Shown here piece by piece: positions 1 to 64,000 of a DNA stretch of 64,000 nt. Made by a program: the position numbers and the translations under genes. The stretch spans positions 4,175,501 through 4,239,500 of the forward strand of contig NZ_CP130565.1 in assembly GCF_030534335.1 (NCBI RefSeq). The letters are read 5' to 3'. Below the pieces are notes generated by a model. It was not told the DNA's origin and ran no database searches. It worked only from the letters and a program-made list of their open reading frames with translations. How positions within the stretch are numbered: the first letter of the stretch is position 1; the number at the start of each line of letters is the position of its first letter. This DNA comes from Marivirga harenae. GTDB taxonomy: Bacteria; Bacteroidota; Bacteroidia; Cytophagales; Cyclobacteriaceae.

Positions 1-17
1 TTAAACCATTTTTAACT

Positions 18-1682
18 ATGAAAACCGCACCGCTATTACTTTTGCTTTTATTCATCTTAGGCTGTAATTCACCAGAAGAGTCGAAAACAACTTCCACCAA
101 AGATGCTCCTTTTATGTGGGAAAATGCTACTGTTTATTTTCTGTTAGCAGATAGGTTCAATAACGGAAATCCGAACAATGACTATAACTTTGGAAGGGAG
201 AAGGATGGAGCAACACTCAGAAATTTTATGGGAGGTGATATAAAAGGCATTACTCAAAAAATAAAAGAGGGCTATTTCAATGACTTGGGTGTGAATGCCA
301 TTTGGGTCAATCCATTAGTCGAGCAAATTCACGGATCTGTAGATGAAGGCACTGGTAAAACATATGGATTTCATGGGTACTGGACTAAAGACTGGACAGC
401 ACTGGACCCGAATTTTGGTACTATGGCGGATCTGGGCGAACTGGTAAAAACTGCTCATGAAAATGGTATTAGAATCTTACTAGATGTGGTTATGAATCAT
501 ACCGGCCCAGTAACTGAACAAGATCCAATTTGGGATGGATGGGTAAGAACTGATCCTAATTGTACCTACCAGGATTGGGAAAGCACTGTGAAATGTACGC
601 TAGTCGACAACTTACCAGATATTTTAACTGAGTCGGAAGAAGAAGTGGAACTACCTCAACATCTACTGGATAAATGGGAGCAAGAAGGCAGACTGGATAA
701 AGAATTGGCCGAGTTGGATGAATTCTTTGAACGTACAGGATACCCGAGAGCTCCAAAATATTATCTAATTAAATGGATTACGGATTATATCAAAGAATTT
801 GGTGTAGATGGATTTAGAGTGGATACCGTAAAACATACTGAAGCTGGCATTTGGGGCAAATTATATGCAGAAGCCTTAAAAGCTTTAAAAGACTGGAAAA
901 ATGAAAATCCAGAAGAAAAATTAGATGACTTGGATTTCTATATGGTAGGTGAAATCTATAATTATTCAATTTACGATGGTCTAAATTACACTTATGACGG
1001 TGATACTGCTGTTAATTTCTTTGACGAAGGTTTTCATAGTATGATTAACTTCTCTTTAAAGTGGGAATTGAAAGACAAACATCCGGATGAGGTATTTTCT
1101 ACTTATGACAGTCTTTTGAATAAAGGCGAATTGAAAAACAAATCAGTATTGAATTATCTATCTTCTCATGATGATGGAAATCCTTATGATGCAGATAGAA
1201 CTAATGTATTCAATACCGCTGCCTATTTAATGATTAGTCCAGGTGCAGCACAAATATATTATGGAGATGAAACCGCTCGTTTATTGAATGCCGAAGCCGA
1301 GGGAGATGCCAAATTACGTTCCTTAATGAATTGGGATGAATTAGAATCTGATGCGAAACGAGACGGATACAGTATTAAAGAAATCCATAATCATTGGCAA
1401 AAATTAGGACAGTTTAGAAAAAACCACCCTGCTATTGGGGCTGGTACTCATCAAAAAATATCAGATTCCCCTTATACATTTAGCAGGTCATTAAATCACA
1501 ATGATTTTGACGATAAAGTCGTAGTTGTGATGGAAGAAAACGTGAAGGAAGTAGATGTTCAAGCTATTTTTGAAGAAAATCAGAAAATACGAAATTACTA
1601 CACGGGAGAAACCGCAAATGTGGAAAATGGTAAATTAAGGTTTAAGAAAGATAGTAGAATACTGCTTTTGGAAAGCGTTTGA
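18..1682 (+). CDS. GH13 alpha-amylase family lipoprotein
   Basis: A glycoside hydrolase family 13 enzyme of 554 residues that probably cleaves alpha-1,4 glucans or maltodextrins at the cell envelope. The N-terminus is a lipoprotein signal with the modified Cys at about residue 16 (ILGC). The GH13 regions follow in order: DVVMNH (156-161), GFRVD with nucleophile Asp269, the acid/base Glu312 in VGEIY, and SHDD with the third acidic residue near 385. The catalytic set is complete and the length is normal for a single (beta/alpha)8 enzyme with a short C-terminal beta domain. Exact specificity (alpha-amylase versus cyclomaltodextrinase-like) cannot be read from sequence alone. Only 17 bases precede the start in this window, so the promoter and upstream partners are not visible. 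A strong hairpin follows the stop. Confidence 0.9.
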   Translation: MKTAPLLLLLLFILGCNSPEESKTTSTKDAPFMWENATVYFLLADRFNNGNPNNDYNFGREKDGATLRNFMGGDIKGITQKIKEGYFNDLGVNAIWVNPLVEQIHGSVDEGTGKTYGFHGYWTKDWTALDPNFGTMADLGELVKTAHENGIRILLDVVMNHTGPVTEQDPIWDGWVRTDPNCTYQDWESTVKCTLVDNLPDILTESEEEVELPQHLLDKWEQEGRLDKELAELDEFFERTGYPRAPKYYLIKWITDYIKEFGVDGFRVDTVKHTEAGIWGKLYAEALKALKDWKNENPEEKLDDLDFYMVGEIYNYSIYDGLNYTYDGDTAVNFFDEGFHSMINFSLKWELKDKHPDEVFSTYDSLLNKGELKNKSVLNYLSSHDDGNPYDADRTNVFNTAAYLMISPGAAQIYYGDETARLLNAEAEGDAKLRSLMNWDELESDAKRDGYSIKEIHNHWQKLGQFRKNHPAIGAGTHQKISDSPYTFSRSLNHNDFDDKVVVVMEENVKEVDVQAIFEENQKIRNYYTGETANVENGKLRFKKDSRILLLESV

Positions 1683-1687
1683 AAAGA

Positions 1688-1719
1688 AAACCCGCAAGTT
1701 TGAAAAATCTTGCGGGTTT
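1688..1719. terminator. Bidirectional intrinsic terminator
   Basis: A perfect 11-bp stem (1688-1698 with 1709-1719) encloses a 10-nt loop. T-rich sequence follows on both strands. It sits between the convergent amylase and ferredoxin genes and should end both transcripts. Confidence 0.85.
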
Positions 1720-1745
1720 AATATTATCAACTTAACAATGTATTT

Positions 1746-2108
<363 letters not shown>

Positions 2109-2380
2109 TTAAGCTGTTTAGCTAATTTAGTTAGTATAACAACAAAATTACAAAGAATAAGTTTGAGCAAACAATATTCTATCTAAAATTATTTAAGTTT
2201 ATAATGAATTTAAACAAGCGGATAGGTCAATAATTTCACTATTGGGAATACTCGAAGCTAAAATTGGAGCAAGAGCAAAAAAAACAGTCACACTCATAAA
2301 TCTAGCAAATACTAAAAAACCACATCTAAAAGAAATCAAATTCATCTTTATTGAGTATAATAGTAAAGGCTCAAATATCT

Positions 2381-4639
2381 ATGACAAAAAACCTTCTCCA
2401 AAAGATTCAAAATTTTATAGGAAGCTCTGATTTTCTTAAATCTGTTTTGGTCACTTTCGGCATTGTTGTGCCCGTTTTTGTGGGCATTCAGATTAACCAA
2501 CTCCCCTACTTCCTCAGTATATCTATTGGCGTCTTTTTAACATCCGGAAGTGACGTACCTGGCAGCCGCAAGCATAAAAGCGTTGGGATTTTGATTGCGA
2601 CTTCTATTGCTATGCTTGCGACCATTGTAACGACTTCAGTTGCGTCTAATATATTATTGTTGTTACCAGTAATGGCTCTGATGATTTTTGGGATCTCGTA
2701 TATTTCAGTCTATGGTTTTAGAGCATCTTTGATTTCCTTTGCTGGATTATTAGCCATAGTCCTTAGTTTTGCTCATGAGCAAATCGGTTCTGCTGTTTTC
2801 ATCAATGCTATGTTTATTGGCGTAGGTGGACTTTGGTATTTAATGTTATCTACCGTTTCCCACCGCTTTCTGCAGAAACGTCAGATCAATAACAAATTAA
2901 CAGAATGCTTTCAACTCACAGCGGAATATATTCGAATAAGAGGGAAATTAGCACTCACTAGTCAATATGGTAAAGAACTCAAAAACAAACTCTTTGATTT
3001 ACAAGTCAACCTTAATGAAACGCATGAAGTTTTAAGGGAACTCTTACTAACCGAAAGGCAAAGCTCTGGATTTTCTAACTACAAAAGAAAGCAACTACTG
3101 ATCTTCATCGAACTGATCGATATTCTAGAGCTATCCATGGCAAATCCTGCCAATTATGAACAAATCAATAAGCTTTTTAGAAATCAACTGCAATTCGTTG
3201 AACCTTTCATTGAATTGATATTTGAATTGTCCAACAGAATAGACCAAATGGCAGAGGCTATGCAAAAAGGGGAAGAGCTACCACACAGAAATGACTTGGA
3301 GCCTACGATCGAAAAGTGCAGAGAAAAGATTCAGGCCTATGTAGAGGAAGTAAAACTACCCAACGCAAGAGAAGGCGCCTTGCTACTCCACAATCTGTTA
3401 GATTATGAAGAAAATCAACTCCAAAAAATTCAGTCTGTTGAAAGAGTTTTTTATGATTTGGAAAATCAAAGTCAAGTTGGCTTGAAAAATAAGGAGGGTC
3501 GGCAGTTTATTAGCCAACAAGATTATGACTTGAACATCTTAAAAGAAAATTTCAGTTTTAAATCACCCATCTTCAAGCATGCTGCTCGTTTGACGGTAGC
3601 CATGCTTTTAGGGTATGGGATTGGTACCTATTTTTCATTGCAAAATACCTATTGGATTTTATTGACTATAGTAGTTATCATGCGGCCAGGATATACTTTG
3701 ACCAAAGAACGCTCTAAGCATCGATTGTACGGTACATTTATTGGTGCTGGAATAGCAACAGTTATTGTTTTGTTAACACAGAATATATATATTTATACTG
3801 TCCTATCTATCCTATCGCTGACATTGGCACTAAGTTTTATCCAGAAAAATTATAGAACTTCCTCAATTTTCGTAACCACCAGTATTGTCTTTATTTATGC
3901 TCTAATCAATCCTGATGCATTTGAAGTCATTCAATTTCGAATTATCGACACTATCATTGGAGCAGCCATCGCTTTCTTGGCTGGTGCATTGCTTTGGCCC
4001 GCATGGGAATCCGCCAGTATTAATAATACGATCATTCAAACGATACGAGCAAACCGTAAATATCTTTCTGAAATCGATCGATATTATCACAAGTCAGATG
4101 GGCTAACCAGTTATAAATTAGCCCGGAAGGAAGCCTTTTTAGAGATGGGTAATCTAAATGCGGCCTTTCAACGAATGAGTCAAGAGCCGAAATCACAACA
4201 AGAAAATTTAGGTAAAATAAATGAATTAGTGGGTCTAAATCACACCTTTTTGACTGCGATGGCTGCTTTAGGAACTTTCATTGTAAATCATAAAAATGAT
4301 GAGGTTTCGAAAGACGTTGAGGTTATCATAAAAACTGTGGAGACTAATTTAAGACAAGTCCTGCAAAACTTACTGCGTAAAATTCAAACTAAAAATACGA
4401 GTCAAGAAGTACTGGAAGCAGCCTACCAACATTTGGAACAGAAATTTGAAAACCTTGTTGCTATCCGTACTGCGGAACTTGAAAGCGAGAATTTTAAACC
4501 TATCGATCCCGAATTTAGAAAAAATTTACAAGCAACTAGATTAATAACAGATCAGCTGAAGTGGTTGGTTACTATTTCTGGGAATTTAAAAAAGGTGGTC
4601 AAAACTATAAATCAAGAAACTGAAGAACAAAATCATTAA
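2381..4639 (+). CDS. FUSC/YccS-family inner-membrane protein
   Basis: A 752-residue membrane protein of the FUSC/YccS (aromatic acid exporter-like) family. Two membrane blocks are visible, each with clustered hydrophobic segments: about residues 15-150 and 395-540. Each is followed by a long soluble helical region. The N-terminal half-signature includes a segment with SGSDVPGSRKHK, and the second block contains VVIMRPGYTLTKERSKHR, the conserved FUSC motif. The duplicated layout matches the full-length YccS/YhfK type. Members are linked to efflux of small aromatic or amphipathic compounds, but the substrate is unknown. I chose the ATG at 2381; a TTG ten codons upstream is in frame but less likely. 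It stands alone and converges on the YdeI-like gene. Confidence 0.8.
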   Translation: MTKNLLQKIQNFIGSSDFLKSVLVTFGIVVPVFVGIQINQLPYFLSISIGVFLTSGSDVPGSRKHKSVGILIATSIAMLATIVTTSVASNILLLLPVMALMIFGISYISVYGFRASLISFAGLLAIVLSFAHEQIGSAVFINAMFIGVGGLWYLMLSTVSHRFLQKRQINNKLTECFQLTAEYIRIRGKLALTSQYGKELKNKLFDLQVNLNETHEVLRELLLTERQSSGFSNYKRKQLLIFIELIDILELSMANPANYEQINKLFRNQLQFVEPFIELIFELSNRIDQMAEAMQKGEELPHRNDLEPTIEKCREKIQAYVEEVKLPNAREGALLLHNLLDYEENQLQKIQSVERVFYDLENQSQVGLKNKEGRQFISQQDYDLNILKENFSFKSPIFKHAARLTVAMLLGYGIGTYFSLQNTYWILLTIVVIMRPGYTLTKERSKHRLYGTFIGAGIATVIVLLTQNIYIYTVLSILSLTLALSFIQKNYRTSSIFVTTSIVFIYALINPDAFEVIQFRIIDTIIGAAIAFLAGALLWPAWESASINNTIIQTIRANRKYLSEIDRYYHKSDGLTSYKLARKEAFLEMGNLNAAFQRMSQEPKSQQENLGKINELVGLNHTFLTAMAALGTFIVNHKNDEVSKDVEVIIKTVETNLRQVLQNLLRKIQTKNTSQEVLEAAYQHLEQKFENLVAIRTAELESENFKPIDPEFRKNLQATRLITDQLKWLVTISGNLKKVVKTINQETEEQNH

Positions 4640-4667
4640 AAGACATTAATCCTAAATTTGCATGTGA

Positions 4668-5231
4668 TCACTTTCTATATTTATCATTCAGTCCTTTCCC
4701 TTCCAGTACCATAGGCTTGATTTTTTCTAATCTAACGATTTGAGTAGCCTCCCGCTTTGCTGTAGAAAGATGCTCCACATATTCTTTTTGTTTAAATGGA
4801 GTAAGCGAATCAAAAGCATTTTTAAATTTATGGTCTTTAGTAAAAGCTTGGACCAAAATATCTGGTATTTCTAACTCTTCTGATTTCTCTGGTTTCCAAC
4901 GTAAATCATTCTTTTCGTTTTCAATTGCCTCCTCAATATACACTGAAATCCGACTTTCATTCATTTCATCGGCAGAGGAAAACCTCCAGTGACGCATGGC
5001 TTTAGTTTTACCTTCTTGTGCATTTTCCAAAACTTGGTAAGGATCCTTTAGAAATACACCATTAAAAAACCACAGACTAACGTAATTTTTAAATGCTCTT
5101 ATTAAGAGTACATTTCCATTATTTACAGTATAAACATCACTTCCCCATTTAGTTGTTTTTACCAATTCAGTTTTATCAATAATGGCTTTCAAAAATTCAA
5201 GCTCTTTTTGCCATATTTCAGAATTTTTCAT
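4668..5231 (-). CDS. YdeI/OmpD-associated (DUF1801-type) protein
   Basis: A 187-residue cytoplasmic protein of the YdeI/OmpD-associated family. The N-terminal half has the DUF1801-like fold signature: a WGSDVYTV segment near residue 29 and LWFFNGVFLKDP near 54. The C-terminal part carries the typical DALTPFKQKEYV-like helix (here SLTPFKQKEY, about 142-152), followed by a basic tail. No enzymatic activity is established for the family. Some members are linked to resistance to cationic peptides, but that cannot be transferred here. It is monocistronic and convergent with the FUSC gene, with only 28 nt between the two stops. Confidence 0.8.
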   Translation of the reverse strand: MKNSEIWQKELEFLKAIIDKTELVKTTKWGSDVYTVNNGNVLLIRAFKNYVSLWFFNGVFLKDPYQVLENAQEGKTKAMRHWRFSSADEMNESRISVYIEEAIENEKNDLRWKPEKSEELEIPDILVQAFTKDHKFKNAFDSLTPFKQKEYVEHLSTAKREATQIVRLEKIKPMVLEGKGLNDKYRK

Positions 5232-5344
5232 TTCTCAAATATTAAAAAGTTTTTTCAATATACTAAAATACTGAAAGTCTAGAAATGAATTAATACTAAA
5301 TTAGATTTTACTAATTTCACAGTTCTTTAAGCGCAAATGTAGTT

Positions 5345-5815
5345 ATGAAATCACACCGCTATCACTCTTTCATAAAATGGACAGGTAATTATGGAAAAGG
5401 GACAAAGTCTTATTCTTCCTATGACAGATCATATGACATCATAATAAGTAATAAACCAACTTTAAAAGGAAGTGCAGACTCTGCTTTTAGAGGAGACGCT
5501 AGCATGCATAATCCTGAAGACTTATTTCTAGTATCCCTGTCCTCATGCCACATGCTTTGGTATCTCCATTTATGTGCTGACGCTAATATAACTGTGGTCA
5601 ACTACTGCGATAAAGCTTCTGCTAAAATGAATATATCTGAGGGAGGAAAAGGCTTTTTTGAAGAAGCCACCTTAAGGCCTCAAGTGATAATTCTAGAAAA
5701 AGATAAATTTGAATTAGCCAAATCCCTTCATCAACAAGCCAATGAGTATTGCTTTATTGCAAATTCCTGCAATTTTCCAATACACCATAAGCCAATTATT
5801 AGCATTTTAGACTAG
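5345..5815 (+). CDS. OsmC-family protein
   Basis: A 156-residue OsmC-like protein. The two redox-active cysteines of the family are present: Cys68 in SLSSCHML at the start of the central helix, and Cys136 in EYCFIAN. These proteins are thiol peroxidases that reduce organic hydroperoxides, with the active-site Cys pair at the dimer interface. Divergence from the second OsmC protein at 32.1 kb (different spacing and flanks) indicates a separate subfamily, so the substrate may differ. The gene is single and converges on the DUF1456 gene, with 13 nt between the stops. Confidence 0.87.
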   Translation: MKSHRYHSFIKWTGNYGKGTKSYSSYDRSYDIIISNKPTLKGSADSAFRGDASMHNPEDLFLVSLSSCHMLWYLHLCADANITVVNYCDKASAKMNISEGGKGFFEEATLRPQVIILEKDKFELAKSLHQQANEYCFIANSCNFPIHHKPIISILD

Positions 5816-5828
5816 TCACAAGTTGGAC

Positions 5829-6293
5829 TTACTTCCCCTCCCTATGTTTTAATTGAAGGCCATTAAGAAAATTTCTTAAATACTGATCTAAGAAGGGTCT
5901 ATACTGGTTCTGTTTTGGGTTCCTTAAAAAAGCTGTAACCTCATGAGAACTAACTGGTTTTCCAGCTAATTTAAAGGCTACTATTATATCTTCTGTCTTT
6001 AAATTAAGTGCAATTTTAAGTTTCTTTAGGATATCGTTATTTTCAAGTATTTTCTCGGGCTTTGGTTGCACGCCTTCCCTTTTACCTCTTTTGGTGTTGA
6101 TCAATCCATTTAAGAATGAAGCCAATTGATCATCATGAATATCTTTATAGTCCTCGTGATCTTCACTTTTCAGCCAATCAGTTACCAATGACCTCGATAC
6201 TTTATAATCTGCACTATCGAAAATAGTAATCATTTCTTCATCACTATAATCAAAAATATAGCGAACTCTCTTCAAGATATCGTTATTGGTCAT
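5829..6293 (-). CDS. DUF1456 (YehS-like) protein
   Basis: A 154-residue cytoplasmic protein made of two copies of the DUF1456 helical unit. Each copy starts with NNDILKR/NNDILKK (residues 3-9 and 85-91) and ends in an FLNGLI/FLNGLQ helix (about 65-70 and 143-148). The internal duplication is clear by eye. The family includes E. coli YehS and has no assigned function. The gene is monocistronic. Immediately upstream lies the terminator of sucD, so this gene must have its own promoter in the short gap. Confidence 0.85.
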   Translation of the reverse strand: MTNNDILKRVRYIFDYSDEEMITIFDSADYKVSRSLVTDWLKSEDHEDYKDIHDDQLASFLNGLINTKRGKREGVQPKPEKILENNDILKKLKIALNLKTEDIIVAFKLAGKPVSSHEVTAFLRNPKQNQYRPFLDQYLRNFLNGLQLKHREGK

Positions 6294-6319
6294 CAGTTAT
6301 GTGGTTTTTATAATTAAAA

Positions 6320-6388
6320 AAAGACTGTTTTAAAAGCCTAGAAACCATTATTTAATCATGATTTTTTTAAGCTGTCAAAACAGTCTTT
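6320..6388 (-). terminator. sucD terminator with a long loop
   Basis: A perfect 12-bp inverted repeat (6320-6331 with 6377-6388) is separated by 45 nt. On the minus strand the stem is followed by seven consecutive T residues. It lies just downstream of sucD. The loop is unusually long for a simple terminator and may fold further. Confidence 0.6.
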
Positions 6389-6426
6389 ATAATAAAGTTG
6401 AATCCTAAATTCAGATTCCTATATCT

Positions 6427-7299
6427 TTAAGATAATGCTTTTTTCATGGTTTCTCCTATGTCAGCTGGTGACTGAACAACAAAGATTCCACATTCATCCA
6501 TGATTTTCATTTTAGCTTCCGCTGTATCATCTTTTCCTCCGATAATGGCACCGGCATGTCCCATTCTTCTTCCTGCTGGAGCAGTTTTCCCTGCGATGAA
6601 ACCAACAACTGGCTTTTTATTCCCATTCTCTTTTATCCAACGAGCTGCTTCTGCTTCATAGTTTCCACCAATTTCACCGATCATTACAATCGCATCAGTA
6701 TCATCATCTTCCATCAACATTTGTACAGCCTCTTTTGTAGGAGTACCGATGATTGGGTCACCACCGATTCCGATAGCAGTAGAAATCCCCAAACCTGCTT
6801 TCACAATTTGGTCAGCTGCTTCATAAGTTAAAGTACCTGACTTAGAAACAATCCCAATTTTACCTTTTTTGAAAACAAAGCCAGGCATAATACCAACTTT
6901 CGCTTCACCTGGAGTGATCACTCCCGGACAATTTGGACCGATCAAGGTTAAATCTTTATCTTGAATATAAGTTTTTGCTTTAAGCATGTCTTTAACAGGA
7001 ATTCCTTCGGTGATGGTTATAATCACTTTAATACCCGCATCAGCAGCTTCCATAATAGCGTCTGCAGCAAATGCAGGTGGAACAAAAATAATGGATACAT
7101 TAGCACCTGCTTCTTTCACGGCATCTTCAACCGTATTAAAAACTGGTTTACCCAAATGTTTTTGACCTCCTTTGCCTGGGGTAACACCACCAACTACATT
7201 GGTGCCATATTCTATCATTTGCTCAGCATGGAATGTTCCCTCTGAACCTGTGAAACCTTGTACAATTACTTTAGAATCTTTATTGACTAAAACGCTCAT
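6427..7299 (-). CDS. sucD: Succinyl-CoA synthetase alpha subunit
   Basis: The ADP/GDP-forming succinate-CoA ligase alpha subunit (290 residues, standard length). It works with the beta subunit SucC in the TCA cycle to interconvert succinyl-CoA and succinate with substrate-level phosphorylation. The CoA-binding Rossmann motif lies near the N-terminus ([11 protein letters not shown], 14-24), and the phosphorylated histidine is His248 in GHAGAIIGG. sucC is not adjacent here, a common arrangement in Bacteroidota. The gene has a good promoter of its own and its own terminator, so it is monocistronic. Confidence 0.96.
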
Positions 7300-7321
7300 T
7301 ATGCTCTGTTTAAAGTTTTTG

Positions 7322-7351
7322 CAAAAATAGAAGAAAAGGCTTCATTCACAA
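7322..7351 (-). promoter_or_regulatory. sucD promoter (Bacteroidota type)
   Basis: On the minus strand, TATTTTTG (7322-7329) fits the -7 consensus TAnnTTTG, and a TTG (7349-7351) lies 19 nt upstream. This is the best-formed Bacteroidota promoter in the window, 23 nt upstream of the sucD start codon. Confidence 0.65.
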
Positions 7352-7448
7352 AGTAATTTCAAGCTTGTTTCTGAATTAGTTGTCAAATGGTATTCTAAAC
7401 AATCTATAAAAACATTGATTTAGAAATAATAGAAATCAAAAATTGACT

Positions 7449-7592
7449 ATGGCTAAAATGACCAAAAAGAGCAACCTTCCTTCAAAAATCTGTCCTACTT
7501 GCGGGAAGCCATTTAGTTGGAGAAAAAAATGGGAGAAAAATTGGCCAAACGTAAAATACTGTAGTAAAAAATGTAGAGCTAATTTCAACTAA
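7449..7592 (+). CDS. DUF2256 small zinc-ribbon-like protein
   Basis: A 47-residue protein. The pattern is characteristic of DUF2256: CPTCGKPFSWRKKW (15-28), then WPNVKYCSKKCR (32-43). The four cysteines (15, 18, 38, 42) form a CxxC...CxxxC set that could bind zinc, and the WRKKW core is basic. Function is unknown in the family. The product is very small, ends cleanly at TAA 7590-7592, and is preceded by an A-rich leader. It lies between the divergent sucD promoter and nnr. Confidence 0.85.
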   Translation: MAKMTKKSNLPSKICPTCGKPFSWRKKWEKNWPNVKYCSKKCRANFN

Positions 7593-7637
7593 AGATATTG
7601 AAAATAATCCTGCTTTGTTAAGTTAATTAGGGAGATA

Positions 7638-7652
7638 AAACCTGTCAGGTTT
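7638..7652. repeat. 15-nt palindrome
   Basis: AAACCTG-T-CAGGTTT is a perfect palindrome around a single central base. It lies between the DUF2256 gene and nnr. It could be a weak terminator (6-bp stem, 3-nt loop), an operator or a dispersed intergenic repeat. Confidence 0.45.
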
Positions 7653-7720
7653 GTTTGAAATTATTAATTAAACAAAGTAGGGATAAATAAAATATTCACA
7701 ATTTTCCTATCTTAAGCATT

Positions 7721-9214
7721 ATGAAGATTTTGAATGTTAAACAAATTAGAGAAGCAGATTTATATTCAATTGAAAATGAACCCATTGCAAGTATTGATTT
7801 AATGGAAAGAGCCAGTAAGAAAGTAGTGGACTGGATTACTGATAATTTCTCAAATCAAAATAAAGTGGTCGTTCTTGCAGGCTCAGGTAATAATGGCGGT
7901 GATGGTTTGGCCATTGCCAGAATATTGTCTGGACAAAATTATATTGTAAAAGTAGTTTTGGCAATGGGTGATAAAGGCTCAGAAGATTTTGAAATAAATC
8001 TTTCGAGATTAACATCAATAGATGAGGTTGATATTTCTTCAGCACTCAGTTCTGATGAAAATGTCAAAGATATTATTTTCATAGATGCCATTTTTGGCTC
8101 TGGATTATCTCGCCCAATTGAGGGTAAAATTGCAGAATACATCCATAAAGTAAACGAATTAGAAGGTATAAAAATAGCGGTGGACATTCCTTCCGGTATT
8201 TTTGCAGATGAACCAAGCCCGGGAGATACAATTCTCAAAGCTGACTATACCTTAAGTTTCCAGGTACCTAAATTAGCCTTTATGATGGCGGAGAACCAGA
8301 AGTATATTGGTCAATTTGAAATACTAGACATCGGCTTATCCCGTGATTTCATTGAGAATTGCATAAGCGATTACTCAATTTATAAACCAACAGATAAAAA
8401 TAAAGCATCAATAAAAGTAGGGTCTACAGCTCATAAAGGCGATAGAGGCAGAGCGTGCATTATTGGTGGTGGCCATGCCAAAATGGGGGCAGTTATCTTA
8501 GCTGCTCAAGGCGCCTTACACTCTGGAATCGGATTATTGACCGTACAAGCATGTCCACATTGTATTCAAATCGTACAAATTCAAATCCCGGAGGCATTGA
8601 TTTTAGAAGATGAAAATGAATATGTACTCGGCAGTTTCATGAATTATGAAAAGTATGATTCTCTGGTTTTTGGTCCTGCAGTTGGTTTCGCAAATAAAAC
8701 AGCTACTCTACTTAAGGAAATCCTAAAATCATATAATGGCCAATTAATTTTAGATGCTGATGCTATTACAATTCTTGCTGAAAACAGAGAAATGCTCGAA
8801 ATGCTACCTAAGGGCACCATTCTGACTCCCCATCACGGGGAGTTCAAGAGGCTAGTTGGAGATTATTCCAATAATTTTGAAGCTTTGATGCAACTAAAGT
8901 CATTCTGTATGCATCATAAAGTTGTAGTAATATTAAAAGGCAAATATTCTGCAGTTTGCAACAGCAATGGAAATATCAGTTTCAATAGTACAGGAAATCC
9001 TGGAATGGCAAAAGGCGGAAGTGGCGATTTATTATGTGGGATTTTAGCGGGACTTGCACCACGCATTAAAAAACCATACGAAATAGCAAAGTTGGCAGTA
9101 TTTTTGCACGGACTAGCTGGTGACATTAGCCTTCAGGAATACGGAGAGAATTATATGACTCCTTCAACTATGGTATTGAATTTGAAAAATGCATTTAAAT
9201 TAATTGAAAATTAA
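7721..9214 (+). CDS. nnr: Bifunctional NAD(P)HX epimerase/dehydratase
   Basis: A metabolite-repair enzyme of 497 residues that restores NAD(P)H from its hydrated forms. The N-terminal YjeF_N epimerase domain (about 1-215) carries the GSGNNGGDG loop at 54-62. The C-terminal ribokinase-like ADP/ATP-dependent dehydratase domain (about 225-490) carries the GGSGD anion-hole/catalytic motif at 432-436 with Asp436. The full two-domain architecture and length match the family. The start at 7721 aligns with the conserved N-terminal helix. The next gene, a small secreted protein, begins 44 nt downstream and could be cotranscribed. Confidence 0.95.
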   Translation: MKILNVKQIREADLYSIENEPIASIDLMERASKKVVDWITDNFSNQNKVVVLAGSGNNGGDGLAIARILSGQNYIVKVVLAMGDKGSEDFEINLSRLTSIDEVDISSALSSDENVKDIIFIDAIFGSGLSRPIEGKIAEYIHKVNELEGIKIAVDIPSGIFADEPSPGDTILKADYTLSFQVPKLAFMMAENQKYIGQFEILDIGLSRDFIENCISDYSIYKPTDKNKASIKVGSTAHKGDRGRACIIGGGHAKMGAVILAAQGALHSGIGLLTVQACPHCIQIVQIQIPEALILEDENEYVLGSFMNYEKYDSLVFGPAVGFANKTATLLKEILKSYNGQLILDADAITILAENREMLEMLPKGTILTPHHGEFKRLVGDYSNNFEALMQLKSFCMHHKVVVILKGKYSAVCNSNGNISFNSTGNPGMAKGGSGDLLCGILAGLAPRIKKPYEIAKLAVFLHGLAGDISLQEYGENYMTPSTMVLNLKNAFKLIEN

Positions 9215-9258
9215 ATCAACAGTAAAACTATAAGCGGCAATGGCCGTAAAAAACTAAA

Positions 9259-9624
9259 ATGAAATTCTCTAAGAACATATTGCTTATCTTCTTTATCAGC
9301 TTTAGCATATCCTTTGCAAATGCTGAAAAAGATTCATTAAAAGAAAAAGCAGTTGATATCGAAATCATAAAGATATTGAAGGAAGCTGAGGTCTACCCTA
9401 ACCCAGCAGAGGATTTCATTTACTTAAAAATTAATGAGGGTTCCATTAGTTCAGAAATAAGTATTGAAGTAATGAGCATCATTGGCAATAAAATGAGCAT
9501 CACTCACGAAAAGATTAATCCTGGTCTTTACAAGATTAACCTCAAAAACATCCCTAGTGGCCATTATTATGTGATGTTAACCGTTGATACCGACAAAAGC
9601 TTAAAAAAGTTCATAAAGAAATAA
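9259..9624 (+). CDS. Small secreted protein with T9SS sorting domain
   Basis: A 121-residue exported protein. A signal peptide covers about residues 1-22 (basic start, hydrophobic FFISFSISF, ANA cleavage region). From about residue 43 to the end the sequence is a type A C-terminal sorting domain for the type IX secretion system: VYPNPAEDF near 45-53, a NIPSGHYYV segment, and a basic terminal KKFIKK. Only about 20 residues separate the two signals, so there is almost no cargo. It may be a short surface peptide or a degenerate remnant of a larger secreted protein. It shows that the organism uses T9SS. Confidence 0.75.
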   Translation: MKFSKNILLIFFISFSISFANAEKDSLKEKAVDIEIIKILKEAEVYPNPAEDFIYLKINEGSISSEISIEVMSIIGNKMSITHEKINPGLYKINLKNIPSGHYYVMLTVDTDKSLKKFIKK

Positions 9625-9724
9625 GACTTTTGCATTTCACATTTCCGTTGTTTAGCGTAATTTCTTCACATAAATCTCTTTTATAATAGCTTTTTAATAA
9701 GTACTTTTCGATAAACATTGTTAG

Positions 9725-10414
9725 ATGAACTTTAAAGCATATTTCTATTGGATAGTTGCAGTACTTGAAATAATCTCTTTGTCTTTTGAGGTTAACATCT
9801 TACACCAAATTTGTAAACCACTATTGATGATAGCTCTTTTGATTTATTTTTGGGATAAATCAGATAGTAGAAAAGATGAAAAATGGGTAAGTTTTGTCAC
9901 TTTAGCATTAGCTTTTAGTTGGATCGGTGACATAATGCTGCTATTCGCTTTTAAACACTTTATGTTCTTTTTTGCTGGCATCTCAGCATTTTTAGTAGCT
10001 CATATCGCCTATATCATAGCCTACAGAAGAGCAACTTTTCAAGACAAGCTAAACTTTAGTTGGTCTTTTTTCCCAGTAATTGTAGTAGCTTATTTAGCTT
10101 TAATGGCATATTTGATTTTACCATACATAGATAGTGTAATCCAAGTCCCAATTACTCTTTATGCAATAATTTTAGCATTAATGATAGTCGTAGCATGGTT
10201 TCGTAAAAATCAAACTACCGATGATAGCTTCCAATTAGTGGTATTGGGCGCAGCATTATTCACTATTTCCGACTCTGTTCTTGCCATCAATCGTTTTTCT
10301 CACACCATACCCTATGCTGGAGTTGCAGTAATGAGTACCTACATTATTGCTCAGTGGCTTATAGTAAACGGATTGTTAAAGCATAAGAAAACCCCAAGTG
10401 ATAACACAATATAA
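9725..10414 (+). CDS. Lysoplasmalogenase (YhhN/TMEM86 family)
   Basis: An integral membrane protein of 229 residues with about eight hydrophobic segments. The family motifs are visible: KPLLMIALLIYF near 30-41, FSWIGDIMLL near 64-73, and a C-terminal segment with SDSVLAINRF near 182-191 followed by YAGVAVMSTYIIAQWLI. The conserved acidic residues within the membrane segments are kept. Characterised members hydrolyse the vinyl-ether bond of lysoplasmalogens, but whether this bacterium has plasmalogens is unknown. It precedes the riboswitch-controlled methionine operon, which has its own promoter, so the two are probably separate units. Confidence 0.85.
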   Translation: MNFKAYFYWIVAVLEIISLSFEVNILHQICKPLLMIALLIYFWDKSDSRKDEKWVSFVTLALAFSWIGDIMLLFAFKHFMFFFAGISAFLVAHIAYIIAYRRATFQDKLNFSWSFFPVIVVAYLALMAYLILPYIDSVIQVPITLYAIILALMIVVAWFRKNQTTDDSFQLVVLGAALFTISDSVLAINRFSHTIPYAGVAVMSTYIIAQWLIVNGLLKHKKTPSDNTI

Positions 10415-10497
10415 TCTTCTTAAAATTCAGATAAAATCAATAGTTTATTCTGTAAAAAAATTATTTTTAAAATAAGTAATTTTTATTTGGAATGATG

Positions 10498-10530
10498 TTT
10501 GTTTATTTCAAAAAGCTTTTCCTACATTTG
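10498..10530 (+). promoter_or_regulatory. Promoter of the methionine leader/metYX-hom unit
   Basis: TTTG (10498-10501) and TACATTTG (10523-10530, matching TAnnTTTG) are separated by 21 nt. Transcription would begin near 10536-10540, directly before the aptamer. The match to the phylum consensus is good. Confidence 0.6.
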
Positions 10531-10543
10531 AATTATTAAATCA

Positions 10544-10634
10544 ATTTATAACGAAGAGGTAAGAGACAGGCTCTATGATCCTCTGGCAACCTGATTCAAG
10601 GTGCCAAATCCTGCCCGATAAGGGAAATATAAAT
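10544..10634 (+). promoter_or_regulatory. SAM-I-like riboswitch aptamer
   Basis: Core bases of the SAM-I clan are visible: GGCAACC (10585-10591) facing GGTGCC (10600-10605) for P3, followed by AAATCCTG. By hand the fold is as follows. P1 is 10544-10550 with 10628-10634 (7 bp). P2 is 10555-10559 with 10580-10584, extended by 10562-10565 with 10571-10574. P4 is CCC 10614-10616 with GGG 10622-10624. A pseudoknot can form between CAGG 10567-10570 and CCTG 10610-10613. It should bind S-adenosylmethionine and turn down the downstream methionine genes. The P1 strand ends on the base before the leader-peptide ATG, so SAM binding would bury the initiation region, pointing to translational control. Whether it is classical SAM-I or a SAM-I/IV variant needs a covariance model. 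Confidence 0.85.
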
Positions 10635-10784
10635 ATGAAAGCATTACACAACTCAAGTCAAAGCGTACAATTCGCAGTTCAACAATCAACTGGATTCAAT
10701 TCTCGAATCAAGTTCAGTATTTCAATTAATCACAACGATATTTTTTTAGCTCCCATGCGAATGTGCATGTGCTGTAGTTGTTAA
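10635..10784 (+). CDS. Met/Cys-terminated leader peptide
   Basis: A 49-codon ORF that starts immediately after the riboswitch P1 helix and ends with the residues MRMCMCCSC before TAA. Seven of the last nine residues are Met or Cys. It has no signal peptide, and the middle is polar with Ser, Asn and Gln. The position (between a SAM sensor and metY-metX-hom) and composition suggest a ribosome-stalling leader that reads Met-tRNA or Cys-tRNA supply. It could instead be a conserved small protein in its own right. The gap of 204 nt to metY holds hairpin potential that could couple its translation to metY. Real translation is inferred, not shown. Confidence 0.65.
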   Translation: MKALHNSSQSVQFAVQQSTGFNSRIKFSISINHNDIFLAPMRMCMCCSC

Positions 10785-13306
<2,522 letters not shown>

Positions 13307-13320
<14 letters not shown>

Positions 13321-14500
13321 AGCGGGATTATTCGGATTAGGAGTAGTAGGCTCTGGAGTTTATACTATGCTAAAGCAAAATGAAAAATATGGCATTTCGA
13401 TAGAGAAAATTGCCGTGAAGAACATTGATAAAGCAAGAGAAATAAATTTACCTGATGAAATTCTTACTTCAAAACCGGAGGAAATCTTAGAAAATAACGA
13501 TGTAGATGTCATCATCGAATTAATTAACGAGCCTGAAGAGGCATTTGATATCGTTAAAAAGGCATTCGAAAAAGGAAAATCAGTAGTGAGTGCTAATAAA
13601 AAAATGGTAGCACTTCATCATCAAGAATTGTTGCAACTAAGCGAAAAGTATGGAGTCAAATTCTTTTACGAAGGTGCAGTATGCGGTAGCGTGCCAATTT
13701 TAAGATTGCTTGACCAACATTACAAGTCAGATTCAATAAAATCTGTAAAAGCCATCGCTAATGGGACTTGCAATTTTATTCTCTCAAAAATGACAGCTGA
13801 AAATCAGGATTACGACTCAGCATTGCAGGATGCCCAAGATTTGGGCTTCGCGGAATTAGATCCTTATTCGGATGTAAGTGGTGAGGACACCCGTTTTAAA
13901 TTGGCCATTATGATTTATCATGCATTTGGAATTTTTGTACATCCCAATGCAATCTCTTTGGAGGGAATTAATTATTTGGATGAAATACTTGTGCAATTTG
14001 CTCAAAAGAATAAGTTAAAAATCAAATTAATTGGACAGGCTCAAAAGATCAATGGTGAAATAAAAGCTAAAGTAGAACCGCAATTGGTCAGTGAAAAGCA
14101 AGACTTCTATAACATTGAAAATGAATACAATGGAATATTAGTGGATGCTGAATTTACTGGAGAGCAGTTTGTAAAAGGTAAAGGAGCAGGAAGCTTTCCT
14201 ACAGCATTAGCTGTCTTATCTAATTTAAAGGATTTGAAATATGACTTAGCAATAGCCAAGTCTTCGGTAAAAAAGGAATTTGAATATTCGTTTAATGCTG
14301 CAAAGGAGATTTACTTTATTGGTGGTTTTGAGAATGAATTATCAGGCCTAGATATATTGGAACAAGAAGAAAACTACTATTTAGTAAAAGCGGAATTTAT
14401 ACAGTTAGAGAAATTCAAACAGCAGCAACCCAATCTCTATTGGGTACAAATATCTCAAGATATTTACGATAAAATCAAAAAACATGAGGTGGTGATTTAG
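13307..14500 (+). CDS. hom: Homoserine dehydrogenase
   Basis: NAD(P)-dependent homoserine dehydrogenase (397 residues), reducing aspartate semialdehyde to homoserine, the precursor of methionine and threonine. The Rossmann motif GLGVVGSG lies at 10-17, the catalytic region contains NGTCNFILSKM, and FAELDPYSDVSGEDTRFK holds the conserved Asp and Lys residues. It is a monofunctional form with no aspartokinase domain. The C-terminal about 80 residues are divergent and do not show an obvious ACT motif, so feedback control may be absent or different. Its presence as third gene makes the operon a complete aspartate-semialdehyde-to-homocysteine module. Confidence 0.92.
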
Positions 14501-14550
14501 GTTAGCCATCTTTTTTAGTTTACTTTGGCTGTACAAAAAATGAAGTAAAA

Positions 14551-15462
14551 ATGAAAATTGCAGTTCTATCAAGAAATCCAAACTTATACTCTACAAGAAG
14601 ACTAATTGAAGCAATTGAGCAAAAAGGACATGAACCACTTCGTCTTGACCATATGCATTGCGACATAATCATGGATGAAGCAGGGCCATCTATATACTAT
14701 CATGGTGAAAAATTAGAAAAAATTGATGCTATTATCCCTAGAATTGGGGCGTCAGTCACATTTTACGGAACTGCAGTTGTCCGTCAATTTGAAATGATGA
14801 AGACATTTAGCGCAGTGGATTCATTAGCCATAACTCGTTCAAGAGATAAGTTAAGAAGTTTGCAAATTCTATCTCGTTCGGGATTAGCCATGCCTCGCAC
14901 TGCATTTACAAATCGATCCGAAAATGCTGGTGATTACATATTAGAGCATCTTGGAAAAGCTCCTGTCGTTTTAAAACTATTGGAAGGAACCCAAGGATTA
15001 GGTGTTGTTTTAGCAGAAACCAGAAAAGCAGCTGTTTCTGTAATAGAGGCTTTTGAAGGATTGAAAGCGCGGATCATCATGCAAGAATTTATAAAAGAAG
15101 CTGGAGGTGCAGATATCCGTGTTTTTGTAGTAGATGGAGAAGTTGTTGGAGCCATGAAACGTCAAGGAAAGGAAGGTGAATTTCGTTCTAATTTACACAG
15201 AGGTGGATCTGCTAATGTTATAAAATTGAGCAGGGCTGAAAAAGCAGCCGCATTAAAAGCCGCCAAAGCTATGGGGCTAGCCATTGCGGGTGTTGATATG
15301 TTGCAGTCTTCCAGAGGGCCTTTAATATTGGAAGTAAATTCTTCTCCGGGTTTGGAAGGAATTGAAAAGGCTACTGGAAAAGATATTGCATTAAGAATCG
15401 TGGAATATATTGAAAGAGGGTTGGATAAAAAGCGATTACCGAAAGATAAGGTGAAAGCGTAA
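14551..15462 (+). CDS. rimK: RimK-type ATP-grasp glutamate ligase
   Basis: An ATP-grasp ligase of 303 residues that adds glutamate to the C-terminus of ribosomal protein S6 in E. coli. The N-terminal pre-ATP-grasp domain (about 1-100) begins with the typical [21 protein letters not shown]-grasp motifs include [17 protein letters not shown] (about 136-152), IMQEFI, and the Mg-binding [10 protein letters not shown] near 266-275. Substrate may be S6 or another protein/peptide carboxylate, and the family cannot be separated by sequence alone. It lies 50 nt after hom and has its own terminator. It may be cotranscribed with the methionine genes, but no functional link is known. Confidence 0.88.
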
Positions 15463-15467
15463 GTAAG

Positions 15468-15613
15468 AGAACCTAGATTCTGGAACCAAGAACCTAGACA
15501 GTAACTAATAATCCATCAACTTACCCAAAATTTCTTAAACATTTCAAAAAATGAAAGGGCCGTTTTCATGCGAAAAAAGCCCTATTTTTATCTAGATCCT
15601 AGACTCTTGGTTC
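15468..15613. repeat. Flanking direct and inverted repeats around rimK/clpX terminator
   Basis: AGAACCTAGA occurs twice (15468-15477 and 15489-15498). GAACCAAGA (15483-15491) is repeated inverted as TCTTGGTTC (15605-15613). The whole region between rimK and clpX is built of CTAG/CCAAGA-like words. This looks like a dispersed intergenic repeat unit rather than gene sequence. Confidence 0.5.
15556..15583. terminator. rimK/clpX convergent terminator
   Basis: AGGGC (15556-15560) pairs with GCCCT (15579-15583), and inner TTTTC (15563-15567) pairs with GAAAA (15572-15576). It is followed by ATTTTTAT on the plus strand and a T-rich stretch on the minus strand. It lies between the convergent rimK and clpX genes. 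Confidence 0.65.
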
Positions 15614-15622
15614 TAAAGTCTA

Positions 15623-16861
15623 CTACGCTACTCTAAGATTTTTATATTTCGACTTATCAAATTTTGAAGCTGCATATTTTTTATCAATCAGGAGTTCGGT
15701 TCCAGATGATTCTCCATCAAATTCGAACATCGCATCGGTCATTATTACTTCGCAAATTGAACGTAATCCTCGCGCTCCTAATTTGAACTCCACTGCTTTA
15801 TCCACAATGTAATCCAATGCTGAATCCTCAAATTTTAACTTAATCCCTTCCATATCAAACAATTTAGAGTATTGCTTCACTAAAGCGTTTTTAGGCTCCG
15901 TTAAGATCGATTTCAATATATCTTTACTTAAAGGATCTAAATGAGTCAATACTGGCAATCGGCCTATCAACTCAGGTATCAATCCGAAATTTTTCAAATC
16001 CTGTGCAGTAATATATTGAAGGAGATTTTCCTTATCGATTTCTTCTTCTCTGGTTTCCGATTTAGCAAAGCCTAAGGGAGTAGTATTCAACCTCGAGGCT
16101 ATTCCTCTGCTTATTCCATCAAAAGCACCACCACAAATGAAAAGGATGTTTTCAGTATCGACATTGATCATTTTCTGATCAGGGTGCTTTCTTCCACCTT
16201 GAGGTGGCACATTCACTGAAGTCCCTTCCAATAATTTCAACATGGCCTGTTGAACACCTTCACCGCTTACATCTCTGGTGATAGAAGGATTATCCGATTT
16301 ACGGGCAATTTTATCTATCTCATCAATATAAACGATTCCTCTTTGGGCCGCTTCAACATTATAATCTGCAGATTGTAATAATCTGGTCAAAATACTTTCG
16401 ACATCTTCACCCACGTAACCTGCTTCAGTTAAAACTGTAGCATCAGCAATACAAAAGGGAACTTGTAAAATTTTAGCCAAAGTTTTTGCTAAATAGGTCT
16501 TACCTGTACCCGTCTCCCCTACCATAATGATATTAGACTTTTCAATCGTTACGTCATCCTTGGTAGCTTTTTGCATCAATCGTTTATAATGATTATAAAC
16601 CGCAACTGATATCACTTTTTTAGCCTCATCTTGGCCGACCACATATTGATCCAAATGTTTTTTCATTTCAATTGGACGAATTAAATTGAATTTTGGGTCT
16701 TTTGAAGATGATTTTGTTTTAACTTCTTCTTGTAGAATTTGTTGAGCCTGCGCAATACACTTATCACAAATGTGCGCGTGTATGCCCGATATCATCAAAT
16801 CAACATCTTTTTTGTTTCTCCCACAAAAAGAACAGCTTACTTGTGTTTTGTCTTCTGCCAT
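15623..16861 (-). CDS. clpX: ATP-dependent Clp protease ATPase subunit ClpX
   Basis: A hexameric AAA+ unfoldase of 412 residues that feeds substrates to ClpP. The N-terminal zinc-binding domain has Cys10, 13, 32 and 35. Walker A is GETGTGKT (116-123) and the pore loop is GYVGED. The Walker B region contains IVYIDEIDK, and the sensor/RKH-type region and C-terminal D2 small domain (GARGLRSI) are present. The length is normal. The start codon overlaps the clpP stop in a TAATG junction, so clpP and clpX are translationally coupled, as in most bacteria. Confidence 0.97.
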
Positions 16862-17529
16862 TACTTTCTCACTAATACTTCATCAATCAATCCATAATCC
16901 TTGGCTTCCTCTGCACGCATCCAGAAGTCCCTATCAGAATCTTTTTCTACTTGTTTGTATGATTTACCACTGTGTTTAGACAAGATATTATATAAATCCT
17001 CCTTAACAGAAAGAGTTTGTTTCAAGGAGATCTCCATATCTGAAGCTTGACCTTGCATTCCACTCATCGGTTGGTGTATCATAATTCTGGCATGTGGTAA
17101 TGCAGACCTTTTTTTCTCAGCTCCACCGGCTAATAATACCGCTCCCATACTTGCTGCCAATCCTGTACAAATTGTTCCTACATCAGGAGATATATAGTGC
17201 ATCGTATCATATATACCTAAACCAGCATAAACCGAACCACCCGGACTATTAATATAAAGACTAATGTCTTTCTTAGCATCTACAGATTGCAAAAACAATA
17301 GTTGAGCGGTAATTACGTTTGCGATATTATCATCCACTTGCATGCCCAAGAAAATTATTCTGTCCATGATTAAGCGGGAAAATACATCTATTTCCCTAAA
17401 ATTGGTGGGACGTTCCTCAATGACAGCTCTGGTCATATTTTCTACCTGCTGTACATATGAATCGACCATACTACCTGATAAACCTTCGCCTTTAACGGCA
17501 AATTTCCTAAATTCCTCTTTATTAATCAT
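16861..17529 (-). CDS. clpP: ATP-dependent Clp protease proteolytic subunit
   Basis: A serine protease subunit of 222 residues that forms the tetradecameric chamber with ClpX. The catalytic triad is Ser127 (LAASMG), His152 (MIHQPM) and Asp201 (DRDFWM). The N-terminus is about 25 residues longer than mature ClpP and may include a propeptide. It sits between tig and clpX, and has a -7 box of its own directly behind the tig terminator. It can therefore be expressed both by read-through and independently. Confidence 0.97.
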
Positions 17530-17550
17530 TTACGTATTTTGTTATAAGTA

Positions 17551-17558
17551 CAAATTTA
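17551..17558 (-). promoter_or_regulatory. clpP -7 promoter box
   Basis: TAAATTTG on the minus strand matches TAnnTTTG and begins where the T tract of the tig terminator ends. The -33 position reads TTT, not TTG. It lies 22 nt upstream of the clpP start codon. Confidence 0.45.
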
Positions 17559-17562
17559 AAAA

Positions 17563-17588
17563 AAAAGTCCTTCTTTAAAAGGACTTTT
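17563..17588 (-). terminator. tig intrinsic terminator
   Basis: A 10-bp perfect stem (17563-17572 with 17579-17588) with a 6-nt loop is followed on the minus strand by nine T residues. It separates tig from clpP. Confidence 0.85.
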
Positions 17589-17610
17589 CAATTAACGGTA
17601 AAATTTGCTA

Positions 17611-18954
17611 TTAGTTTGCGTCTACAGCCTTTTTAAAGCCATCGAGGTCAACTTTCTTATCTTTTATGGATATCTTCTCCTTAATAAAGTCCAAAACTCG
17701 CTTGTTAAGCATCTCTTCGTAGACTTTACGGTAGTTTTCACCATTTTCGCCTTGAAGGTAATTTTGAGCAAAACTGTCCATATTCTCACCTAACTGGTCA
17801 GCCATTCCATAAGCTCCAAATTGCTCAGCAATCATTTTCTTAGTGTAATCCATGACATCAGCATGCTCTACTTTAATATCATCTTGATTAGCATCAGCAA
17901 TTTTGTTTTTGATCAAATTCCAACGCAAATCTTTAGTATATAAATCATATTCCTTGTCAATTTGCTCTTGGGTAATCTTACCTTCGTTACTTAACAATAA
18001 CCAGTTTTTCAAGAAATCATCTGGTAAATCGAACTTTGTCTTCTCCACCAAATTATCTACCAAATCTCTATTTAAAAGGTTTTCAGTTTCCCGATCGTAG
18101 TTCTCGGCAATGGTTTCTTTTATCTTTTTATCAAATTCTTCTCTGGTTTTCACAGCATCTTTGCCAAATACCTTATCGAACAATTCTTGATTTACCTCAG
18201 CAGGTTTAGTTCTTTTGATATCAGAAACAGTTAGGATATATTCGCCAGAAGCGGCCTGAGCGTCAGTTTCATTTTGACCCAACAATCTTGATTTTGCTTC
18301 TGCAGATTTAAAAGTCTTTTCGATATCAAATTTGATTTCATCACCTTTCTTAACCCCTACGAATTGTTTCTGAGCTTTCTTTTCTGCATCCTCAATAGGC
18401 AAAACAACTTTTTCCTGAACTTCTCCGTCTGCGGTACTTAATTTCCCTTCAAGGCTATCCTCGGCTTTGCTTTCATCAACTGATTCAGTATCACCATGTT
18501 GCTTGGTTAAATTATCCATGGTTTCTTTCATCACTTTATCAGTCACCTCGATGGTGTGCTTTTCAACTTTAAATTTATCATTTAAAGGAATATCAAACTC
18601 CTCAACCAAGCCCAAAGTATATTCAAACTCAAAATCTTTTTGATTATCCCAATCTATTTTAGCAGCATCCTCTTGATTGGGTAGAGGTTCACCTAAGATT
18701 TTCAAATCGTTTTCTTTGATGTAGTCTGTCAAAGATTTTGATAACATGCTGTTGATCTCTTCAACCAAAATGCTCTTCCCGTATAGCTTCTTTACATAGG
18801 ATGTAGGCACTTTTCCAGGACGAAAACCTTTGATATTGGCTTTTTTCCTGTACTCTTTGATTTTTTGTTCAACATTAGGTTGATAATCAGCTTCATTTAG
18901 TATAATTTTAATAGAAGCATTGGTGTTGTCCTTTTTGTTGAGTGTAATGTCCAA
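17611..18954 (-). CDS. tig: Trigger factor, TTG start
   Basis: A ribosome-associated chaperone of 447 residues. The N-terminal ribosome-binding domain contains the GFRPGKVP signature (about 41-48). The middle (about 150-270) occupies the place of the FKBP-like PPIase domain but lacks the usual FKBP motifs, so the isomerase activity may be lost. The C-terminal helical chaperone arms follow. The start codon is TTG: the frame upstream has only ATT or TTA codons before a TAA, and the residues after the TTG (DITLNKKD) match the family N-terminus. It lies upstream of clpP-clpX, the usual protein-quality cluster, and 36 nt behind a hairpin following tRNA-Leu. Confidence 0.93.
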   Translation of the reverse strand: MDITLNKKDNTNASIKIILNEADYQPNVEQKIKEYRKKANIKGFRPGKVPTSYVKKLYGKSILVEEINSMLSKSLTDYIKENDLKILGEPLPNQEDAAKIDWDNQKDFEFEYTLGLVEEFDIPLNDKFKVEKHTIEVTDKVMKETMDNLTKQHGDTESVDESKAEDSLEGKLSTADGEVQEKVVLPIEDAEKKAQKQFVGVKKGDEIKFDIEKTFKSAEAKSRLLGQNETDAQAASGEYILTVSDIKRTKPAEVNQELFDKVFGKDAVKTREEFDKKIKETIAENYDRETENLLNRDLVDNLVEKTKFDLPDDFLKNWLLLSNEGKITQEQIDKEYDLYTKDLRWNLIKNKIADANQDDIKVEHADVMDYTKKMIAEQFGAYGMADQLGENMDSFAQNYLQGENGENYRKVYEEMLNKRVLDFIKEKISIKDKKVDLDGFKKAVDAN

Positions 18955-18990
18955 AACAATTAATTTTTATAGTGTTATCGATATACAAAA

Positions 18991-19032
18991 AAACCCTTCA
19001 TTCCCAAGTAATACTACTGGAACTAAGGGTTT
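18991..19032 (-). terminator. Hairpin downstream of tRNA-Leu
   Basis: AAACCCTT (18991-18998) pairs with AAGGGTTT (19025-19032), with further pairing possible inside the 26-nt loop. On the minus strand the stem runs into seven T residues. It probably ends the tRNA transcript, 36 nt before the tig start codon. Confidence 0.65.
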
Positions 19033-19040
19033 GAGTTATG

Positions 19041-19122
19041 TGCGGATGAAGGGACTCGAACCCCCATGCCGTGAGGCGCTAGATCCTAAGTCTAGTGCGT
19101 CTACCAATTTCGCCACATCCGC
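19041..19122 (-). tRNA. tRNA-Leu (anticodon UAG)
   Basis: An 82-nt tRNA on the minus strand. The acceptor stem GCGGATG pairs with CATCCGC (19116-19122 with 19042-19048). The D arm contains GGCGAAATTGGTAGACGC, and the anticodon stem CTAGA/TCTAG encloses a 7-nt loop with TAG. A short class II variable arm and the T arm GGGGGTTCGAGTCCC follow. The discriminator is A, and CCA is not encoded. Confidence 0.95.
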
Positions 19123-19224
19123 ATTCATTAATTTGAAGTGCAAAGGTACGCAAAAATATTTTCGTTGCAAGTCGGGGAAATGTTTTTTTATTGGTTATTT
19201 TGAACTTTAGTTTTTAAAGCATTT

Positions 19225-21438
19225 ATGCAGAATATAGATTTAGAAGAAGAACGTAAGATTATCCTTAGAGAGTACAGGAAACTTTTAAGGAAGTCAAAGC
19301 CATTTCTCAAGGACGGAGATGCGAAATTGATCAAAAAGGCATTCACAACCTCTATGGAAGCCCATAAGGAGATGAGAAGGAAATCAGGTGAGCCCTATAT
19401 TCTTCATCCTATTGCTGTGGCTACAATTTGTGTAGAAGAAATTGGACTAGGCACCACCTCCATTATCTCTGCCTTGCTGCATGATGTAGTGGAAGATACA
19501 GACTGGGAGCTAGAAGATATTGAGCGAGAGTTTGGAACCAAAGTATCTCCTATCATAGATGGATTGACTAAAATTTCCGGGGTATTTGAATATGGCACTT
19601 CCCAACAAGCTGAGAATTTTCGAAAAATGTTGCTAACGCTCTCGAAAGATGTTAGGGTTATTCTCATAAAATTAGCGGATCGATTGCATAATATGCGAAC
19701 GCTGGAGAGCATGCCCAGGAATAAGCAATTAAAGATAGCTTCTGAAACCATTTTTCTTTACGCCCCTTTGGCTCATCGCCTAGGCTTATACGCCATCAAG
19801 TCAGAATTGGAAGACCTGCATCTAAAATATACAGAGTCGGAGATCTATAGAGACATTGCCAATAAAATCAATAATACAAAAGCTGCTAGAAAGAGGTTTA
19901 TCAATAATTTCATTTCCCCTATTGAGGGTGAATTAAATAAATTGAAATGGAATTATTATATAAAGGGAAGGCCAAAATCAATTTACTCTATTTGGAGTAA
20001 AATGAAAAAACAAAATATTCCATTTGAGCAAGTTTACGATTTATTTGCCATTAGAATAATCATTGATGCGCCAGATGAGCATGAAAAAGCGGCATGTTGG
20101 GAGGTTTATTCAATTGTCACAGATTTTTACAAACCCAATCCTGATAGGTTAAGAGACTGGATTTCAACTCCCAAAGCTAATGGTTATGAGTCGTTACATA
20201 CTACTGTTATGAGTGACAACGGAAGTTGGGTAGAAGTTCAAATTAGAACTGCGAGAATGGATGAAATTGCCGAAAAAGGATACGCAGCGCACTGGAAATA
20301 TAAAGATCATTATACAAAACCTGAAGAAACCCGATTAGAACAATGGATTGCTAGAGTAAAGGAAATGTTGGAATCCAATGATACTAATGCTATTGAATTC
20401 TTGGATGATTTTCGGTCTAACCTTTTTTCAGACGAAGTCTTCGTTTTTACACCAAAGGGTGAATTAAAAACTTTGCCAAATGGCGCCACAGCATTAGACT
20501 TTGCCTTTGATATCCATACAGAAATTGGTGCGAAATGCTTGGGTGCAAAAGTCAACAATAAATTGGTACCGTTGAATTATGAGTTGAAAAACGGAGATCA
20601 AGTGGAAATCCTGACTTCAAATAAACAAAAACCAAGTGAAGATTGGTTGCGATTTGTAGTCAGTTCCAAGGCGAAATCTAAAATAAAGGATGTTTTAAAA
20701 GAGGATAAAAAATTTGCAGCCATTGAAGGCAAAGAAATAGTGTATAGAAAATTGAAACAGATGAAAATCGCACCATCTGATGAAGTAATCAATAAGATTA
20801 GAGCATATTTTGATGAAAAAACTCCTTTAGAATTGTATTATGGCATAGCTACAGGAAAGCACGATCCGAAAAACATCAAAAAGTTTCAGGATGAAGTATT
20901 AGATGCTCCAAATAAAAATAACAATAAGAGAATACGCTCCTCCACAGATGCAAAATCATTTGAGCAAGAATTGAAAAAAGCTAAAGGAGAGGATATGCTG
21001 CTGATTGGTGAAGACATGGACGTGGTGGATTATGTAATTGCTAAATGTTGCAACCCCATTCCCGGAGATGAGGTTTTTGGATTTGTGACGGTAAATGAAG
21101 GGATTAAAATTCACAGGACTTCATGTCCTAATGCACCGGAATTATTATCTAATCATGGCAATAGAGTAGTAAAGGCAAGATGGACATCGCAACAAGAGAT
21201 TGCCTTTTTGGCTGGCTTGCAGATTATTGGAACAGACAGAGTGGGTCTTATTAGTGACGTGACACAAATTATATCCAGTGAACTGGAAGTCAACATGCAA
21301 TCAATTTCCGTTGATACCAAGGACGGAATTTTTGAAGGGAAAATTCACCTTTTTGTTCAGAACACTAAGCATTTAGACCAACTTATCGGAAAATTGAAAG
21401 CCGTTCGAGGGATTGTCAAGGTGAACCGCTATGATTAA
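19225..21438 (+). CDS. rsh: Bifunctional (p)ppGpp synthetase/hydrolase
   Basis: A RelA/SpoT homologue of 737 residues controlling the stringent response. The N-terminal HD hydrolase domain has His61, His86-Asp87 and Glu90-Asp91, so hydrolysis should be active. The synthetase domain contains [13 protein letters not shown] and YDLFAIRII (about 250-280). The TGS domain lies at about 400-460 ([12 protein letters not shown]), and a zinc-finger/helical region with CCNPIPGD and the C-terminal ACT domain follow. All Rel/Spo domains are present in normal order. The gene is divergent from tRNA-Leu and starts at the first ATG of the frame. Confidence 0.96.
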
Positions 21439-21450
21439 TTGTAGATTTCC

Positions 21451-21458
21451 TATATTTG
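21451..21458 (+). promoter_or_regulatory. -7 promoter box of the Fur-family gene
   Basis: TATATTTG matches TAnnTTTG, 28 nt upstream of the ATG at 21486. No TTG lies at the usual -33 distance. Its position excludes the in-frame TTG at 21456 as a start codon. Confidence 0.5.
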
Positions 21459-21485
21459 CCAAATCAGAAGGGAGTTGATTATATT

Positions 21486-21959
21486 ATGGCATTGAACGAA
21501 AAGGTTTATAAAGAAGTAAAACAAATTTTCACGGCTTATTTAGAAAATAAAGGATTAAGAAAAACGCCTGAGCGTTATGCTATCCTTGAAGAAATTTATA
21601 CCCGAACCGGACATTTTGATGTAGAATCTCTCTATATCAGTATGAAAAATAAAAACTATAGGGTCAGCCGTGCAACTGTTTACAATACGTTGGATTTATT
21701 GGTAGAATGTGATTTAGTAAGCAAGCATCAATTTGGTAGAAATTTAGCTCAGTACGAAAAATCATATGGATACAAACAGCACGATCACGTAATCTGTGCT
21801 GAATGTCACAAAGTAGTAGAGTTTTGCGATCCGAGAATCCAAAATATTAAAACCATGATTGGCGACTTATTGAATTTCAAAATCATGCATCATTCTTTAA
21901 ATCTTTACGGAATATGTGGAGATTGTCAAGCAAAATTAAAAACAGAAGAAAAAGAGTAA
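21486..21959 (+). CDS. Fur-family transcriptional regulator
   Basis: A 157-residue metal-responsive repressor. The winged helix covers about residues 25-85, with the recognition helix near [12 protein letters not shown] (61-72). The dimerisation domain has the metal ligands QHDH (98-101), CAEC (104-107) and a second structural zinc pair GICGDC (Cys144, Cys147). The sequence could be Fur, PerR or Zur-like, and the available residues do not settle which. The ATG at 21486 is chosen because a promoter element overlaps the in-frame upstream TTG. A GAAGGGAG stretch lies upstream as a possible ribosome site. The STAS gene starts 19 nt after its stop, so the two are probably cotranscribed. Confidence 0.9.
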
Positions 21960-21978
21960 TTTTTTAATCATATATAAA

Positions 21979-22317
21979 ATGGACTACAAAAAAGAAGTCA
22001 TAAATAATATTTTGAATTTAGAAATTTCTGGTGACTTGATAGGCGAAAATAATGGGCCCGGATTAGTAGAAATGTTGAATGATCACATCAATAAAGGTAT
22101 CAATAAGTGTATCATTGATATTTCGGGAGTCCGCTATATGAACAGCAGCGGAATTGGAGTATTGATCACAATCTTAACTAAGCTTAGAAATAAAGATGGC
22201 GAGGTGGTATTAATAAATCCTTCTGAGCAGGTAAAAAAGTTATTAGTGATCACTAAACTCAATAATATCTTCTCAATTTACGATACCAAAGAAGAAGCTT
22301 TAGAAAGCTTAAAATGA
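21979..22317 (+). CDS. STAS-domain protein (anti-anti-sigma type)
   Basis: A single STAS domain of 112 residues, like SpoIIAA/RsbV. The phosphorylatable serine region is MNSSGIGVL (54-62), with Ser56 or Ser57 the likely site. In known systems such a protein binds an anti-sigma kinase and frees a sigma factor or another partner. No kinase or phosphatase partner is encoded nearby. Bacteroidota lack sigma-B, so the partner is unknown. It lies between the Fur-family gene and purA. Confidence 0.85.
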   Translation: MDYKKEVINNILNLEISGDLIGENNGPGLVEMLNDHINKGINKCIIDISGVRYMNSSGIGVLITILTKLRNKDGEVVLINPSEQVKKLLVITKLNNIFSIYDTKEEALESLK

Positions 22318-22400
22318 AAAATCACATTTCTAAAAATAATTAGTATTTCATCAAATGCAGCTTTAATTGTCTATAGCTGTCAAATTTAAAATCATAAAAA

Positions 22401-23672
22401 ATGAAAATGGATGTTTTGTTGGGTCTTCAATGGGGGGATGAAGGAAAAGGAAAAGTAGTGGATGTTTTAGCGCCCAAATACCATACAGTGGCTAGATTTC
22501 AGGGTGGACCCAATGCGGGGCATACTTTAGAATTCGATGGCAATAAGCATGTTCTTCACCAAATTCCCAGCGGTATTTTTCGAAGTACTATAAAAAACGT
22601 AATTGGGAATGGGGTGGTATTAGATCCTGTTATTTTCAAAAAAGAGATTGAGAAATTAGACCCATTTAATATCAATTTCAAGGAGAGTTTGTGGATTTCC
22701 AATAAGGCACAGTTGATTTTACCTACTCATAGACTTTTAGATGCCGCTTACGAAAAGTCTAAAGGCAACAAAAAAATCGGCTCAACTTTGAAAGGGATAG
22801 GACCAACTTACCAAGATAAAGTTGCTAGATTAGGGTTACGAGTTGGAGACATTTTCTATCCAAGCTTCCCTGAGAAGTATAAGAAATTAGTCGACATTCA
22901 TAAAATGACACTTGATTTCTATCAATATGATTATGCTGAATTAGAAGAAGCCGAGAAAACTTTCTTTGAGGCACTCGAATATTTAAAAACATTTAATGTC
23001 AGTTCTACAGAATACCTCATCAATAAAGAATTGAAAGAAGGGAAGTCAGTTTTGGCTGAAGGTGCTCAAGGATCATTGTTAGATGTAGATTTCGGGAGTT
23101 ATCCTTTCGTGACCAGTTCCAATACCATGACTGCGGGTGTATGTACAGGTTTAGGCGTGGCTCCTAATAGCATTCAAAAAGTATATGGAATCTTCAAAGC
23201 TTATTGTACTAGAGTAGGCGGAGGCCCCTTCCCTACTGAGCTTTTTGACGAAGATGGAAAAGAATTACAGAAAGTAGGAAATGAATTTGGTGCTACCACA
23301 GGTCGCCCGAGGAGGTGTGGATGGTTGGATATCCCAGCCTTGAAATATGTGGTCATGATCAACGGAGTAACGGAATTATTTATGATGAAAGCCGATGTTC
23401 TTTCAGGTTTCGAAAAAATAAAAGTCTGTACTCAATATGAGTTGGAAGATGGTACCAAGACTGAGGAATTTCCTTATGATATTGTAGATTCAGAAGTAAA
23501 ACCTATTTACGAAGAATTAGACGGCTGGAATTGCAGTTTGGACAAAATCAATTCCTTTGACGATATGCCTCAGGCACTGACAAATTACATTACTTATATA
23601 GAAGATAAAATCGGTGTTCCAATCAATTTGGTTTCTGTTGGGCCCGATAGAACGCAGACTATATTAAGATAA
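22401..23672 (+). CDS. purA: Adenylosuccinate synthetase
   Basis: GTP-dependent ligase (423 residues) of AMP biosynthesis, joining IMP and aspartate to adenylosuccinate. The nucleotide-binding signature is WGDEGKGK (11-18) with the catalytic Asp13. The second signature GIGPTYQDK lies near 129-137, and the GTP-binding region with TTGRPRRCGWLD near 300 follows. The length is normal. It is 83 nt downstream of the STAS gene, and a strong terminator follows. Confidence 0.97.
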   Translation: MKMDVLLGLQWGDEGKGKVVDVLAPKYHTVARFQGGPNAGHTLEFDGNKHVLHQIPSGIFRSTIKNVIGNGVVLDPVIFKKEIEKLDPFNINFKESLWISNKAQLILPTHRLLDAAYEKSKGNKKIGSTLKGIGPTYQDKVARLGLRVGDIFYPSFPEKYKKLVDIHKMTLDFYQYDYAELEEAEKTFFEALEYLKTFNVSSTEYLINKELKEGKSVLAEGAQGSLLDVDFGSYPFVTSSNTMTAGVCTGLGVAPNSIQKVYGIFKAYCTRVGGGPFPTELFDEDGKELQKVGNEFGATTGRPRRCGWLDIPALKYVVMINGVTELFMMKADVLSGFEKIKVCTQYELEDGTKTEEFPYDIVDSEVKPIYEELDGWNCSLDKINSFDDMPQALTNYITYIEDKIGVPINLVSVGPDRTQTILR

Positions 23673-23693
23673 GTTTAGTATTTTTAGATATGG

Positions 23694-23725
23694 AAAAAGG
23701 AAGTCGAGCAATTGGCTTCCTTTTT
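23694..23725 (+). terminator. purA intrinsic terminator
   Basis: A 10-bp stem (23694-23703 with 23716-23725) encloses a 12-nt loop and runs into a T7 tract. It lies between purA and the convergent secreted-protein gene. Confidence 0.85.
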
Positions 23726-23733
23726 TTAGTAAA

Positions 23734-24402
23734 TTATTTGTCAATTAAACTCAAAATTTCCTTTATCTCTTCTTCAGAGTAATCCGCTTTAGTGATCGAT
23801 TCTAATTCTAAACTACTTAGAGTTTTTGAACCTTCTTTAGATAAATAACGAAAAATAATTCCTGAATGGTATAATGGGAATAATGAGCTTTTCCCACCAA
23901 ATATTTCACTAATAATTTTATATTGATTATGTAACTCCAAATCCTTGAAGAAAAAAACATCAGAAGTTAAAGCTAAACTTCCAAAGTCATTGTTTTTTGT
24001 GGTTAAAAAATATTGATAGCTTTCTCCATTAATAGAACTGTCTTTTCGGTTAATAATTGAATTTGGTTCAGAATTGAATTGCAATGGAGGAGTTGTGTCA
24101 TATATTTTCCGTGATTCTGGCCTATATTCGTATCGAGATTGGTCTCTTATATCTAGGATTTGAATGACAGGTTCACCTAAAACTTTATTTAGACGAGGGC
24201 CAAAAAATTGATTGACCATAAAATCCCCTGCAAAATCGAATGTTATACTATCAATATAACCATCATCTATTAAAGATTTGTAAACCAACTTAAAATTGCT
24301 ACTATCCTTTATTTCGAATTGTGCTTTAGCAAAGTTTAAATTGCTTAAAGTTAGAAATGTAACTAAAATTGAGATTTGCAAAAGTGTCTTTTTAAGAATC
24401 AT
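23734..24402 (-). CDS. Secreted protein of unknown function
   Basis: A 222-residue protein with a signal peptide (about 1-27, ending in AKA). I do not recognise a family. The mature part is mixed alpha/beta in character, with a C-terminal acidic helix (YSEEEIKEILSLID). It contains no cysteine pair or evident catalytic motif. It is the second gene of a pair, 13 nt downstream of another secreted unknown, so the two products probably act together in the periplasm or at the surface. The family is probably restricted to Cytophagales, but that is a guess. Confidence 0.65.
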   Translation of the reverse strand: MILKKTLLQISILVTFLTLSNLNFAKAQFEIKDSSNFKLVYKSLIDDGYIDSITFDFAGDFMVNQFFGPRLNKVLGEPVIQILDIRDQSRYEYRPESRKIYDTTPPLQFNSEPNSIINRKDSSINGESYQYFLTTKNNDFGSLALTSDVFFFKDLELHNQYKIISEIFGGKSSLFPLYHSGIIFRYLSKEGSKTLSSLELESITKADYSEEEIKEILSLIDK

Positions 24403-24415
24403 AGTTGTTGTTTTA

Positions 24416-25003
24416 TTAATCTAAAGCTATTTTATTCTGCTTAGCATACTTTTCAATTCTTTTCAACCCCACTTTCCTTCGTCTTTTATTTACATTTTCA
24501 AAATCTTCAATTTTATTAAATCGGAAAGAAGAAGATTCTTCATCATAGTAATATTGCGTCCCATAGATTTGTGGCATCTTATTTCTGACTCTAAGTCTAT
24601 CAATATAAAGTGCGTATTTACTTTTTTCAATTTTATTAGTGTAGTAGGCTTGCTCTAGTATTTCTTTAAAGCTTTCCATTTCTTCTGTTGAGGAATGCTG
24701 AATAGCTAAGAACAAGCCCATATTAGCCAGTTCTCCTATTTCTTTTTTGCTTTTCCAGCCATATTCATTCAGAAAAATGGTCACTTTTTGTAAAAGGGTT
24801 GAATCAAGATATTTCATTTCTTTGATCAACTCTTGATCCTCTGATTCAGGATTTACTTGCTGCCTAATTTTTAGGGATTTGATTGCGAGTTCCTCTATGG
24901 TTTTTGCTTCTTCTTTGAAATTGTTGTTAGATTGATTTTGAGAATAAGACGAGATTGAAATTATATAGAAAATAGAAATGGCAAGGAATAGATGGTTTTT
25001 CAT
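24416..25003 (-). CDS. Secreted helical protein of unknown function
   Basis: A 195-residue protein with a signal peptide (about 1-21, ending YSQ). The mature part is highly charged and predicted largely helical. The C-terminus is basic, with NKRRRKVGLKRIEKYAKQNK near 172-191. The region with IYGTQYYYDEES is reminiscent of small DUF6624-like proteins, in which a QxYGTQ segment is typical, so membership in that group is possible but not certain. It is first in a two-gene unit with the secreted protein at 23734. Confidence 0.6.
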   Translation of the reverse strand: MKNHLFLAISIFYIISISSYSQNQSNNNFKEEAKTIEELAIKSLKIRQQVNPESEDQELIKEMKYLDSTLLQKVTIFLNEYGWKSKKEIGELANMGLFLAIQHSSTEEMESFKEILEQAYYTNKIEKSKYALYIDRLRVRNKMPQIYGTQYYYDEESSSFRFNKIEDFENVNKRRRKVGLKRIEKYAKQNKIALD

Positions 25004-25048
25004 TTATATATAGATTAATAGTTTAGTGACTTTAAAACGAACATAGGG

Positions 25049-25056
25049 CAAAATTA
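25049..25056 (-). promoter_or_regulatory. -7 promoter box for the secreted pair
   Basis: TAATTTTG on the minus strand matches TAnnTTTG, 46 nt upstream of the start at 25003. No clear -33 TTG is seen. Confidence 0.35.
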
Positions 25057-25085
25057 ATTATGCTTAAAGTAAATTATTGCGAACT

Positions 25086-26093
25086 TCACAACTCACTATC
25101 CAAGCTCTCCCCCTCAATTTGACTATTTAACCTAATCGCATTTAGCCCTTTTTCCTCTTTCAGATATTTAGTGAATACATTGGAGTATCCATGCGTAGAA
25201 TATACCGTTTGAGCTTCTGATAACTTTACAGCTTCCAACAATCCATTCCAGTCCGCATGGTCTGAAAGTACAAAACCTCTATCTGCAGCTTTTCTTCTTC
25301 TAGTCCCTCTCAACATCATCCAACCTGAAGCAATTCCTGTACTGTAAGGCGCTAATTTTTTCATCCAGGGGGTTCCAATTGAAGCAGGAGTTGCAATCAC
25401 TAAATTTCCTGCATAGTTTTTCTTGGGAATATCATTTGTGATTTTTATAGTTTCAGGTAAATCTAATCCTGTTGCTCTAAGAGCTTCGGTAGCATTTTCT
25501 ACAGCGCCATGAGTATAAATTTCGCCAATCTTAGTGTCTACATTTTTCATAATTCTTTGAGCCTTGCCCAAAGCATATGCAAAAATTACAGAGGTCTTCC
25601 CTTCCTCCTTATTCTTCCTCCACCAAGTATTTATTTCTCCGAAAGTCTCATTTTGGGGTTTCCATTGGTAAATAGGTAAGCCAAAAGTAGTTTCCGTTAC
25701 AAATTCGTGACATTTTACCGACTCAAAAGGAGTTGATAATCCATCATCTTCCAATTTGTAATCACCCGAAACAACTGCAACTTTACCGTTAAACTCTAGT
25801 CTGATCTGAGCGGAACCTGGGATATGTCCCGCTGGGTGAAAACTAACTTTGACACCATTAATAGAAATATTGTTATTGTAGTCAATTGTTTCAATTTGAA
25901 TATCATGCCCTAATCTTTGTTGCATGATATGCTTAGACTGTGGATGCGCTAAATAATAACGATGTCCCGGTCGAGAGTGATCTGCATGTCCGTGGGTGAT
26001 TAAAGCCTTTTTGACTGGGCGCCAGGGATCAATATAGAATTCTCCCTTTGCACAATAGATTCCCTTATTAGTAAATTGAAGAAGTGAACTCAT
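25086..26093 (-). CDS. Ligase-associated DNA exonuclease (MBL/beta-CASP fold)
   Basis: A metallo-beta-lactamase-fold nuclease of 335 residues, similar to the ligase-associated exonuclease family and related to YSH1/Artemis-type enzymes. The metal-binding motif is HGHADH (34-39). Further ligands are in the AGHIPGS segment, a VSGDYKLEDD region and the C-terminal SDHADW. In most genomes this gene sits beside an ATP-dependent DNA ligase and a helicase in a DNA repair module. Here the neighbours are a MarR regulator and menF, so the module is split or the partners are elsewhere. It is 19 nt behind the MarR gene and probably cotranscribed with it. Confidence 0.88.
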   Translation of the reverse strand: MSSLLQFTNKGIYCAKGEFYIDPWRPVKKALITHGHADHSRPGHRYYLAHPQSKHIMQQRLGHDIQIETIDYNNNISINGVKVSFHPAGHIPGSAQIRLEFNGKVAVVSGDYKLEDDGLSTPFESVKCHEFVTETTFGLPIYQWKPQNETFGEINTWWRKNKEEGKTSVIFAYALGKAQRIMKNVDTKIGEIYTHGAVENATEALRATGLDLPETIKITNDIPKKNYAGNLVIATPASIGTPWMKKLAPYSTGIASGWMMLRGTRRRKAADRGFVLSDHADWNGLLEAVKLSEAQTVYSTHGYSNVFTKYLKEEKGLNAIRLNSQIEGESLDSEL

Positions 26094-26112
26094 TTCTATT
26101 TAACACCGCCAA

Positions 26113-26568
26113 TCAGTCTTTGTTTTTGTTTACTTTAGCAACAATCCGAAACAATTCATGGATCTCTTCTAGATCTAAAGGCGCAAAAAATGTTGCCATT
26201 TTATCATTAATTACTGGTTCAATATTTTGTATCAAGGTGGTGCCTTTAATATTTATGGATATCGCTGAATTTCTTTTATCAAATGATTGCCTAGCTCTAT
26301 TAATTAAACCCTTATCTACCAGTCTTTGTACTATTCTAGAGATATCTGGGACATTTTCTTTTAATTGAATTTTTACTTCATTAAGGTTCATCGCTTTATC
26401 CGATTGCCCTTTTAATATTTTCAATACCTCGAATTGTTGTCGAGTGATGTCAAAAGCCTTTAACTCTCTAGCAATATTGTAGGATAACTTCTGTTGACAG
26501 CTTAATAATGTCGAAAAGGTTTGACTAATTAATTTTTGAGAATTTACATTTTCTGGCCAAGCTGACAT
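26113..26568 (-). CDS. MarR-family transcriptional regulator
   Basis: A 151-residue winged-helix regulator. The helix-turn-helix spans roughly 58-85, with VPDISRIVQRLVDKGLINR as recognition helix and start of the wing, and the wing segment ends at RNSAISI. Dimerisation helices are at both ends. The effector is unknown. It is upstream of the exonuclease gene in the same direction, suggesting an autoregulated two-gene unit. There is no cysteine in the positions used by OhrR-type sensors (Cys24 is not in the usual context). Confidence 0.85.
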   Translation of the reverse strand: MSAWPENVNSQKLISQTFSTLLSCQQKLSYNIARELKAFDITRQQFEVLKILKGQSDKAMNLNEVKIQLKENVPDISRIVQRLVDKGLINRARQSFDKRNSAISINIKGTTLIQNIEPVINDKMATFFAPLDLEEIHELFRIVAKVNKNKD

Positions 26569-26629
26569 CCTTTGCTTCGATAAATTGTAATGATTAACCG
26601 ACTAATAAACTAAAATTAAGGATTAAACT

Positions 26630-27847
26630 TTAATTTCCGAAAATAATATCGGATAAAACTTGACATTTCATTTCTGTTTCCTCCCATTCTTTTTCTGGCT
26701 TTGAATCTTCAGTTATCCCTGCCCCAGCATAAAAAGTGACAGAATGATTACTAATTTGGCAACACCGCAAGTTGACAAATAAATGACTTAAACCCTCTGA
26801 ATGTACAGGACCTAAAAACCCACTAAAATAACTTCTATTGTGCTTTTCTTGCTTAGTCAAGAAGTCTAACGCAGCCTCTTTTGGCATTCCACAAACTGCT
26901 GATGTCGGATGCAGTAATTTTAACATTACAGATCCCAATTCTGGAAAGTTGGTAGTGGAGGTATTAACTTTGAAAGTGGTTTTTAAATGGAGAAGATTTC
27001 CCGCTTGAATGGTTTTTGGCCCAATTTCATCAAATTCTCTTAATCTAATTTTCTTGAAGCAATTGATAATATAGCGAGAGACAAATGCTTGTTCTTCAAT
27101 TTCTTTCTGTGTCCAAGTCGTGTCTGCTATGCTTTTTACCGATTTCGACTGCGTCCCTGCCAAAGCCATGGTTTTAAAATATTCCCCCTTTTGTTCTTCA
27201 ATTAAAGTTTCTGGGCTAGCTCCAAACCAGAGACCTGTTTTGGCTGAAAATGTCAAGTTTACAAATGCATTAGGATACTTACGACAAGCCTCTACAAAAG
27301 CCTGACCTATATTAATATCGTTCTTATGATCAATGCTTTTAACTTTTGAAGGCACCACTTTATAAAATTTTTCCCTCTTTATGTGCTCTATACTTTGCTC
27401 CACCATTTTGATATAATCAGATGATGAAGTTGACAGAGTGAATTGGTCTCTGCTTAACAAGGTGAAATCAAATCGGCTGGCTTTATCGATTTTTTCTTCA
27501 ATTTCTTCTGTGGGTGATTTTCTCCATTCAACAGAGACAAGTTTATCAGTACTGGTTGTAGAAATCTCTAAATCAATTTGTGCTAAAATATCGGCATTGA
27601 AATGAACAATTTTATCTATATTGATTTGAAATGGATGCATCAAGAAACCGGAAGAAAGGTCCTCTAGATTTAGATCATTAATATTTTTGGCTCCCGATAA
27701 ATCACACAAAATCTGAATCTTTGATTCATTAGGAAGTCTATAAATAGCTACTGCAGCATTTAATTGCTGAGCGAAAGCCAAAAACTTATGTAGATGTGCG
27801 GCTGCTGTCAGCCTTTTTTGCTTTATGCTTAAAATCTCTCTTTCCAA
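26630..27847 (-). CDS. menF: Isochorismate synthase, TTG start
   Basis: A chorismate-utilising enzyme of 405 residues, converting chorismate to isochorismate for menaquinone. The C-terminal chorismate-binding domain (about 140-400) carries KVVPSKV, the LTFSAKTGLWFGASPETLI strand-loop, HPTSAVCGMPKEAA and the conserved ERxYF-like segment (here NRSYFSGFLGP). The frame has no ATG before a stop, so TTG at 27847 is the only plausible initiation codon. It begins 2 nt after the stop of the hotdog thioesterase gene, indicating translational coupling. Menaquinone is the expected quinone in this phylum. Confidence 0.9.
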   Translation of the reverse strand: MEREILSIKQKRLTAAAHLHKFLAFAQQLNAAVAIYRLPNESKIQILCDLSGAKNINDLNLEDLSSGFLMHPFQINIDKIVHFNADILAQIDLEISTTSTDKLVSVEWRKSPTEEIEEKIDKASRFDFTLLSRDQFTLSTSSSDYIKMVEQSIEHIKREKFYKVVPSKVKSIDHKNDINIGQAFVEACRKYPNAFVNLTFSAKTGLWFGASPETLIEEQKGEYFKTMALAGTQSKSVKSIADTTWTQKEIEEQAFVSRYIINCFKKIRLREFDEIGPKTIQAGNLLHLKTTFKVNTSTTNFPELGSVMLKLLHPTSAVCGMPKEAALDFLTKQEKHNRSYFSGFLGPVHSEGLSHLFVNLRCCQISNHSVTFYAGAGITEDSKPEKEWEETEMKCQVLSDIIFGN

Positions 27848-27849
27848 TA

Positions 27850-28275
27850 TTATTTTTTAACCACTGCCATTGTAATACGACTAACACATATCAATTGTTC
27901 ACGCTCATTCATTATTTCAATATGCCAAACCTGTGTAGTTCGACCAATGTGGACTGGCGTTGTTTTACCATATACCCACCCTTCTTTAATGCCACGTATA
28001 TGATTGGCGTTTATGTCTAGCCCCACACAATAGAATTTTGCTGGATCAACCATCAGCATTGCAGCCACACTGCCCAAAGTTTCAGCTAAGACCACAGATG
28101 CACCACCATGCAATAAGCCATAAGGCTGGTGGGTTCTTTTGTCAACTGGCATTTTGGCCACTAAATAATTATCACCTATTTCAGTAAAACTCATCCCTAA
28201 TACTTCAGAGATGGTGTTTTTACCTAATTTATTGAGTTCTTCCACACTAGGCTTTTGAAGAAATTTTCTATCCAT
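27850..28275 (-). CDS. PaaI-type hotdog thioesterase, probably DHNA-CoA hydrolase (MenI-like)
   Basis: A 141-residue hotdog-fold acyl-CoA thioesterase. The key motif is LLHGGASVVLAETLGS (54-69) with the catalytic Glu65 on the hotdog helix. Position directly before menF suggests that the substrate is 1,4-dihydroxy-2-naphthoyl-CoA in menaquinone synthesis. That is inference from context, since the family also hydrolyses phenylacetyl- and other aryl-CoAs. ATG 28275 is chosen; the frame stays open for 30 more codons but the family N-terminus fits here. The histidine phosphatase gene diverges 105 nt away. Confidence 0.85.
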   Translation of the reverse strand: MDRKFLQKPSVEELNKLGKNTISEVLGMSFTEIGDNYLVAKMPVDKRTHQPYGLLHGGASVVLAETLGSVAAMLMVDPAKFYCVGLDINANHIRGIKEGWVYGKTTPVHIGRTTQVWHIEIMNEREQLICVSRITMAVVKK

Positions 28276-28380
28276 AGCTATTACACTAAATCTGTTTTGT
28301 ATTTTCGAGCCGAAAATTACGGATTCAGATTCAATAATGAACAATATTTCCTGAATTTGATTCATTCAGAAATCACAATT

Positions 28381-29001
28381 ATGATTAAAGATATCTATAT
28401 AGTTCGCCACGGACAAACTGACTTCAATTTAAAAGGAATAGTTCAGGGCAGTGGTGTTGACGCTTCGCTAAATGATACAGGCAGAAAACAAGCTGCGGAA
28501 TTTTTTAAAGCTTATGGCCATTTCCCTTTTGATAAATTATATATCTCGAATTTGAAAAGGACTTATGAATCGGTAAAAGAATTTATCGATCAAGGACTTT
28601 CTTTTGAAAAGCTGTCGGGCTTAAATGAAATCAGTTGGGGCACTCGTGAAGGACAGCCTTTTACGCCTGAGGAAAATAAATATTATTACGCCATGTTGGA
28701 TAGATGGAAAAATGGAGAAACATCCTTGCCTGTTGAAGGCGGAGAGTCTCCAGATCAGGTGGCGATGCGTCAATTGGATGCTATGAAATATATTATGAGC
28801 AAACAGGAAGAGCGTAAAGTGTTGATTTGCATGCATGGTAGAGCAATGCGAATTTTATTGGCTCAGCTATTCAATTATCCACTTTCTGATATGGACATCT
28901 TTCAACATTCGAATTTAGCTTTATATCATATCAGAGCAACAAAGAATATGTTTCAGATGGTGAAGTATAATGATAAAGGGCATTTGAGTGCTGGTATTTA
29001 A
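28381..29001 (+). CDS. Histidine phosphatase family protein
   Basis: A phosphoglycerate-mutase-like phosphatase of 206 residues. The phosphohistidine motif is VRHGQTD (His10), the acid is in the LNEISWG segment, and the second catalytic histidine is in MHGRAM. The size and motifs fit cofactor-dependent mutase-like phosphatases (GpmB/CobC/SixA group). The substrate cannot be assigned. ATG 28381 is chosen because the phosphohistidine motif must lie near the N-terminus. It is divergent from the thioesterase-menF unit and alone. Confidence 0.88.
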   Translation: MIKDIYIVRHGQTDFNLKGIVQGSGVDASLNDTGRKQAAEFFKAYGHFPFDKLYISNLKRTYESVKEFIDQGLSFEKLSGLNEISWGTREGQPFTPEENKYYYAMLDRWKNGETSLPVEGGESPDQVAMRQLDAMKYIMSKQEERKVLICMHGRAMRILLAQLFNYPLSDMDIFQHSNLALYHIRATKNMFQMVKYNDKGHLSAGI

Positions 29002-29507
29002 AGAATGATAAAACAAGTTTATAAAGGCAAGGAGAAACTAAACTTCTATTCTTTTTACTTCTTCTCAATTTCTTTTCTCCTATAATGAGCAATGGTAGCT
29101 AATTAATTAAATGATATCCTCGGTCGGTGGCTTACCGACCAAAAGCACCTAGCTGGAATAGGTGGTCGGTTTGCCACCGACCTTGGAAACTGGAATGCTA
29201 TTTATTTAAGATATAAGCCATATCTTTTACTGAAATCCTAAAAAATAACCAAGGTTATTTTTCTTTGTGTTCTCTTGTCTCTTTTATGGTGGAAATATGC
29301 TGCCGATTGTACCTGCTCACAAGCATTATTATTTAATCACAAAAGATTCAAAAGAAAACAAAGGTTTTTCGCTAAAGCGAAAATCGCATTTAGGAAATTT
29401 CCTTAACGTAATAACAATCAGGGGGCTACAAGGGGGTGATGCGATCTGCATTTAAAAAAAAGTTATACGTCTTAATGTTCGATTTTCAAACCATAAATAC
29501 TTGAAAA
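29002..29507. other. Gene-free 0.5-kb stretch with several palindromes
   Basis: No convincing gene is present between the histidine phosphatase and the fatty-acid transporter. It holds a three-hairpin array (29122-29182), a 7-bp hairpin with TAAA loop (29366-29372 with 29377-29383), and a 12-nt palindrome AGGAAATTTCCT (29392-29403). A 62-codon frame at 29267-29455 looks random. The region may be a decayed mobile element or a cluster of extragenic repeats. Confidence 0.5.
29122..29182. repeat. Triple-hairpin inverted-repeat array
   Basis: Two copies of the same 7-bp hairpin, GGTCGGT-N5-ACCGACC (29122-29140 and 29164-29182), flank a central hairpin CACCT-N9-AGGTG (29146-29164). The two outer units are also near-perfect inverted copies of each other, so the whole can fold as one long cruciform. 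The layout resembles paired REP (BIME-like) elements. It could also be a small structured RNA or a strong bidirectional terminator without T tracts. Confidence 0.6.
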
Positions 29508-30848
29508 CTAAAAAACCAACAATCCTCCAATAAAAATCAAACTACCTAAAATCAAAGCAAATAGACTGTAAGGCAGGATATCTTTAGCTTTCAGTTGTGT
29601 TATCCCCAATAGAGGCAAGGCCCAAAATGGCTGCAGCATATTGGTAATCTGGTCGCCATAAGACAGTGCCATTACTATTTTGGGAATGGGAATGTTTAAA
29701 GCTTGTGCTGCTTCTACCACAATTGGACCTTGCACAGCCCATTGTCCGCCACCAGAAGGGACGAAAAAATTCACTAAGCCAGCACTGAAAAAAGTTAAAA
29801 TTGGAAATGATGTAGCTGTAGATATAGAAACAAAAAAATCGGATATTAAAATCACCAAGCCGGAATATTTCATGATTCCCATTATTCCAGAGTAAAGAGG
29901 AAACTGAATTACGATTCCACTCACTCCTTGAATACCAGAATTCACAGCTGACATAAATTTTGCTAGGCTGCCATGAAGTAAAATCCCAAAAGTAAGGAAT
30001 AGAAAATTGACAAAATTCAAATCCATAAATGCCTGATTGGATTGCAATTTGTCTACTGCAAATAATAGAGCACTTATGAGCATCACTCCACCTAAAGCAT
30101 AAGCTATCCAAGCCTTGTTTTCACTGTCATTTGATTGGCTCTCTTTAACTTTTTCTTCTGTATAAGTTAGTATTGATTGATAATCAGAGTTTGACTTAAA
30201 ATATTTCCCTAATAGGTAGAACAAAGCTGGCACGGCAATCAAAATCACAAAACTTATGATAATATTCATAGTAGAAAACAGCGTTTCGGAAATACTGATG
30301 ACCCCTATTTTATCTACTAAAAAATGCTTTGCTTCTGCTACTTTCAAGGGTGCAGAAGCTGACAATCCACCATGCCAAACCATCATTCCTGAATAACCCG
30401 CAGCACCTAATATTCCATAGTTGAAGGATTTATTTTGCGCTGTGAAATTCTCGCCAATTCTTCTACTCAATATGGCACCAAAAACCAGGCATAGCCCCCA
30501 GTTTAGAAAACTCATGATAATGGTGAAAAAACTAATTAAAAATCCTGCCTGTGCAGTGTTTTTGGGAATAGAAGCAATTTTGTGAATAATTCTGGAAAAG
30601 AAAGGTGTCAGGGCAAGCGTATGGCCTAAAAGTAGAATGAGTACCATTTGCATGGTAAAAGCCAATAACTCCCAAAATCCTGTTTGCCAATAACCTAAAA
30701 TGCTTTGCGATTGCTCCAGTACATTCCCCTCTTGAGCTGTAAATAACAAAGCAAGAAAAAATGTAATTCCGCTTAATAGAATTGCTATCACAAAGGGTGA
30801 AGGAAGAAATCGTTCTACTAGCTTAATATAGGATGTGGAAAAAGACAT
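29508..30848 (-). CDS. Short-chain fatty acid transporter (AtoE family)
   Basis: A 446-residue inner-membrane permease of the AtoE/TIGR00366 family with about 12-13 hydrophobic segments. Signature segments are the N-terminal VERFLPSPFVIAILLS (11-26), LSFLNWGLCLVFGA-type SFLNWG (about 113-118), MVWHGGLSASAPLKVA (about 155-170) and the C-terminal FFVPSGGGQWAVQGPIVVEAA (about 363-383). It probably imports butyrate or acetoacetate-like acids. No CoA-transferase or thiolase gene is adjacent. The neighbouring acyl-CoA reductase lies 60 nt upstream in the same direction and could be cotranscribed. Confidence 0.88.
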   Translation of the reverse strand: MSFSTSYIKLVERFLPSPFVIAILLSGITFFLALLFTAQEGNVLEQSQSILGYWQTGFWELLAFTMQMVLILLLGHTLALTPFFSRIIHKIASIPKNTAQAGFLISFFTIIMSFLNWGLCLVFGAILSRRIGENFTAQNKSFNYGILGAAGYSGMMVWHGGLSASAPLKVAEAKHFLVDKIGVISISETLFSTMNIIISFVILIAVPALFYLLGKYFKSNSDYQSILTYTEEKVKESQSNDSENKAWIAYALGGVMLISALLFAVDKLQSNQAFMDLNFVNFLFLTFGILLHGSLAKFMSAVNSGIQGVSGIVIQFPLYSGIMGIMKYSGLVILISDFFVSISTATSFPILTFFSAGLVNFFVPSGGGQWAVQGPIVVEAAQALNIPIPKIVMALSYGDQITNMLQPFWALPLLGITQLKAKDILPYSLFALILGSLIFIGGLLVF

Positions 30849-30908
30849 TTAGCAGTTTTCTTGAAAATTACACGCCTAGATCTAATTGTCCAAAAATGTA
30901 GCCTTGAA

Positions 30909-31913
30909 TTAATTTAAATCTGAAAGAAATTCTAAAGTATCCACTCCATCCGCATAGTCCCATAGCTCTGGCTGTTGTGCTTTTCCTGGTTCTATTTCAG
31001 CGCCCTGTTGTACTACGCATTGGATTTGCTCTTTTTGTTTTGAGAGCTTTTCTTCTAATTCCTTATCGCTCTTGTAAAATTCATAAAACAGTACTGATAT
31101 GGGAGAAACTAAAGCTTCGTCCTCTTTCATCAGGAAAAAACCTGAGTCTAAATGGGGCTCGTCATTTACTAAATAGATTGATTTATTGTAATCATAATTA
31201 TTTACCCATTTATGATGATCTGCCACCCATTTAAAGCCTTCTAAAGCCTTGATGAATGGAGAAAAATCAAATCCTTCGGGTACTAGTAGCTTACTTACAT
31301 TTCGACATCCCAGACCATAATATTGAAAAATATCTTTACCCAAAGCTTGAATTTCTTCTTCAGAGTCCTTTCCTGTTAAAACGGCTACTGAGCTTCTGTT
31401 TTTGCGGATTATATTAGGGTATTTACCAAAATATTGCTCAAAATATCTCGCAGAATTATTACTACCTGTTGCTATCACGGCATCAAAACCACCAATAGTC
31501 TCTTGAGTCAGTTCAATCTTATTTTCAAATTCTGGATTGATAGCCACTAACTTTTCAACAATTTCTTTCAATAGATATGGATCCTGAGAACTTAATTTGG
31601 CAATAACACTATGTCCTGAAATCAATACGGATAAGAAATCGTGAAAACCAACAAGTGGAATATTTCCCGCCATGATAACGGCTATCTTTTTAGAACTTTC
31701 TTCAGCTAAATCATATTTTTCTATCCATTGCTCTAGTTTTTCAGTCTCTAACATCCTACCTAAAGCCTTAACTGCATGCACTACATTTTCACGAGTAAAC
31801 CAGTTATTATGGGCTGTTGCTCGGAAATACCATTCATCCAATTCGGATTCACTCATATTTCGTAATTGTTCTCCTAAAGTCTTAAAGGCTTCTAATCTCA
31901 CTGATAAATTCAT
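30909..31913 (-). CDS. Acyl-CoA reductase, LuxC family
   Basis: A 334-residue aldehyde-dehydrogenase-fold reductase (LuxC/acyl-CoA reductase family). The catalytic cysteine is Cys203 in YYGLGCRNV. The cofactor-binding fold contains VIMAGNIPLVGFHD (79-92) and VIATGSNNSARYF (146-158). Such enzymes reduce acyl-CoA or acyl-enzyme to aldehyde, and many Bacteroidota carry one near lipid genes. There is no luxD/luxE-like partner here. The upstream OsmC gene is divergent. The natural acyl substrate is unknown; a role in wax, alkane or flexirubin-like lipid metabolism would be speculation. Confidence 0.85.
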   Translation of the reverse strand: MNLSVRLEAFKTLGEQLRNMSESELDEWYFRATAHNNWFTRENVVHAVKALGRMLETEKLEQWIEKYDLAEESSKKIAVIMAGNIPLVGFHDFLSVLISGHSVIAKLSSQDPYLLKEIVEKLVAINPEFENKIELTQETIGGFDAVIATGSNNSARYFEQYFGKYPNIIRKNRSSVAVLTGKDSEEEIQALGKDIFQYYGLGCRNVSKLLVPEGFDFSPFIKALEGFKWVADHHKWVNNYDYNKSIYLVNDEPHLDSGFFLMKEDEALVSPISVLFYEFYKSDKELEEKLSKQKEQIQCVVQQGAEIEPGKAQQPELWDYADGVDTLEFLSDLN

Positions 31914-31941
31914 GGATACTAAAGATTTGAATATTGAAATG

Positions 31942-31949
31942 CAAAATTA
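31942..31949 (-). promoter_or_regulatory. -7 promoter box of the acyl-CoA reductase gene
   Basis: TAATTTTG on the minus strand matches TAnnTTTG and lies 28 nt upstream of the start codon. A -33 TTG at normal distance is not evident. Confidence 0.4.
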
Positions 31950-32100
31950 CAGGTTTTGAGTTAGAATTGAAACATTATGTTGAAAGTAGGAAGTCAGATG
32001 TTTTCTAAATTCAAGATGCTATCAAGTGAAAGAATCTACAATGTAACCTATAAGTGTAAGGGAGGTTAAATCATATGAACTAAAACGTAAAAATACAACT

Positions 32101-32544
32101 ATGGCAATTAAAAGAAAAGTAACAGCAAATTGGAAAGGTACTGCAACAGATGGAAAAGGACATTTAAGCAGTTCCAATAAGTTTTTTGACAATACGCCTT
32201 ATTCCTTTAAAGGTAGATTTGAAAATGAAGATGGAACTTTAGGAACAAACCCTGAAGAATTGATAGCAGCTGCGCATTCGGGCTGTTATGCTATGGCATT
32301 AAGTGTGGCTATTTCACAAGCAGGTCATACACCTGATGAAATTGACGCTCAGGCAGAAGTGGTTTTAGATAAAGAAGGAGAGGGCTTTGCCATTAAAGAG
32401 ATTAAATTGACCGTAAAAGGTAAAGTTAGTGGTTTGTCCGAAAAAGAATTTTTAGAAATGGCAGAAGGCGCTAAAGAAGGATGCCCTATTTCAAAAGCAT
32501 TAAGTGCTGTGCCTATTTCATTGAATGCAAGCTTTGAATCATAA
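32101..32544 (+). CDS. OsmC-type organic hydroperoxide reductase
   Basis: A 147-residue OsmC-family peroxidase. The reactive cysteines are Cys62 (HSGCYAMALS) and Cys128 (EGCPISKAL), the classical OsmC arrangement, closer to E. coli OsmC than the second family member at 5.3 kb. It reduces organic hydroperoxides in the cytoplasm using thiols. An AAGGGAGG stretch occurs about 40 nt upstream, not at ribosome-binding distance. It is monocistronic with its own terminator, converging on the KdsC-like gene. Confidence 0.92.
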   Translation: MAIKRKVTANWKGTATDGKGHLSSSNKFFDNTPYSFKGRFENEDGTLGTNPEELIAAAHSGCYAMALSVAISQAGHTPDEIDAQAEVVLDKEGEGFAIKEIKLTVKGKVSGLSEKEFLEMAEGAKEGCPISKALSAVPISLNASFES

Positions 32545-32549
32545 TTCAA

Positions 32550-32574
32550 AAGGCATGGCTTAAGGTCATGCCTT
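32550..32574 (+). terminator. osmC intrinsic terminator
   Basis: AAGGCATG (32550-32557) pairs with CATGCCTT (32567-32574), with a 9-nt loop followed by a T-rich tract. It lies between the OsmC gene and the convergent KdsC-like gene. Confidence 0.8.
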
Positions 32575-32582
32575 CTTTTTTA

Positions 32583-33254
32583 TTACCCGACTGGTTCATC
32601 TAATAAATAGAAGTCAATAAATTCTCTTACACAACCTTTTCCGCCCTTGGTATCTAGAACTAAATCCACGGTTTCTTTCACTCTTAAAACTGCATCAGCA
32701 GGACAAGCAGAAAAACCTACTGCTTTCATGACCGCTAAGTCGTTGATGTCATCGCCTATAATGGCGACTTCAGATAGTTTAATGTCTAGTTTTTCGCACC
32801 AATCTAAAAGGATATCAATTTTAGGCTCGCTTCCTACATAAAGGTTTTTGATATTCAGCATTTCAGCACGGACTTTCACCATCTTGATTTTATGAGCGGA
32901 AGAAATAATACCCGTTTGAATGCCAAACTTCTCCAGGGCTTTTATAGCCATTCCATCTTTGGCATTGTATTTTTTGAACTGATCGCCATTTTCAGTAAAG
33001 AACATTCCCGCATCAGTCATAACACCGTCCACATCCAAAATCAAAAGTTTAATGTCCTCAATTTTAGATTTATCAACAAACATTGGTCTACAGAGCATAT
33101 TAGCATAATCTAATTCACTTTCAGCACAAAAAAGTTTAAAATCACCTAGAGAAAGTTGATCCAATCTTTGAATGTTAAAACCATCTAAAAAATCAGCCAT
33201 TGACTTTTTTTCTCTGGCTAGATACGCTTCAATATTTCTTTTCAGTAAATCCAT
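32583..33254 (-). CDS. KdsC-like HAD phosphatase with N-terminal extension
   Basis: A HAD-superfamily phosphatase of 223 residues. The catalytic motif LDVDGVMTD holds Asp74 and Asp76, and GIISS (motif II) and the IGDDINDL motif IV are present. The catalytic part resembles 3-deoxy-D-manno-octulosonate-8-phosphate phosphatase (KdsC) of lipopolysaccharide synthesis. The family is usually about 165-190 residues; the extra about 65 N-terminal residues form a helical, charged domain I cannot identify. Related YrbI-type enzymes act on other sugar-acid phosphates. It is monocistronic and 78 nt from the AroE-like gene. Confidence 0.82.
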   Translation of the reverse strand: MDLLKRNIEAYLAREKKSMADFLDGFNIQRLDQLSLGDFKLFCAESELDYANMLCRPMFVDKSKIEDIKLLILDVDGVMTDAGMFFTENGDQFKKYNAKDGMAIKALEKFGIQTGIISSAHKIKMVKVRAEMLNIKNLYVGSEPKIDILLDWCEKLDIKLSEVAIIGDDINDLAVMKAVGFSACPADAVLRVKETVDLVLDTKGGKGCVREFIDFYLLDEPVG

Positions 33255-33332
33255 TGGTGTTATTTATTCAAGTCCGTAAAAGTACTAATTCTTATTGGGT
33301 TTCTATTTTAGATGTTAAATAGAATGAAAATG

Positions 33333-34166
33333 TTAGTCCGTAAGATTCCAGTTCTCTATTATTACTTCTGCTGATATATCTCCAATAAAGAGTTGATACT
33401 GTCGAACCAATTGTGCTTTATACATGGCACTGCCGGGAATGAATTCAATATTATTTTCTTCACAATAGCTCTTTAAGAAATTGGGTTTGTTATCCTTTTC
33501 GGGCATATTGTGACAGAAAAGCATTTTACAATTGTTTAGCAATTCGGAAAAGCCTTTTGCGTCTAAGAAATTAGGCTGTGATGAGATAGGAGTCGCATCT
33601 ACTATCAGATCATAAGGTGCTGATATTTCATCATCTTTAATTCCTAAGTCCTCTTTCTTAGCATTCACTTTTTCAGGACTTCTTCCCGTCAACACTACCC
33701 TCAAGCCCAAGTCTTTCAAGATGTGGTAAGCTACTCCCGATACTCCGCCATTTCCATATATCGCTGCTGTTTTAATGGAATGCGCAGTTGATTTTAAAGC
33801 ATTTTCTAAAGCCGTTTTCAATCCGATCGCATCCGTATTGAATCCATGCAGTTTGCCATTTTCATTCACTACGGTGTTAACGGCTAAGGTTTTTTTCGCA
33901 ATTGGCTCTACTTCATCCAAAAAGGGAATAATCTTGGATTTAAGTCCGTCTTTACCAGTGACTGCGCCACCTCTTGAGATCGGTGAACGCAAGAGGTCAG
34001 CATAGTCTTTTGCTGCGATTTCGTGAGGAAAAGTGAAATACAGCAGATTAAGTTCTAATTTCTGAAGTGCTGAATTATGTCTTTCAATAGAGCTGGCACT
34101 TCCTGATGTAGAGAAAATGAATTTTGAATGGGGCGTTAATGATACTTTAAATCTTTGTTCTGACAT
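33333..34166 (-). CDS. Shikimate-dehydrogenase-like (AroE-like) protein
   Basis: A 277-residue protein of the AroE fold. The N-terminal substrate domain keeps an S-x-S-like loop (STSGSASS, 19-26), AVNT (95-98) and NTD (110-112). The nucleotide-binding part has YGNGGVSGVA near 134-143, and the C-terminal AMYKAQLVRQYQLFIG replaces the usual Q-helix. The core VTxPxK motif that carries the catalytic lysine is changed to VTGKDGLK (69-76), so lysine is displaced by two positions. It may therefore use a substrate other than dehydroshikimate. It sits 10 nt downstream of an ATP-grasp ligase, an unusual context for aroE. It could still be the only AroE of the genome; that needs a genome search. Confidence 0.75.
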   Translation of the reverse strand: MSEQRFKVSLTPHSKFIFSTSGSASSIERHNSALQKLELNLLYFTFPHEIAAKDYADLLRSPISRGGAVTGKDGLKSKIIPFLDEVEPIAKKTLAVNTVVNENGKLHGFNTDAIGLKTALENALKSTAHSIKTAAIYGNGGVSGVAYHILKDLGLRVVLTGRSPEKVNAKKEDLGIKDDEISAPYDLIVDATPISSQPNFLDAKGFSELLNNCKMLFCHNMPEKDNKPNFLKSYCEENNIEFIPGSAMYKAQLVRQYQLFIGDISAEVIIENWNLTD

Positions 34167-34176
34167 GCTGTTTTAC

Positions 34177-34998
34177 TTAAAAAGTGATTTCCTTCATTGC
34201 TGATACAAATTTGTTTATGAATCCACTTTTTGTTTTTTCACTTAACAGATCTAAAGATAAGAATGGATTTAAATCTTCTAATTCTACCAATAATAGGCGT
34301 CCATCTCTCACTTTGCAGGCATCTACCCTTTGAATTCCTCTTTCCATATTATTCCAATCGATGAAACTCTGAGCAAATTCTAAATCCCCATTTGAAGGCT
34401 CATAGACTTTTAATTCCCATCTTTTACTTTTATCTGGTGCGTATAAGGCATATTGAAATTCATTATTGATGAAATAAAAGGAAACCTCATATTCAAAATT
34501 AATAAACGGCTGGATAAGCTTACTATTCAAATCGGCTTTACTTAATTCCTCTTGAGTCACTTTTTCCATACCAATAGAATCTGCTCCATTTTTAAGCTTG
34601 ATGATATACTGTGGAGATGGTGGAAGTGAATTCAAATCAGCGATCTTGTCAACGGTAGGAATAACTGGGAAATTTATTGAAAATAAATCAAGCAAATATT
34701 GCTTCCCTTTCATATCAGCTTTTCCATCAAATGAATTGAAAGTTGGAATTCCTTTTTGCTTTACTGCTTCTACAAATTCATTGAAATAGTCTTGATAGTA
34801 GGCCACTGGTCCTGTATTTCTGAACACGATAAAATCAGCTTTAGCCAAAAAGGCTAATGCCTGCTGCGGATTGCCAATTAAGATATTGAAATGTGCTTGC
34901 AGTTGAGAAGTGATGTATAGATCTTCTTCATAGTAATTTCTGCCTTTGGCTGGGTAGTAAAGGTCTGAGAGATATAATAAGGTCGATTTTTTGGACAT
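34177..34998 (-). CDS. ATP-grasp ligase of unknown substrate
   Basis: A 273-residue ATP-grasp-fold protein, by pattern related to RimK and other peptide/amino-acid ligases. The central sequence YIIKLKNGADSIG (about 135-147) is the nucleotide-binding lysine strand, KLIQPFI is the adenine-contact hinge, and LVELEDLNPFLSL near 240-252 is the metal-binding strand (Glu and Asn). The N-terminal about 90 residues form the pre-ATP-grasp domain. It is the first gene of a two-gene unit with the AroE-like dehydrogenase. Together they could make or modify a small carboxylate, but no substrate can be assigned from sequence. Confidence 0.75.
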   Translation of the reverse strand: MSKKSTLLYLSDLYYPAKGRNYYEEDLYITSQLQAHFNILIGNPQQALAFLAKADFIVFRNTGPVAYYQDYFNEFVEAVKQKGIPTFNSFDGKADMKGKQYLLDLFSINFPVIPTVDKIADLNSLPPSPQYIIKLKNGADSIGMEKVTQEELSKADLNSKLIQPFINFEYEVSFYFINNEFQYALYAPDKSKRWELKVYEPSNGDLEFAQSFIDWNNMERGIQRVDACKVRDGRLLLVELEDLNPFLSLDLLSEKTKSGFINKFVSAMKEITF

Positions 34999-35062
34999 CT
35001 TGTTTGAACTTCACATTACTACTTTAAACTAACTTTAAATTTATTAAAAAATCGGATCATAA

Positions 35063-37534
35063 TTAAAAAGAGGAAGTAAGAATAAAACCATGCTGCAAAA
35101 AGCGTTCATTTTCATACCCAAAATAATAATTAAGTCGAATTGGTAAAAAGGAAGATGTTAATCCAACACCTAGCTCAAGCAATCTGGGACTCTCTGCTGT
35201 TTGTAAATAATTAGCCATGAAATAAGACTTAAGTCCAATTTTCTTCAAGAGTGGTACACGTCCCAAAATAGCACCATCAAAATCATGCTCGAAATTGGCT
35301 CCTACAAAATACTCTGAGGTACTATGTTGATAATAGTCAAGTAATTGGAATGCTAAGCCAAATTGCCGTTGATTTTGAGAAATGAAAATTTGGTTACCCA
35401 TAAAATGGAAAAAGTCGATAGGAGTCAAATTACTTCCTGTTAAATACTGTCCGTAACTGACGCTGATTTTGCTAAAACCTACAGAATTCAAACTCCATCC
35501 ATCTGACACATTTCCCCAGAATCTGCTATACTCGGTATCCAGCACTCCTACATCAAAACCAATTGTGAAAACTGGATATTTAGACGACAGAGGGAGTTTC
35601 CTGCCATTTACTAAATCAAATTTCCTTTTTGGTTGATAAGAGAGCAAAAGACTACTTTTTAATAAATCATTTTGTTCAAAGGAGCGATATTGTCCTTGAA
35701 TGAGCGCTTGGTTTGGACTGAATTCCCTAGCTTCTTCCTCTTCATCATACCAATTGAAATCAGAATTATTTTCTAAAGGATGCCTTTTATTAAATGAAGT
35801 TCCAAGTGTTATATCTAATCCATTTACAATCTCCCTTCTCCATTCTAAGGAAATAAAATCATTCCTGTAAAGCTTTTGGAAATTTTGCTTTTCAAATACA
35901 GTATATAACATGTTCAAATAATCGGTTATCAAAGGCCTTCCTGATATTTGATTTATATAGTTTCCGCCTTCCAATTCAATAAAACTGATATTTGCAGGAT
36001 TCAATTCATATGAAAAAGCCCCCTTGGCATAGAAATCATGACTTGCAAAACCATAGCGTAATGATGCAGAAGCTGAATATTTATGTTCATTCTTAAACTG
36101 ATCTTGGAAAGTTAAGCTAGGCTTTATTACACCACCCTCCACAGTATTAAAAGTAAAAATACCTACATCCAATCCTAGTTTTTCGCTGAGATTCCATTCA
36201 CCTTCTGCCATGGCCTTTCTATAGAATTGCAAGGGATTTGGTTTCTTTTCTTTTGCGATGAGGCTTTGGTATAAGCTGTCATTATCACTTTTTTCAAGTT
36301 CAAAAGAATTTCCTTTGGTAGCCCTGTCCATTTGGTAGGCTCGTTGCTCTTCCTCTGTCAATTCAACTTGCCTCGTAGATTCCCACCATGAGGCAGGCTT
36401 TGAGTAGTCAGATTTATCAATTAGCTTATTAAGTTGCTCCGATTGCTCAGGCTTTGTAGCGCTAAAATCGTAATCATATGCTACATTATGATAGTATACT
36501 TCCAGATTACTTCCAGTCTTCTCCAAAAACAAATTAGATGAAAATGGTAGGAAAGTCCCAGTTTCATCATTTTTAATTGTTTGAGTTCTGATTTCTATAT
36601 CCCCAGCCATACTCTTTAAAAAGATGTGAGACTGGTAAATTCTCCAACTGCCATCAATAATATAAATTTCTCCAGTAAACGTATTCCTATCGTTTCCTTT
36701 AGGAATTAGCTTGATTTTATGAGTAGTAAAACCAGCCTCTTCAAAGGATCCCAGAAAATCGTAATCATAAAAGCTAAATGCATCAGTAGCAATTGGAGAT
36801 GCAATTCTTATTTGTGCCATTTGAGACCCTACCGAGAATGGTCTGTTTTGATACAAATCTATAAATACAGGATTATTTTCGCTCGCACTCAAATCATCTC
36901 CCAGAACCAAGGATGCTTTTAATTCCTGTAATTTCTTATCTTGTTCATATTGATAAACCCTATTGACAGATTCAGACAGATAGAATATCCCATTTTTAGG
37001 TGTAAGCATCGTTCCAAAAAAGTTAATCATATTATCTGAATTAGTCTCGGCCTTGCCAAAAAGCTTAGTATAAATACTATAACTTATGTTTTTATTTTCG
37101 CTTAAGTACTTCTCTCGACTTTTTTGGGCATTTCGTATGATTTCATAAGCCGGATTTTCTGCTTTTGCACTTACCTCCACAGCATTTAAAAACACCTTCT
37201 CAACACTTAAGACTGGATTAATTTCAATTTTATCATTGGCATTTAGAGAAATATCACGCACTTCACTTTTATAACCAATGAATTGAAAACTGATTTTATA
37301 ATCGCCTGGCTTTAGTTTTAGGGAATATTCACCATCATAATTGGTGGAAGTGCCAATTGCTTGACCTAATATCACCACATTAGTGTAAGGCATTGGTTCA
37401 TCATTTTCTGATTTTACAATCCCGTATATTTCGCCATTTTGAGCCAATGTTGACTGATTGCAAAAAGTCAATAGTAGTAGAGTAAGTACTAAAAAGGTGG
37501 TTTTAAATTGAAATTGAGAAGAATTGTTTCTCAT
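35063..37534 (-). CDS. DUF5686 outer-membrane protein with carboxypeptidase-like domain
   Basis: An 823-residue exported protein. A signal peptide (about 1-32) is followed by a carboxypeptidase-D regulatory-like beta-sandwich (about 33-110; GEIYGIVKS, GTSTNYDGEYSLKL). A long DUF5686 region then ends in an outer-membrane barrel-like part. The last strands terminate with an aromatic residue (TSSF), as in barrel proteins. Such proteins are common in Bacteroidota, and function is unknown. ATG 37534 gives a proper signal peptide; an ATG 12 codons upstream would lengthen the n-region and is less likely. It is monocistronic. Confidence 0.85.
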   Translation of the reverse strand: MRNNSSQFQFKTTFLVLTLLLLTFCNQSTLAQNGEIYGIVKSENDEPMPYTNVVILGQAIGTSTNYDGEYSLKLKPGDYKISFQFIGYKSEVRDISLNANDKIEINPVLSVEKVFLNAVEVSAKAENPAYEIIRNAQKSREKYLSENKNISYSIYTKLFGKAETNSDNMINFFGTMLTPKNGIFYLSESVNRVYQYEQDKKLQELKASLVLGDDLSASENNPVFIDLYQNRPFSVGSQMAQIRIASPIATDAFSFYDYDFLGSFEEAGFTTHKIKLIPKGNDRNTFTGEIYIIDGSWRIYQSHIFLKSMAGDIEIRTQTIKNDETGTFLPFSSNLFLEKTGSNLEVYYHNVAYDYDFSATKPEQSEQLNKLIDKSDYSKPASWWESTRQVELTEEEQRAYQMDRATKGNSFELEKSDNDSLYQSLIAKEKKPNPLQFYRKAMAEGEWNLSEKLGLDVGIFTFNTVEGGVIKPSLTFQDQFKNEHKYSASASLRYGFASHDFYAKGAFSYELNPANISFIELEGGNYINQISGRPLITDYLNMLYTVFEKQNFQKLYRNDFISLEWRREIVNGLDITLGTSFNKRHPLENNSDFNWYDEEEEAREFSPNQALIQGQYRSFEQNDLLKSSLLLSYQPKRKFDLVNGRKLPLSSKYPVFTIGFDVGVLDTEYSRFWGNVSDGWSLNSVGFSKISVSYGQYLTGSNLTPIDFFHFMGNQIFISQNQRQFGLAFQLLDYYQHSTSEYFVGANFEHDFDGAILGRVPLLKKIGLKSYFMANYLQTAESPRLLELGVGLTSSFLPIRLNYYFGYENERFLQHGFILTSSF

Positions 37535-37654
37535 GACGGTTTGGTTCCAACCAATGAAAAATTTAATCATTTCGATAGTTTATTAAAATTGAAGCCATCA
37601 TGATGGCCAGATCTCGGTTCTTGATGCAATAATACTCTGAAAACGGCATAAAAA

Positions 37655-37686
37655 AAACCATCTTCAATTTTGTTTGAAGATGGTTT
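37655..37686 (-). terminator. Terminator of the ECF operon
   Basis: A 13-bp perfect stem (37655-37667 with 37674-37686) with a 6-nt loop is followed on the minus strand by seven T residues. It ends the sigma/anti-sigma/secreted-protein unit. Confidence 0.9.
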
Positions 37687-37708
37687 CACTTGGGGTTTAT
37701 AGTAGGGC

Positions 37709-38965
37709 TTACTGCATATCGCCCTTCGTTAGTTTGATTTCTTTTTTTGCTTGATTCTCATTGATCTTTCCAGATTTTAGATCTTTTAATGTTTTAGATT
37801 TTAATTGCAGTTCAAGGGTTTCTGGAATTCCGCAGCCTTCACATTGGGTAACGCTGACTTTAAAAATTAACTGCTCGCCTTCTGGCAGACTATTGACGTT
37901 TTGTGCATACTCAACAATGTTGTTTCTAAGATCCTCTTCAAATTTCGGGTATAGATCTTTGATCAGCTCATCTCTTTCCTCTTGGGAAAGATTTTTCTGT
38001 TCTTGAGTGGGTACATTCCAACCATCTGAACCAGATTTAGTAGAAGAAACCATATCCATATAAAAAATCACGCCTAAGCCTTCGATTTGTTCTGCAGGCA
38101 TTCCACCGTTGATATAGTAAGTCTCTGACAAATCGCGAGCATATAGTCTTTTGATGATAGTTTGGAATAAAGTCAAATCTTTAGCCAAAGGTTTTTCTTC
38201 CTTCACTGTGTTTACAATAATTCGGCTTTTAGCTTCCTTCCTGTCAATTTTTCCAGCCTGAAAAGCTCTAATGTCCTTTACGTTGGCCTCTACAGAAAGT
38301 CTGTTCGATTTCAATTTTTCTACTCGTCCTGCATCTCTGTAAAATCTTACATCATGTCCTTTTTCCATCACCAAAATTTTGTCAGAATCTTTTAATTGAC
38401 TGATAAGATGACCGTAATCTAACAGAAAATCAACAATATTTTCTCTGTTTTCCACTGCCTTTTCTTCTCTCATGCTATCCATTTGGTGGATTTTGACTTG
38501 AGCTCTTTCCATAGCAACAGCTGCTCTTTTTTCCAATTCCGCTTGTCTTACTGCCAATTCCTTTCTTCTTTCGGCTCTTTCTTTTTCAAGTTCTGCCCGA
38601 ACCTCAGCCTCCATTTCTTCTTCATCTTCCATATCAATTTGTATGTCTTCTATTACTTCAAAACTTTTAGCAATAGCATTTGAAATATCAGGCATTGGAG
38701 GCATTGGCGGCATATCAGATGTAAAACCGAAACCGAAAACATTGCTTTTTGGTAGAGATAAAATCACACCATATCCTTCGATGTATTGGGTTTGCTTATC
38801 TCGGCTGTCATTGCTCCAATGGATAGATCTATTTTCATTAACCAAACTGTTTAAAACGGTTTGGGCTACTTTTAAGTCTTTGTCCATTTTTCGGCTATCA
38901 ATTTCTTGCGCTAAAGTTGTGGCTACAAAAAGGCATAATGCTACTATTAAACTATATTTTTTCAT
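37709..38965 (-). CDS. Secreted protein with tandem duplicated domain
   Basis: A 418-residue exported protein with a signal peptide (about 1-19). It contains two similar units. Unit 1 (about 32-251) has AQTVLNSL, IEGYGVIL, a charged coiled coil (116-172) and a tail with FQAGKIDRKEAKSRI. Unit 2 (about 265-414) has FQTIIKRL, IEGLGVIF and LKSGKINENQAKKEI. The coiled coil occurs only in the first unit. A CEGC motif (375-378) is the only cysteine pair. The fold is not recognised. As third gene after an ECF sigma factor and an anti-sigma-like protein, it probably is an envelope component or sensor of that system. Confidence 0.75.
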   Translation of the reverse strand: MKKYSLIVALCLFVATTLAQEIDSRKMDKDLKVAQTVLNSLVNENRSIHWSNDSRDKQTQYIEGYGVILSLPKSNVFGFGFTSDMPPMPPMPDISNAIAKSFEVIEDIQIDMEDEEEMEAEVRAELEKERAERRKELAVRQAELEKRAAVAMERAQVKIHQMDSMREEKAVENRENIVDFLLDYGHLISQLKDSDKILVMEKGHDVRFYRDAGRVEKLKSNRLSVEANVKDIRAFQAGKIDRKEAKSRIIVNTVKEEKPLAKDLTLFQTIIKRLYARDLSETYYINGGMPAEQIEGLGVIFYMDMVSSTKSGSDGWNVPTQEQKNLSQEERDELIKDLYPKFEEDLRNNIVEYAQNVNSLPEGEQLIFKVSVTQCEGCGIPETLELQLKSKTLKDLKSGKINENQAKKEIKLTKGDMQ

Positions 38966-39035
38966 CTTTCTAGTATTTAATGTTTTAAAATCTTTCTTTG
39001 CTTGAGCGAGCTTTCAAGCTCGTGCTTTAATTTTC

Positions 39036-39809
39036 TCAATAAGCCTGTTCTTCTTGTTGATTACTAGCTAGACTATTGATCATCTGGCCGGTCTCTATTT
39101 TGAATAAATCTTTGTCTGATTCCATCAACTCCATTTTTGCAAATAGGTAGTCCATGTCTTCTTTTCTTTGCTCTTCTATATAGTCAGCAAAATTTGTGAG
39201 TAACTGTTGAGTGTAAAGCTGTTGTTGTTCAGTACCTTCCTTCCAATAGGTTTGCATCATTTGCATATTACTTTCTTGTAATCCGGTGAGGTAATTATTG
39301 ATTAGCTTTTTATTTTGTTGGCTTTGCAGAGATAAATACTTCTCTAACTCCTGTTTATCTTCTTTTCGTTCTACATCCAATTTATCTTCATAGTTGGCCA
39401 AAGCAACATTTACCATTTGTTGGATTTCTGATTTATCAAGTTGTGGATTGGATTGATTTTCATGTGTAAATGCAATTTGAAATCCACTGGTTTGCTTACT
39501 TATTTGCAGACCTGTGAATTTTCCTGCAATCATTAATAGTAGCAGGGAAGCTGCAATGGATAAAAACCATTTAAGAGCAGTTTGACCATGCTGTTTTTCA
39601 GTGCTTTTTTGTACATTAAAAAATGGAGGTGCACTTACTTTTTCATCTTCCCAGTTTCCCAATACATTTTTACCACTCTGAAAAGCTTTTAATTCTTCTT
39701 TTAGCTCATGGTTCTGAGCCAACTCCTTTTCAAATGCTTCCTTTTCTATTGAACTCATCTCATCATAGAGATAGTCCATCATTTTCGCTTTCCAATCTTC
39801 AGTTTTCAT
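39036..39809 (-). CDS. Membrane-anchored anti-sigma-like protein
   Basis: A 257-residue single-pass membrane protein. The cytoplasmic part (about 1-78) begins with WKAKMMDYLYDEMSSIEKEAFEKEL, the common opening of anti-sigma domains, but has no HxxxCxxC zinc motif. The transmembrane segment is at about 79-97. The outer part (about 110-257) is a Gln/Met-rich helical coiled coil. Its start overlaps the sigma factor gene by 11 nt, so it is translated with it and should bind that sigma factor. What it senses is unknown. Confidence 0.82.
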   Translation of the reverse strand: MKTEDWKAKMMDYLYDEMSSIEKEAFEKELAQNHELKEELKAFQSGKNVLGNWEDEKVSAPPFFNVQKSTEKQHGQTALKWFLSIAASLLLLMIAGKFTGLQISKQTSGFQIAFTHENQSNPQLDKSEIQQMVNVALANYEDKLDVERKEDKQELEKYLSLQSQQNKKLINNYLTGLQESNMQMMQTYWKEGTEQQQLYTQQLLTNFADYIEEQRKEDMDYLFAKMELMESDKDLFKIETGQMINSLASNQQEEQAY

Positions 39810-40410
39810 ATCTTAAACTTTTTTCTGTAATGTTTTCTTTTGCTAATAATTTCCTCATATGGGAAAATGCATAGTACAATCTTGATTTAACTGTGTTTTC
39901 AGAAGTATTCAATGCCTCCGCTATTTCCCTAAATTTCAAGCCTTCATATTCTTTCATAATCAATACTTCCCTTTGATCTTTGCTGAGTTGCTGCAGACAT
40001 TTTGTCAAAATATCTCCCAATTCTCCTTGCAAATAGCTTTGCTCAGGATTGCTTTCTCGTGGTTTCGAAACTTCCCATGCAGGGCTACTATCTTCCTCTT
40101 GTTTGGATAACAACTGATCAAAACTGAGCCATCGGTGTCTTTTTCCTTTTCTACTTTCTTGCCTACAAATATTCGTGACAATAGTGTAAATCCAGGGTTT
40201 GAACTTATCGCATTCTTTTAATTGCCCAATCTTATGATGCATGGCAATGAAAGTCTGCTGTGTTGCTTCTGAGGCTAAATCAGCATCGCCAAAATATTTG
40301 AAAGCATAATTATAAATACGCGGATACCACTCCCTTACCAATTCGCTCTGGGCGTAAGTGTCTCCTGTTTGAGCTTGTGATATTAAATCTTCGTTTTGCA
40401 CCGCGTACAT
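39799..40410 (-). CDS. ECF sigma factor
   Basis: A 203-residue RNA polymerase sigma-70 factor of the extracytoplasmic-function type. Region 2 is about 20-90, with WYPRIYNYAFKYFGDADLA and the -10-contacting segment PWIYTIVTNICR. Region 4 is about 130-190, with LSKDQREVLIMKEYEG and the helix-turn-helix FREIAEALNTSENTVKSRL. ATG 40410 is preferred over an in-frame TTG three codons upstream. It heads a three-gene operon and should be held by the anti-sigma-like protein. Regulon members beyond the operon are not visible. Confidence 0.92.
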   Translation of the reverse strand: MYAVQNEDLISQAQTGDTYAQSELVREWYPRIYNYAFKYFGDADLASEATQQTFIAMHHKIGQLKECDKFKPWIYTIVTNICRQESRKGKRHRWLSFDQLLSKQEEDSSPAWEVSKPRESNPEQSYLQGELGDILTKCLQQLSKDQREVLIMKEYEGLKFREIAEALNTSENTVKSRLYYAFSHMRKLLAKENITEKSLRYEN

Positions 40411-40622
40411 CTTGTTCAATTCAATTTATGACTTATTTGAATCTATGATGAAGGGTAAGAAGAAAAAGTTTTAACTCGGCTAAATTATTTTTAAAGTATA
40501 CAGCATTTTCCATCCATTAGTTCAACCAATAAGGCAATCGGTTTAGAAAAACAGTTTGAATAAAATGATTGGTTAGTTATGATAGAAACCGTATCTTCAA
40601 ATAAAGTAAGTAGCCGTAACTA

Positions 40623-42578
40623 ATGCCATTGGACAAAAAATACCTCAAACTCCTTTCTGAAAAGTACCCAAATAAATTATCGGTTTCTACAAAAATAGTT
40701 TCATTAAGTTCAATCTTGAATTTAACCAAAGGGGCTGAGATATTCATTAGTGATGTTCATGGTGAACATGAAGCGTTCCAACATCTAATGCGCAATGGAT
40801 CAGGCGTTATTAAACAGAAAATTGAGGAGCTTTTTACCTGTGAACTTTCAGCAAATGATTTGGCGCAATTGGCGACACTCATCTACTATCCTCAGGAAAA
40901 GCTAGAGTTAATCAAGGAAAATTCCGAAAATCTAAAAGCGTTTTATCTCAAAACAATTGTCAGATTAATCCAATTAACAAGAGATTTTGCTTCTATCTAT
41001 GCAAGCAAAAAACTGAAGAGCTTATTACCAGAGGGCTTTAATGAAATTATTACTGAATTAGTGGCAGAACGAGATTTGGGTGATGAGAATGATTATTATG
41101 AGCATCTTATCAATAGTATTATCGAAATTGATCAAGCTGATGAATTAATTATCCAATTGTCATTTTTCATTCAAAAATTAGCCATACATAAAGTCCATAT
41201 TATTGGTGATGTTTATGACAGAGGCCCAGGTGCAGAAATAATTATGGATGAGCTAATGAATCATTATTCGGTTGATTTTCAGTGGGGCAATCATGATATT
41301 GTGTGGATGGGTGCAGCATGTGGTTCAGAAGCCTGCATAGCCAATGTCCTTCGATTATCTTTAAGGTATGCCAATACCAACACTCTGGAGCGAGGCTATG
41401 GAATCAACCTATTGCCTTTGGCATCCTTTGCGCTAGAGTACTATAAAAATGATAAAGGTATTATTTTCAATCCAAAAGTAGCTCCTGATGAAATCCACAG
41501 CAGCTCAGAAGAATGGTTGAATCGGCTGATGCACAAGGCCATATCTATTATTCAATTCAAGTTGGAGCATCAGCTCGTAAAACGCAGACCTGAATTCGGT
41601 ATGAATGACAGACTATTTATGTCTGAAATAGATTTAAGAAATGGGAAAGTAAAAATAGAAGGAAAATCTTATCCCTTAAAAGATCGGTATTTTCCAACTC
41701 TAGAAAATGGTAACCTTACCAAATTGCATCCTGAGGAAAGATTTTTAATGGATCAATTAGTAGAATCATTTCAAAAGAGCACTAAACTTCAAGCCCATGC
41801 TAAGTTTCTTTTTGAGAAAGGCAGCATGTATAAAGTTACCAATAAGAACTTATTGTATCATGGCTGTATTCCCTTGAATTCAAATGGTCTCTTAAAAGCA
41901 GTTCGAATCGACCACAGATCTTATAAGGGTAAAGCATTAATGGATTATTTTGATAAGCAAGTTCAATTAGCTTTTGCAGCCCGAAACGAATCCGAAGAAA
42001 AACTTAAAGGCGTAGATATTCTTTGGTACTTATGGGCTGGTCCAGACTCCCCAATTTTTGGGAAACATAAAATGGCAACATTTGAACGTTATTTCATAGA
42101 AGACAAAAGTATTCAGATCGAAAATAAGAACTACTATTACAACTACCGTGATAATGCGGAGACTTGTAAAATGATTTTGGAAGATTTTGGCCTCGGGTCT
42201 GAAGCTGTGATTCTAAATGGTCACGTTCCGGTTTCTGTAAAAGAAGGAGAAAGTCCTATAAAGGGAGCGGGAAGGCTAGTCGTTATTGACGGTGGATTTT
42301 CAAAGGCCTATCAAGATCAAACAGGAATAGCGGGATTTACTTTGATGCATAATTGCTACGGTAGACAGTTAATTGCACACGAAACTTTTGAAAGCCAGAA
42401 GATCGCAATAGCCGATGAAAAAGATATTGCTTATAGCGAAGTTTTTCTTGATCAATCAGAAAGCAAACAACGGATCAGAGACGTAGATGATGGGAAAAAT
42501 ATAAAAGAACGAATCGCTGATTTGAAGGAATTATTACTTGCATACAGGACTGGAGAACTAAAAGAGAAGACTATTTAA
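40623..42578 (+). CDS. fbp: Fructose-1,6-bisphosphatase class III
   Basis: A gluconeogenic phosphatase of 651 residues of the class III (Firmicutes-type) family. It is a metallophosphoesterase-fold enzyme: FISDVHGEHEAF (41-52) carries metal ligands, IGDVYDRGPG near 196-205 is the GDxxDRG motif, and WGNHD follows. The length matches the family (about 640-670). Bacteroidota often use this form. The upstream 203-nt gap to the divergent sigma gene probably holds both promoters. A small gene follows after 147 nt. Confidence 0.93.
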   Translation: MPLDKKYLKLLSEKYPNKLSVSTKIVSLSSILNLTKGAEIFISDVHGEHEAFQHLMRNGSGVIKQKIEELFTCELSANDLAQLATLIYYPQEKLELIKENSENLKAFYLKTIVRLIQLTRDFASIYASKKLKSLLPEGFNEIITELVAERDLGDENDYYEHLINSIIEIDQADELIIQLSFFIQKLAIHKVHIIGDVYDRGPGAEIIMDELMNHYSVDFQWGNHDIVWMGAACGSEACIANVLRLSLRYANTNTLERGYGINLLPLASFALEYYKNDKGIIFNPKVAPDEIHSSSEEWLNRLMHKAISIIQFKLEHQLVKRRPEFGMNDRLFMSEIDLRNGKVKIEGKSYPLKDRYFPTLENGNLTKLHPEERFLMDQLVESFQKSTKLQAHAKFLFEKGSMYKVTNKNLLYHGCIPLNSNGLLKAVRIDHRSYKGKALMDYFDKQVQLAFAARNESEEKLKGVDILWYLWAGPDSPIFGKHKMATFERYFIEDKSIQIENKNYYYNYRDNAETCKMILEDFGLGSEAVILNGHVPVSVKEGESPIKGAGRLVVIDGGFSKAYQDQTGIAGFTLMHNCYGRQLIAHETFESQKIAIADEKDIAYSEVFLDQSESKQRIRDVDDGKNIKERIADLKELLLAYRTGELKEKTI

Positions 42579-42725
42579 AGACTATCTTTTGGGATAAAAT
42601 ATACTCACAAACTACATATCATCAATATTTTATATGACCAATATTTAAAATTTCAATAAATAATTAGATAAATACATACGATCAAGGCCAAGTCGTTTCC
42701 GTTTGAAAGATTAAAACGATTGGAG

Positions 42726-43010
42726 ATGGAAAATCAAATTTTAAAAAAAGAAGATTTGGCTAATGTTCATTTTACAGTTAATGAAGCATTCAGCGATGTC
42801 ACCAAGAAAAAACATTTAATGTCAGATTTAATTAGGGCCCAGTCTTTAGGAAACCTTGAAAAAACTAAAGTTAAAATCACTTTTCATTTACAAGACGGAG
42901 GAAAAGGAGAAGTTGAAACCACTGTTTGGGGAGTTGGTGAACACCACCTTATGCTGAAGGGTGGTATTCACATCCCAATTAGAGCAATAGAAAGTGTTAA
43001 TACGATTTAA
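42726..43010 (+). CDS. Small conserved-looking protein of unknown function
   Basis: A 94-residue cytoplasmic protein. The first half is charged and helical (residues 1-45). The second half alternates hydrophobic and polar residues as in a small beta barrel: KVKITFHLQDGGKGEVETTVWG, then a glycine-rich turn and IPIRAIESVNTI at the end. This resembles an SH3- or Sm-like small-barrel domain, but I cannot name a family. ATG 42726 is chosen; a TTG two codons upstream is in frame. It lies between fbp and the convergent MBL-rhodanese gene. Confidence 0.65.
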   Translation: MENQILKKEDLANVHFTVNEAFSDVTKKKHLMSDLIRAQSLGNLEKTKVKITFHLQDGGKGEVETTVWGVGEHHLMLKGGIHIPIRAIESVNTI

Positions 43011-43016
43011 AAATCT

Positions 43017-44354
43017 TCATTTAAACTCATTAACCTCATCGCTTAAATCGTACACTTTAGCCGTGGGTAATTTACTTTTAATAATGCTAAAACCAGCTGC
43101 TGAACGGTACCCACCCGCACAGTGCACAATAACGGGTTTCTGAGTATCAATTTCATTTACTCTTTCTCGTAATTCTGGTAGTGGGATATTAAGAGCTGAA
43201 TCAAAAAACTTTCCATCAGCAACTTCCGATTTATTTCTGATATCAATTATGGTGTAAGCATCTGGGTTATTTTTGAAATCCTCAAGATTTACTGATGCAT
43301 CTGTTACTATTTCCCCTTTTGGATTAATTACTCCTGCTACGAGATTAGACTCATACCCTATTTTAGCAGCTCTATAAATTGCAAACTCCAATTCATTTTC
43401 GTTTTCTGCTATTAAATAATACTCCTCCTCTGGACCAACAATCGAACCCAACCATGTTTCAAATTTATCAGCCTCCTGATTCTGAATATTAATGGCACCT
43501 TTTAAATGACCTTTCTTAAAAGCCTCTTTGGCTCTTGAATCTATAATAATTGATCCCTTTGGAATCTCTATTGCCTCTTTTCTACTGGCATTCTTAACGG
43601 ACGTTTCAAGTTCCGCTGCTCCTTTTCGGTTGACTTCAACACTATTCGGAAAATATTTTGGAATAAAGGATTGTCCTTCTAAAAAAGCATCAACAAACTT
43701 ATCTTTATCCTCTATCTGGAAAGCCCAATTATTAGCCTTTTCATTAGCTATAGTACTGCTCAACTCACTACTCATGTTTTTACCACAAAGTGATCCCGCA
43801 CCATGAGCAGGATATACAATTGTTTCATCTGATAATTCTGAGAAGACATTATTTATTGTATCGTACATCATGCCCGCCAAATCTTTCCCGCTTACCTGAA
43901 TATTCCCAGCTCCTTCTCTCAGGTCGGGACGGCCTACATCACCCACAAATAAGGAATCACCTGTGAACACAGCCTTTTGCTTTCCATTTTCATCTAGCAA
44001 TAAATATGAATTATGATCAGGTGAATGTCCAGGTGTAAATAGTGCTTTAAATGTAACATTACCAATTTTCACATGATTTCCGTGACCCATATGTTTGAAG
44101 TCATAATTCACACCCACTTTTTCATTTATAAATATCTCTGCTCCGAACTTTTTCTGCAGCTCTAAATGGCTACTGATAAAATCAGCATGCGGATGGGTTT
44201 CAAACACCGCTACAATCTTTGCATCATGTTGATCGGCAAAATCTAAATAAGGCTTTATATCTCTCGATGGATCAATTAATGCCACCTTACCTTCACTTTC
44301 AATTGCAAATGAACCCTGAGCTAAAGCCTCGTCATAAAAATGTTTAATATTCAT
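43017..44354 (-). CDS. MBL-fold hydrolase with two rhodanese domains (persulfide dioxygenase-like)
   Basis: A 445-residue protein. The N-terminal metallo-beta-lactamase domain (about 1-245) is of the ETHE1-like type with HPHADF (54-59), a GHSPDH motif and a GDSLFVGDVGRPDL loop. Two rhodanese domains follow. The first (about 260-355) lacks the active cysteine; the second (about 365-445) has Cys412 in HCAGGYRS. Such proteins oxidise or transfer persulfide sulfur and help detoxify sulfide. ATG 44354 is chosen over an in-frame GTG two codons upstream. A GTAAC-N4-GTTAC palindrome lies about 50 nt upstream, as for two other sulfur genes here. Confidence 0.88.
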   Translation of the reverse strand: MNIKHFYDEALAQGSFAIESEGKVALIDPSRDIKPYLDFADQHDAKIVAVFETHPHADFISSHLELQKKFGAEIFINEKVGVNYDFKHMGHGNHVKIGNVTFKALFTPGHSPDHNSYLLLDENGKQKAVFTGDSLFVGDVGRPDLREGAGNIQVSGKDLAGMMYDTINNVFSELSDETIVYPAHGAGSLCGKNMSSELSSTIANEKANNWAFQIEDKDKFVDAFLEGQSFIPKYFPNSVEVNRKGAAELETSVKNASRKEAIEIPKGSIIIDSRAKEAFKKGHLKGAINIQNQEADKFETWLGSIVGPEEEYYLIAENENELEFAIYRAAKIGYESNLVAGVINPKGEIVTDASVNLEDFKNNPDAYTIIDIRNKSEVADGKFFDSALNIPLPELRERVNEIDTQKPVIVHCAGGYRSAAGFSIIKSKLPTAKVYDLSDEVNEFK

Positions 44355-44404
44355 AATCACTCTTTTTCTTTAATATTTCGAACGGAAATAAGCTGACAGG
44401 GATA

Positions 44405-44418
44405 GTAACTTTGGTTAC
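44405..44418. promoter_or_regulatory. GTAAC-N4-GTTAC palindromic operator (site 1)
   Basis: GTAAC-TTTG-GTTAC on the plus strand, 50 nt upstream of the MBL-rhodanese ATG. It has the 5-4-5 geometry of Fnr/Crp-type boxes. The same half-sites occur at 45425 and 54472, upstream of other sulfur genes. Confidence 0.6.
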
Positions 44419-44558
44419 AAACAAAATAGCTTGCTTTTAAATTAACAAGTATCTATTTGAAAGGATTTCAGTTAGAGAAATATATTAATGTAAAATAAAA
44501 AGAATTCAAAATATAGCCTAGAATAAGCAACCTTAGCATGCTATGGATTTTTGTTCAC

Positions 44559-45374
44559 CTACAAAAACAATTCTTTCACGATCATGAAAGATCCCATTAT
44601 TAAGACAAACCATCCAAAACCTTTTTTCAGCTTCTGTCCATCAACTAGGTTAGATAAGTATGAACCAATATAAATACCCGAGCCAGCAATCGCAGTGAAA
44701 ATCCCTAAAAATATCCAGTCAATATCACTGCCTGATTGAATATCTCCTATAAACCCAATTAGTGATTTTGCGGCTATAATTAAGAGGGAAGTACCAACAG
44801 CTTGCTTCATTGGCAATTTTGCTAACACAACTAAAGCAGGAATAATTAAGAAACCTCCTCCAGCTCCAACCAAGCCAGTTAAAGCCCCTACTACTAATCC
44901 TTCGATAATTATTAGTGGATAATTATATTTTTTTGGTGCATCTACATCCTTCAACTCTTTTTTTAATGCTTTTTTGTCTTTGATCATTGAGTAGGAAGCA
45001 GCGATCATCAACAAGGCAAAAAGTACCATTATCCCAATTGATTTGGTGAATTCAAAACCATTGATTGAAAAGAAGGTATCAGGCAATGCAGGTACCAATA
45101 ACAAGCGAGTAAGATATACCGAAATAAAAGCGGGAATCGTGAAAACGATCCCTGTTTTGTAATCAACTAATCCTTTTCTAGCATAATTTACTCCACCTAA
45201 AAGTGAGCTAAAACCTACAATAAAAAGTGAATATGCCGTAGCCGTGACAGGATTAACTCCTAATAAATATACTAAGACTGGAACCGTCAGGATTGATCCT
45301 CCTCCACCAATCAGTCCTAAAGAAATGCCGATAATTGCTGCACTTAAAAATCCTATTATCTCTATCAATGTCAT
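44559..45374 (-). CDS. Sulfite exporter TauE/SafE family protein
   Basis: A 271-residue membrane permease with about eight hydrophobic segments in two inverted halves. Each half starts with a GxxxGGGGG-type motif: SLGLIGGGGSILTVPVL (18-34) and LTGLVGAGGGFLIIPAL (about 170-186). The family exports sulfite, sulfoacetate or other sulfur anions, or imports them in some cases. The position beside the MBL-rhodanese gene supports a sulfur role. It is preceded by a GTAAC-N4-GTTAC palindrome and a -7 box, giving it its own regulated promoter. It is not cotranscribed with the upstream tlpA-like gene, which ends 137 nt away. Confidence 0.9.
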   Translation of the reverse strand: MTLIEIIGFLSAAIIGISLGLIGGGGSILTVPVLVYLLGVNPVTATAYSLFIVGFSSLLGGVNYARKGLVDYKTGIVFTIPAFISVYLTRLLLVPALPDTFFSINGFEFTKSIGIMVLFALLMIAASYSMIKDKKALKKELKDVDAPKKYNYPLIIIEGLVVGALTGLVGAGGGFLIIPALVVLAKLPMKQAVGTSLLIIAAKSLIGFIGDIQSGSDIDWIFLGIFTAIAGSGIYIGSYLSNLVDGQKLKKGFGWFVLIMGSFMIVKELFL

Positions 45375-45394
45375 AATATAAATTAAATTTTTGA

Positions 45395-45402
45395 CAAAAG
45401 TA
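45395..45402 (-). promoter_or_regulatory. -7 promoter box of the TauE gene
   Basis: TACTTTTG on the minus strand matches TAnnTTTG, 21 nt upstream of the start codon. The palindrome at 45425-45438 is centred about 33 bp upstream of this box. Confidence 0.5.
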
Positions 45403-45424
45403 GAGGCTGATGCATCCTAAAGGC

Positions 45425-45438
45425 GTAACAAATGTTAC
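45425..45438. promoter_or_regulatory. GTAAC-N4-GTTAC palindromic operator (site 2)
   Basis: GTAAC-AAAT-GTTAC, 51 nt upstream of the TauE/SafE start. Its centre lies near -41 relative to the predicted start of transcription, the usual site of a class II Crp/Fnr activator. Confidence 0.6.
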
Positions 45439-45511
45439 CGCAAAAATTGAAATGTCTGATAAAAGTTCTGTTTTTCGAAATTTTGTAATAAGGTGTTAGT
45501 AAACATACAAT

Positions 45512-46489
45512 TTACATTTTTTTCAAATATTTTTTTAGCTTCAGTGAAAATACTTTCTCGCTAGAAAAACTCCATCTTTCAACAACCTTACCGTCTGGAT
45601 CCACTAGAATATAGGTAGGAAAAGAATCGATCTTATATTGGTGAAGAAGCTTCTCTTTCCCTGTTTCTACTTCCCACAATACTGGCCACGTAATATCTAG
45701 TTTTCTTTCACTAGCCATTGCAAGCCATCTCTCAGTACGATTATCTTCATTTAGAGTCAAAAACTGAATGTTTTGATATTCATTCAGACTTTTTATCATA
45801 TATGGAAAAGCAGTCCAGCAAGGTCTGCACCAAGTAGCTGCAACATCTATCAACAAATACTTCCCTCTGAAATCTGCAGAATTAAAAGCCTTACCGTCTT
45901 TATCAAAACCGACAAAATCTATAAACTGACTATTTTTCTCTAGCTTTTCTTTATCCATTACTTCAATATACGCATTGAATCTGGGCGTTAAATTCCGACT
46001 ATCTGAAGCAATTAGTTCATGTATTTCTTGAAATTCCTTGGCACTAAAATCTAGAAATTTGTATTTACTTTCAATATAGTTTAAAGCAACAGTCGATTGA
46101 CTATTTTCTTGAAACACTGACTTAAAATCACTGAATTTTGAGGCTTCGTCTAAACTTTTATATATTATATGACTAGTCGAGCCATCAACTAATAGTTCAT
46201 CTTTCATTAAGCTCTGCTGGAAATTCAGTTTTACTTCCCCCTCTTCGTACCAAAACATATATGTTTTACCTTTGGGAGAGACTAAGAAACCATATTCAGG
46301 CCCTTCTACTGTAATTGATAATTCATGTGACTCTTTTTCAGGATCAAATCCATAATCTTGATCTTGAACATTTAAATAAAATCCCTGTGGGATTGCTTTA
46401 TTGCTTGTCAGAATAATTGTTGAGGGTTTTTGCGCAAGAATAGTGGTAATGGCTATTACATTCACAATTAAGGTTAAAAATAGCTTCAT
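45512..46489 (-). CDS. TlpA-like thiol:disulfide oxidoreductase
   Basis: A 325-residue exported thioredoxin-fold protein. The signal peptide is about 1-19 (ILAQ end). The N-terminal about 180 residues are a beta-rich domain typical of Bacteroidota TlpA-like proteins. The C-terminal thioredoxin domain (about 190-325) has the redox motif WCRPC (220-224) and the cis-proline region SFPTYILVD. It probably reduces periplasmic disulfides or supports cytochrome assembly. It is monocistronic, upstream of the TauE gene in the same direction but separated by that gene's own promoter region. Confidence 0.85.
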   Translation of the reverse strand: MKLFLTLIVNVIAITTILAQKPSTIILTSNKAIPQGFYLNVQDQDYGFDPEKESHELSITVEGPEYGFLVSPKGKTYMFWYEEGEVKLNFQQSLMKDELLVDGSTSHIIYKSLDEASKFSDFKSVFQENSQSTVALNYIESKYKFLDFSAKEFQEIHELIASDSRNLTPRFNAYIEVMDKEKLEKNSQFIDFVGFDKDGKAFNSADFRGKYLLIDVAATWCRPCWTAFPYMIKSLNEYQNIQFLTLNEDNRTERWLAMASERKLDITWPVLWEVETGKEKLLHQYKIDSFPTYILVDPDGKVVERWSFSSEKVFSLKLKKYLKKM

Positions 46490-46541
46490 AGTTTTTTTTA
46501 TCGGAAAATATTAACGCAAATGGAAAAATACAAGAAACTAA

Positions 46542-47069
46542 TCATTTAATTTTATTAGCAAACGGAATTAAAGCCATCACCATAGCATGCTCATAATATG
46601 TTTTTCTATCGATTTCTCCATTGGTCAATATTCCCACAGCCCCCTCTTTTTGTTTCGAATTTGATCGACCGAAATAGAGATCATCTGCATCTCCTAGTTC
46701 TACTCCTTCCCTGACCATTTTAGCTATGGGTTCGGGCAGATAAAATACAGCGGTTTGTGCTTGACTTGCAGCATTTTTTGAAAGGACAACAATCCAAGCA
46801 AAAGCTTGCATTCCGAATTCGTCATCATGAATACCACCTTCTATTCCTATCCAAAAATCTGCATTGGGTATTTCGCGCTGAGCATTCAAAGCTCTTTTTT
46901 CTGCTCCAGCAAGCGTTTCTTGCTGGGACATGGGCTGATCTCGCACTTCTGATGAAACAGAAACACCTTCGCATCTAATCTCCCGTTCCGGAAACATTTT
47001 TTTAAAAGCTGCTTTGGTTGCTTCTATTTTAACTGGATTTTTAGAGGCTACAATTGATTTAAATAACAT
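46542..47069 (-). CDS. yjjX: Inosine/xanthosine triphosphatase (YjjX family)
   Basis: A housecleaning NTP phosphatase of 175 residues. It starts with the conserved IVASKNPVKIEATKAAF (6-22), and has EVRDQPMSQQETLAGAEKRA (46-65) and IGIEGGI near 78-84, the substrate-binding segments of the Maf/ITPase-like YjjX family. It hydrolyses non-canonical ITP and XTP, keeping deaminated purines out of RNA and DNA. The length is normal. It is monocistronic. Confidence 0.93.
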   Translation of the reverse strand: MLFKSIVASKNPVKIEATKAAFKKMFPEREIRCEGVSVSSEVRDQPMSQQETLAGAEKRALNAQREIPNADFWIGIEGGIHDDEFGMQAFAWIVVLSKNAASQAQTAVFYLPEPIAKMVREGVELGDADDLYFGRSNSKQKEGAVGILTNGEIDRKTYYEHAMVMALIPFANKIK

Positions 47070-47122
47070 TATTTATACTTTTAATACGTGATTTACATCT
47101 CTTTACATAAGAGTACAGTAGA

Positions 47123-47130
47123 CAAATTTA
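47123..47130 (-). promoter_or_regulatory. -7 promoter box of the yjjX gene
   Basis: TAAATTTG on the minus strand, a full match to TAnnTTTG, 53 nt upstream of the start codon. No TTG lies at the normal -33 distance. Confidence 0.35.
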
Positions 47131-47267
47131 CGGCAATAAGGTGCAAAATCTTTATATTGAAAAAGCAAGTACTAACCCTAGGACTTAGTTCTTATGTCAA
47201 TTCAATTATGATGGAAGATGTGAGAACAGATTTATTTGATATTCAATTGACTGTTGTCTGTTAAAAA

Positions 47268-47762
47268 TCAGTCCAATAAAATTTGAATTCTATCATATGT
47301 TAGATTCAGAAAATCATGAAGCTCCTCTGGCACATTACTTTTTCTAGTATCAATTAACCAATTTGATTGAAATTCTTTAGTACTATATTCAATTATAAAC
47401 CCTCCCCAATCGCTGCAATCTGGACAGCCGATATATTGATCTTCAATCTCCAAAAGCTCAGAAGGAATTTCATCAGTAATGTCTGAAACCAATGACAGTT
47501 TTTCATTGCCTATAAATTCAAACTCTCCCGAATACAAGCTATCCCTTGGGTATGTGTTATCAGATTTAAACAAACTGTCATTTTGGATTTTAAAAATTTC
47601 TATACAATCCTGTGGAAAACAATTTCCAAAAAACATTCCAAATATTATATATTCAGGATAAACGGGTTTCTCTTCTATCTCTGGTTTTATTTTCTCTCCT
47701 TCTATGCAGCTTGTGAAAACCAATGATAGCAAAAGTAAAAAGGCATATTGAAGTATCTTCAT
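47268..47762 (-). CDS. Lipoprotein of unknown function
   Basis: A 164-residue predicted lipoprotein. The lipobox is FTSC with the modified Cys at about residue 19. The mature protein opens with a hydrophobic-aromatic stretch containing FGMFFGNCFPQDCIEIFKI (about 45-63), a pattern I associate with a widespread uncharacterised Bacteroidota lipoprotein group. Four conserved-looking cysteines (two pairs: NCFPQDC and CPDC) might form disulfides or bind metal. ATG 47762 is chosen over an in-frame TTG two codons upstream. It stands alone between yjjX and katG. Confidence 0.7.
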   Translation of the reverse strand: MKILQYAFLLLLSLVFTSCIEGEKIKPEIEEKPVYPEYIIFGMFFGNCFPQDCIEIFKIQNDSLFKSDNTYPRDSLYSGEFEFIGNEKLSLVSDITDEIPSELLEIEDQYIGCPDCSDWGGFIIEYSTKEFQSNWLIDTRKSNVPEELHDFLNLTYDRIQILLD

Positions 47763-47892
47763 TAGCAAAAATTATGAGCATTTAAAACAAGGTTCAATAT
47801 AATATATTTCAATAGTGCAAACCAAATTTGATTTTAATCGACTAGTAAGAAAAGTAGCTAACTGTTATGATAAAGTAAATTGATTAACAAAA

Positions 47893-47922
47893 AAAAGCCA
47901 GAATCAAAATGATCTGGCTTTT
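47893..47922 (-). terminator. katG intrinsic terminator
   Basis: AAAAGCCAGA (47893-47902) pairs with TCTGGCTTTT (47913-47922). On the minus strand the stem runs into a long T tract. Confidence 0.85.
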
Positions 47923-47946
47923 CAATCTGCAAATTCATACCATCAC

Positions 47947-50511
<2,565 letters not shown>

Positions 50512-51549
50512 TTAATAACTATTCTCATCAATTTTTACCTTACCCCTAAAGGTCCAGAAAACAAAGCCCGTATAAATACCGACAAGAGGTACCGCTATAA
50601 ATGCTATATTCAACATATAGCCCAATGACTTTTCCGAAGCTGAAGCATTATAGAGTGTTAAACTGTAACTAGGGTCTATGGTCGAATGCAACATATTAGG
50701 GAATAATCCCACAGCTCCTATTACTAAAAGCGCAGATATAACTCCTGTTGATGAGATAAATGCGAGGCCATAGTTCTGCTTACTTACTTGCCTTGGAATA
50801 TTTGCCATCAAAAGCACCAAAACTACTGGGAGAAAAAACAACCATTCCTGTGCTTTGATATGCTCTGTAAGGTGAGGGACATATAACAAAGTATAGAAAC
50901 TTAATAAAAGTGCTGATAGAATAAAAAAGACTGTGCTATTCTTGATGATTGTGGTTAACTGCTGATACAGTAGTCCTTCAGTCTTCATTCCCAAATACAA
51001 AGCCCCATGCAACATAAAAAGCGCCAAGGCTGTAACTCCGGTCAACAAGGAAAATGGGTTTATAAAATTGAAATCTGTACTATGAGTAAATTCACCGGTT
51101 GCATCAATGGGTAAACCTTGTAGCACATTTCCTAAGACCATTCCTAAAGCAACAGCCATTATAATACTGGAAACAGAGAAGGCTATATCCCAAGTTTGAC
51201 GCCACCAGTTCATTTCTTCTTTACCCCTAAATTCTATTGAAATGGCTCGAAAAATAATCATCACCAAAAACAATATTAAAGGAATGTACAAACCAGAAAA
51301 AAGTGTTGCATAAACCGGAGGAAAAGCAGCAAAAAGGACCCCTCCTGTTATGACAAGCCAGACCTCATTTCCATCCCATACAGGACCAATAGCATTCAGT
51401 GCAATTTTCCGGTTTTCTTTTTTTCCAAGGAAAAGATGAATAGCTCCTACTCCCATATCAAAACCATCTAAAATAGCATAGCCAGTCACAACTGCTCCTA
51501 GAAGTAAAAACCACCAAATATTGTATTCTATACCTATAAAAGTTTCCAT
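50512..51549 (-). CDS. cydB: Cytochrome bd ubiquinol oxidase subunit II
   Basis: Subunit II of the cytochrome bd quinol oxidase (345 residues), an inner-membrane protein with about 8-9 hydrophobic segments. The conserved GYAILDGFDMGVGA (23-36) and GPVWDGNEVWLV (55-66) are visible. With CydA it oxidises menaquinol and reduces oxygen with high affinity. It is the last gene of methyltransferase-cydA-cydB, 48 nt after cydA. No cydX-like small subunit or cydCD is seen here. Confidence 0.95.
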   Translation of the reverse strand: METFIGIEYNIWWFLLLGAVVTGYAILDGFDMGVGAIHLFLGKKENRKIALNAIGPVWDGNEVWLVITGGVLFAAFPPVYATLFSGLYIPLILFLVMIIFRAISIEFRGKEEMNWWRQTWDIAFSVSSIIMAVALGMVLGNVLQGLPIDATGEFTHSTDFNFINPFSLLTGVTALALFMLHGALYLGMKTEGLLYQQLTTIIKNSTVFFILSALLLSFYTLLYVPHLTEHIKAQEWLFFLPVVLVLLMANIPRQVSKQNYGLAFISSTGVISALLVIGAVGLFPNMLHSTIDPSYSLTLYNASASEKSLGYMLNIAFIAVPLVGIYTGFVFWTFRGKVKIDENSY

Positions 51550-51597
51550 GATATATAGTTCGTTTTATATGGTTATGTTAACCTTCATTTAAAAATC

Positions 51598-52971
51598 CTA
51601 AGTAAAATCAGGCACAGAAGAAGACTGCTGTGGTCTCTGATCTTCCATTTTTTCATCATAGGGTCCATGTTGAATCTTCTTATTTAATAAATAGATAAAC
51701 AATAGAAACAGCAACAGATAGACAAAGAAAAATAATATCAGTGAGAACCAAATTTGATTAGCTGTTACTGCCTGAGAGAGCGCATCGGATGTTTTTAGTA
51801 GTCCATAAACTACCCAAGGCTGACGCCCCATCTCTGCTGCAAACCAGCCTACCTGGTTGGCAATCTGAGGTAAGAATACTGCCCAAACAAATACCCACAT
51901 CAACCATCGATACTCAAAAAGTTTTCCTCTCCACCAGAGAAATCCTGCAAATAGACTTAAGCCTATCAAGATCATCCCAATTGCAACCATGATATGGTAA
52001 AACTGAAATACAGCATTCACTTGAGTGGGAATTTCATCTTCTGGAAAAGCATCCAATCCCTTCACGGGTGTGGTTAAGTCTTGATGAATTAGAAAGGTTA
52101 AGCCTTTCGGGATTTTTAAGCCTACCACTTCTTTACTTTTGTGATCTACCCAACCAAAAAGATACAGATCAGCTACTTCATTTTCAGGATAATGTCCTTC
52201 GAAAGCCGCTAATTTTGCCGGTTGATTAACTGCCACCCCATCTGCTGACTGATGGCCAGTCAATAATTGCCCAATTGAAGAAACCATTGCTAAGACTAAG
52301 GCAATTTTGAAGGCTGGTTTCGCAATTTCTAAAAATTTCCCTTTCAGAATGTAATAAGCATTTACAGAAAGTACCAAAAATGCACCCGCTAAAAAGGCTC
52401 CAATAATAACATGAGAAAGCCTGTCAACCGAAGAAGGGTTAAACACCATTGCCCAGAAATCTGTGATCTCTGCTTTTTGGTTTAGACCCTCTCCTACAAT
52501 CTTATACCCTGCAGGCGTTTGCTGCCAGCTGTTGGCTACAACTATCCATACTGCAGAGAACATAGATCCTAAAGCAACTCCTATAGTCGAAATAAAGTGA
52601 ACAACTGGTTTTACTCTATTCCAACCAAACAGAAGAACTCCAAGAAATCCTGATTCTAATGCAAATGCAAATAAGCCTTCAGCAGCTAAAGCAGAACCAA
52701 AAATATCACCAACATAGCGGGAGTAAGTAGCCCAATTTGTACCAAATTCAAATTCCATTACGATCCCTGTAGCTACTCCAATTCCAAAAATAAGTGCAAA
52801 TATCTTGACCCAGAAACGAGTCATTTTATGATAAATCTCATTTTTCGTTCTCAGATACATCCCTTCCATAATAACCAAAATCACCCCTAAACCTATACTT
52901 AAAGGCGGGTAGATATAATGGAAGGCAATTGTAAAAGCAAACTGGACGCGAGCTAGAATTTCGGTTTCCAT
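51598..52971 (-). CDS. cydA: Cytochrome bd ubiquinol oxidase subunit I
   Basis: Subunit I of cytochrome bd (457 residues), carrying heme b558, b595 and d. The N-terminal [20 protein letters not shown] (9-28) includes the heme-ligand His18. The quinol-binding loop region lies near 250-300, and [13 protein letters not shown] (about 395-407) is the conserved segment after the Q loop. The Q loop is short, as in most non-enteric CydA. It is 19 nt downstream of a methyltransferase gene and cotranscribed with cydB. Confidence 0.96.
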
Positions 52972-52990
52972 AATTGATAGTATTAATTTA

Positions 52991-53584
52991 TTACTTTTCG
53001 GCTATAAGTCTGATAACATCAGCTTTTCCCTGGTGAAAATTACCTTCTGACAAATTTATCTCTAAAACCTCTAGTTTTTCAATGTTCAAATCTTCGAAGT
53101 CTTTAGAAAGCATCTCTTCAGTATAAAGCATGTCAATATTTTTAGGTCCACCTGATGCATTTTCCATTTGCTTGGGATTAAAGGCTTCCAATATCAACTT
53201 CCCTCCTGGCTTCAACCATTTAACCGCTTTCTGATGAGCAATTTTTCTTAATTCGGCTGGGAAATGTGCATAAATCAAAGCTACCACATCAGCAGAATCT
53301 TCTTTAAAATCTTTTTCTCGCATGTCCGCTACCTCAAAAACAGGATACACCATTTCTTGTTTAGCAAGAGCTCTTGCTTTCTCTTTTGCTGAAGGACTAA
53401 AATCAAAAGCGTTGACTTCCCAGCCTTTTTTAGCTGCGTAAACTGCATTTCTTCCTTCCCCATCGCAGGGCAAAATGATTTTACCTATTGGTAAAACCGC
53501 TAAAACATCACGAAAAAATTCATTGGGCTCAGTGCCATAGATGAATTCCTCTTTCGCATATCGTTCATTCCAAAATTCTTTCAT
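52991..53584 (-). CDS. Class I SAM-dependent methyltransferase
   Basis: A 197-residue Rossmann-fold methyltransferase of the TehB/thiopurine-like group. It opens with FWNERYAKEEFIYGTEPNEF. The SAM-binding motif I is IILPCDGEGRNAVYAA (36-51), followed by NAFDFSPSAKEKA and VADMREKDF. The substrate is unknown; related proteins methylate metalloids, thiols or sulfide. It stands directly upstream of cydAB (19 nt), so it probably shares their transcript. The linkage with the oxidase and nearby rhodaneses hints at detoxification. Its start lies only 21 nt after a rhodanese-cluster terminator. Confidence 0.85.
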   Translation of the reverse strand: MKEFWNERYAKEEFIYGTEPNEFFRDVLAVLPIGKIILPCDGEGRNAVYAAKKGWEVNAFDFSPSAKEKARALAKQEMVYPVFEVADMREKDFKEDSADVVALIYAHFPAELRKIAHQKAVKWLKPGGKLILEAFNPKQMENASGGPKNIDMLYTEEMLSKDFEDLNIEKLEVLEINLSEGNFHQGKADVIRLIAEK

Positions 53585-53604
53585 TCTTTAAATCTGAATT
53601 AAAA

Positions 53605-53626
53605 AAAGCCGGCTTTAACCGGCTTT
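53605..53626 (-). terminator. Terminator between rhodanese cluster and methyltransferase
   Basis: AAAGCCGG (53605-53612) pairs with CCGGCTTT (53619-53626), with a 6-nt loop. On the minus strand seven T residues follow. It ends the rhodanese transcript but lies only 21 nt before the next start codon. Confidence 0.8.
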
Positions 53627-53635
53627 ATCATCTTT

Positions 53636-53842
53636 CTATTTATTTTGAACATCGCAACTTCCACTGGCACAACTTCCGCCTCCACAGCCTTGATTAAGCA
53701 AAGCTAAAAAAGTGAACAATACACCTACTGAGCCTGCGAATATTTCTGACTCCGTGATGCCCACAAAAACTAAATAGAGACCTATTGCTAAACGAAGCCA
53801 GCGCATAAAACCCCATGGAGTACGAATTATAGCTTTAATCAT
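53636..53842 (-). CDS. Small membrane protein with Cys-rich tail
   Basis: A 68-residue protein with two hydrophobic segments (about 15-30 and 35-50), similar in layout to the DUF2892/YgaP C-terminal membrane unit. It ends in a flexible tail with C-GGGS-C-ASGS-C (Cys53, 58, 63). The ATG lies in a 4-nt ATGA overlap with the preceding rhodanese stop, so the two are coupled. It could anchor sulfur transfer at the membrane, with the tail as sulfur or metal acceptor. The tail role is inference. Confidence 0.8.
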   Translation of the reverse strand: MIKAIIRTPWGFMRWLRLAIGLYLVFVGITESEIFAGSVGVLFTFLALLNQGCGGGSCASGSCDVQNK

Positions 53843-54153
53843 TCTATTTTTCGATTGAGGGAGGTCCAAGCACCACCGTTGTAGACTTTTTCGTACCCTT
53901 TTGATTTCAAAATATTCTTGGCAGTTCCACTTCGCATACCTGAAGCACAACAGGTGATAATTGTCTTATCTTTATTTTTCAATTTCGATAAATTTGAGCC
54001 AATACTATCAACCGGAATATTCATTGCATTTTTAATATGCCCTTGTTGAAATTCACCTTTGGTTCTCACATCTACTATGATCGCACCTTCGTCTACCAAT
54101 GCTTTCATGTCAACTGCAGGCCCTAATCCGAATAATCTTCTTAAGAAACTCAT
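53839..54153 (-). CDS. Single-domain rhodanese (second of pair)
   Basis: A 104-residue rhodanese. The domain covers almost the entire protein after a short N-terminal helix. Active cysteine is Cys69 in TCCASGMRSG, with a second Cys at 68. The IIVDVR (25-30) and GHIKNAMNIPV (38-48) motifs are present. It transfers sulfur from thiosulfate or persulfides to thiol acceptors. The start overlaps the upstream rhodanese gene by 4 nt. The frame is open farther upstream, but ATG 54153 gives the correct coupling. Confidence 0.88.
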   Translation of the reverse strand: MSFLRRLFGLGPAVDMKALVDEGAIIVDVRTKGEFQQGHIKNAMNIPVDSIGSNLSKLKNKDKTIITCCASGMRSGTAKNILKSKGYEKVYNGGAWTSLNRKIE

Positions 54154-54413
54154 AGGCTCATCGCATAATTTTCTGCTGCAAACCAAGACCCACCATTGTG
54201 ACATTCAATTCCTTTTGATTGCAACATTTGTTGTGCCATTCCGCTTCTGTTTCCTGAAGCACAACACAGAATAATTTCACCCTCCATTTTTTCAATCTCT
54301 TGAACTCTGGATTCGACCTCATTTAAAGGGATATTCATTGCTCCCTCTGCATGTCCCATTGCGAACTCTCCCTCTGACCTCACGTCAATAATCGTTTTAT
54401 TTGAATTACTCAT
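54150..54413 (-). CDS. Single-domain rhodanese (first of pair)
   Basis: An 87-residue rhodanese, among the shortest intact forms. Its motifs are IIDVRSEGEF (8-17), GHAEGAMNIPL (20-30), and the active site Cys51 in CCASGNRSG (50-58). It heads the rhodanese-rhodanese-membrane protein operon, each gene overlapping the next by 4 nt. A GTAAC-N4-GTTAC palindrome lies 59 nt upstream of the ATG, shared with the MBL-rhodanese and TauE promoters. ATG 54413 is chosen because the upstream extension of the frame crosses that operator. Confidence 0.88.
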   Translation of the reverse strand: MSNSNKTIIDVRSEGEFAMGHAEGAMNIPLNEVESRVQEIEKMEGEIILCCASGNRSGMAQQMLQSKGIECHNGGSWFAAENYAMSL

Positions 54414-54471
54414 TTCCTTCCTTACGTTTTGAATTAAAGTGCTAATTAACAGACTTTCTGAGTATAGAATA

Positions 54472-54485
54472 GTAACAGAAGTTAC
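54472..54485. promoter_or_regulatory. GTAAC-N4-GTTAC palindromic operator (site 3)
   Basis: GTAAC-AGAA-GTTAC, upstream of the rhodanese operon. The minus-strand flank (TAT directly after GTTAC) is the same as at site 1. It is probably bound by the same dimeric regulator. Confidence 0.6.
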
Positions 54486-54591
54486 ATTAACCCTTGACGT
54501 AAAACACAAAATAAATTTACCACCATAAAGTAAGTAGTTGCAGAGTTGAAGGCTGTTGGCTTGAAACCTGTTTTCATAATTCTTTTCCTAT

Positions 54592-54666
54592 TTAAGTTTC
54601 GTTCTTTTTATAGTTTTTAACAAGGTCTGCTGTTTTACCGGTCTTCTCTTCTTTAGATGATGCCAT
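54592..54666 (-). CDS. Possible 24-residue polypeptide
   Basis: A short ATG-to-TAA frame on the minus strand: lysine-rich and hydrophilic, beginning MASSKEEKTGK and ending KKNET. It has an A-rich leader. No family is recognised. It may be a real small protein or chance; there is no independent support beyond composition. Confidence 0.3.
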   Translation of the reverse strand: MASSKEEKTGKTADLVKNYKKNET

Positions 54667-54803
54667 ATTGTATTTTATTTCTATGTTTCAAAATCACCCA
54701 TTAGTTAAACTGTTCTTGTGTGCATATTTTTGCGTAAAATTAAAAAATAAATTGCAATGTGTATTTCACATTAATGTTAGCTGTAAGTTGGGCTGTGAGA
54801 ATT

Positions 54804-55448
54804 TCACTCTGTATGCTTTGGGAACAATAATTCTGTACGTTTTTCCATTTCTGATGCAATCGTACGTCCATCTTCGTCCAGTTCTTTTAGCTTTCTAATA
54901 ATATTATGGTAGCTATCAACATCGTTGTCTTGGCTTAATTTAAACACCGCATCAATTTCTTCCACTTCAATTTCAAAACCTGCTATTAATTGGAGGGTCC
55001 TACGTTTGAAATCTTCTGGTAAATTGTCATAAACTGTGGCCGAACGCTGGTTTTGACCTTCAAAATGCAGAGAGGTCATCTGAAGAATCTCTGCGAGTTC
55101 GTCCTCATTCACGAATCTTAAGACTCCCTTTACATGCACACTCATATAATTCCATGTTGATGCCGTGTTGGGATTCTGGTACCAAGTCGCGCTAACATAA
55201 GTGTGCCGGCCTGTAAAAACAGCAAGGACATTTTCATTATGTAAAAATGCCTTATGGTGATCAGTACCTTTCATTAAATGTCCTCTTAGTACTTCCTTTC
55301 CATTGCTATTTTCAAGAAATAGTGGCAGTTGAGTTGCAGTAGGTCGGCCATCTAAATCACAACCCGACAAAAATGCAAAAGGGTACGCACTAATAAAATC
55401 TTTAATTACTTTCTTGTCTTTTTCTCGATAGCGTGGAAGATTATACAT
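54804..55448 (-). CDS. paiB: PaiB-type FMN-binding protein
   Basis: A 214-residue protein of the PaiB family with a split-barrel flavin-binding fold. Characteristic segments are the N-terminal MYNLPRYREKD, ATQLPLFL (38-45), LRGHLMKGTDHH near 55-66, and VFTGRHTYVSATWYQNP (about 77-93). In Bacillus PaiB is a transcriptional regulator of proteases and sporulation; in other bacteria the role is unknown and may be flavin-dependent. A GNAT acetyltransferase gene lies 14 nt upstream, echoing the PaiA (GNAT)-PaiB pairing. Confidence 0.9.
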   Translation of the reverse strand: MYNLPRYREKDKKVIKDFISAYPFAFLSGCDLDGRPTATQLPLFLENSNGKEVLRGHLMKGTDHHKAFLHNENVLAVFTGRHTYVSATWYQNPNTASTWNYMSVHVKGVLRFVNEDELAEILQMTSLHFEGQNQRSATVYDNLPEDFKRRTLQLIAGFEIEVEEIDAVFKLSQDNDVDSYHNIIRKLKELDEDGRTIASEMEKRTELLFPKHTE

Positions 55449-55462
55449 TTTTTCTTTTCTGG

Positions 55463-55939
55463 TTACCTTTTTAGTTCATATACAAAGCATGGCACCTCAT
55501 CAAATTCCCTTTCCTCAATGAATTCGAAACCAAGCTTTAGATAAAATTTATGTGCTCTGACATTAGATTTTAATGGATCGATAAGAATACCGGTAACAGT
55601 AGGGTCAGCAAAACATCTCTCAATGGCAAGCTTCATCATTTTTGTTCCGTAACCTTTGCCTAAGTCATTTTCCTCTCCAATCCAGATATCAATTGCTCTT
55701 TTATTCCTTGCTACTTTCCCCCAATAGCGAGTTTCTTCTAGGAACGGATCAATAATCTGAACAAAACCGATGGGCTGATGATCTTTCTCAGCTACCAGTT
55801 GTTCTCTCCAAACAGGATTGCGATTTAATTCAATTTCCCAATTCCAATCATCTTCAGGATCAGAATCAACAACATGTTGCTTTGTATCCCAATACTTGAG
55901 TAATTTTAGATCCTGTATGCTAGCTAATCTTAATTTCAT
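55463..55939 (-). CDS. GNAT-family N-acetyltransferase
   Basis: A 158-residue acetyltransferase. The acetyl-CoA loop is in DLGKGYGTKMMKLAIE (about 100-115), and the C-terminal strand has KSNVRAHKFYLKLGFEFIEE (about 130-149). The N-terminal part (about 1-60) resembles AacA/aminoglycoside 6'-acetyltransferase-type proteins, including WDTKQHV and DDWNWE segments, but substrate is not proven. It is 14 nt upstream of paiB, matching the common GNAT-PaiB association, where the acetyltransferase may target polyamines. ATG 55939 is chosen; the frame is open 8 codons more. Confidence 0.85.
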   Translation of the reverse strand: MKLRLASIQDLKLLKYWDTKQHVVDSDPEDDWNWEIELNRNPVWREQLVAEKDHQPIGFVQIIDPFLEETRYWGKVARNKRAIDIWIGEENDLGKGYGTKMMKLAIERCFADPTVTGILIDPLKSNVRAHKFYLKLGFEFIEEREFDEVPCFVYELKR

Positions 55940-56072
55940 TTTAAAATAGATAGTTCCTCTCAAAAAATAAGATTACACCATTTAGAACTCTCCAATTATT
56001 AATACTTCTGGATGTCAGTTGAATCCTGTGTTGGCACCTTCGCAAGACAATGTAACTAAATGTTCTTTAATA

Positions 56073-56279
56073 TTACTCATCCACATATTCTAAAATATCT
56101 CCAGGTTGGCAATCCAACACACGGCAAATGGTAGCCAAAGTGCTAAATCTAATAGCCTTAGCTTTGCCTGTTTTTAGAATTGATAGATTTGATAATGTCA
56201 AACCCACTTTTTCCGAAAGTTCATTAAGAGACATTTTTCTTTTGGCCATTTCAACATCTAAATTTATTATTATTGCCAT
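56073..56279 (-). CDS. XRE-family HTH regulator
   Basis: A 68-residue Cro/CI-type DNA-binding protein with no other domain. The helix-turn-helix is MSLNELSEKVGLTLSNLSILKTGK (16-39, written in two parts: sensor helix MSLNELSEKVG, recognition helix LTLSNLSILKTG). The C-terminal RVLDCQPGDILEY is typical of the YozG-like group. It begins 3 nt after the stop of a DUF2975 membrane protein, the usual partner. The pair is thought to be a membrane sensor and its regulator. Confidence 0.9.
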   Translation of the reverse strand: MAIIINLDVEMAKRKMSLNELSEKVGLTLSNLSILKTGKAKAIRFSTLATICRVLDCQPGDILEYVDE

Positions 56280-56282
56280 ATA

Positions 56283-56822
56283 TTAAACCGTCAACTCATT
56301 TTCGTTTTGGATTTCTACTCCTTTCTTGAAAATTGTAGCAATAATATAAATTACAGCACCCATTAAAATAAAGGCTTGACTATCAGCCCAAAAATCATTT
56401 AAATTATCGCTTGCCAATCCATGATGCATTAGATTTCTAGCAAGTTGCCTTCCAATGTGACTAATGAACCCAATCGAGAGCGTGTAATAACTAATTTTTA
56501 AAATTTGCCTGGAAACAAAAGAATTAAATGGCTTCGACAAATCCATTTTATGCATAAGCCTGATAACAACGTAAAAAAGGTGTGCTTTTAAAATGGCAAT
56601 GACTAGAATGAAGCTATAGAGACCGAAAAAATTCCATTGACTACGCTCATACATTTCAACTATGTTGAGCTTTTGATACAGATTTTCAACCATTTCAGGC
56701 TTATATAAGCTAAATACAAAATTCACTAATAATCCGCCCGCTTCAATGCAAAGGCCTATAAAAATGATATAAGCCACTACATGAAGGGCTTTGAATACGA
56801 AGTTATTTGAAATTGACATCAT
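56283..56822 (-). CDS. DUF2975 membrane protein
   Basis: A 179-residue inner-membrane protein with four hydrophobic segments (about 10-32, 65-85, 108-128 and 148-168). The family is DUF2975, which is nearly always next to a small XRE regulator of the YozG type, as here. Function is unknown, and an envelope-sensing role is inferred. The loops are basic on one side, so the termini are probably cytoplasmic. The pair has no other operon partner. Confidence 0.85.
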   Translation of the reverse strand: MMSISNNFVFKALHVVAYIIFIGLCIEAGGLLVNFVFSLYKPEMVENLYQKLNIVEMYERSQWNFFGLYSFILVIAILKAHLFYVVIRLMHKMDLSKPFNSFVSRQILKISYYTLSIGFISHIGRQLARNLMHHGLASDNLNDFWADSQAFILMGAVIYIIATIFKKGVEIQNENELTV

Positions 56823-57018
56823 AATTATGAGTTAAACAGATGGATAAAGATATTAATAATTTATTGTTACACAACAATTATATATTGCTTTTCAAATTAT
56901 TTTTATTAATTAATATGTATTTATCACTGATTCACTACTTTTCCCCGTAGACAGCTGAATATTTTACTGCCTGTGGAATTTTATCTTCTCTTCCATTTAT
57001 CCAAACTGATTTTTACTG

Positions 57019-57026
57019 TATATTTG
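57019..57026 (+). promoter_or_regulatory. -7 promoter box of the DUF4293 gene
   Basis: TATATTTG matches TAnnTTTG, 24 nt before the ATG at 57051. The -33 region has no TTG at standard spacing. Confidence 0.5.
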
Positions 57027-57050
57027 CAAAATACAAAAAAGCACTTTTAG

Positions 57051-57533
57051 ATGATTCAAAGAATTCAAACTATATTTTTATTGATTGTAGGCTTGGCTAT
57101 GTTGATGTTTTTATTTGCTCCAATTTGGCAAAAAGTAGATTCCAGCTCTGGCGCTTCTTACACCTTGACCGCTTTTTATCTCGAAATGGTTAGTGCTCCT
57201 GAAGACGGAGTTAAAAATGAATTTATGCCTTATGTGGTGCCAGGTATTTTGGGTCTCCTCGCTGTTTGTATTGCCTTCATTGCTATTGGAGTGTATAAAA
57301 AGCGCATGAGGCAAATCATGCTTTCTTCCTTAAATTCTATTCTAATTGGTACTGCATTAGGGCTTTCTGCTTACTGGGCAACTCAAGCTGAAGGGGAATT
57401 TCTACCAGGTATACAAGGAAATTATAGTTATGGTCTATTCTTACCAGCTATCGCCTTGGTTTTTAATTCGCTTGCAGTTCGTTTTATTAGAAAGGATGAA
57501 AGACTGGTACGATCAATGGACAGATTGAGATAG
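57051..57533 (+). CDS. DUF4293 membrane protein
   Basis: A 160-residue integral membrane protein with four hydrophobic segments (about 5-25, 63-82, 93-110 and 125-145). It opens with MIQRIQTIFLLIVGLAM, the signature of the Bacteroidota-specific DUF4293 family, and ends with a basic KDERLVRSMDRLR tail. Function is unknown. In many relatives it neighbours transcription or rho genes, which is not the case here. It is monocistronic. Confidence 0.9.
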   Translation: MIQRIQTIFLLIVGLAMLMFLFAPIWQKVDSSSGASYTLTAFYLEMVSAPEDGVKNEFMPYVVPGILGLLAVCIAFIAIGVYKKRMRQIMLSSLNSILIGTALGLSAYWATQAEGEFLPGIQGNYSYGLFLPAIALVFNSLAVRFIRKDERLVRSMDRLR

Positions 57534-57686
57534 ATTCAATAGTGTTGATAATTTAGGCCTCTGTATATTGGTTTATTTCAATACAGATTCGACCTTATTT
57601 TACACAACTATTAGTATTCTGTTTCTTGCACGCATTTATCAAGTCACAGATAACTTTAGCTGACAATAGCAATAAAACATATTTCA

Positions 57687-57694
57687 TACCTTTG
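57687..57694 (+). promoter_or_regulatory. -7 promoter box of the envelope cluster
   Basis: TACCTTTG matches TAnnTTTG, 21 nt before the ATG at 57716. It would give a short leader and excludes the longer in-frame start at 57626. Confidence 0.45.
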
Positions 57695-57715
57695 CCTTCT
57701 ATATCTATTAGATTT

Positions 57716-59689
57716 ATGATGAAAATCAACAATCCAATATTACTAAGCATTTCCATTTTCCTTATATCTGCCATTTGGTCAAATGTTGTGGGGCAAAACA
57801 TCCAAGCCTACGACAGCACTTACAAGATTGACGGTAAAATCTATTTGGCAAGCTACGAATATTACGTAAATGATGGAGACACCATTTATGATGGAAAATT
57901 CGAACTTTCTCAACAATTTGAAAATCAGGAAGATATTTATGAATACTTAGCTGTTGCGGGTAGTTTCATTGAAAACCGAGCGGACGAAGACTGGAAATTA
58001 ACTAAAGGCTCCTTTGAGACTACGGGCGATGGTTATTATAAAGACTACACCTACTCCTATGATGTCAATGGTCATGAATTTATGGCTATCGGCAAGTTTC
58101 TAGCTGGGAAGAAAACAGGTGTCTGGAAGCTTTATGATTGGGAAATCCGAGATTCTAAAATTATGGATACCACCTTAATTGCTAATATCAATTTTGAAGA
58201 GGATAAAGCAAAAGGGTTTTTCAGTTTACGTATTCAAAACGATATTTTAGAGGGGCAACTTGGAGAGAAAGAATTAACGCAGGATGTTTGGGCATTCTAT
58301 AGAGTAATTGAAGGAGATAGGATTTTATTAAAAGAATGGGTGTTTGAAGGAAATACTTTATCGTTTATGCGACTATACCGTAGCGATTCAGTTCAGGAAA
58401 TTAATATTGAATTCCCCTACAGCGCAGAACTATCTGAAGAAATTATCCCCTTAGATGATGAGTTTTTAGAGATTATCGAACTCAAAGCCAAAATTTTTAA
58501 TGAGGAATTACTGGCAAAATATCAAAATGAAGATAAAATTAGTGAGCTGTATTTTACATTAACTGATAACTTTGATTTAGTCGATAAAACCTTCTCGCCT
58601 ATAACCAAAACAGGAATCCACCCTAATATCATGACCAAATTAATGTCTTCTCCTTTAAATGAGAATGAGCAACAAAATTTGGAAAATATTCGAAAGAATA
58701 ACGTGAACAATCAAACTAAAATAAATAAAATTTTAAGTAATCCACAGCTTAATATCTCAAGTATTTCATCAATTAAGCTTGCTCAGTTAAAAAATGTTCT
58801 CCAGAAAATTAACCAACATTTTATTTTACCCACTTCCGACATTATTACTTTATATGAAAATCAAAAACTAAGATTCTTCAATAGAGATCAACTAATAAAC
58901 CACAAAATAAAACTAAATAGCAACTCTTCAATTAATAGTGTTTTCAAAAAAGATACGCTCTCTAACGATTATAAATTTATAAATGATTTAAGCTTTTTAT
59001 CGAATGAAAAGAGAAGTAACTTATCTAAATTATCAAGTTTAGCAACGGTCTTAGAGAAGGAAATTGAGTATCTGGAAGAGAATATTCAAGAGTATCTAAG
59101 TGAAGTGCAGCAGGAAGAAAAATTAGTAGAATTAGAGGAAGCACTTTTGTCTAAATATGAGGAGACTAAATATTTAGCTGATTCACTAATAACAGGTGAG
59201 CATGATAATTTTGCTGGAATAGATGTGGCAGATGCCATTATTGATTTTGTTGATGCAGAACTTGCTGTTTATTCCAACTTGCCAACACCAGAAGATAAAA
59301 TCAAAGCTATAGAAGTATTGATCAATTGTTTTATCCAGACAGAAGACTTGATTTATACCATCCACAATGCTCCGGAAAGCATTTATAAGATTAATGATGC
59401 TTATACCAAAGAAGTCTTTAATCCTTATACTTTCACAAACATGGAGGAAAAAGCAAAGCCTCCAATTTATAAAGCATTTAATAGGATGTTACTGCCAGGA
59501 ATTTTTCAAAACATGGAAAAACTAAATTGCAATAACATGAGCGCTTTTCAAGCAAATTTCAAGATACTGTATGAAGCAATGATTAAAGTATTAAATGAGG
59601 ACAACACCAATAGGATGGAAAGGAAAGTGAAGCGTGCAAAAACTGCCGAAAAAGCAGCAGAAATCTTAAATATGGAATTAAGCTTTTAA
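57716..59689 (+). CDS. Large secreted protein of unknown function
   Basis: A 657-residue exported protein, signal peptide about 1-27 (VVGQ). The N-terminal about 200 residues are beta-rich. They contain a MORN-variant-like segment, FLAGKKTGVWKLYDWE, as found in YwqK-type proteins. From about 250 onward it is mostly helical, with a strong coiled coil near 440-490 (EKEIEYLEENIQEYL...). It has one cysteine in NCFIQTED and one in KLNCNN. No family is recognised. It heads a tight three-gene cluster with a DUF2490 barrel (4-nt gap) and a MORN protein (6-nt gap). Confidence 0.7.
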   Translation: MMKINNPILLSISIFLISAIWSNVVGQNIQAYDSTYKIDGKIYLASYEYYVNDGDTIYDGKFELSQQFENQEDIYEYLAVAGSFIENRADEDWKLTKGSFETTGDGYYKDYTYSYDVNGHEFMAIGKFLAGKKTGVWKLYDWEIRDSKIMDTTLIANINFEEDKAKGFFSLRIQNDILEGQLGEKELTQDVWAFYRVIEGDRILLKEWVFEGNTLSFMRLYRSDSVQEINIEFPYSAELSEEIIPLDDEFLEIIELKAKIFNEELLAKYQNEDKISELYFTLTDNFDLVDKTFSPITKTGIHPNIMTKLMSSPLNENEQQNLENIRKNNVNNQTKINKILSNPQLNISSISSIKLAQLKNVLQKINQHFILPTSDIITLYENQKLRFFNRDQLINHKIKLNSNSSINSVFKKDTLSNDYKFINDLSFLSNEKRSNLSKLSSLATVLEKEIEYLEENIQEYLSEVQQEEKLVELEEALLSKYEETKYLADSLITGEHDNFAGIDVADAIIDFVDAELAVYSNLPTPEDKIKAIEVLINCFIQTEDLIYTIHNAPESIYKINDAYTKEVFNPYTFTNMEEKAKPPIYKAFNRMLLPGIFQNMEKLNCNNMSAFQANFKILYEAMIKVLNEDNTNRMERKVKRAKTAEKAAEILNMELSF

Positions 59690-59693
59690 TGGC

Positions 59694-60491
59694 ATGAGAA
59701 AATTATTTTTAATCATATTTCTAAGTTCTTGCTTTCATATTAATGCCCAAGAACTAGAGCCTGAATTTGAAGCCATGGGAACAAATCTATGGCTTAGTTC
59801 CTACAACAAATTTAGGATCGGTGATAAATTGTATTGGGCAGGTGAAATGCATTACAGAAGAATAGGCAGTTCGACCACTCCCTATGTGGATAGAATGGCT
59901 CAAATTTATAATAGACACGGACTCAACTACGTAGTATCTCCCAATTTCAATTTTACTGTGGGGGGAGTATTTCGATTAAATTTTACACCGCAACCAAGCA
60001 ATCCTGAGTATGATCCATTGTACGTAGAGCCGCGGATTTGGCACCAGTATTTGTTTGTTTTGCCCTTTCCTAGGTTTATGTTATATAATAGAATTAGAAT
60101 TGAGCATAGATGGAAAAGAGGAAGCAGAACAACGCAAGATGAATTCAAATTCGGAAATCGCTGGCGTTATAATTTTTACATGAAAATACCAATAAATAAT
60201 GACCAACTAAAACCTGGTACTTTTTACGTCTCTCCTAGCATGGAACTTATTATGCAAAGCGGTAAAAATGTAGTGGGGAGTTTCGTGGAAGATTTAAGAC
60301 TCTACGGAAATGTTGGTTATATTGCAAGCCCTCGAGTATCTAGTTCTTTAGGATTAATGTACACTACTGGTCAAAACTTGAATGATCCTACGCTTTATAG
60401 AAGAAGACTAATTGTTAGATTAAGCACCTATATTTCTTTAGATTTCAGAAAAGAAGAACAACAAATTCCGACTATAAAACTTTCAGATTAA
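59694..60491 (+). CDS. DUF2490 outer-membrane barrel protein
   Basis: A 265-residue protein with a signal peptide (about 1-18) and alternating beta strands typical of DUF2490 outer-membrane proteins. Segments NLWLSSYNKFRIGDKLYWAGE (first and second strand), RIRIEHRW and FGNRWRYNFYMKIPI are visible, and the C-terminal strand is YISLDFRK followed by a short tail. Function of the family is unknown; a small barrel or pore is likely. It is the middle gene of a three-gene cluster. Confidence 0.8.
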   Translation: MRKLFLIIFLSSCFHINAQELEPEFEAMGTNLWLSSYNKFRIGDKLYWAGEMHYRRIGSSTTPYVDRMAQIYNRHGLNYVVSPNFNFTVGGVFRLNFTPQPSNPEYDPLYVEPRIWHQYLFVLPFPRFMLYNRIRIEHRWKRGSRTTQDEFKFGNRWRYNFYMKIPINNDQLKPGTFYVSPSMELIMQSGKNVVGSFVEDLRLYGNVGYIASPRVSSSLGLMYTTGQNLNDPTLYRRRLIVRLSTYISLDFRKEEQQIPTIKLSD

Positions 60492-60497
60492 TCGATC

Positions 60498-61367
60498 ATG
60501 GAAAAAGTGAAAAAAATAGCGCTAATCGCATTACCCATAATCATTATCGGGTGTTTAGTGGCAATCTTCTTTATCAGCAAAAGAAAAAATCATTTTCAGA
60601 GGCAAACACAAGCGAAGGAAGAACAGCTAGAAAACCTGCAAAAACAAAATGAGTTGTACAGGCAGAAATCCATGGCTGACGAGCTTTTCATCGCAGGTGA
60701 ATATCAGGAAGCACTGCAAATCTACTTGCAGATAGAAGACTCAATTCAGGATAATAGCTTTATGAAGAGTCGTAAAGCAACTATTGCCAAATTCAATTCT
60801 TTGCGTTCTGAATTGGACAGTACTCAAAATATGAGTAGCTCTCAATTAGTTAGTATGGAACGTGAAATGGATAAGAGAGTAAGCGAAGTAGAAAAAGAAT
60901 ATGAAGAAAAGATAGCTAACCTAAAAAGTAAATATAATCAGGAAGTAAAGTCTTTAAATGTCACAATTGACCAAAAAGAAAGACAAATTCAAAATAAGGC
61001 AGAACTGGGTCGTTTAACCTTCTATAATGCAAATGGGACCAAAATAGCCTACTTTGGCGAAATGAAATTTGGAAAGGCAAATGGTGAAGGAGTAGGTCAC
61101 TATAGTTCTAATAGCGTATATGATGGTGATTGGAAAAATAACATGAAACATGGTAAAGGGACGTATAAATGGGTAGATGGCCACAAATATGTAGGTGAGT
61201 ATCTGAATGACAAAAGAGAAGGAGAAGGCACCTACTTCTGGAATACAGGTGAAAAATACCAAGGTGATTGGAAAAATGACAAAAGATATGGTCAAGGAAC
61301 ACTTTATGACAAAGACGGTAACGTAAAGCTAGAGGGTGAATGGAAAAACGATCAGTTCGTGCAGTAA
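60498..61367 (+). CDS. Membrane-anchored coiled-coil MORN-repeat protein
   Basis: A 289-residue protein. The N-terminal transmembrane helix is about 6-26, and coiled-coil helices lie at about 33-60 and 110-165. A C-terminal block of about four MORN repeats (about 195-289) has the pattern YDGDWKNNMKHGKGTY and YQGDWKNDKRYGQGTL. MORN repeats bind lipids or proteins and often organise membrane assemblies. The topology (anchor, rod, repeat domain) suggests a scaffold spanning the periplasm. It ends the cluster with the secreted and DUF2490 proteins. Confidence 0.8.
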   Translation: MEKVKKIALIALPIIIIGCLVAIFFISKRKNHFQRQTQAKEEQLENLQKQNELYRQKSMADELFIAGEYQEALQIYLQIEDSIQDNSFMKSRKATIAKFNSLRSELDSTQNMSSSQLVSMEREMDKRVSEVEKEYEEKIANLKSKYNQEVKSLNVTIDQKERQIQNKAELGRLTFYNANGTKIAYFGEMKFGKANGEGVGHYSSNSVYDGDWKNNMKHGKGTYKWVDGHKYVGEYLNDKREGEGTYFWNTGEKYQGDWKNDKRYGQGTLYDKDGNVKLEGEWKNDQFVQ

Positions 61368-61398
61368 AGCAGAATAAATATCAATTCGTAGTTATTAA

Positions 61399-62037
61399 TT
61401 AATCATCTGCTGTGATCATATTCAATACTTTATCCATTTTCAATTTGGCATATAGTTGAAGTACCATGGAATAAGGAAGATCTCCACTTTCCGAAAATAT
61501 GTTATTATAAGATTGTAGGGGAACAAAACTATAATTAAATCTTCCTCCCAGTGTGAAATCATCATTTAAATCATATTCCAATCCAAATAAAGTGGCATAA
61601 TCCATAGCACTAACTTCCCCATATAAGCTCATATTTCGGTCTAGTCCATCTTCAAAGTATTTATAATTACCTCCTACAAAAACTGATGGTTGAATACCTA
61701 AATTAATGGTGAACTTTTCACCTACAATAATTCCAAACATCAAAGCAAAATCGAAGTAATACAAATTGATATTATTATGATTTTGCTTATCCCAATTCCA
61801 AGAGCCTTTTTGAGTAAACAATGCTTCCATTTGCACAAAAAGTCTTTCAGTAGCACCAAATTTTTTAAAGGCACCGACTTGCAAACCAGGTCTTAAACTT
61901 GTATTTCCTTGTCCGTTTATTGTAGAAATCACCACCCCCCCTTTAAGCCCATAGTCTTGAGCAAATATTTCACATGGGCTAAAAATAAGCCAAAAGGAAA
62001 GCAATGAAACAAATGTTAAAACTCCTTTCATCATCAT
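61399..62037 (-). CDS. PorT-like outer-membrane beta-barrel protein
   Basis: A 212-residue exported barrel protein. The signal peptide is about 1-26 (EIFAQ). The family pattern YGLKGGVVISTINGQG at the mature start, LRPGLQVGAF, and regular amphipathic strands fit the porin-family/PorT-like eight-stranded barrels that are abundant in Bacteroidota. A specific function is unknown; only one subfamily member, PorT, is part of the T9SS. It converges with the MORN gene, 31 nt apart. Confidence 0.8.
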   Translation of the reverse strand: MMMKGVLTFVSLLSFWLIFSPCEIFAQDYGLKGGVVISTINGQGNTSLRPGLQVGAFKKFGATERLFVQMEALFTQKGSWNWDKQNHNNINLYYFDFALMFGIIVGEKFTINLGIQPSVFVGGNYKYFEDGLDRNMSLYGEVSAMDYATLFGLEYDLNDDFTLGGRFNYSFVPLQSYNNIFSESGDLPYSMVLQLYAKLKMDKVLNMITADD

Positions 62038-62082
62038 AAAAAAATCTAATAGGTATATTCAAGTCTGAACTCAATGTAGGTG

Positions 62083-62090
62083 CAAATCTA
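62083..62090 (-). promoter_or_regulatory. -7 promoter box of the PorT-like gene
   Basis: TAGATTTG on the minus strand matches TAnnTTTG, 45 nt upstream of the start codon. The nearest TTG has short 15-nt spacing. Confidence 0.35.
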
Positions 62091-62293
62091 TCAATTATTA
62101 TTGAGCAAATCTTTCTTCCATTTCCAATAATTGTGCGAAAACTGAAAATTATAGCAGTATAAATCTGTTAATTTTTCAGCACATCTTTCACAATACCCCT
62201 TTTCTCTGCCAAGCTGACAGCAAATTAATAAGAATATTTAAATGGAATAAGAATTGACACGTTGGAAGTAGTTAAATCAAAACAGTAAACAAA

Positions 62294-64000
62294 ATGCAAG
62301 AAAAAGGTAGTATTTCGATCCATTCGGAAAATATTTTTCCAATAATTAAGAAGTTTTTGTACTCGGACCATGAAGTATTTCTTCGCGAATTGGTATCCAA
62401 TGCAGTAGACGCCACCCAAAAAATCAAGAGCCTCGGTACACTTGGTGAGTATGATGGTGATTTAGGAGACTTAAGCATCGAAATAAAAATAGATAAAAAG
62501 AAAAAAACTTTACATGTCATCGATAAGGGTATCGGAATGACAGGTGAAGAAATCAAAAAATATATTAACCAAATTGCCTTTTCCGGTGCTACTGAATTCG
62601 TTGAGAAATACAAAGAAAAAGGCGAAGGATCAGGCATCATCGGCCACTTTGGTTTAGGATTTTATTCAGCTTTCATGGTAGCTGATAAGGTAGAGATTAA
62701 TTCTCTTTCCAGAGAAAAAGATGCTACTCCTGCAAATTGGGTTTGTGATGGAAGTACTGAATTTGAGCTTAATGCAGGCAAAAAGAAAGAAAGAGGTACT
62801 GAGATCATCTTGCATATCAACAAAGATTCAGAGGAATTTCTAGAAGAACATAGAGTCAATGAAATATTGACCAAGTACTGTAAGTTCCTACCTGTACCTA
62901 TCATTTTTGGTGAAACTGAAGAAACCATTAAAGAAGGTGAAGGAGATGATGCCAAAGAGAAAAAAGTTAATGTCCCAAAGGTAATCAACAATACAACTCC
63001 ACTCTGGACAAAAGCTCCTAATGACTTGACGGACCAAGAATATAAGGATTTCTACAAAGAGCTTTATCCATTCAGTGAAGATCCATTATTCTGGATTCAC
63101 CTAAATGTGGATTATCCTTTTAATTTGACAGGGATTCTGTACTTCCCAAAAATCAAAAATGATTTTGACATTCAGAAGAACAAGATTCAGCTGTACTCTC
63201 GTCAGGTATTTATCACTGATGAGGTTAAAGATGTTGTGCCAGAATTCCTGATGTTAATGCATGGAGTAATCGACTCTCCAGATATTCCATTGAACGTTTC
63301 AAGAAGTTATTTGCAAGCTGACAGTAATGTGAAGAAAATTAACAATCACATCACCAAGAAAGTAGCAGATAAACTGGCGGAATTATATAAAAATGATAGA
63401 AAATCATTTGAAGAGAAATGGGAAAGCATAGGCCTTTTCGTGAAGTACGGAATGATGAGTGATGATAAATTCTACGACAAGGCTAAGAAATTCTGTTTAC
63501 TCCAAAGCATAGAGCAGAACAAATATTTCACTTTAGATGAGTATAAAGAAAGCGTTGCTGGAAATCAGACAGATAAAGATGGGAATGTAACCATTCTATA
63601 TGCCACCAATCCAGATAAGCAAGATGCTTACATCACATCCGCACAGAAAAAAGGCTATGATGTGGTGTTACTGGACAGCCCTATAGACAGTCATTTTATC
63701 AATCAGCTTGAGCAAAAATTGGAAAAAACCAACATGAAGCGAGTGGATGCCGATATAGTCGATAAATTGATTGATAAAGACGAAAAAGCAGAAAGTGTAC
63801 TTTCAGATGATGAAAAGGAAAAGCTGAAAAAAGTATTTGAAGAAGCTATTAACAATTCGTCTATGACAGTTGCGGTGGAAGCCTTATCTCCTGACGAATT
63901 GCCTGTTTCTCTAACTATGCCCGAATTTATGCGCAGAATGAAAGATATGCAGCAAACAGGCGGGGGAATGCCGTTCATGGGCGGAATGCCGGATCAGTAC
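62294..64000 (+). CDS. htpG: Molecular chaperone HtpG (Hsp90), 3' end outside window
   Basis: The 5' 569 codons of bacterial Hsp90. The ATPase domain (about 1-230) contains LRELVSNAVDA (Bergerat fold, catalytic Glu34 and Asn38), DKGIGMT and GHFGLGFYSAF. The middle domain is about 250-460, and the C-terminal dimerisation domain is partly present. The frame is open to the last base and the family length is about 605-640, so some 40-70 codons are missing. The final sequence is rich in Gly-Met (GGGMPFMGGMPDQY). ATG 62294 gives the normal N-terminus. The 256-nt upstream region separates it from the divergent PorT-like gene. Confidence 0.95.
   Translation, partial: MQEKGSISIHSENIFPIIKKFLYSDHEVFLRELVSNAVDATQKIKSLGTLGEYDGDLGDLSIEIKIDKKKKTLHVIDKGIGMTGEEIKKYINQIAFSGATEFVEKYKEKGEGSGIIGHFGLGFYSAFMVADKVEINSLSREKDATPANWVCDGSTEFELNAGKKKERGTEIILHINKDSEEFLEEHRVNEILTKYCKFLPVPIIFGETEETIKEGEGDDAKEKKVNVPKVINNTTPLWTKAPNDLTDQEYKDFYKELYPFSEDPLFWIHLNVDYPFNLTGILYFPKIKNDFDIQKNKIQLYSRQVFITDEVKDVVPEFLMLMHGVIDSPDIPLNVSRSYLQADSNVKKINNHITKKVADKLAELYKNDRKSFEEKWESIGLFVKYGMMSDDKFYDKAKKFCLLQSIEQNKYFTLDEYKESVAGNQTDKDGNVTILYATNPDKQDAYITSAQKKGYDVVLLDSPIDSHFINQLEQKLEKTNMKRVDADIVDKLIDKDEKAESVLSDDEKEKLKKVFEEAINNSSMTVAVEALSPDELPVSLTMPEFMRRMKDMQQTGGGMPFMGGMPDQY

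Follow-up and report, generated by a model that had tools for sequence, protein, structure and literature searches.

We found that in the genome of Marivirga harenae the operon metY-metX-hom is preceded by a SAM-I riboswitch and a short leader open reading frame (ORF) that ends in a cluster of cysteine and methionine codons. Judged from sequence comparison, this region probably forms a two-stage RNA, in which a leader read by the ribosome for its Cys (and possibly Met) codons is gated by the riboswitch, the likely route being access to the leader start. The anatomy of the leader, its recurrence and its codon pattern were observed directly. Coordinates refer to the window, that is, the whole analyzed stretch of 64,000 nucleotides, and features lie on the + strand unless stated otherwise.

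The leader ORF (10635..10784, 150 bases) comprises 49 codons and a stop codon, with ATG at 10635 and TAA at 10782-10784 (translation MKALHNSSQSVQFAVQQSTGFNSRIKFSISINHNDIFLAPMRMCMCCSC). An earlier reading of the DNA letters (hereafter the sequence-only reading) had described this ORF and its MRMCMCCSC end, and both coordinates and translation are as it claimed. The putative regulatory codon tail spans 10755..10781, with Cys codons at 10764, 10770, 10773 and 10779 and Met codons at 10755, 10761 and 10767. A second in-frame ATG is located further upstream, within the riboswitch (10575); we prefer the start at 10635 because the leaders of relatives match it. The riboswitch aptamer (S-box; 10543..10635) matches RF00162 over its full length (model 1-108) with 70.1 bits, compared to a gathering score of 44.4 bits, and a whole-genome search with this model recovers the same site, 10543-10635. 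A predicted -7 promoter element of the Bacteroidota type TAnnTTTG (TACATTTG, 10523..10530; consensus as given in the cited part of PMC9723704) suggests that the transcript likely starts just before the riboswitch.

Downstream, the operon proposed by the sequence-only reading is largely borne out. metY, encoding O-acetylhomoserine sulfhydrylase (10989..12317; TIGR01326, 677.5 bits), and hom, encoding homoserine dehydrogenase (13307..14500; NF004976), score above the respective cut-offs, whereas the metX gene (12304..13320) can be called a MetX-like homoserine acyltransferase only, as its best models stay below their cut-offs (best model TIGR01392, 299.4 bits, cut-off 500 bits). Elsewhere in the window, a tRNA gene is located on the - strand at 19041-19122 (RF00005, 59.1 bits). 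An NCBIfam search returned no model for the leader peptide, and blastn against a phage collection gave no match. When the peptide was searched against 59 genomes including its own, the closest orthologue besides the own copy was found in a genome of the same genus (G003, E 2.1e-4), and every remaining match had E > 0.04. The search reaches no further than this orthologue because similarity is lost in the leader body.

The genome (4.37 Mb, one contig) contains three SAM-I riboswitches. One of the other two lies ahead of an O-succinylhomoserine-sulfhydrylase-like gene (whose best model falls just short of its cut-off) and has its own leader (MNKQKIYISHNLQIDLNDRSLEFMAISQSTNQMSICCCSNCC); the second leader of the genome ends in SICCCSNCC. 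The third riboswitch (L001, G000:C1:2855527-2855646) is without a Cys leader. A pattern of three Cys codons plus stop, by which the window leader with its CCSC end is not matched, gave 43 matches in the genome, 30 of which were read and yielded two ATG-started ORFs (L294, L312). These were rejected as leaders, since no gene is placed behind either in leader fashion. Ten of the 13 matches outside this reading lie at 528-base spacing. Eleven matches of TGCTGCTGCTAA at exactly this spacing in G000:C1:3816780-3822071 point to a long tandem repeat. A generic Cys-stop pattern applied to 247 genomes of the class was set aside as noisy, since it also matches CTG/GCT repeats.

The arrangement recurs in relatives, before methionine genes of many Bacteroidota. 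According to Rfam, SAM-I riboswitches are located upstream of metY in 71 of the best 80 related metY loci (20+20+16+15), a set taken from a longer list and leaning to near relatives. Within the 71 regions from riboswitch to metY, 52 contain a same-strand ORF with at least four Cys in its last ten residues. On the reverse strand, none of the 71 has such an ORF, and dinucleotide shuffling (30 rounds) yields 0.23 on average (maximum 2). When three Cys suffice, 55 of 71 regions qualify; here the reverse strand yields 1 and the shuffles 1.7 on average (maximum 6). The recurrence of the Cys tail thus indicates that the window leader is no accident. At metH-linked sites, an ORF with at least four Cys in its tail was found in 0 of 19 cases. 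Among the best 80 metY loci, leaders occur, among other genera, in Marivirga, Pontibacter, Mucilaginibacter, Pedobacter, Solitalea, Cesiribacter, Parachryseolinea, Chryseosolibacter and Splendidivirga, as well as in metagenome-assembled genomes (MAGs) of Saprospiraceae and Chitinophagaceae. Further afield, a phylum sample was examined at its 30 riboswitch loci of highest score, one of which (L220, same class) has a Cys-rich ORF; the other 29, including the incomplete L219, had none, though most precede metY. By the rule used, an adjacent Cys leader was present at 0 of 20 class-level sites.

Within the genus Marivirga, each of the ten genomes searched has two to three SAM-I riboswitches. The sequence-only reading had predicted a fixed Met/Cys C-terminus in relatives and had named an unconserved tail or broken frames as evidence against a leader; neither was found, as all eight metY-linked leaders of the genus have an open frame and end in MRM(C/R)MCC(C/S)C, while their bodies can barely be aligned. 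In two more genomes of the genus, the leader precedes an OsmC-like gene, and one of these leaders (L051) shows the reversed order CCCRCMRMCK. Six metZ-like leaders of the genus end in ICCC, followed by two residues and then CC or CCC. An OsmC-like gene is located directly behind the Cys leader at L054, L051, L131, L133, L135, L316 and L319, in some cases with metY next; the label rests on a family match below cut-off for L054 and was assigned by eye for the others.

Riboswitch and leader meet at the P1 helix. In the predicted fold, its 5' strand AUUUAUA (10544..10550) pairs with the 3' strand UAUAAAU (10628..10634), which abuts the leader AUG; the AUG begins at the final base of the aptamer match, and the AU core of the helix is also found in relatives. 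Among the riboswitch-linked Cys leaders of the metY set, 50 of 57 have their AUG 0-12 nt after the aptamer, with the tail in one open frame with this AUG. We divided the 142 sites of a survey into those with an AU-core P1 (TTTATA type) and others, classes that were defined after the data had been seen. An adjacent Cys leader was present at 33 of 46 AU-core sites, mostly at metY and metZ, compared to 0 of 96 others. Among these 96, none of 42 metH sites had an adjacent Cys leader and 3 had a distant Cys-rich ORF. In the metY set, the corresponding counts are 50 of 66 AU-P1 sites and 0 of 5 others. The first ATG lies at most 14 nt from the aptamer end at 107 of 112 AU-P1 sites, compared to 33 of 101 others. 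Of the 93 AU-P1 sites whose upstream sequence was long enough, 59 have the TAnnTTTG element 20-67 nt before the riboswitch, as a raw count.

The survey covers family sites from the upper part of a bit-score list, in partial overlap with the metY set, together with 20 class and 29 phylum picks. L061 and L071 (truncated by contig ends) and L219 (core not found) were left out. Gene labels were derived from sequence motifs; they are unreliable in the metY set, which by construction consists of metY loci only. A distant ORF with three Cys before an unrelated gene (L238, a class site) and an adjacent ORF with only two Cys (L250) were not counted as adjacent leaders. By the same rule, 29 of the 112 AU-P1 sites of survey and metY set lack an adjacent Cys leader, and 20 of these still retain an ORF of 25-51 codons whose AUG lies 7-10 nt downstream of the aptamer. 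In the AU-P1 lineages Algoriphagus, Cyclobacterium and Echinicola, AUG and ORF are kept with few or no Cys in the tail. Four AU-P1 leaders without a Cys run (L155, L097, L079, L104) are, by eye, rich in Met near their end (e.g. FYMCIQSMHNDNFMPLMH). Such leaders suggest a drift from Cys to Met reading.

The flanks of P1 extend the helix towards the AUG with pairs that are specific to each lineage (49 loci). When relatedness among the 49 loci is ignored, pairing of the extension scores 519 with the own locus and 418 (sd 14) with permuted partners, and none of 2000 permutations reaches the observed value. The test was done without seven of the 57 leaders, in which the AUG is more than 13 nt away or not after the aptamer, and L163 was skipped. 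Ribosomes of Bacteroidota initiate translation without depending on Shine-Dalgarno pairing, and secondary structure near the start tunes this step, as stated in the part of PMC6847099 considered here. Given both properties, a P1 helix stabilized by SAM is a plausible block on leader initiation. The sequence-only reading had placed the leader "stacked behind" a SAM sensor. The sensor does precede the leader, but beyond being stacked the elements look serially coupled, with P1 abutting the AUG.

It is possible, though rather unlikely, that the riboswitch uses an ordinary expression platform or acts on RNA stability, and that the Cys leader is a separate attenuator downstream. The two modules are separated in some Chitinophagales (L177, L187, L190, L196), in which the leader lies about 170-360 nt from a riboswitch that, by eye, is of the terminator type with its own terminator-like hairpin; P1 gating is therefore not universal. 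A Cys-tail ORF is also present at two of nine metY loci without a detected riboswitch (L197, L198). On the other hand, the 0-12 nt between aptamer and AUG in 50 of 57 leaders leave no room for a separate platform, and the adjacent leader is restricted to the AU-P1 class. As an observation on the Chitinophagales themselves, the leaders of L177, L187, L190, L196 and L198, where the riboswitch is far off or undetected, end in Met-Pro, and most of them have the hairpin ATGCC-GTAA-GGCAT around the stop codon.

We analyzed the codon pattern of the tail in 56 non-identical leaders (L179 and L197 were left out and one of 57 was merged due to identical last ten residues). Cys accounts for 40% (315/784) of the last 14 residues compared to 1.7% of the body, a 22.6-fold enrichment, and Met for 10.5% compared to 1.5% (6.7-fold), while Lys, Leu, Gln and Phe are depleted. 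Met occurs within the last 12 residues of 48 of the 56 leaders. The C-terminal residue is Cys in 43, and the longest Cys run comprises at least three residues in 47. The tail Cys codons are a mix of TGT (199) and TGC (116), so the third position is free, which argues for codon meaning rather than a fixed RNA word. The sequence-only reading had described a Met/Cys cluster. The enrichment of both residues agrees with this, but it is Cys that stays constant, and hairpins located just before the Cys run may account for part of the Met enrichment. At L159, Leu replaces Met with the hairpin retained, which suggests that some Met may be driven by the RNA.

Leader bodies are unrelated between lineages and change freely, while the Cys tail persists. 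Across 81 adjacent leaders (2453 codons; two of 83 with short bodies were left out), the two off-frames contain 156 and 134 stops, frame 0 having none by construction. The high synonymous ratio predicted by the sequence-only reading was contradicted: in all 14 close pairs, non-synonymous codon changes in the body exceed synonymous ones, as raw counts and not as a rate test. Hardly any change affects the last ten codons in the closest pairs; more distant pairs differ there more. On comparative grounds, this pattern marks an ORF that is retained because it is read and because of its terminal codons, and not because of its product. As in an attenuator, a short ORF with clustered codons for amino acids of the pathway is located upstream of an amino-acid operon, and comparison points to a frame kept open from start to cluster with a body free to change. 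By contrast, the conserved sequence of an arrest peptide of the SecM type is absent, as the lineages share composition only.

Clusters of the CCCC type could bind metals or undergo oxidation, so that the nascent chain, rather than charged tRNA, might sense metal or thiol redox or act as an arrest peptide. We consider this highly improbable, since the number, spacing and order of the Cys residues vary freely, unlike in sequence-specific arrest peptides, and since the genes downstream are sulfhydrylases of methionine synthesis.

The RNA around and behind the tail is structured. At the window locus, a hairpin CAUGC/GCAUG is predicted within the MRMCM codons (10754..10769), and hairpins just before the Cys run are found in many relatives. 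A small predicted hairpin crosses the stop codon (10777..10789), the last codons pairing with downstream ACAA. Behind the stop, a consensus hairpin UUUGGAUU...AAUCUGAA (10801..10825) was derived from eight Marivirga loci; its changes are one-sided only, with no two-sided ones, and the window folded alone prefers another pairing. It is followed by a predicted hairpin GGAAAGG...CCUUUUC (10828..10846), with similar AAAGG..CCTTT arms in other Marivirga loci, and by a predicted weak hairpin (10916..10932) before a T-rich stretch (ATTTATTATTT), which was not accepted by the terminator scan. Compared to shuffles, structure is in excess in the tail (mean z -1.15) and behind the stop (mean z -1.13) over 51 loci, whereas the 60 bases before metY are less structured (mean z +0.43), an argument against sequestration of the metY start. 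Complementarity of at least 7 nt between tail and post-stop sequence was found in 20 of 59 cases compared to 5.8 expected.

This excess of structure and complementarity, together with the hairpins directly before the Cys run, would also fit a tail that serves as a hairpin plus a U-rich UGUUGUUGC for pairing or for pausing of RNA polymerase, the ORF being incidental. Such a pure RNA element is quite improbable in our view, because in unrelated leaders the tail is in the Cys frame beside a stop, third codon positions vary, Met and Cys are mixed in many orders, and one open frame links the tail to the AUG at the riboswitch. A codon-reading leader thus remains our preferred interpretation.

With respect to termination, the scan found no intrinsic terminator in the window region, which makes Rho the likelier terminating agent there; no classical pair of competing antiterminator and terminator hairpins emerged. 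In relatives, 15 of 54 post-stop regions contain a hairpin of -7 kcal/mol or lower before a T-rich stretch, compared to 3 in rough 2-mer shuffles, suggesting that some lineages may use intrinsic terminators. The scan in relatives may be insensitive, as it found terminators at only 8 of 42 metH sites. Scan counts inside leader bodies (28 of 51 vs 5) were discarded, since the Cys codon run itself counts as T-rich. The C/G ratio is 1.68 in the leader body, 1.66 behind the stop and 0.96 late in metY; the C-rich, G-poor leader RNA is compatible with Rho-dependent termination of unshielded RNA.

One clade of Cytophagales has a conserved post-stop hairpin of 12 pairs, five of them with two-sided changes, and an internal motif CCNNGTGACRGG. 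Its alignment comprises 11 of 13 clade members (L129:1387-1446, L130, L131, L133, L134, L136, L137, L142, L146, L148, L150), L139 and L149 being left out. A model of this hairpin matched 7 of 118 family genomes, once each (L316-L322). All seven matches follow a Cys-rich ORF at a distance of 12-100 nt and have a SAM core upstream; the next gene is metY, or an OsmC-like gene followed by metY. The training alignment included some of these loci or close relatives of them.

From these data we infer the ligand response, the stalling, the terminating agent and the sign of control as follows. In the first stage, SAM binding would close the AU-core P1, bury the initiation region of the leader and stop its translation. 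When SAM is low, ribosomes would translate the body, which is free in sequence, and then the terminal cluster of Cys (and Met) codons, where scarcity of Cys-tRNA, possibly also of Met-tRNA, would stall the ribosome and alter the RNA structure around and after the stop. A ribosome held on the tail under low SAM and scarce Cys or Met tRNA would thus permit read-through into metY-metX-hom. At high SAM, P1 would be closed, the leader unread and the RNA bare, leading to early termination, while low SAM with ample Cys and Met would let the leader be read and the ribosome be released, with partial or full termination.

This polarity, in which low SAM together with low Cys turns the operon on, is derived from pathway logic. 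MetY and MetZ consume sulfide that is also needed by cysteine synthase, and this competition would fit an opposite sign, in which low cysteine turns metY/metZ off and saves sulfide for cysteine synthase. No antiterminator was found that would fix the sign. We regard this reversed polarity as unlikely, since attenuators of this leader type are generally regarded as switching on when their amino acid is scarce, as is proposed for the cysS motif in the relevant part of PMC8632094.

Polycysteine leaders as such are already known from Actinobacteria and Rhodobacterales. The sequence-only reading had pointed to mycobacteria, and indeed the cited part of Seliverstov 2005 (PMC1262725) predicts leaders with Cys codons before cys operons of Mycobacterium and Propionibacterium and before cbs in Bifidobacterium; it reports no conserved terminator hairpin and proposes Rho as one possibility. 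Canestrari 2020 reports short polycysteine ORFs in mycobacterial cys operons that are leaderless according to its title and, according to a citing passage, act by translation attenuation. The Marivirga leader shares with these attenuators a short ORF upstream of sulfur genes and a run of Cys codons near the stop. It differs in that Met codons are mixed in, the genes are metY/metZ, the host belongs to Bacteroidota and a SAM-I riboswitch lies ahead, whereas no riboswitch is described in the passages on mycobacteria. Nor is it leaderless, as the predicted promoter element at 10523 and the 93-nt aptamer precede the AUG. According to the part of PMC8632094 cited here, uORFC-8-2 of Rhodobacterales likewise is an upstream ORF with tandem Cys codons in a stem and predicted ribosome-mediated attenuation, but has two Cys codons, cysS as target, an intrinsic terminator and no riboswitch.

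SAM-I riboswitches usually act through a terminator or through Shine-Dalgarno sequestration. Here, the aptamer is fully alike, and this expression platform is apparently replaced by the start of the leader ORF. Control of an upstream initiation signal by a SAM riboswitch, with translation acting at a distance before a methionine gene, is described for SAM-II of Sinorhizobium metA (PMC9373788, in part); that riboswitch is of another class and controls metA itself, and its abstract describes no amino-acid codon cluster. The odc1 motif of alphaproteobacteria (PMC8632094, in the section cited) has a predicted ribosome-binding site in P1 with an upstream ORF behind, but there the ligand is unknown and an 11-residue peptide is conserved. 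For Bacteroidota, leader-peptide attenuation before amino-acid operons is mentioned in a passage on a flavobacterial transcriptome (PMC9723704), and short ORFs reminiscent of leader peptides are mentioned in one on Bacteroides thetaiotaomicron (PMC7366714). Among the titles and abstract openings of the open-licence papers listed, we found no Cys leader gated by a SAM riboswitch and none in Bacteroidota. Within this literature, the SAM gating and the Bacteroidota host are the new side of the finding.

Overall, our results raise an about even chance of a SAM-I subclass in Cytophagales, Sphingobacteriales and at least one Saprospiraceae MAG, in which the leader ORF is the expression platform and a serial gate for SAM, Cys-tRNA and Met-tRNA controls homoserine-ester sulfhydrylation, while Chitinophagales keep the Cys reader detached. 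If true, a riboswitch for a small molecule would act through translation of a sensor read by the ribosome instead of its own terminator, and the end product SAM and the building blocks Cys and Met would be integrated on one RNA. Attenuators have received little attention in Bacteroidia, whose ribosomes initiate without Shine-Dalgarno pairing; for a large part of this class, the arrangement would explain in general terms how methionine operons are controlled. It suggests that one mRNA may check two or three signals of sulfur metabolism in series before the pathway is turned on.
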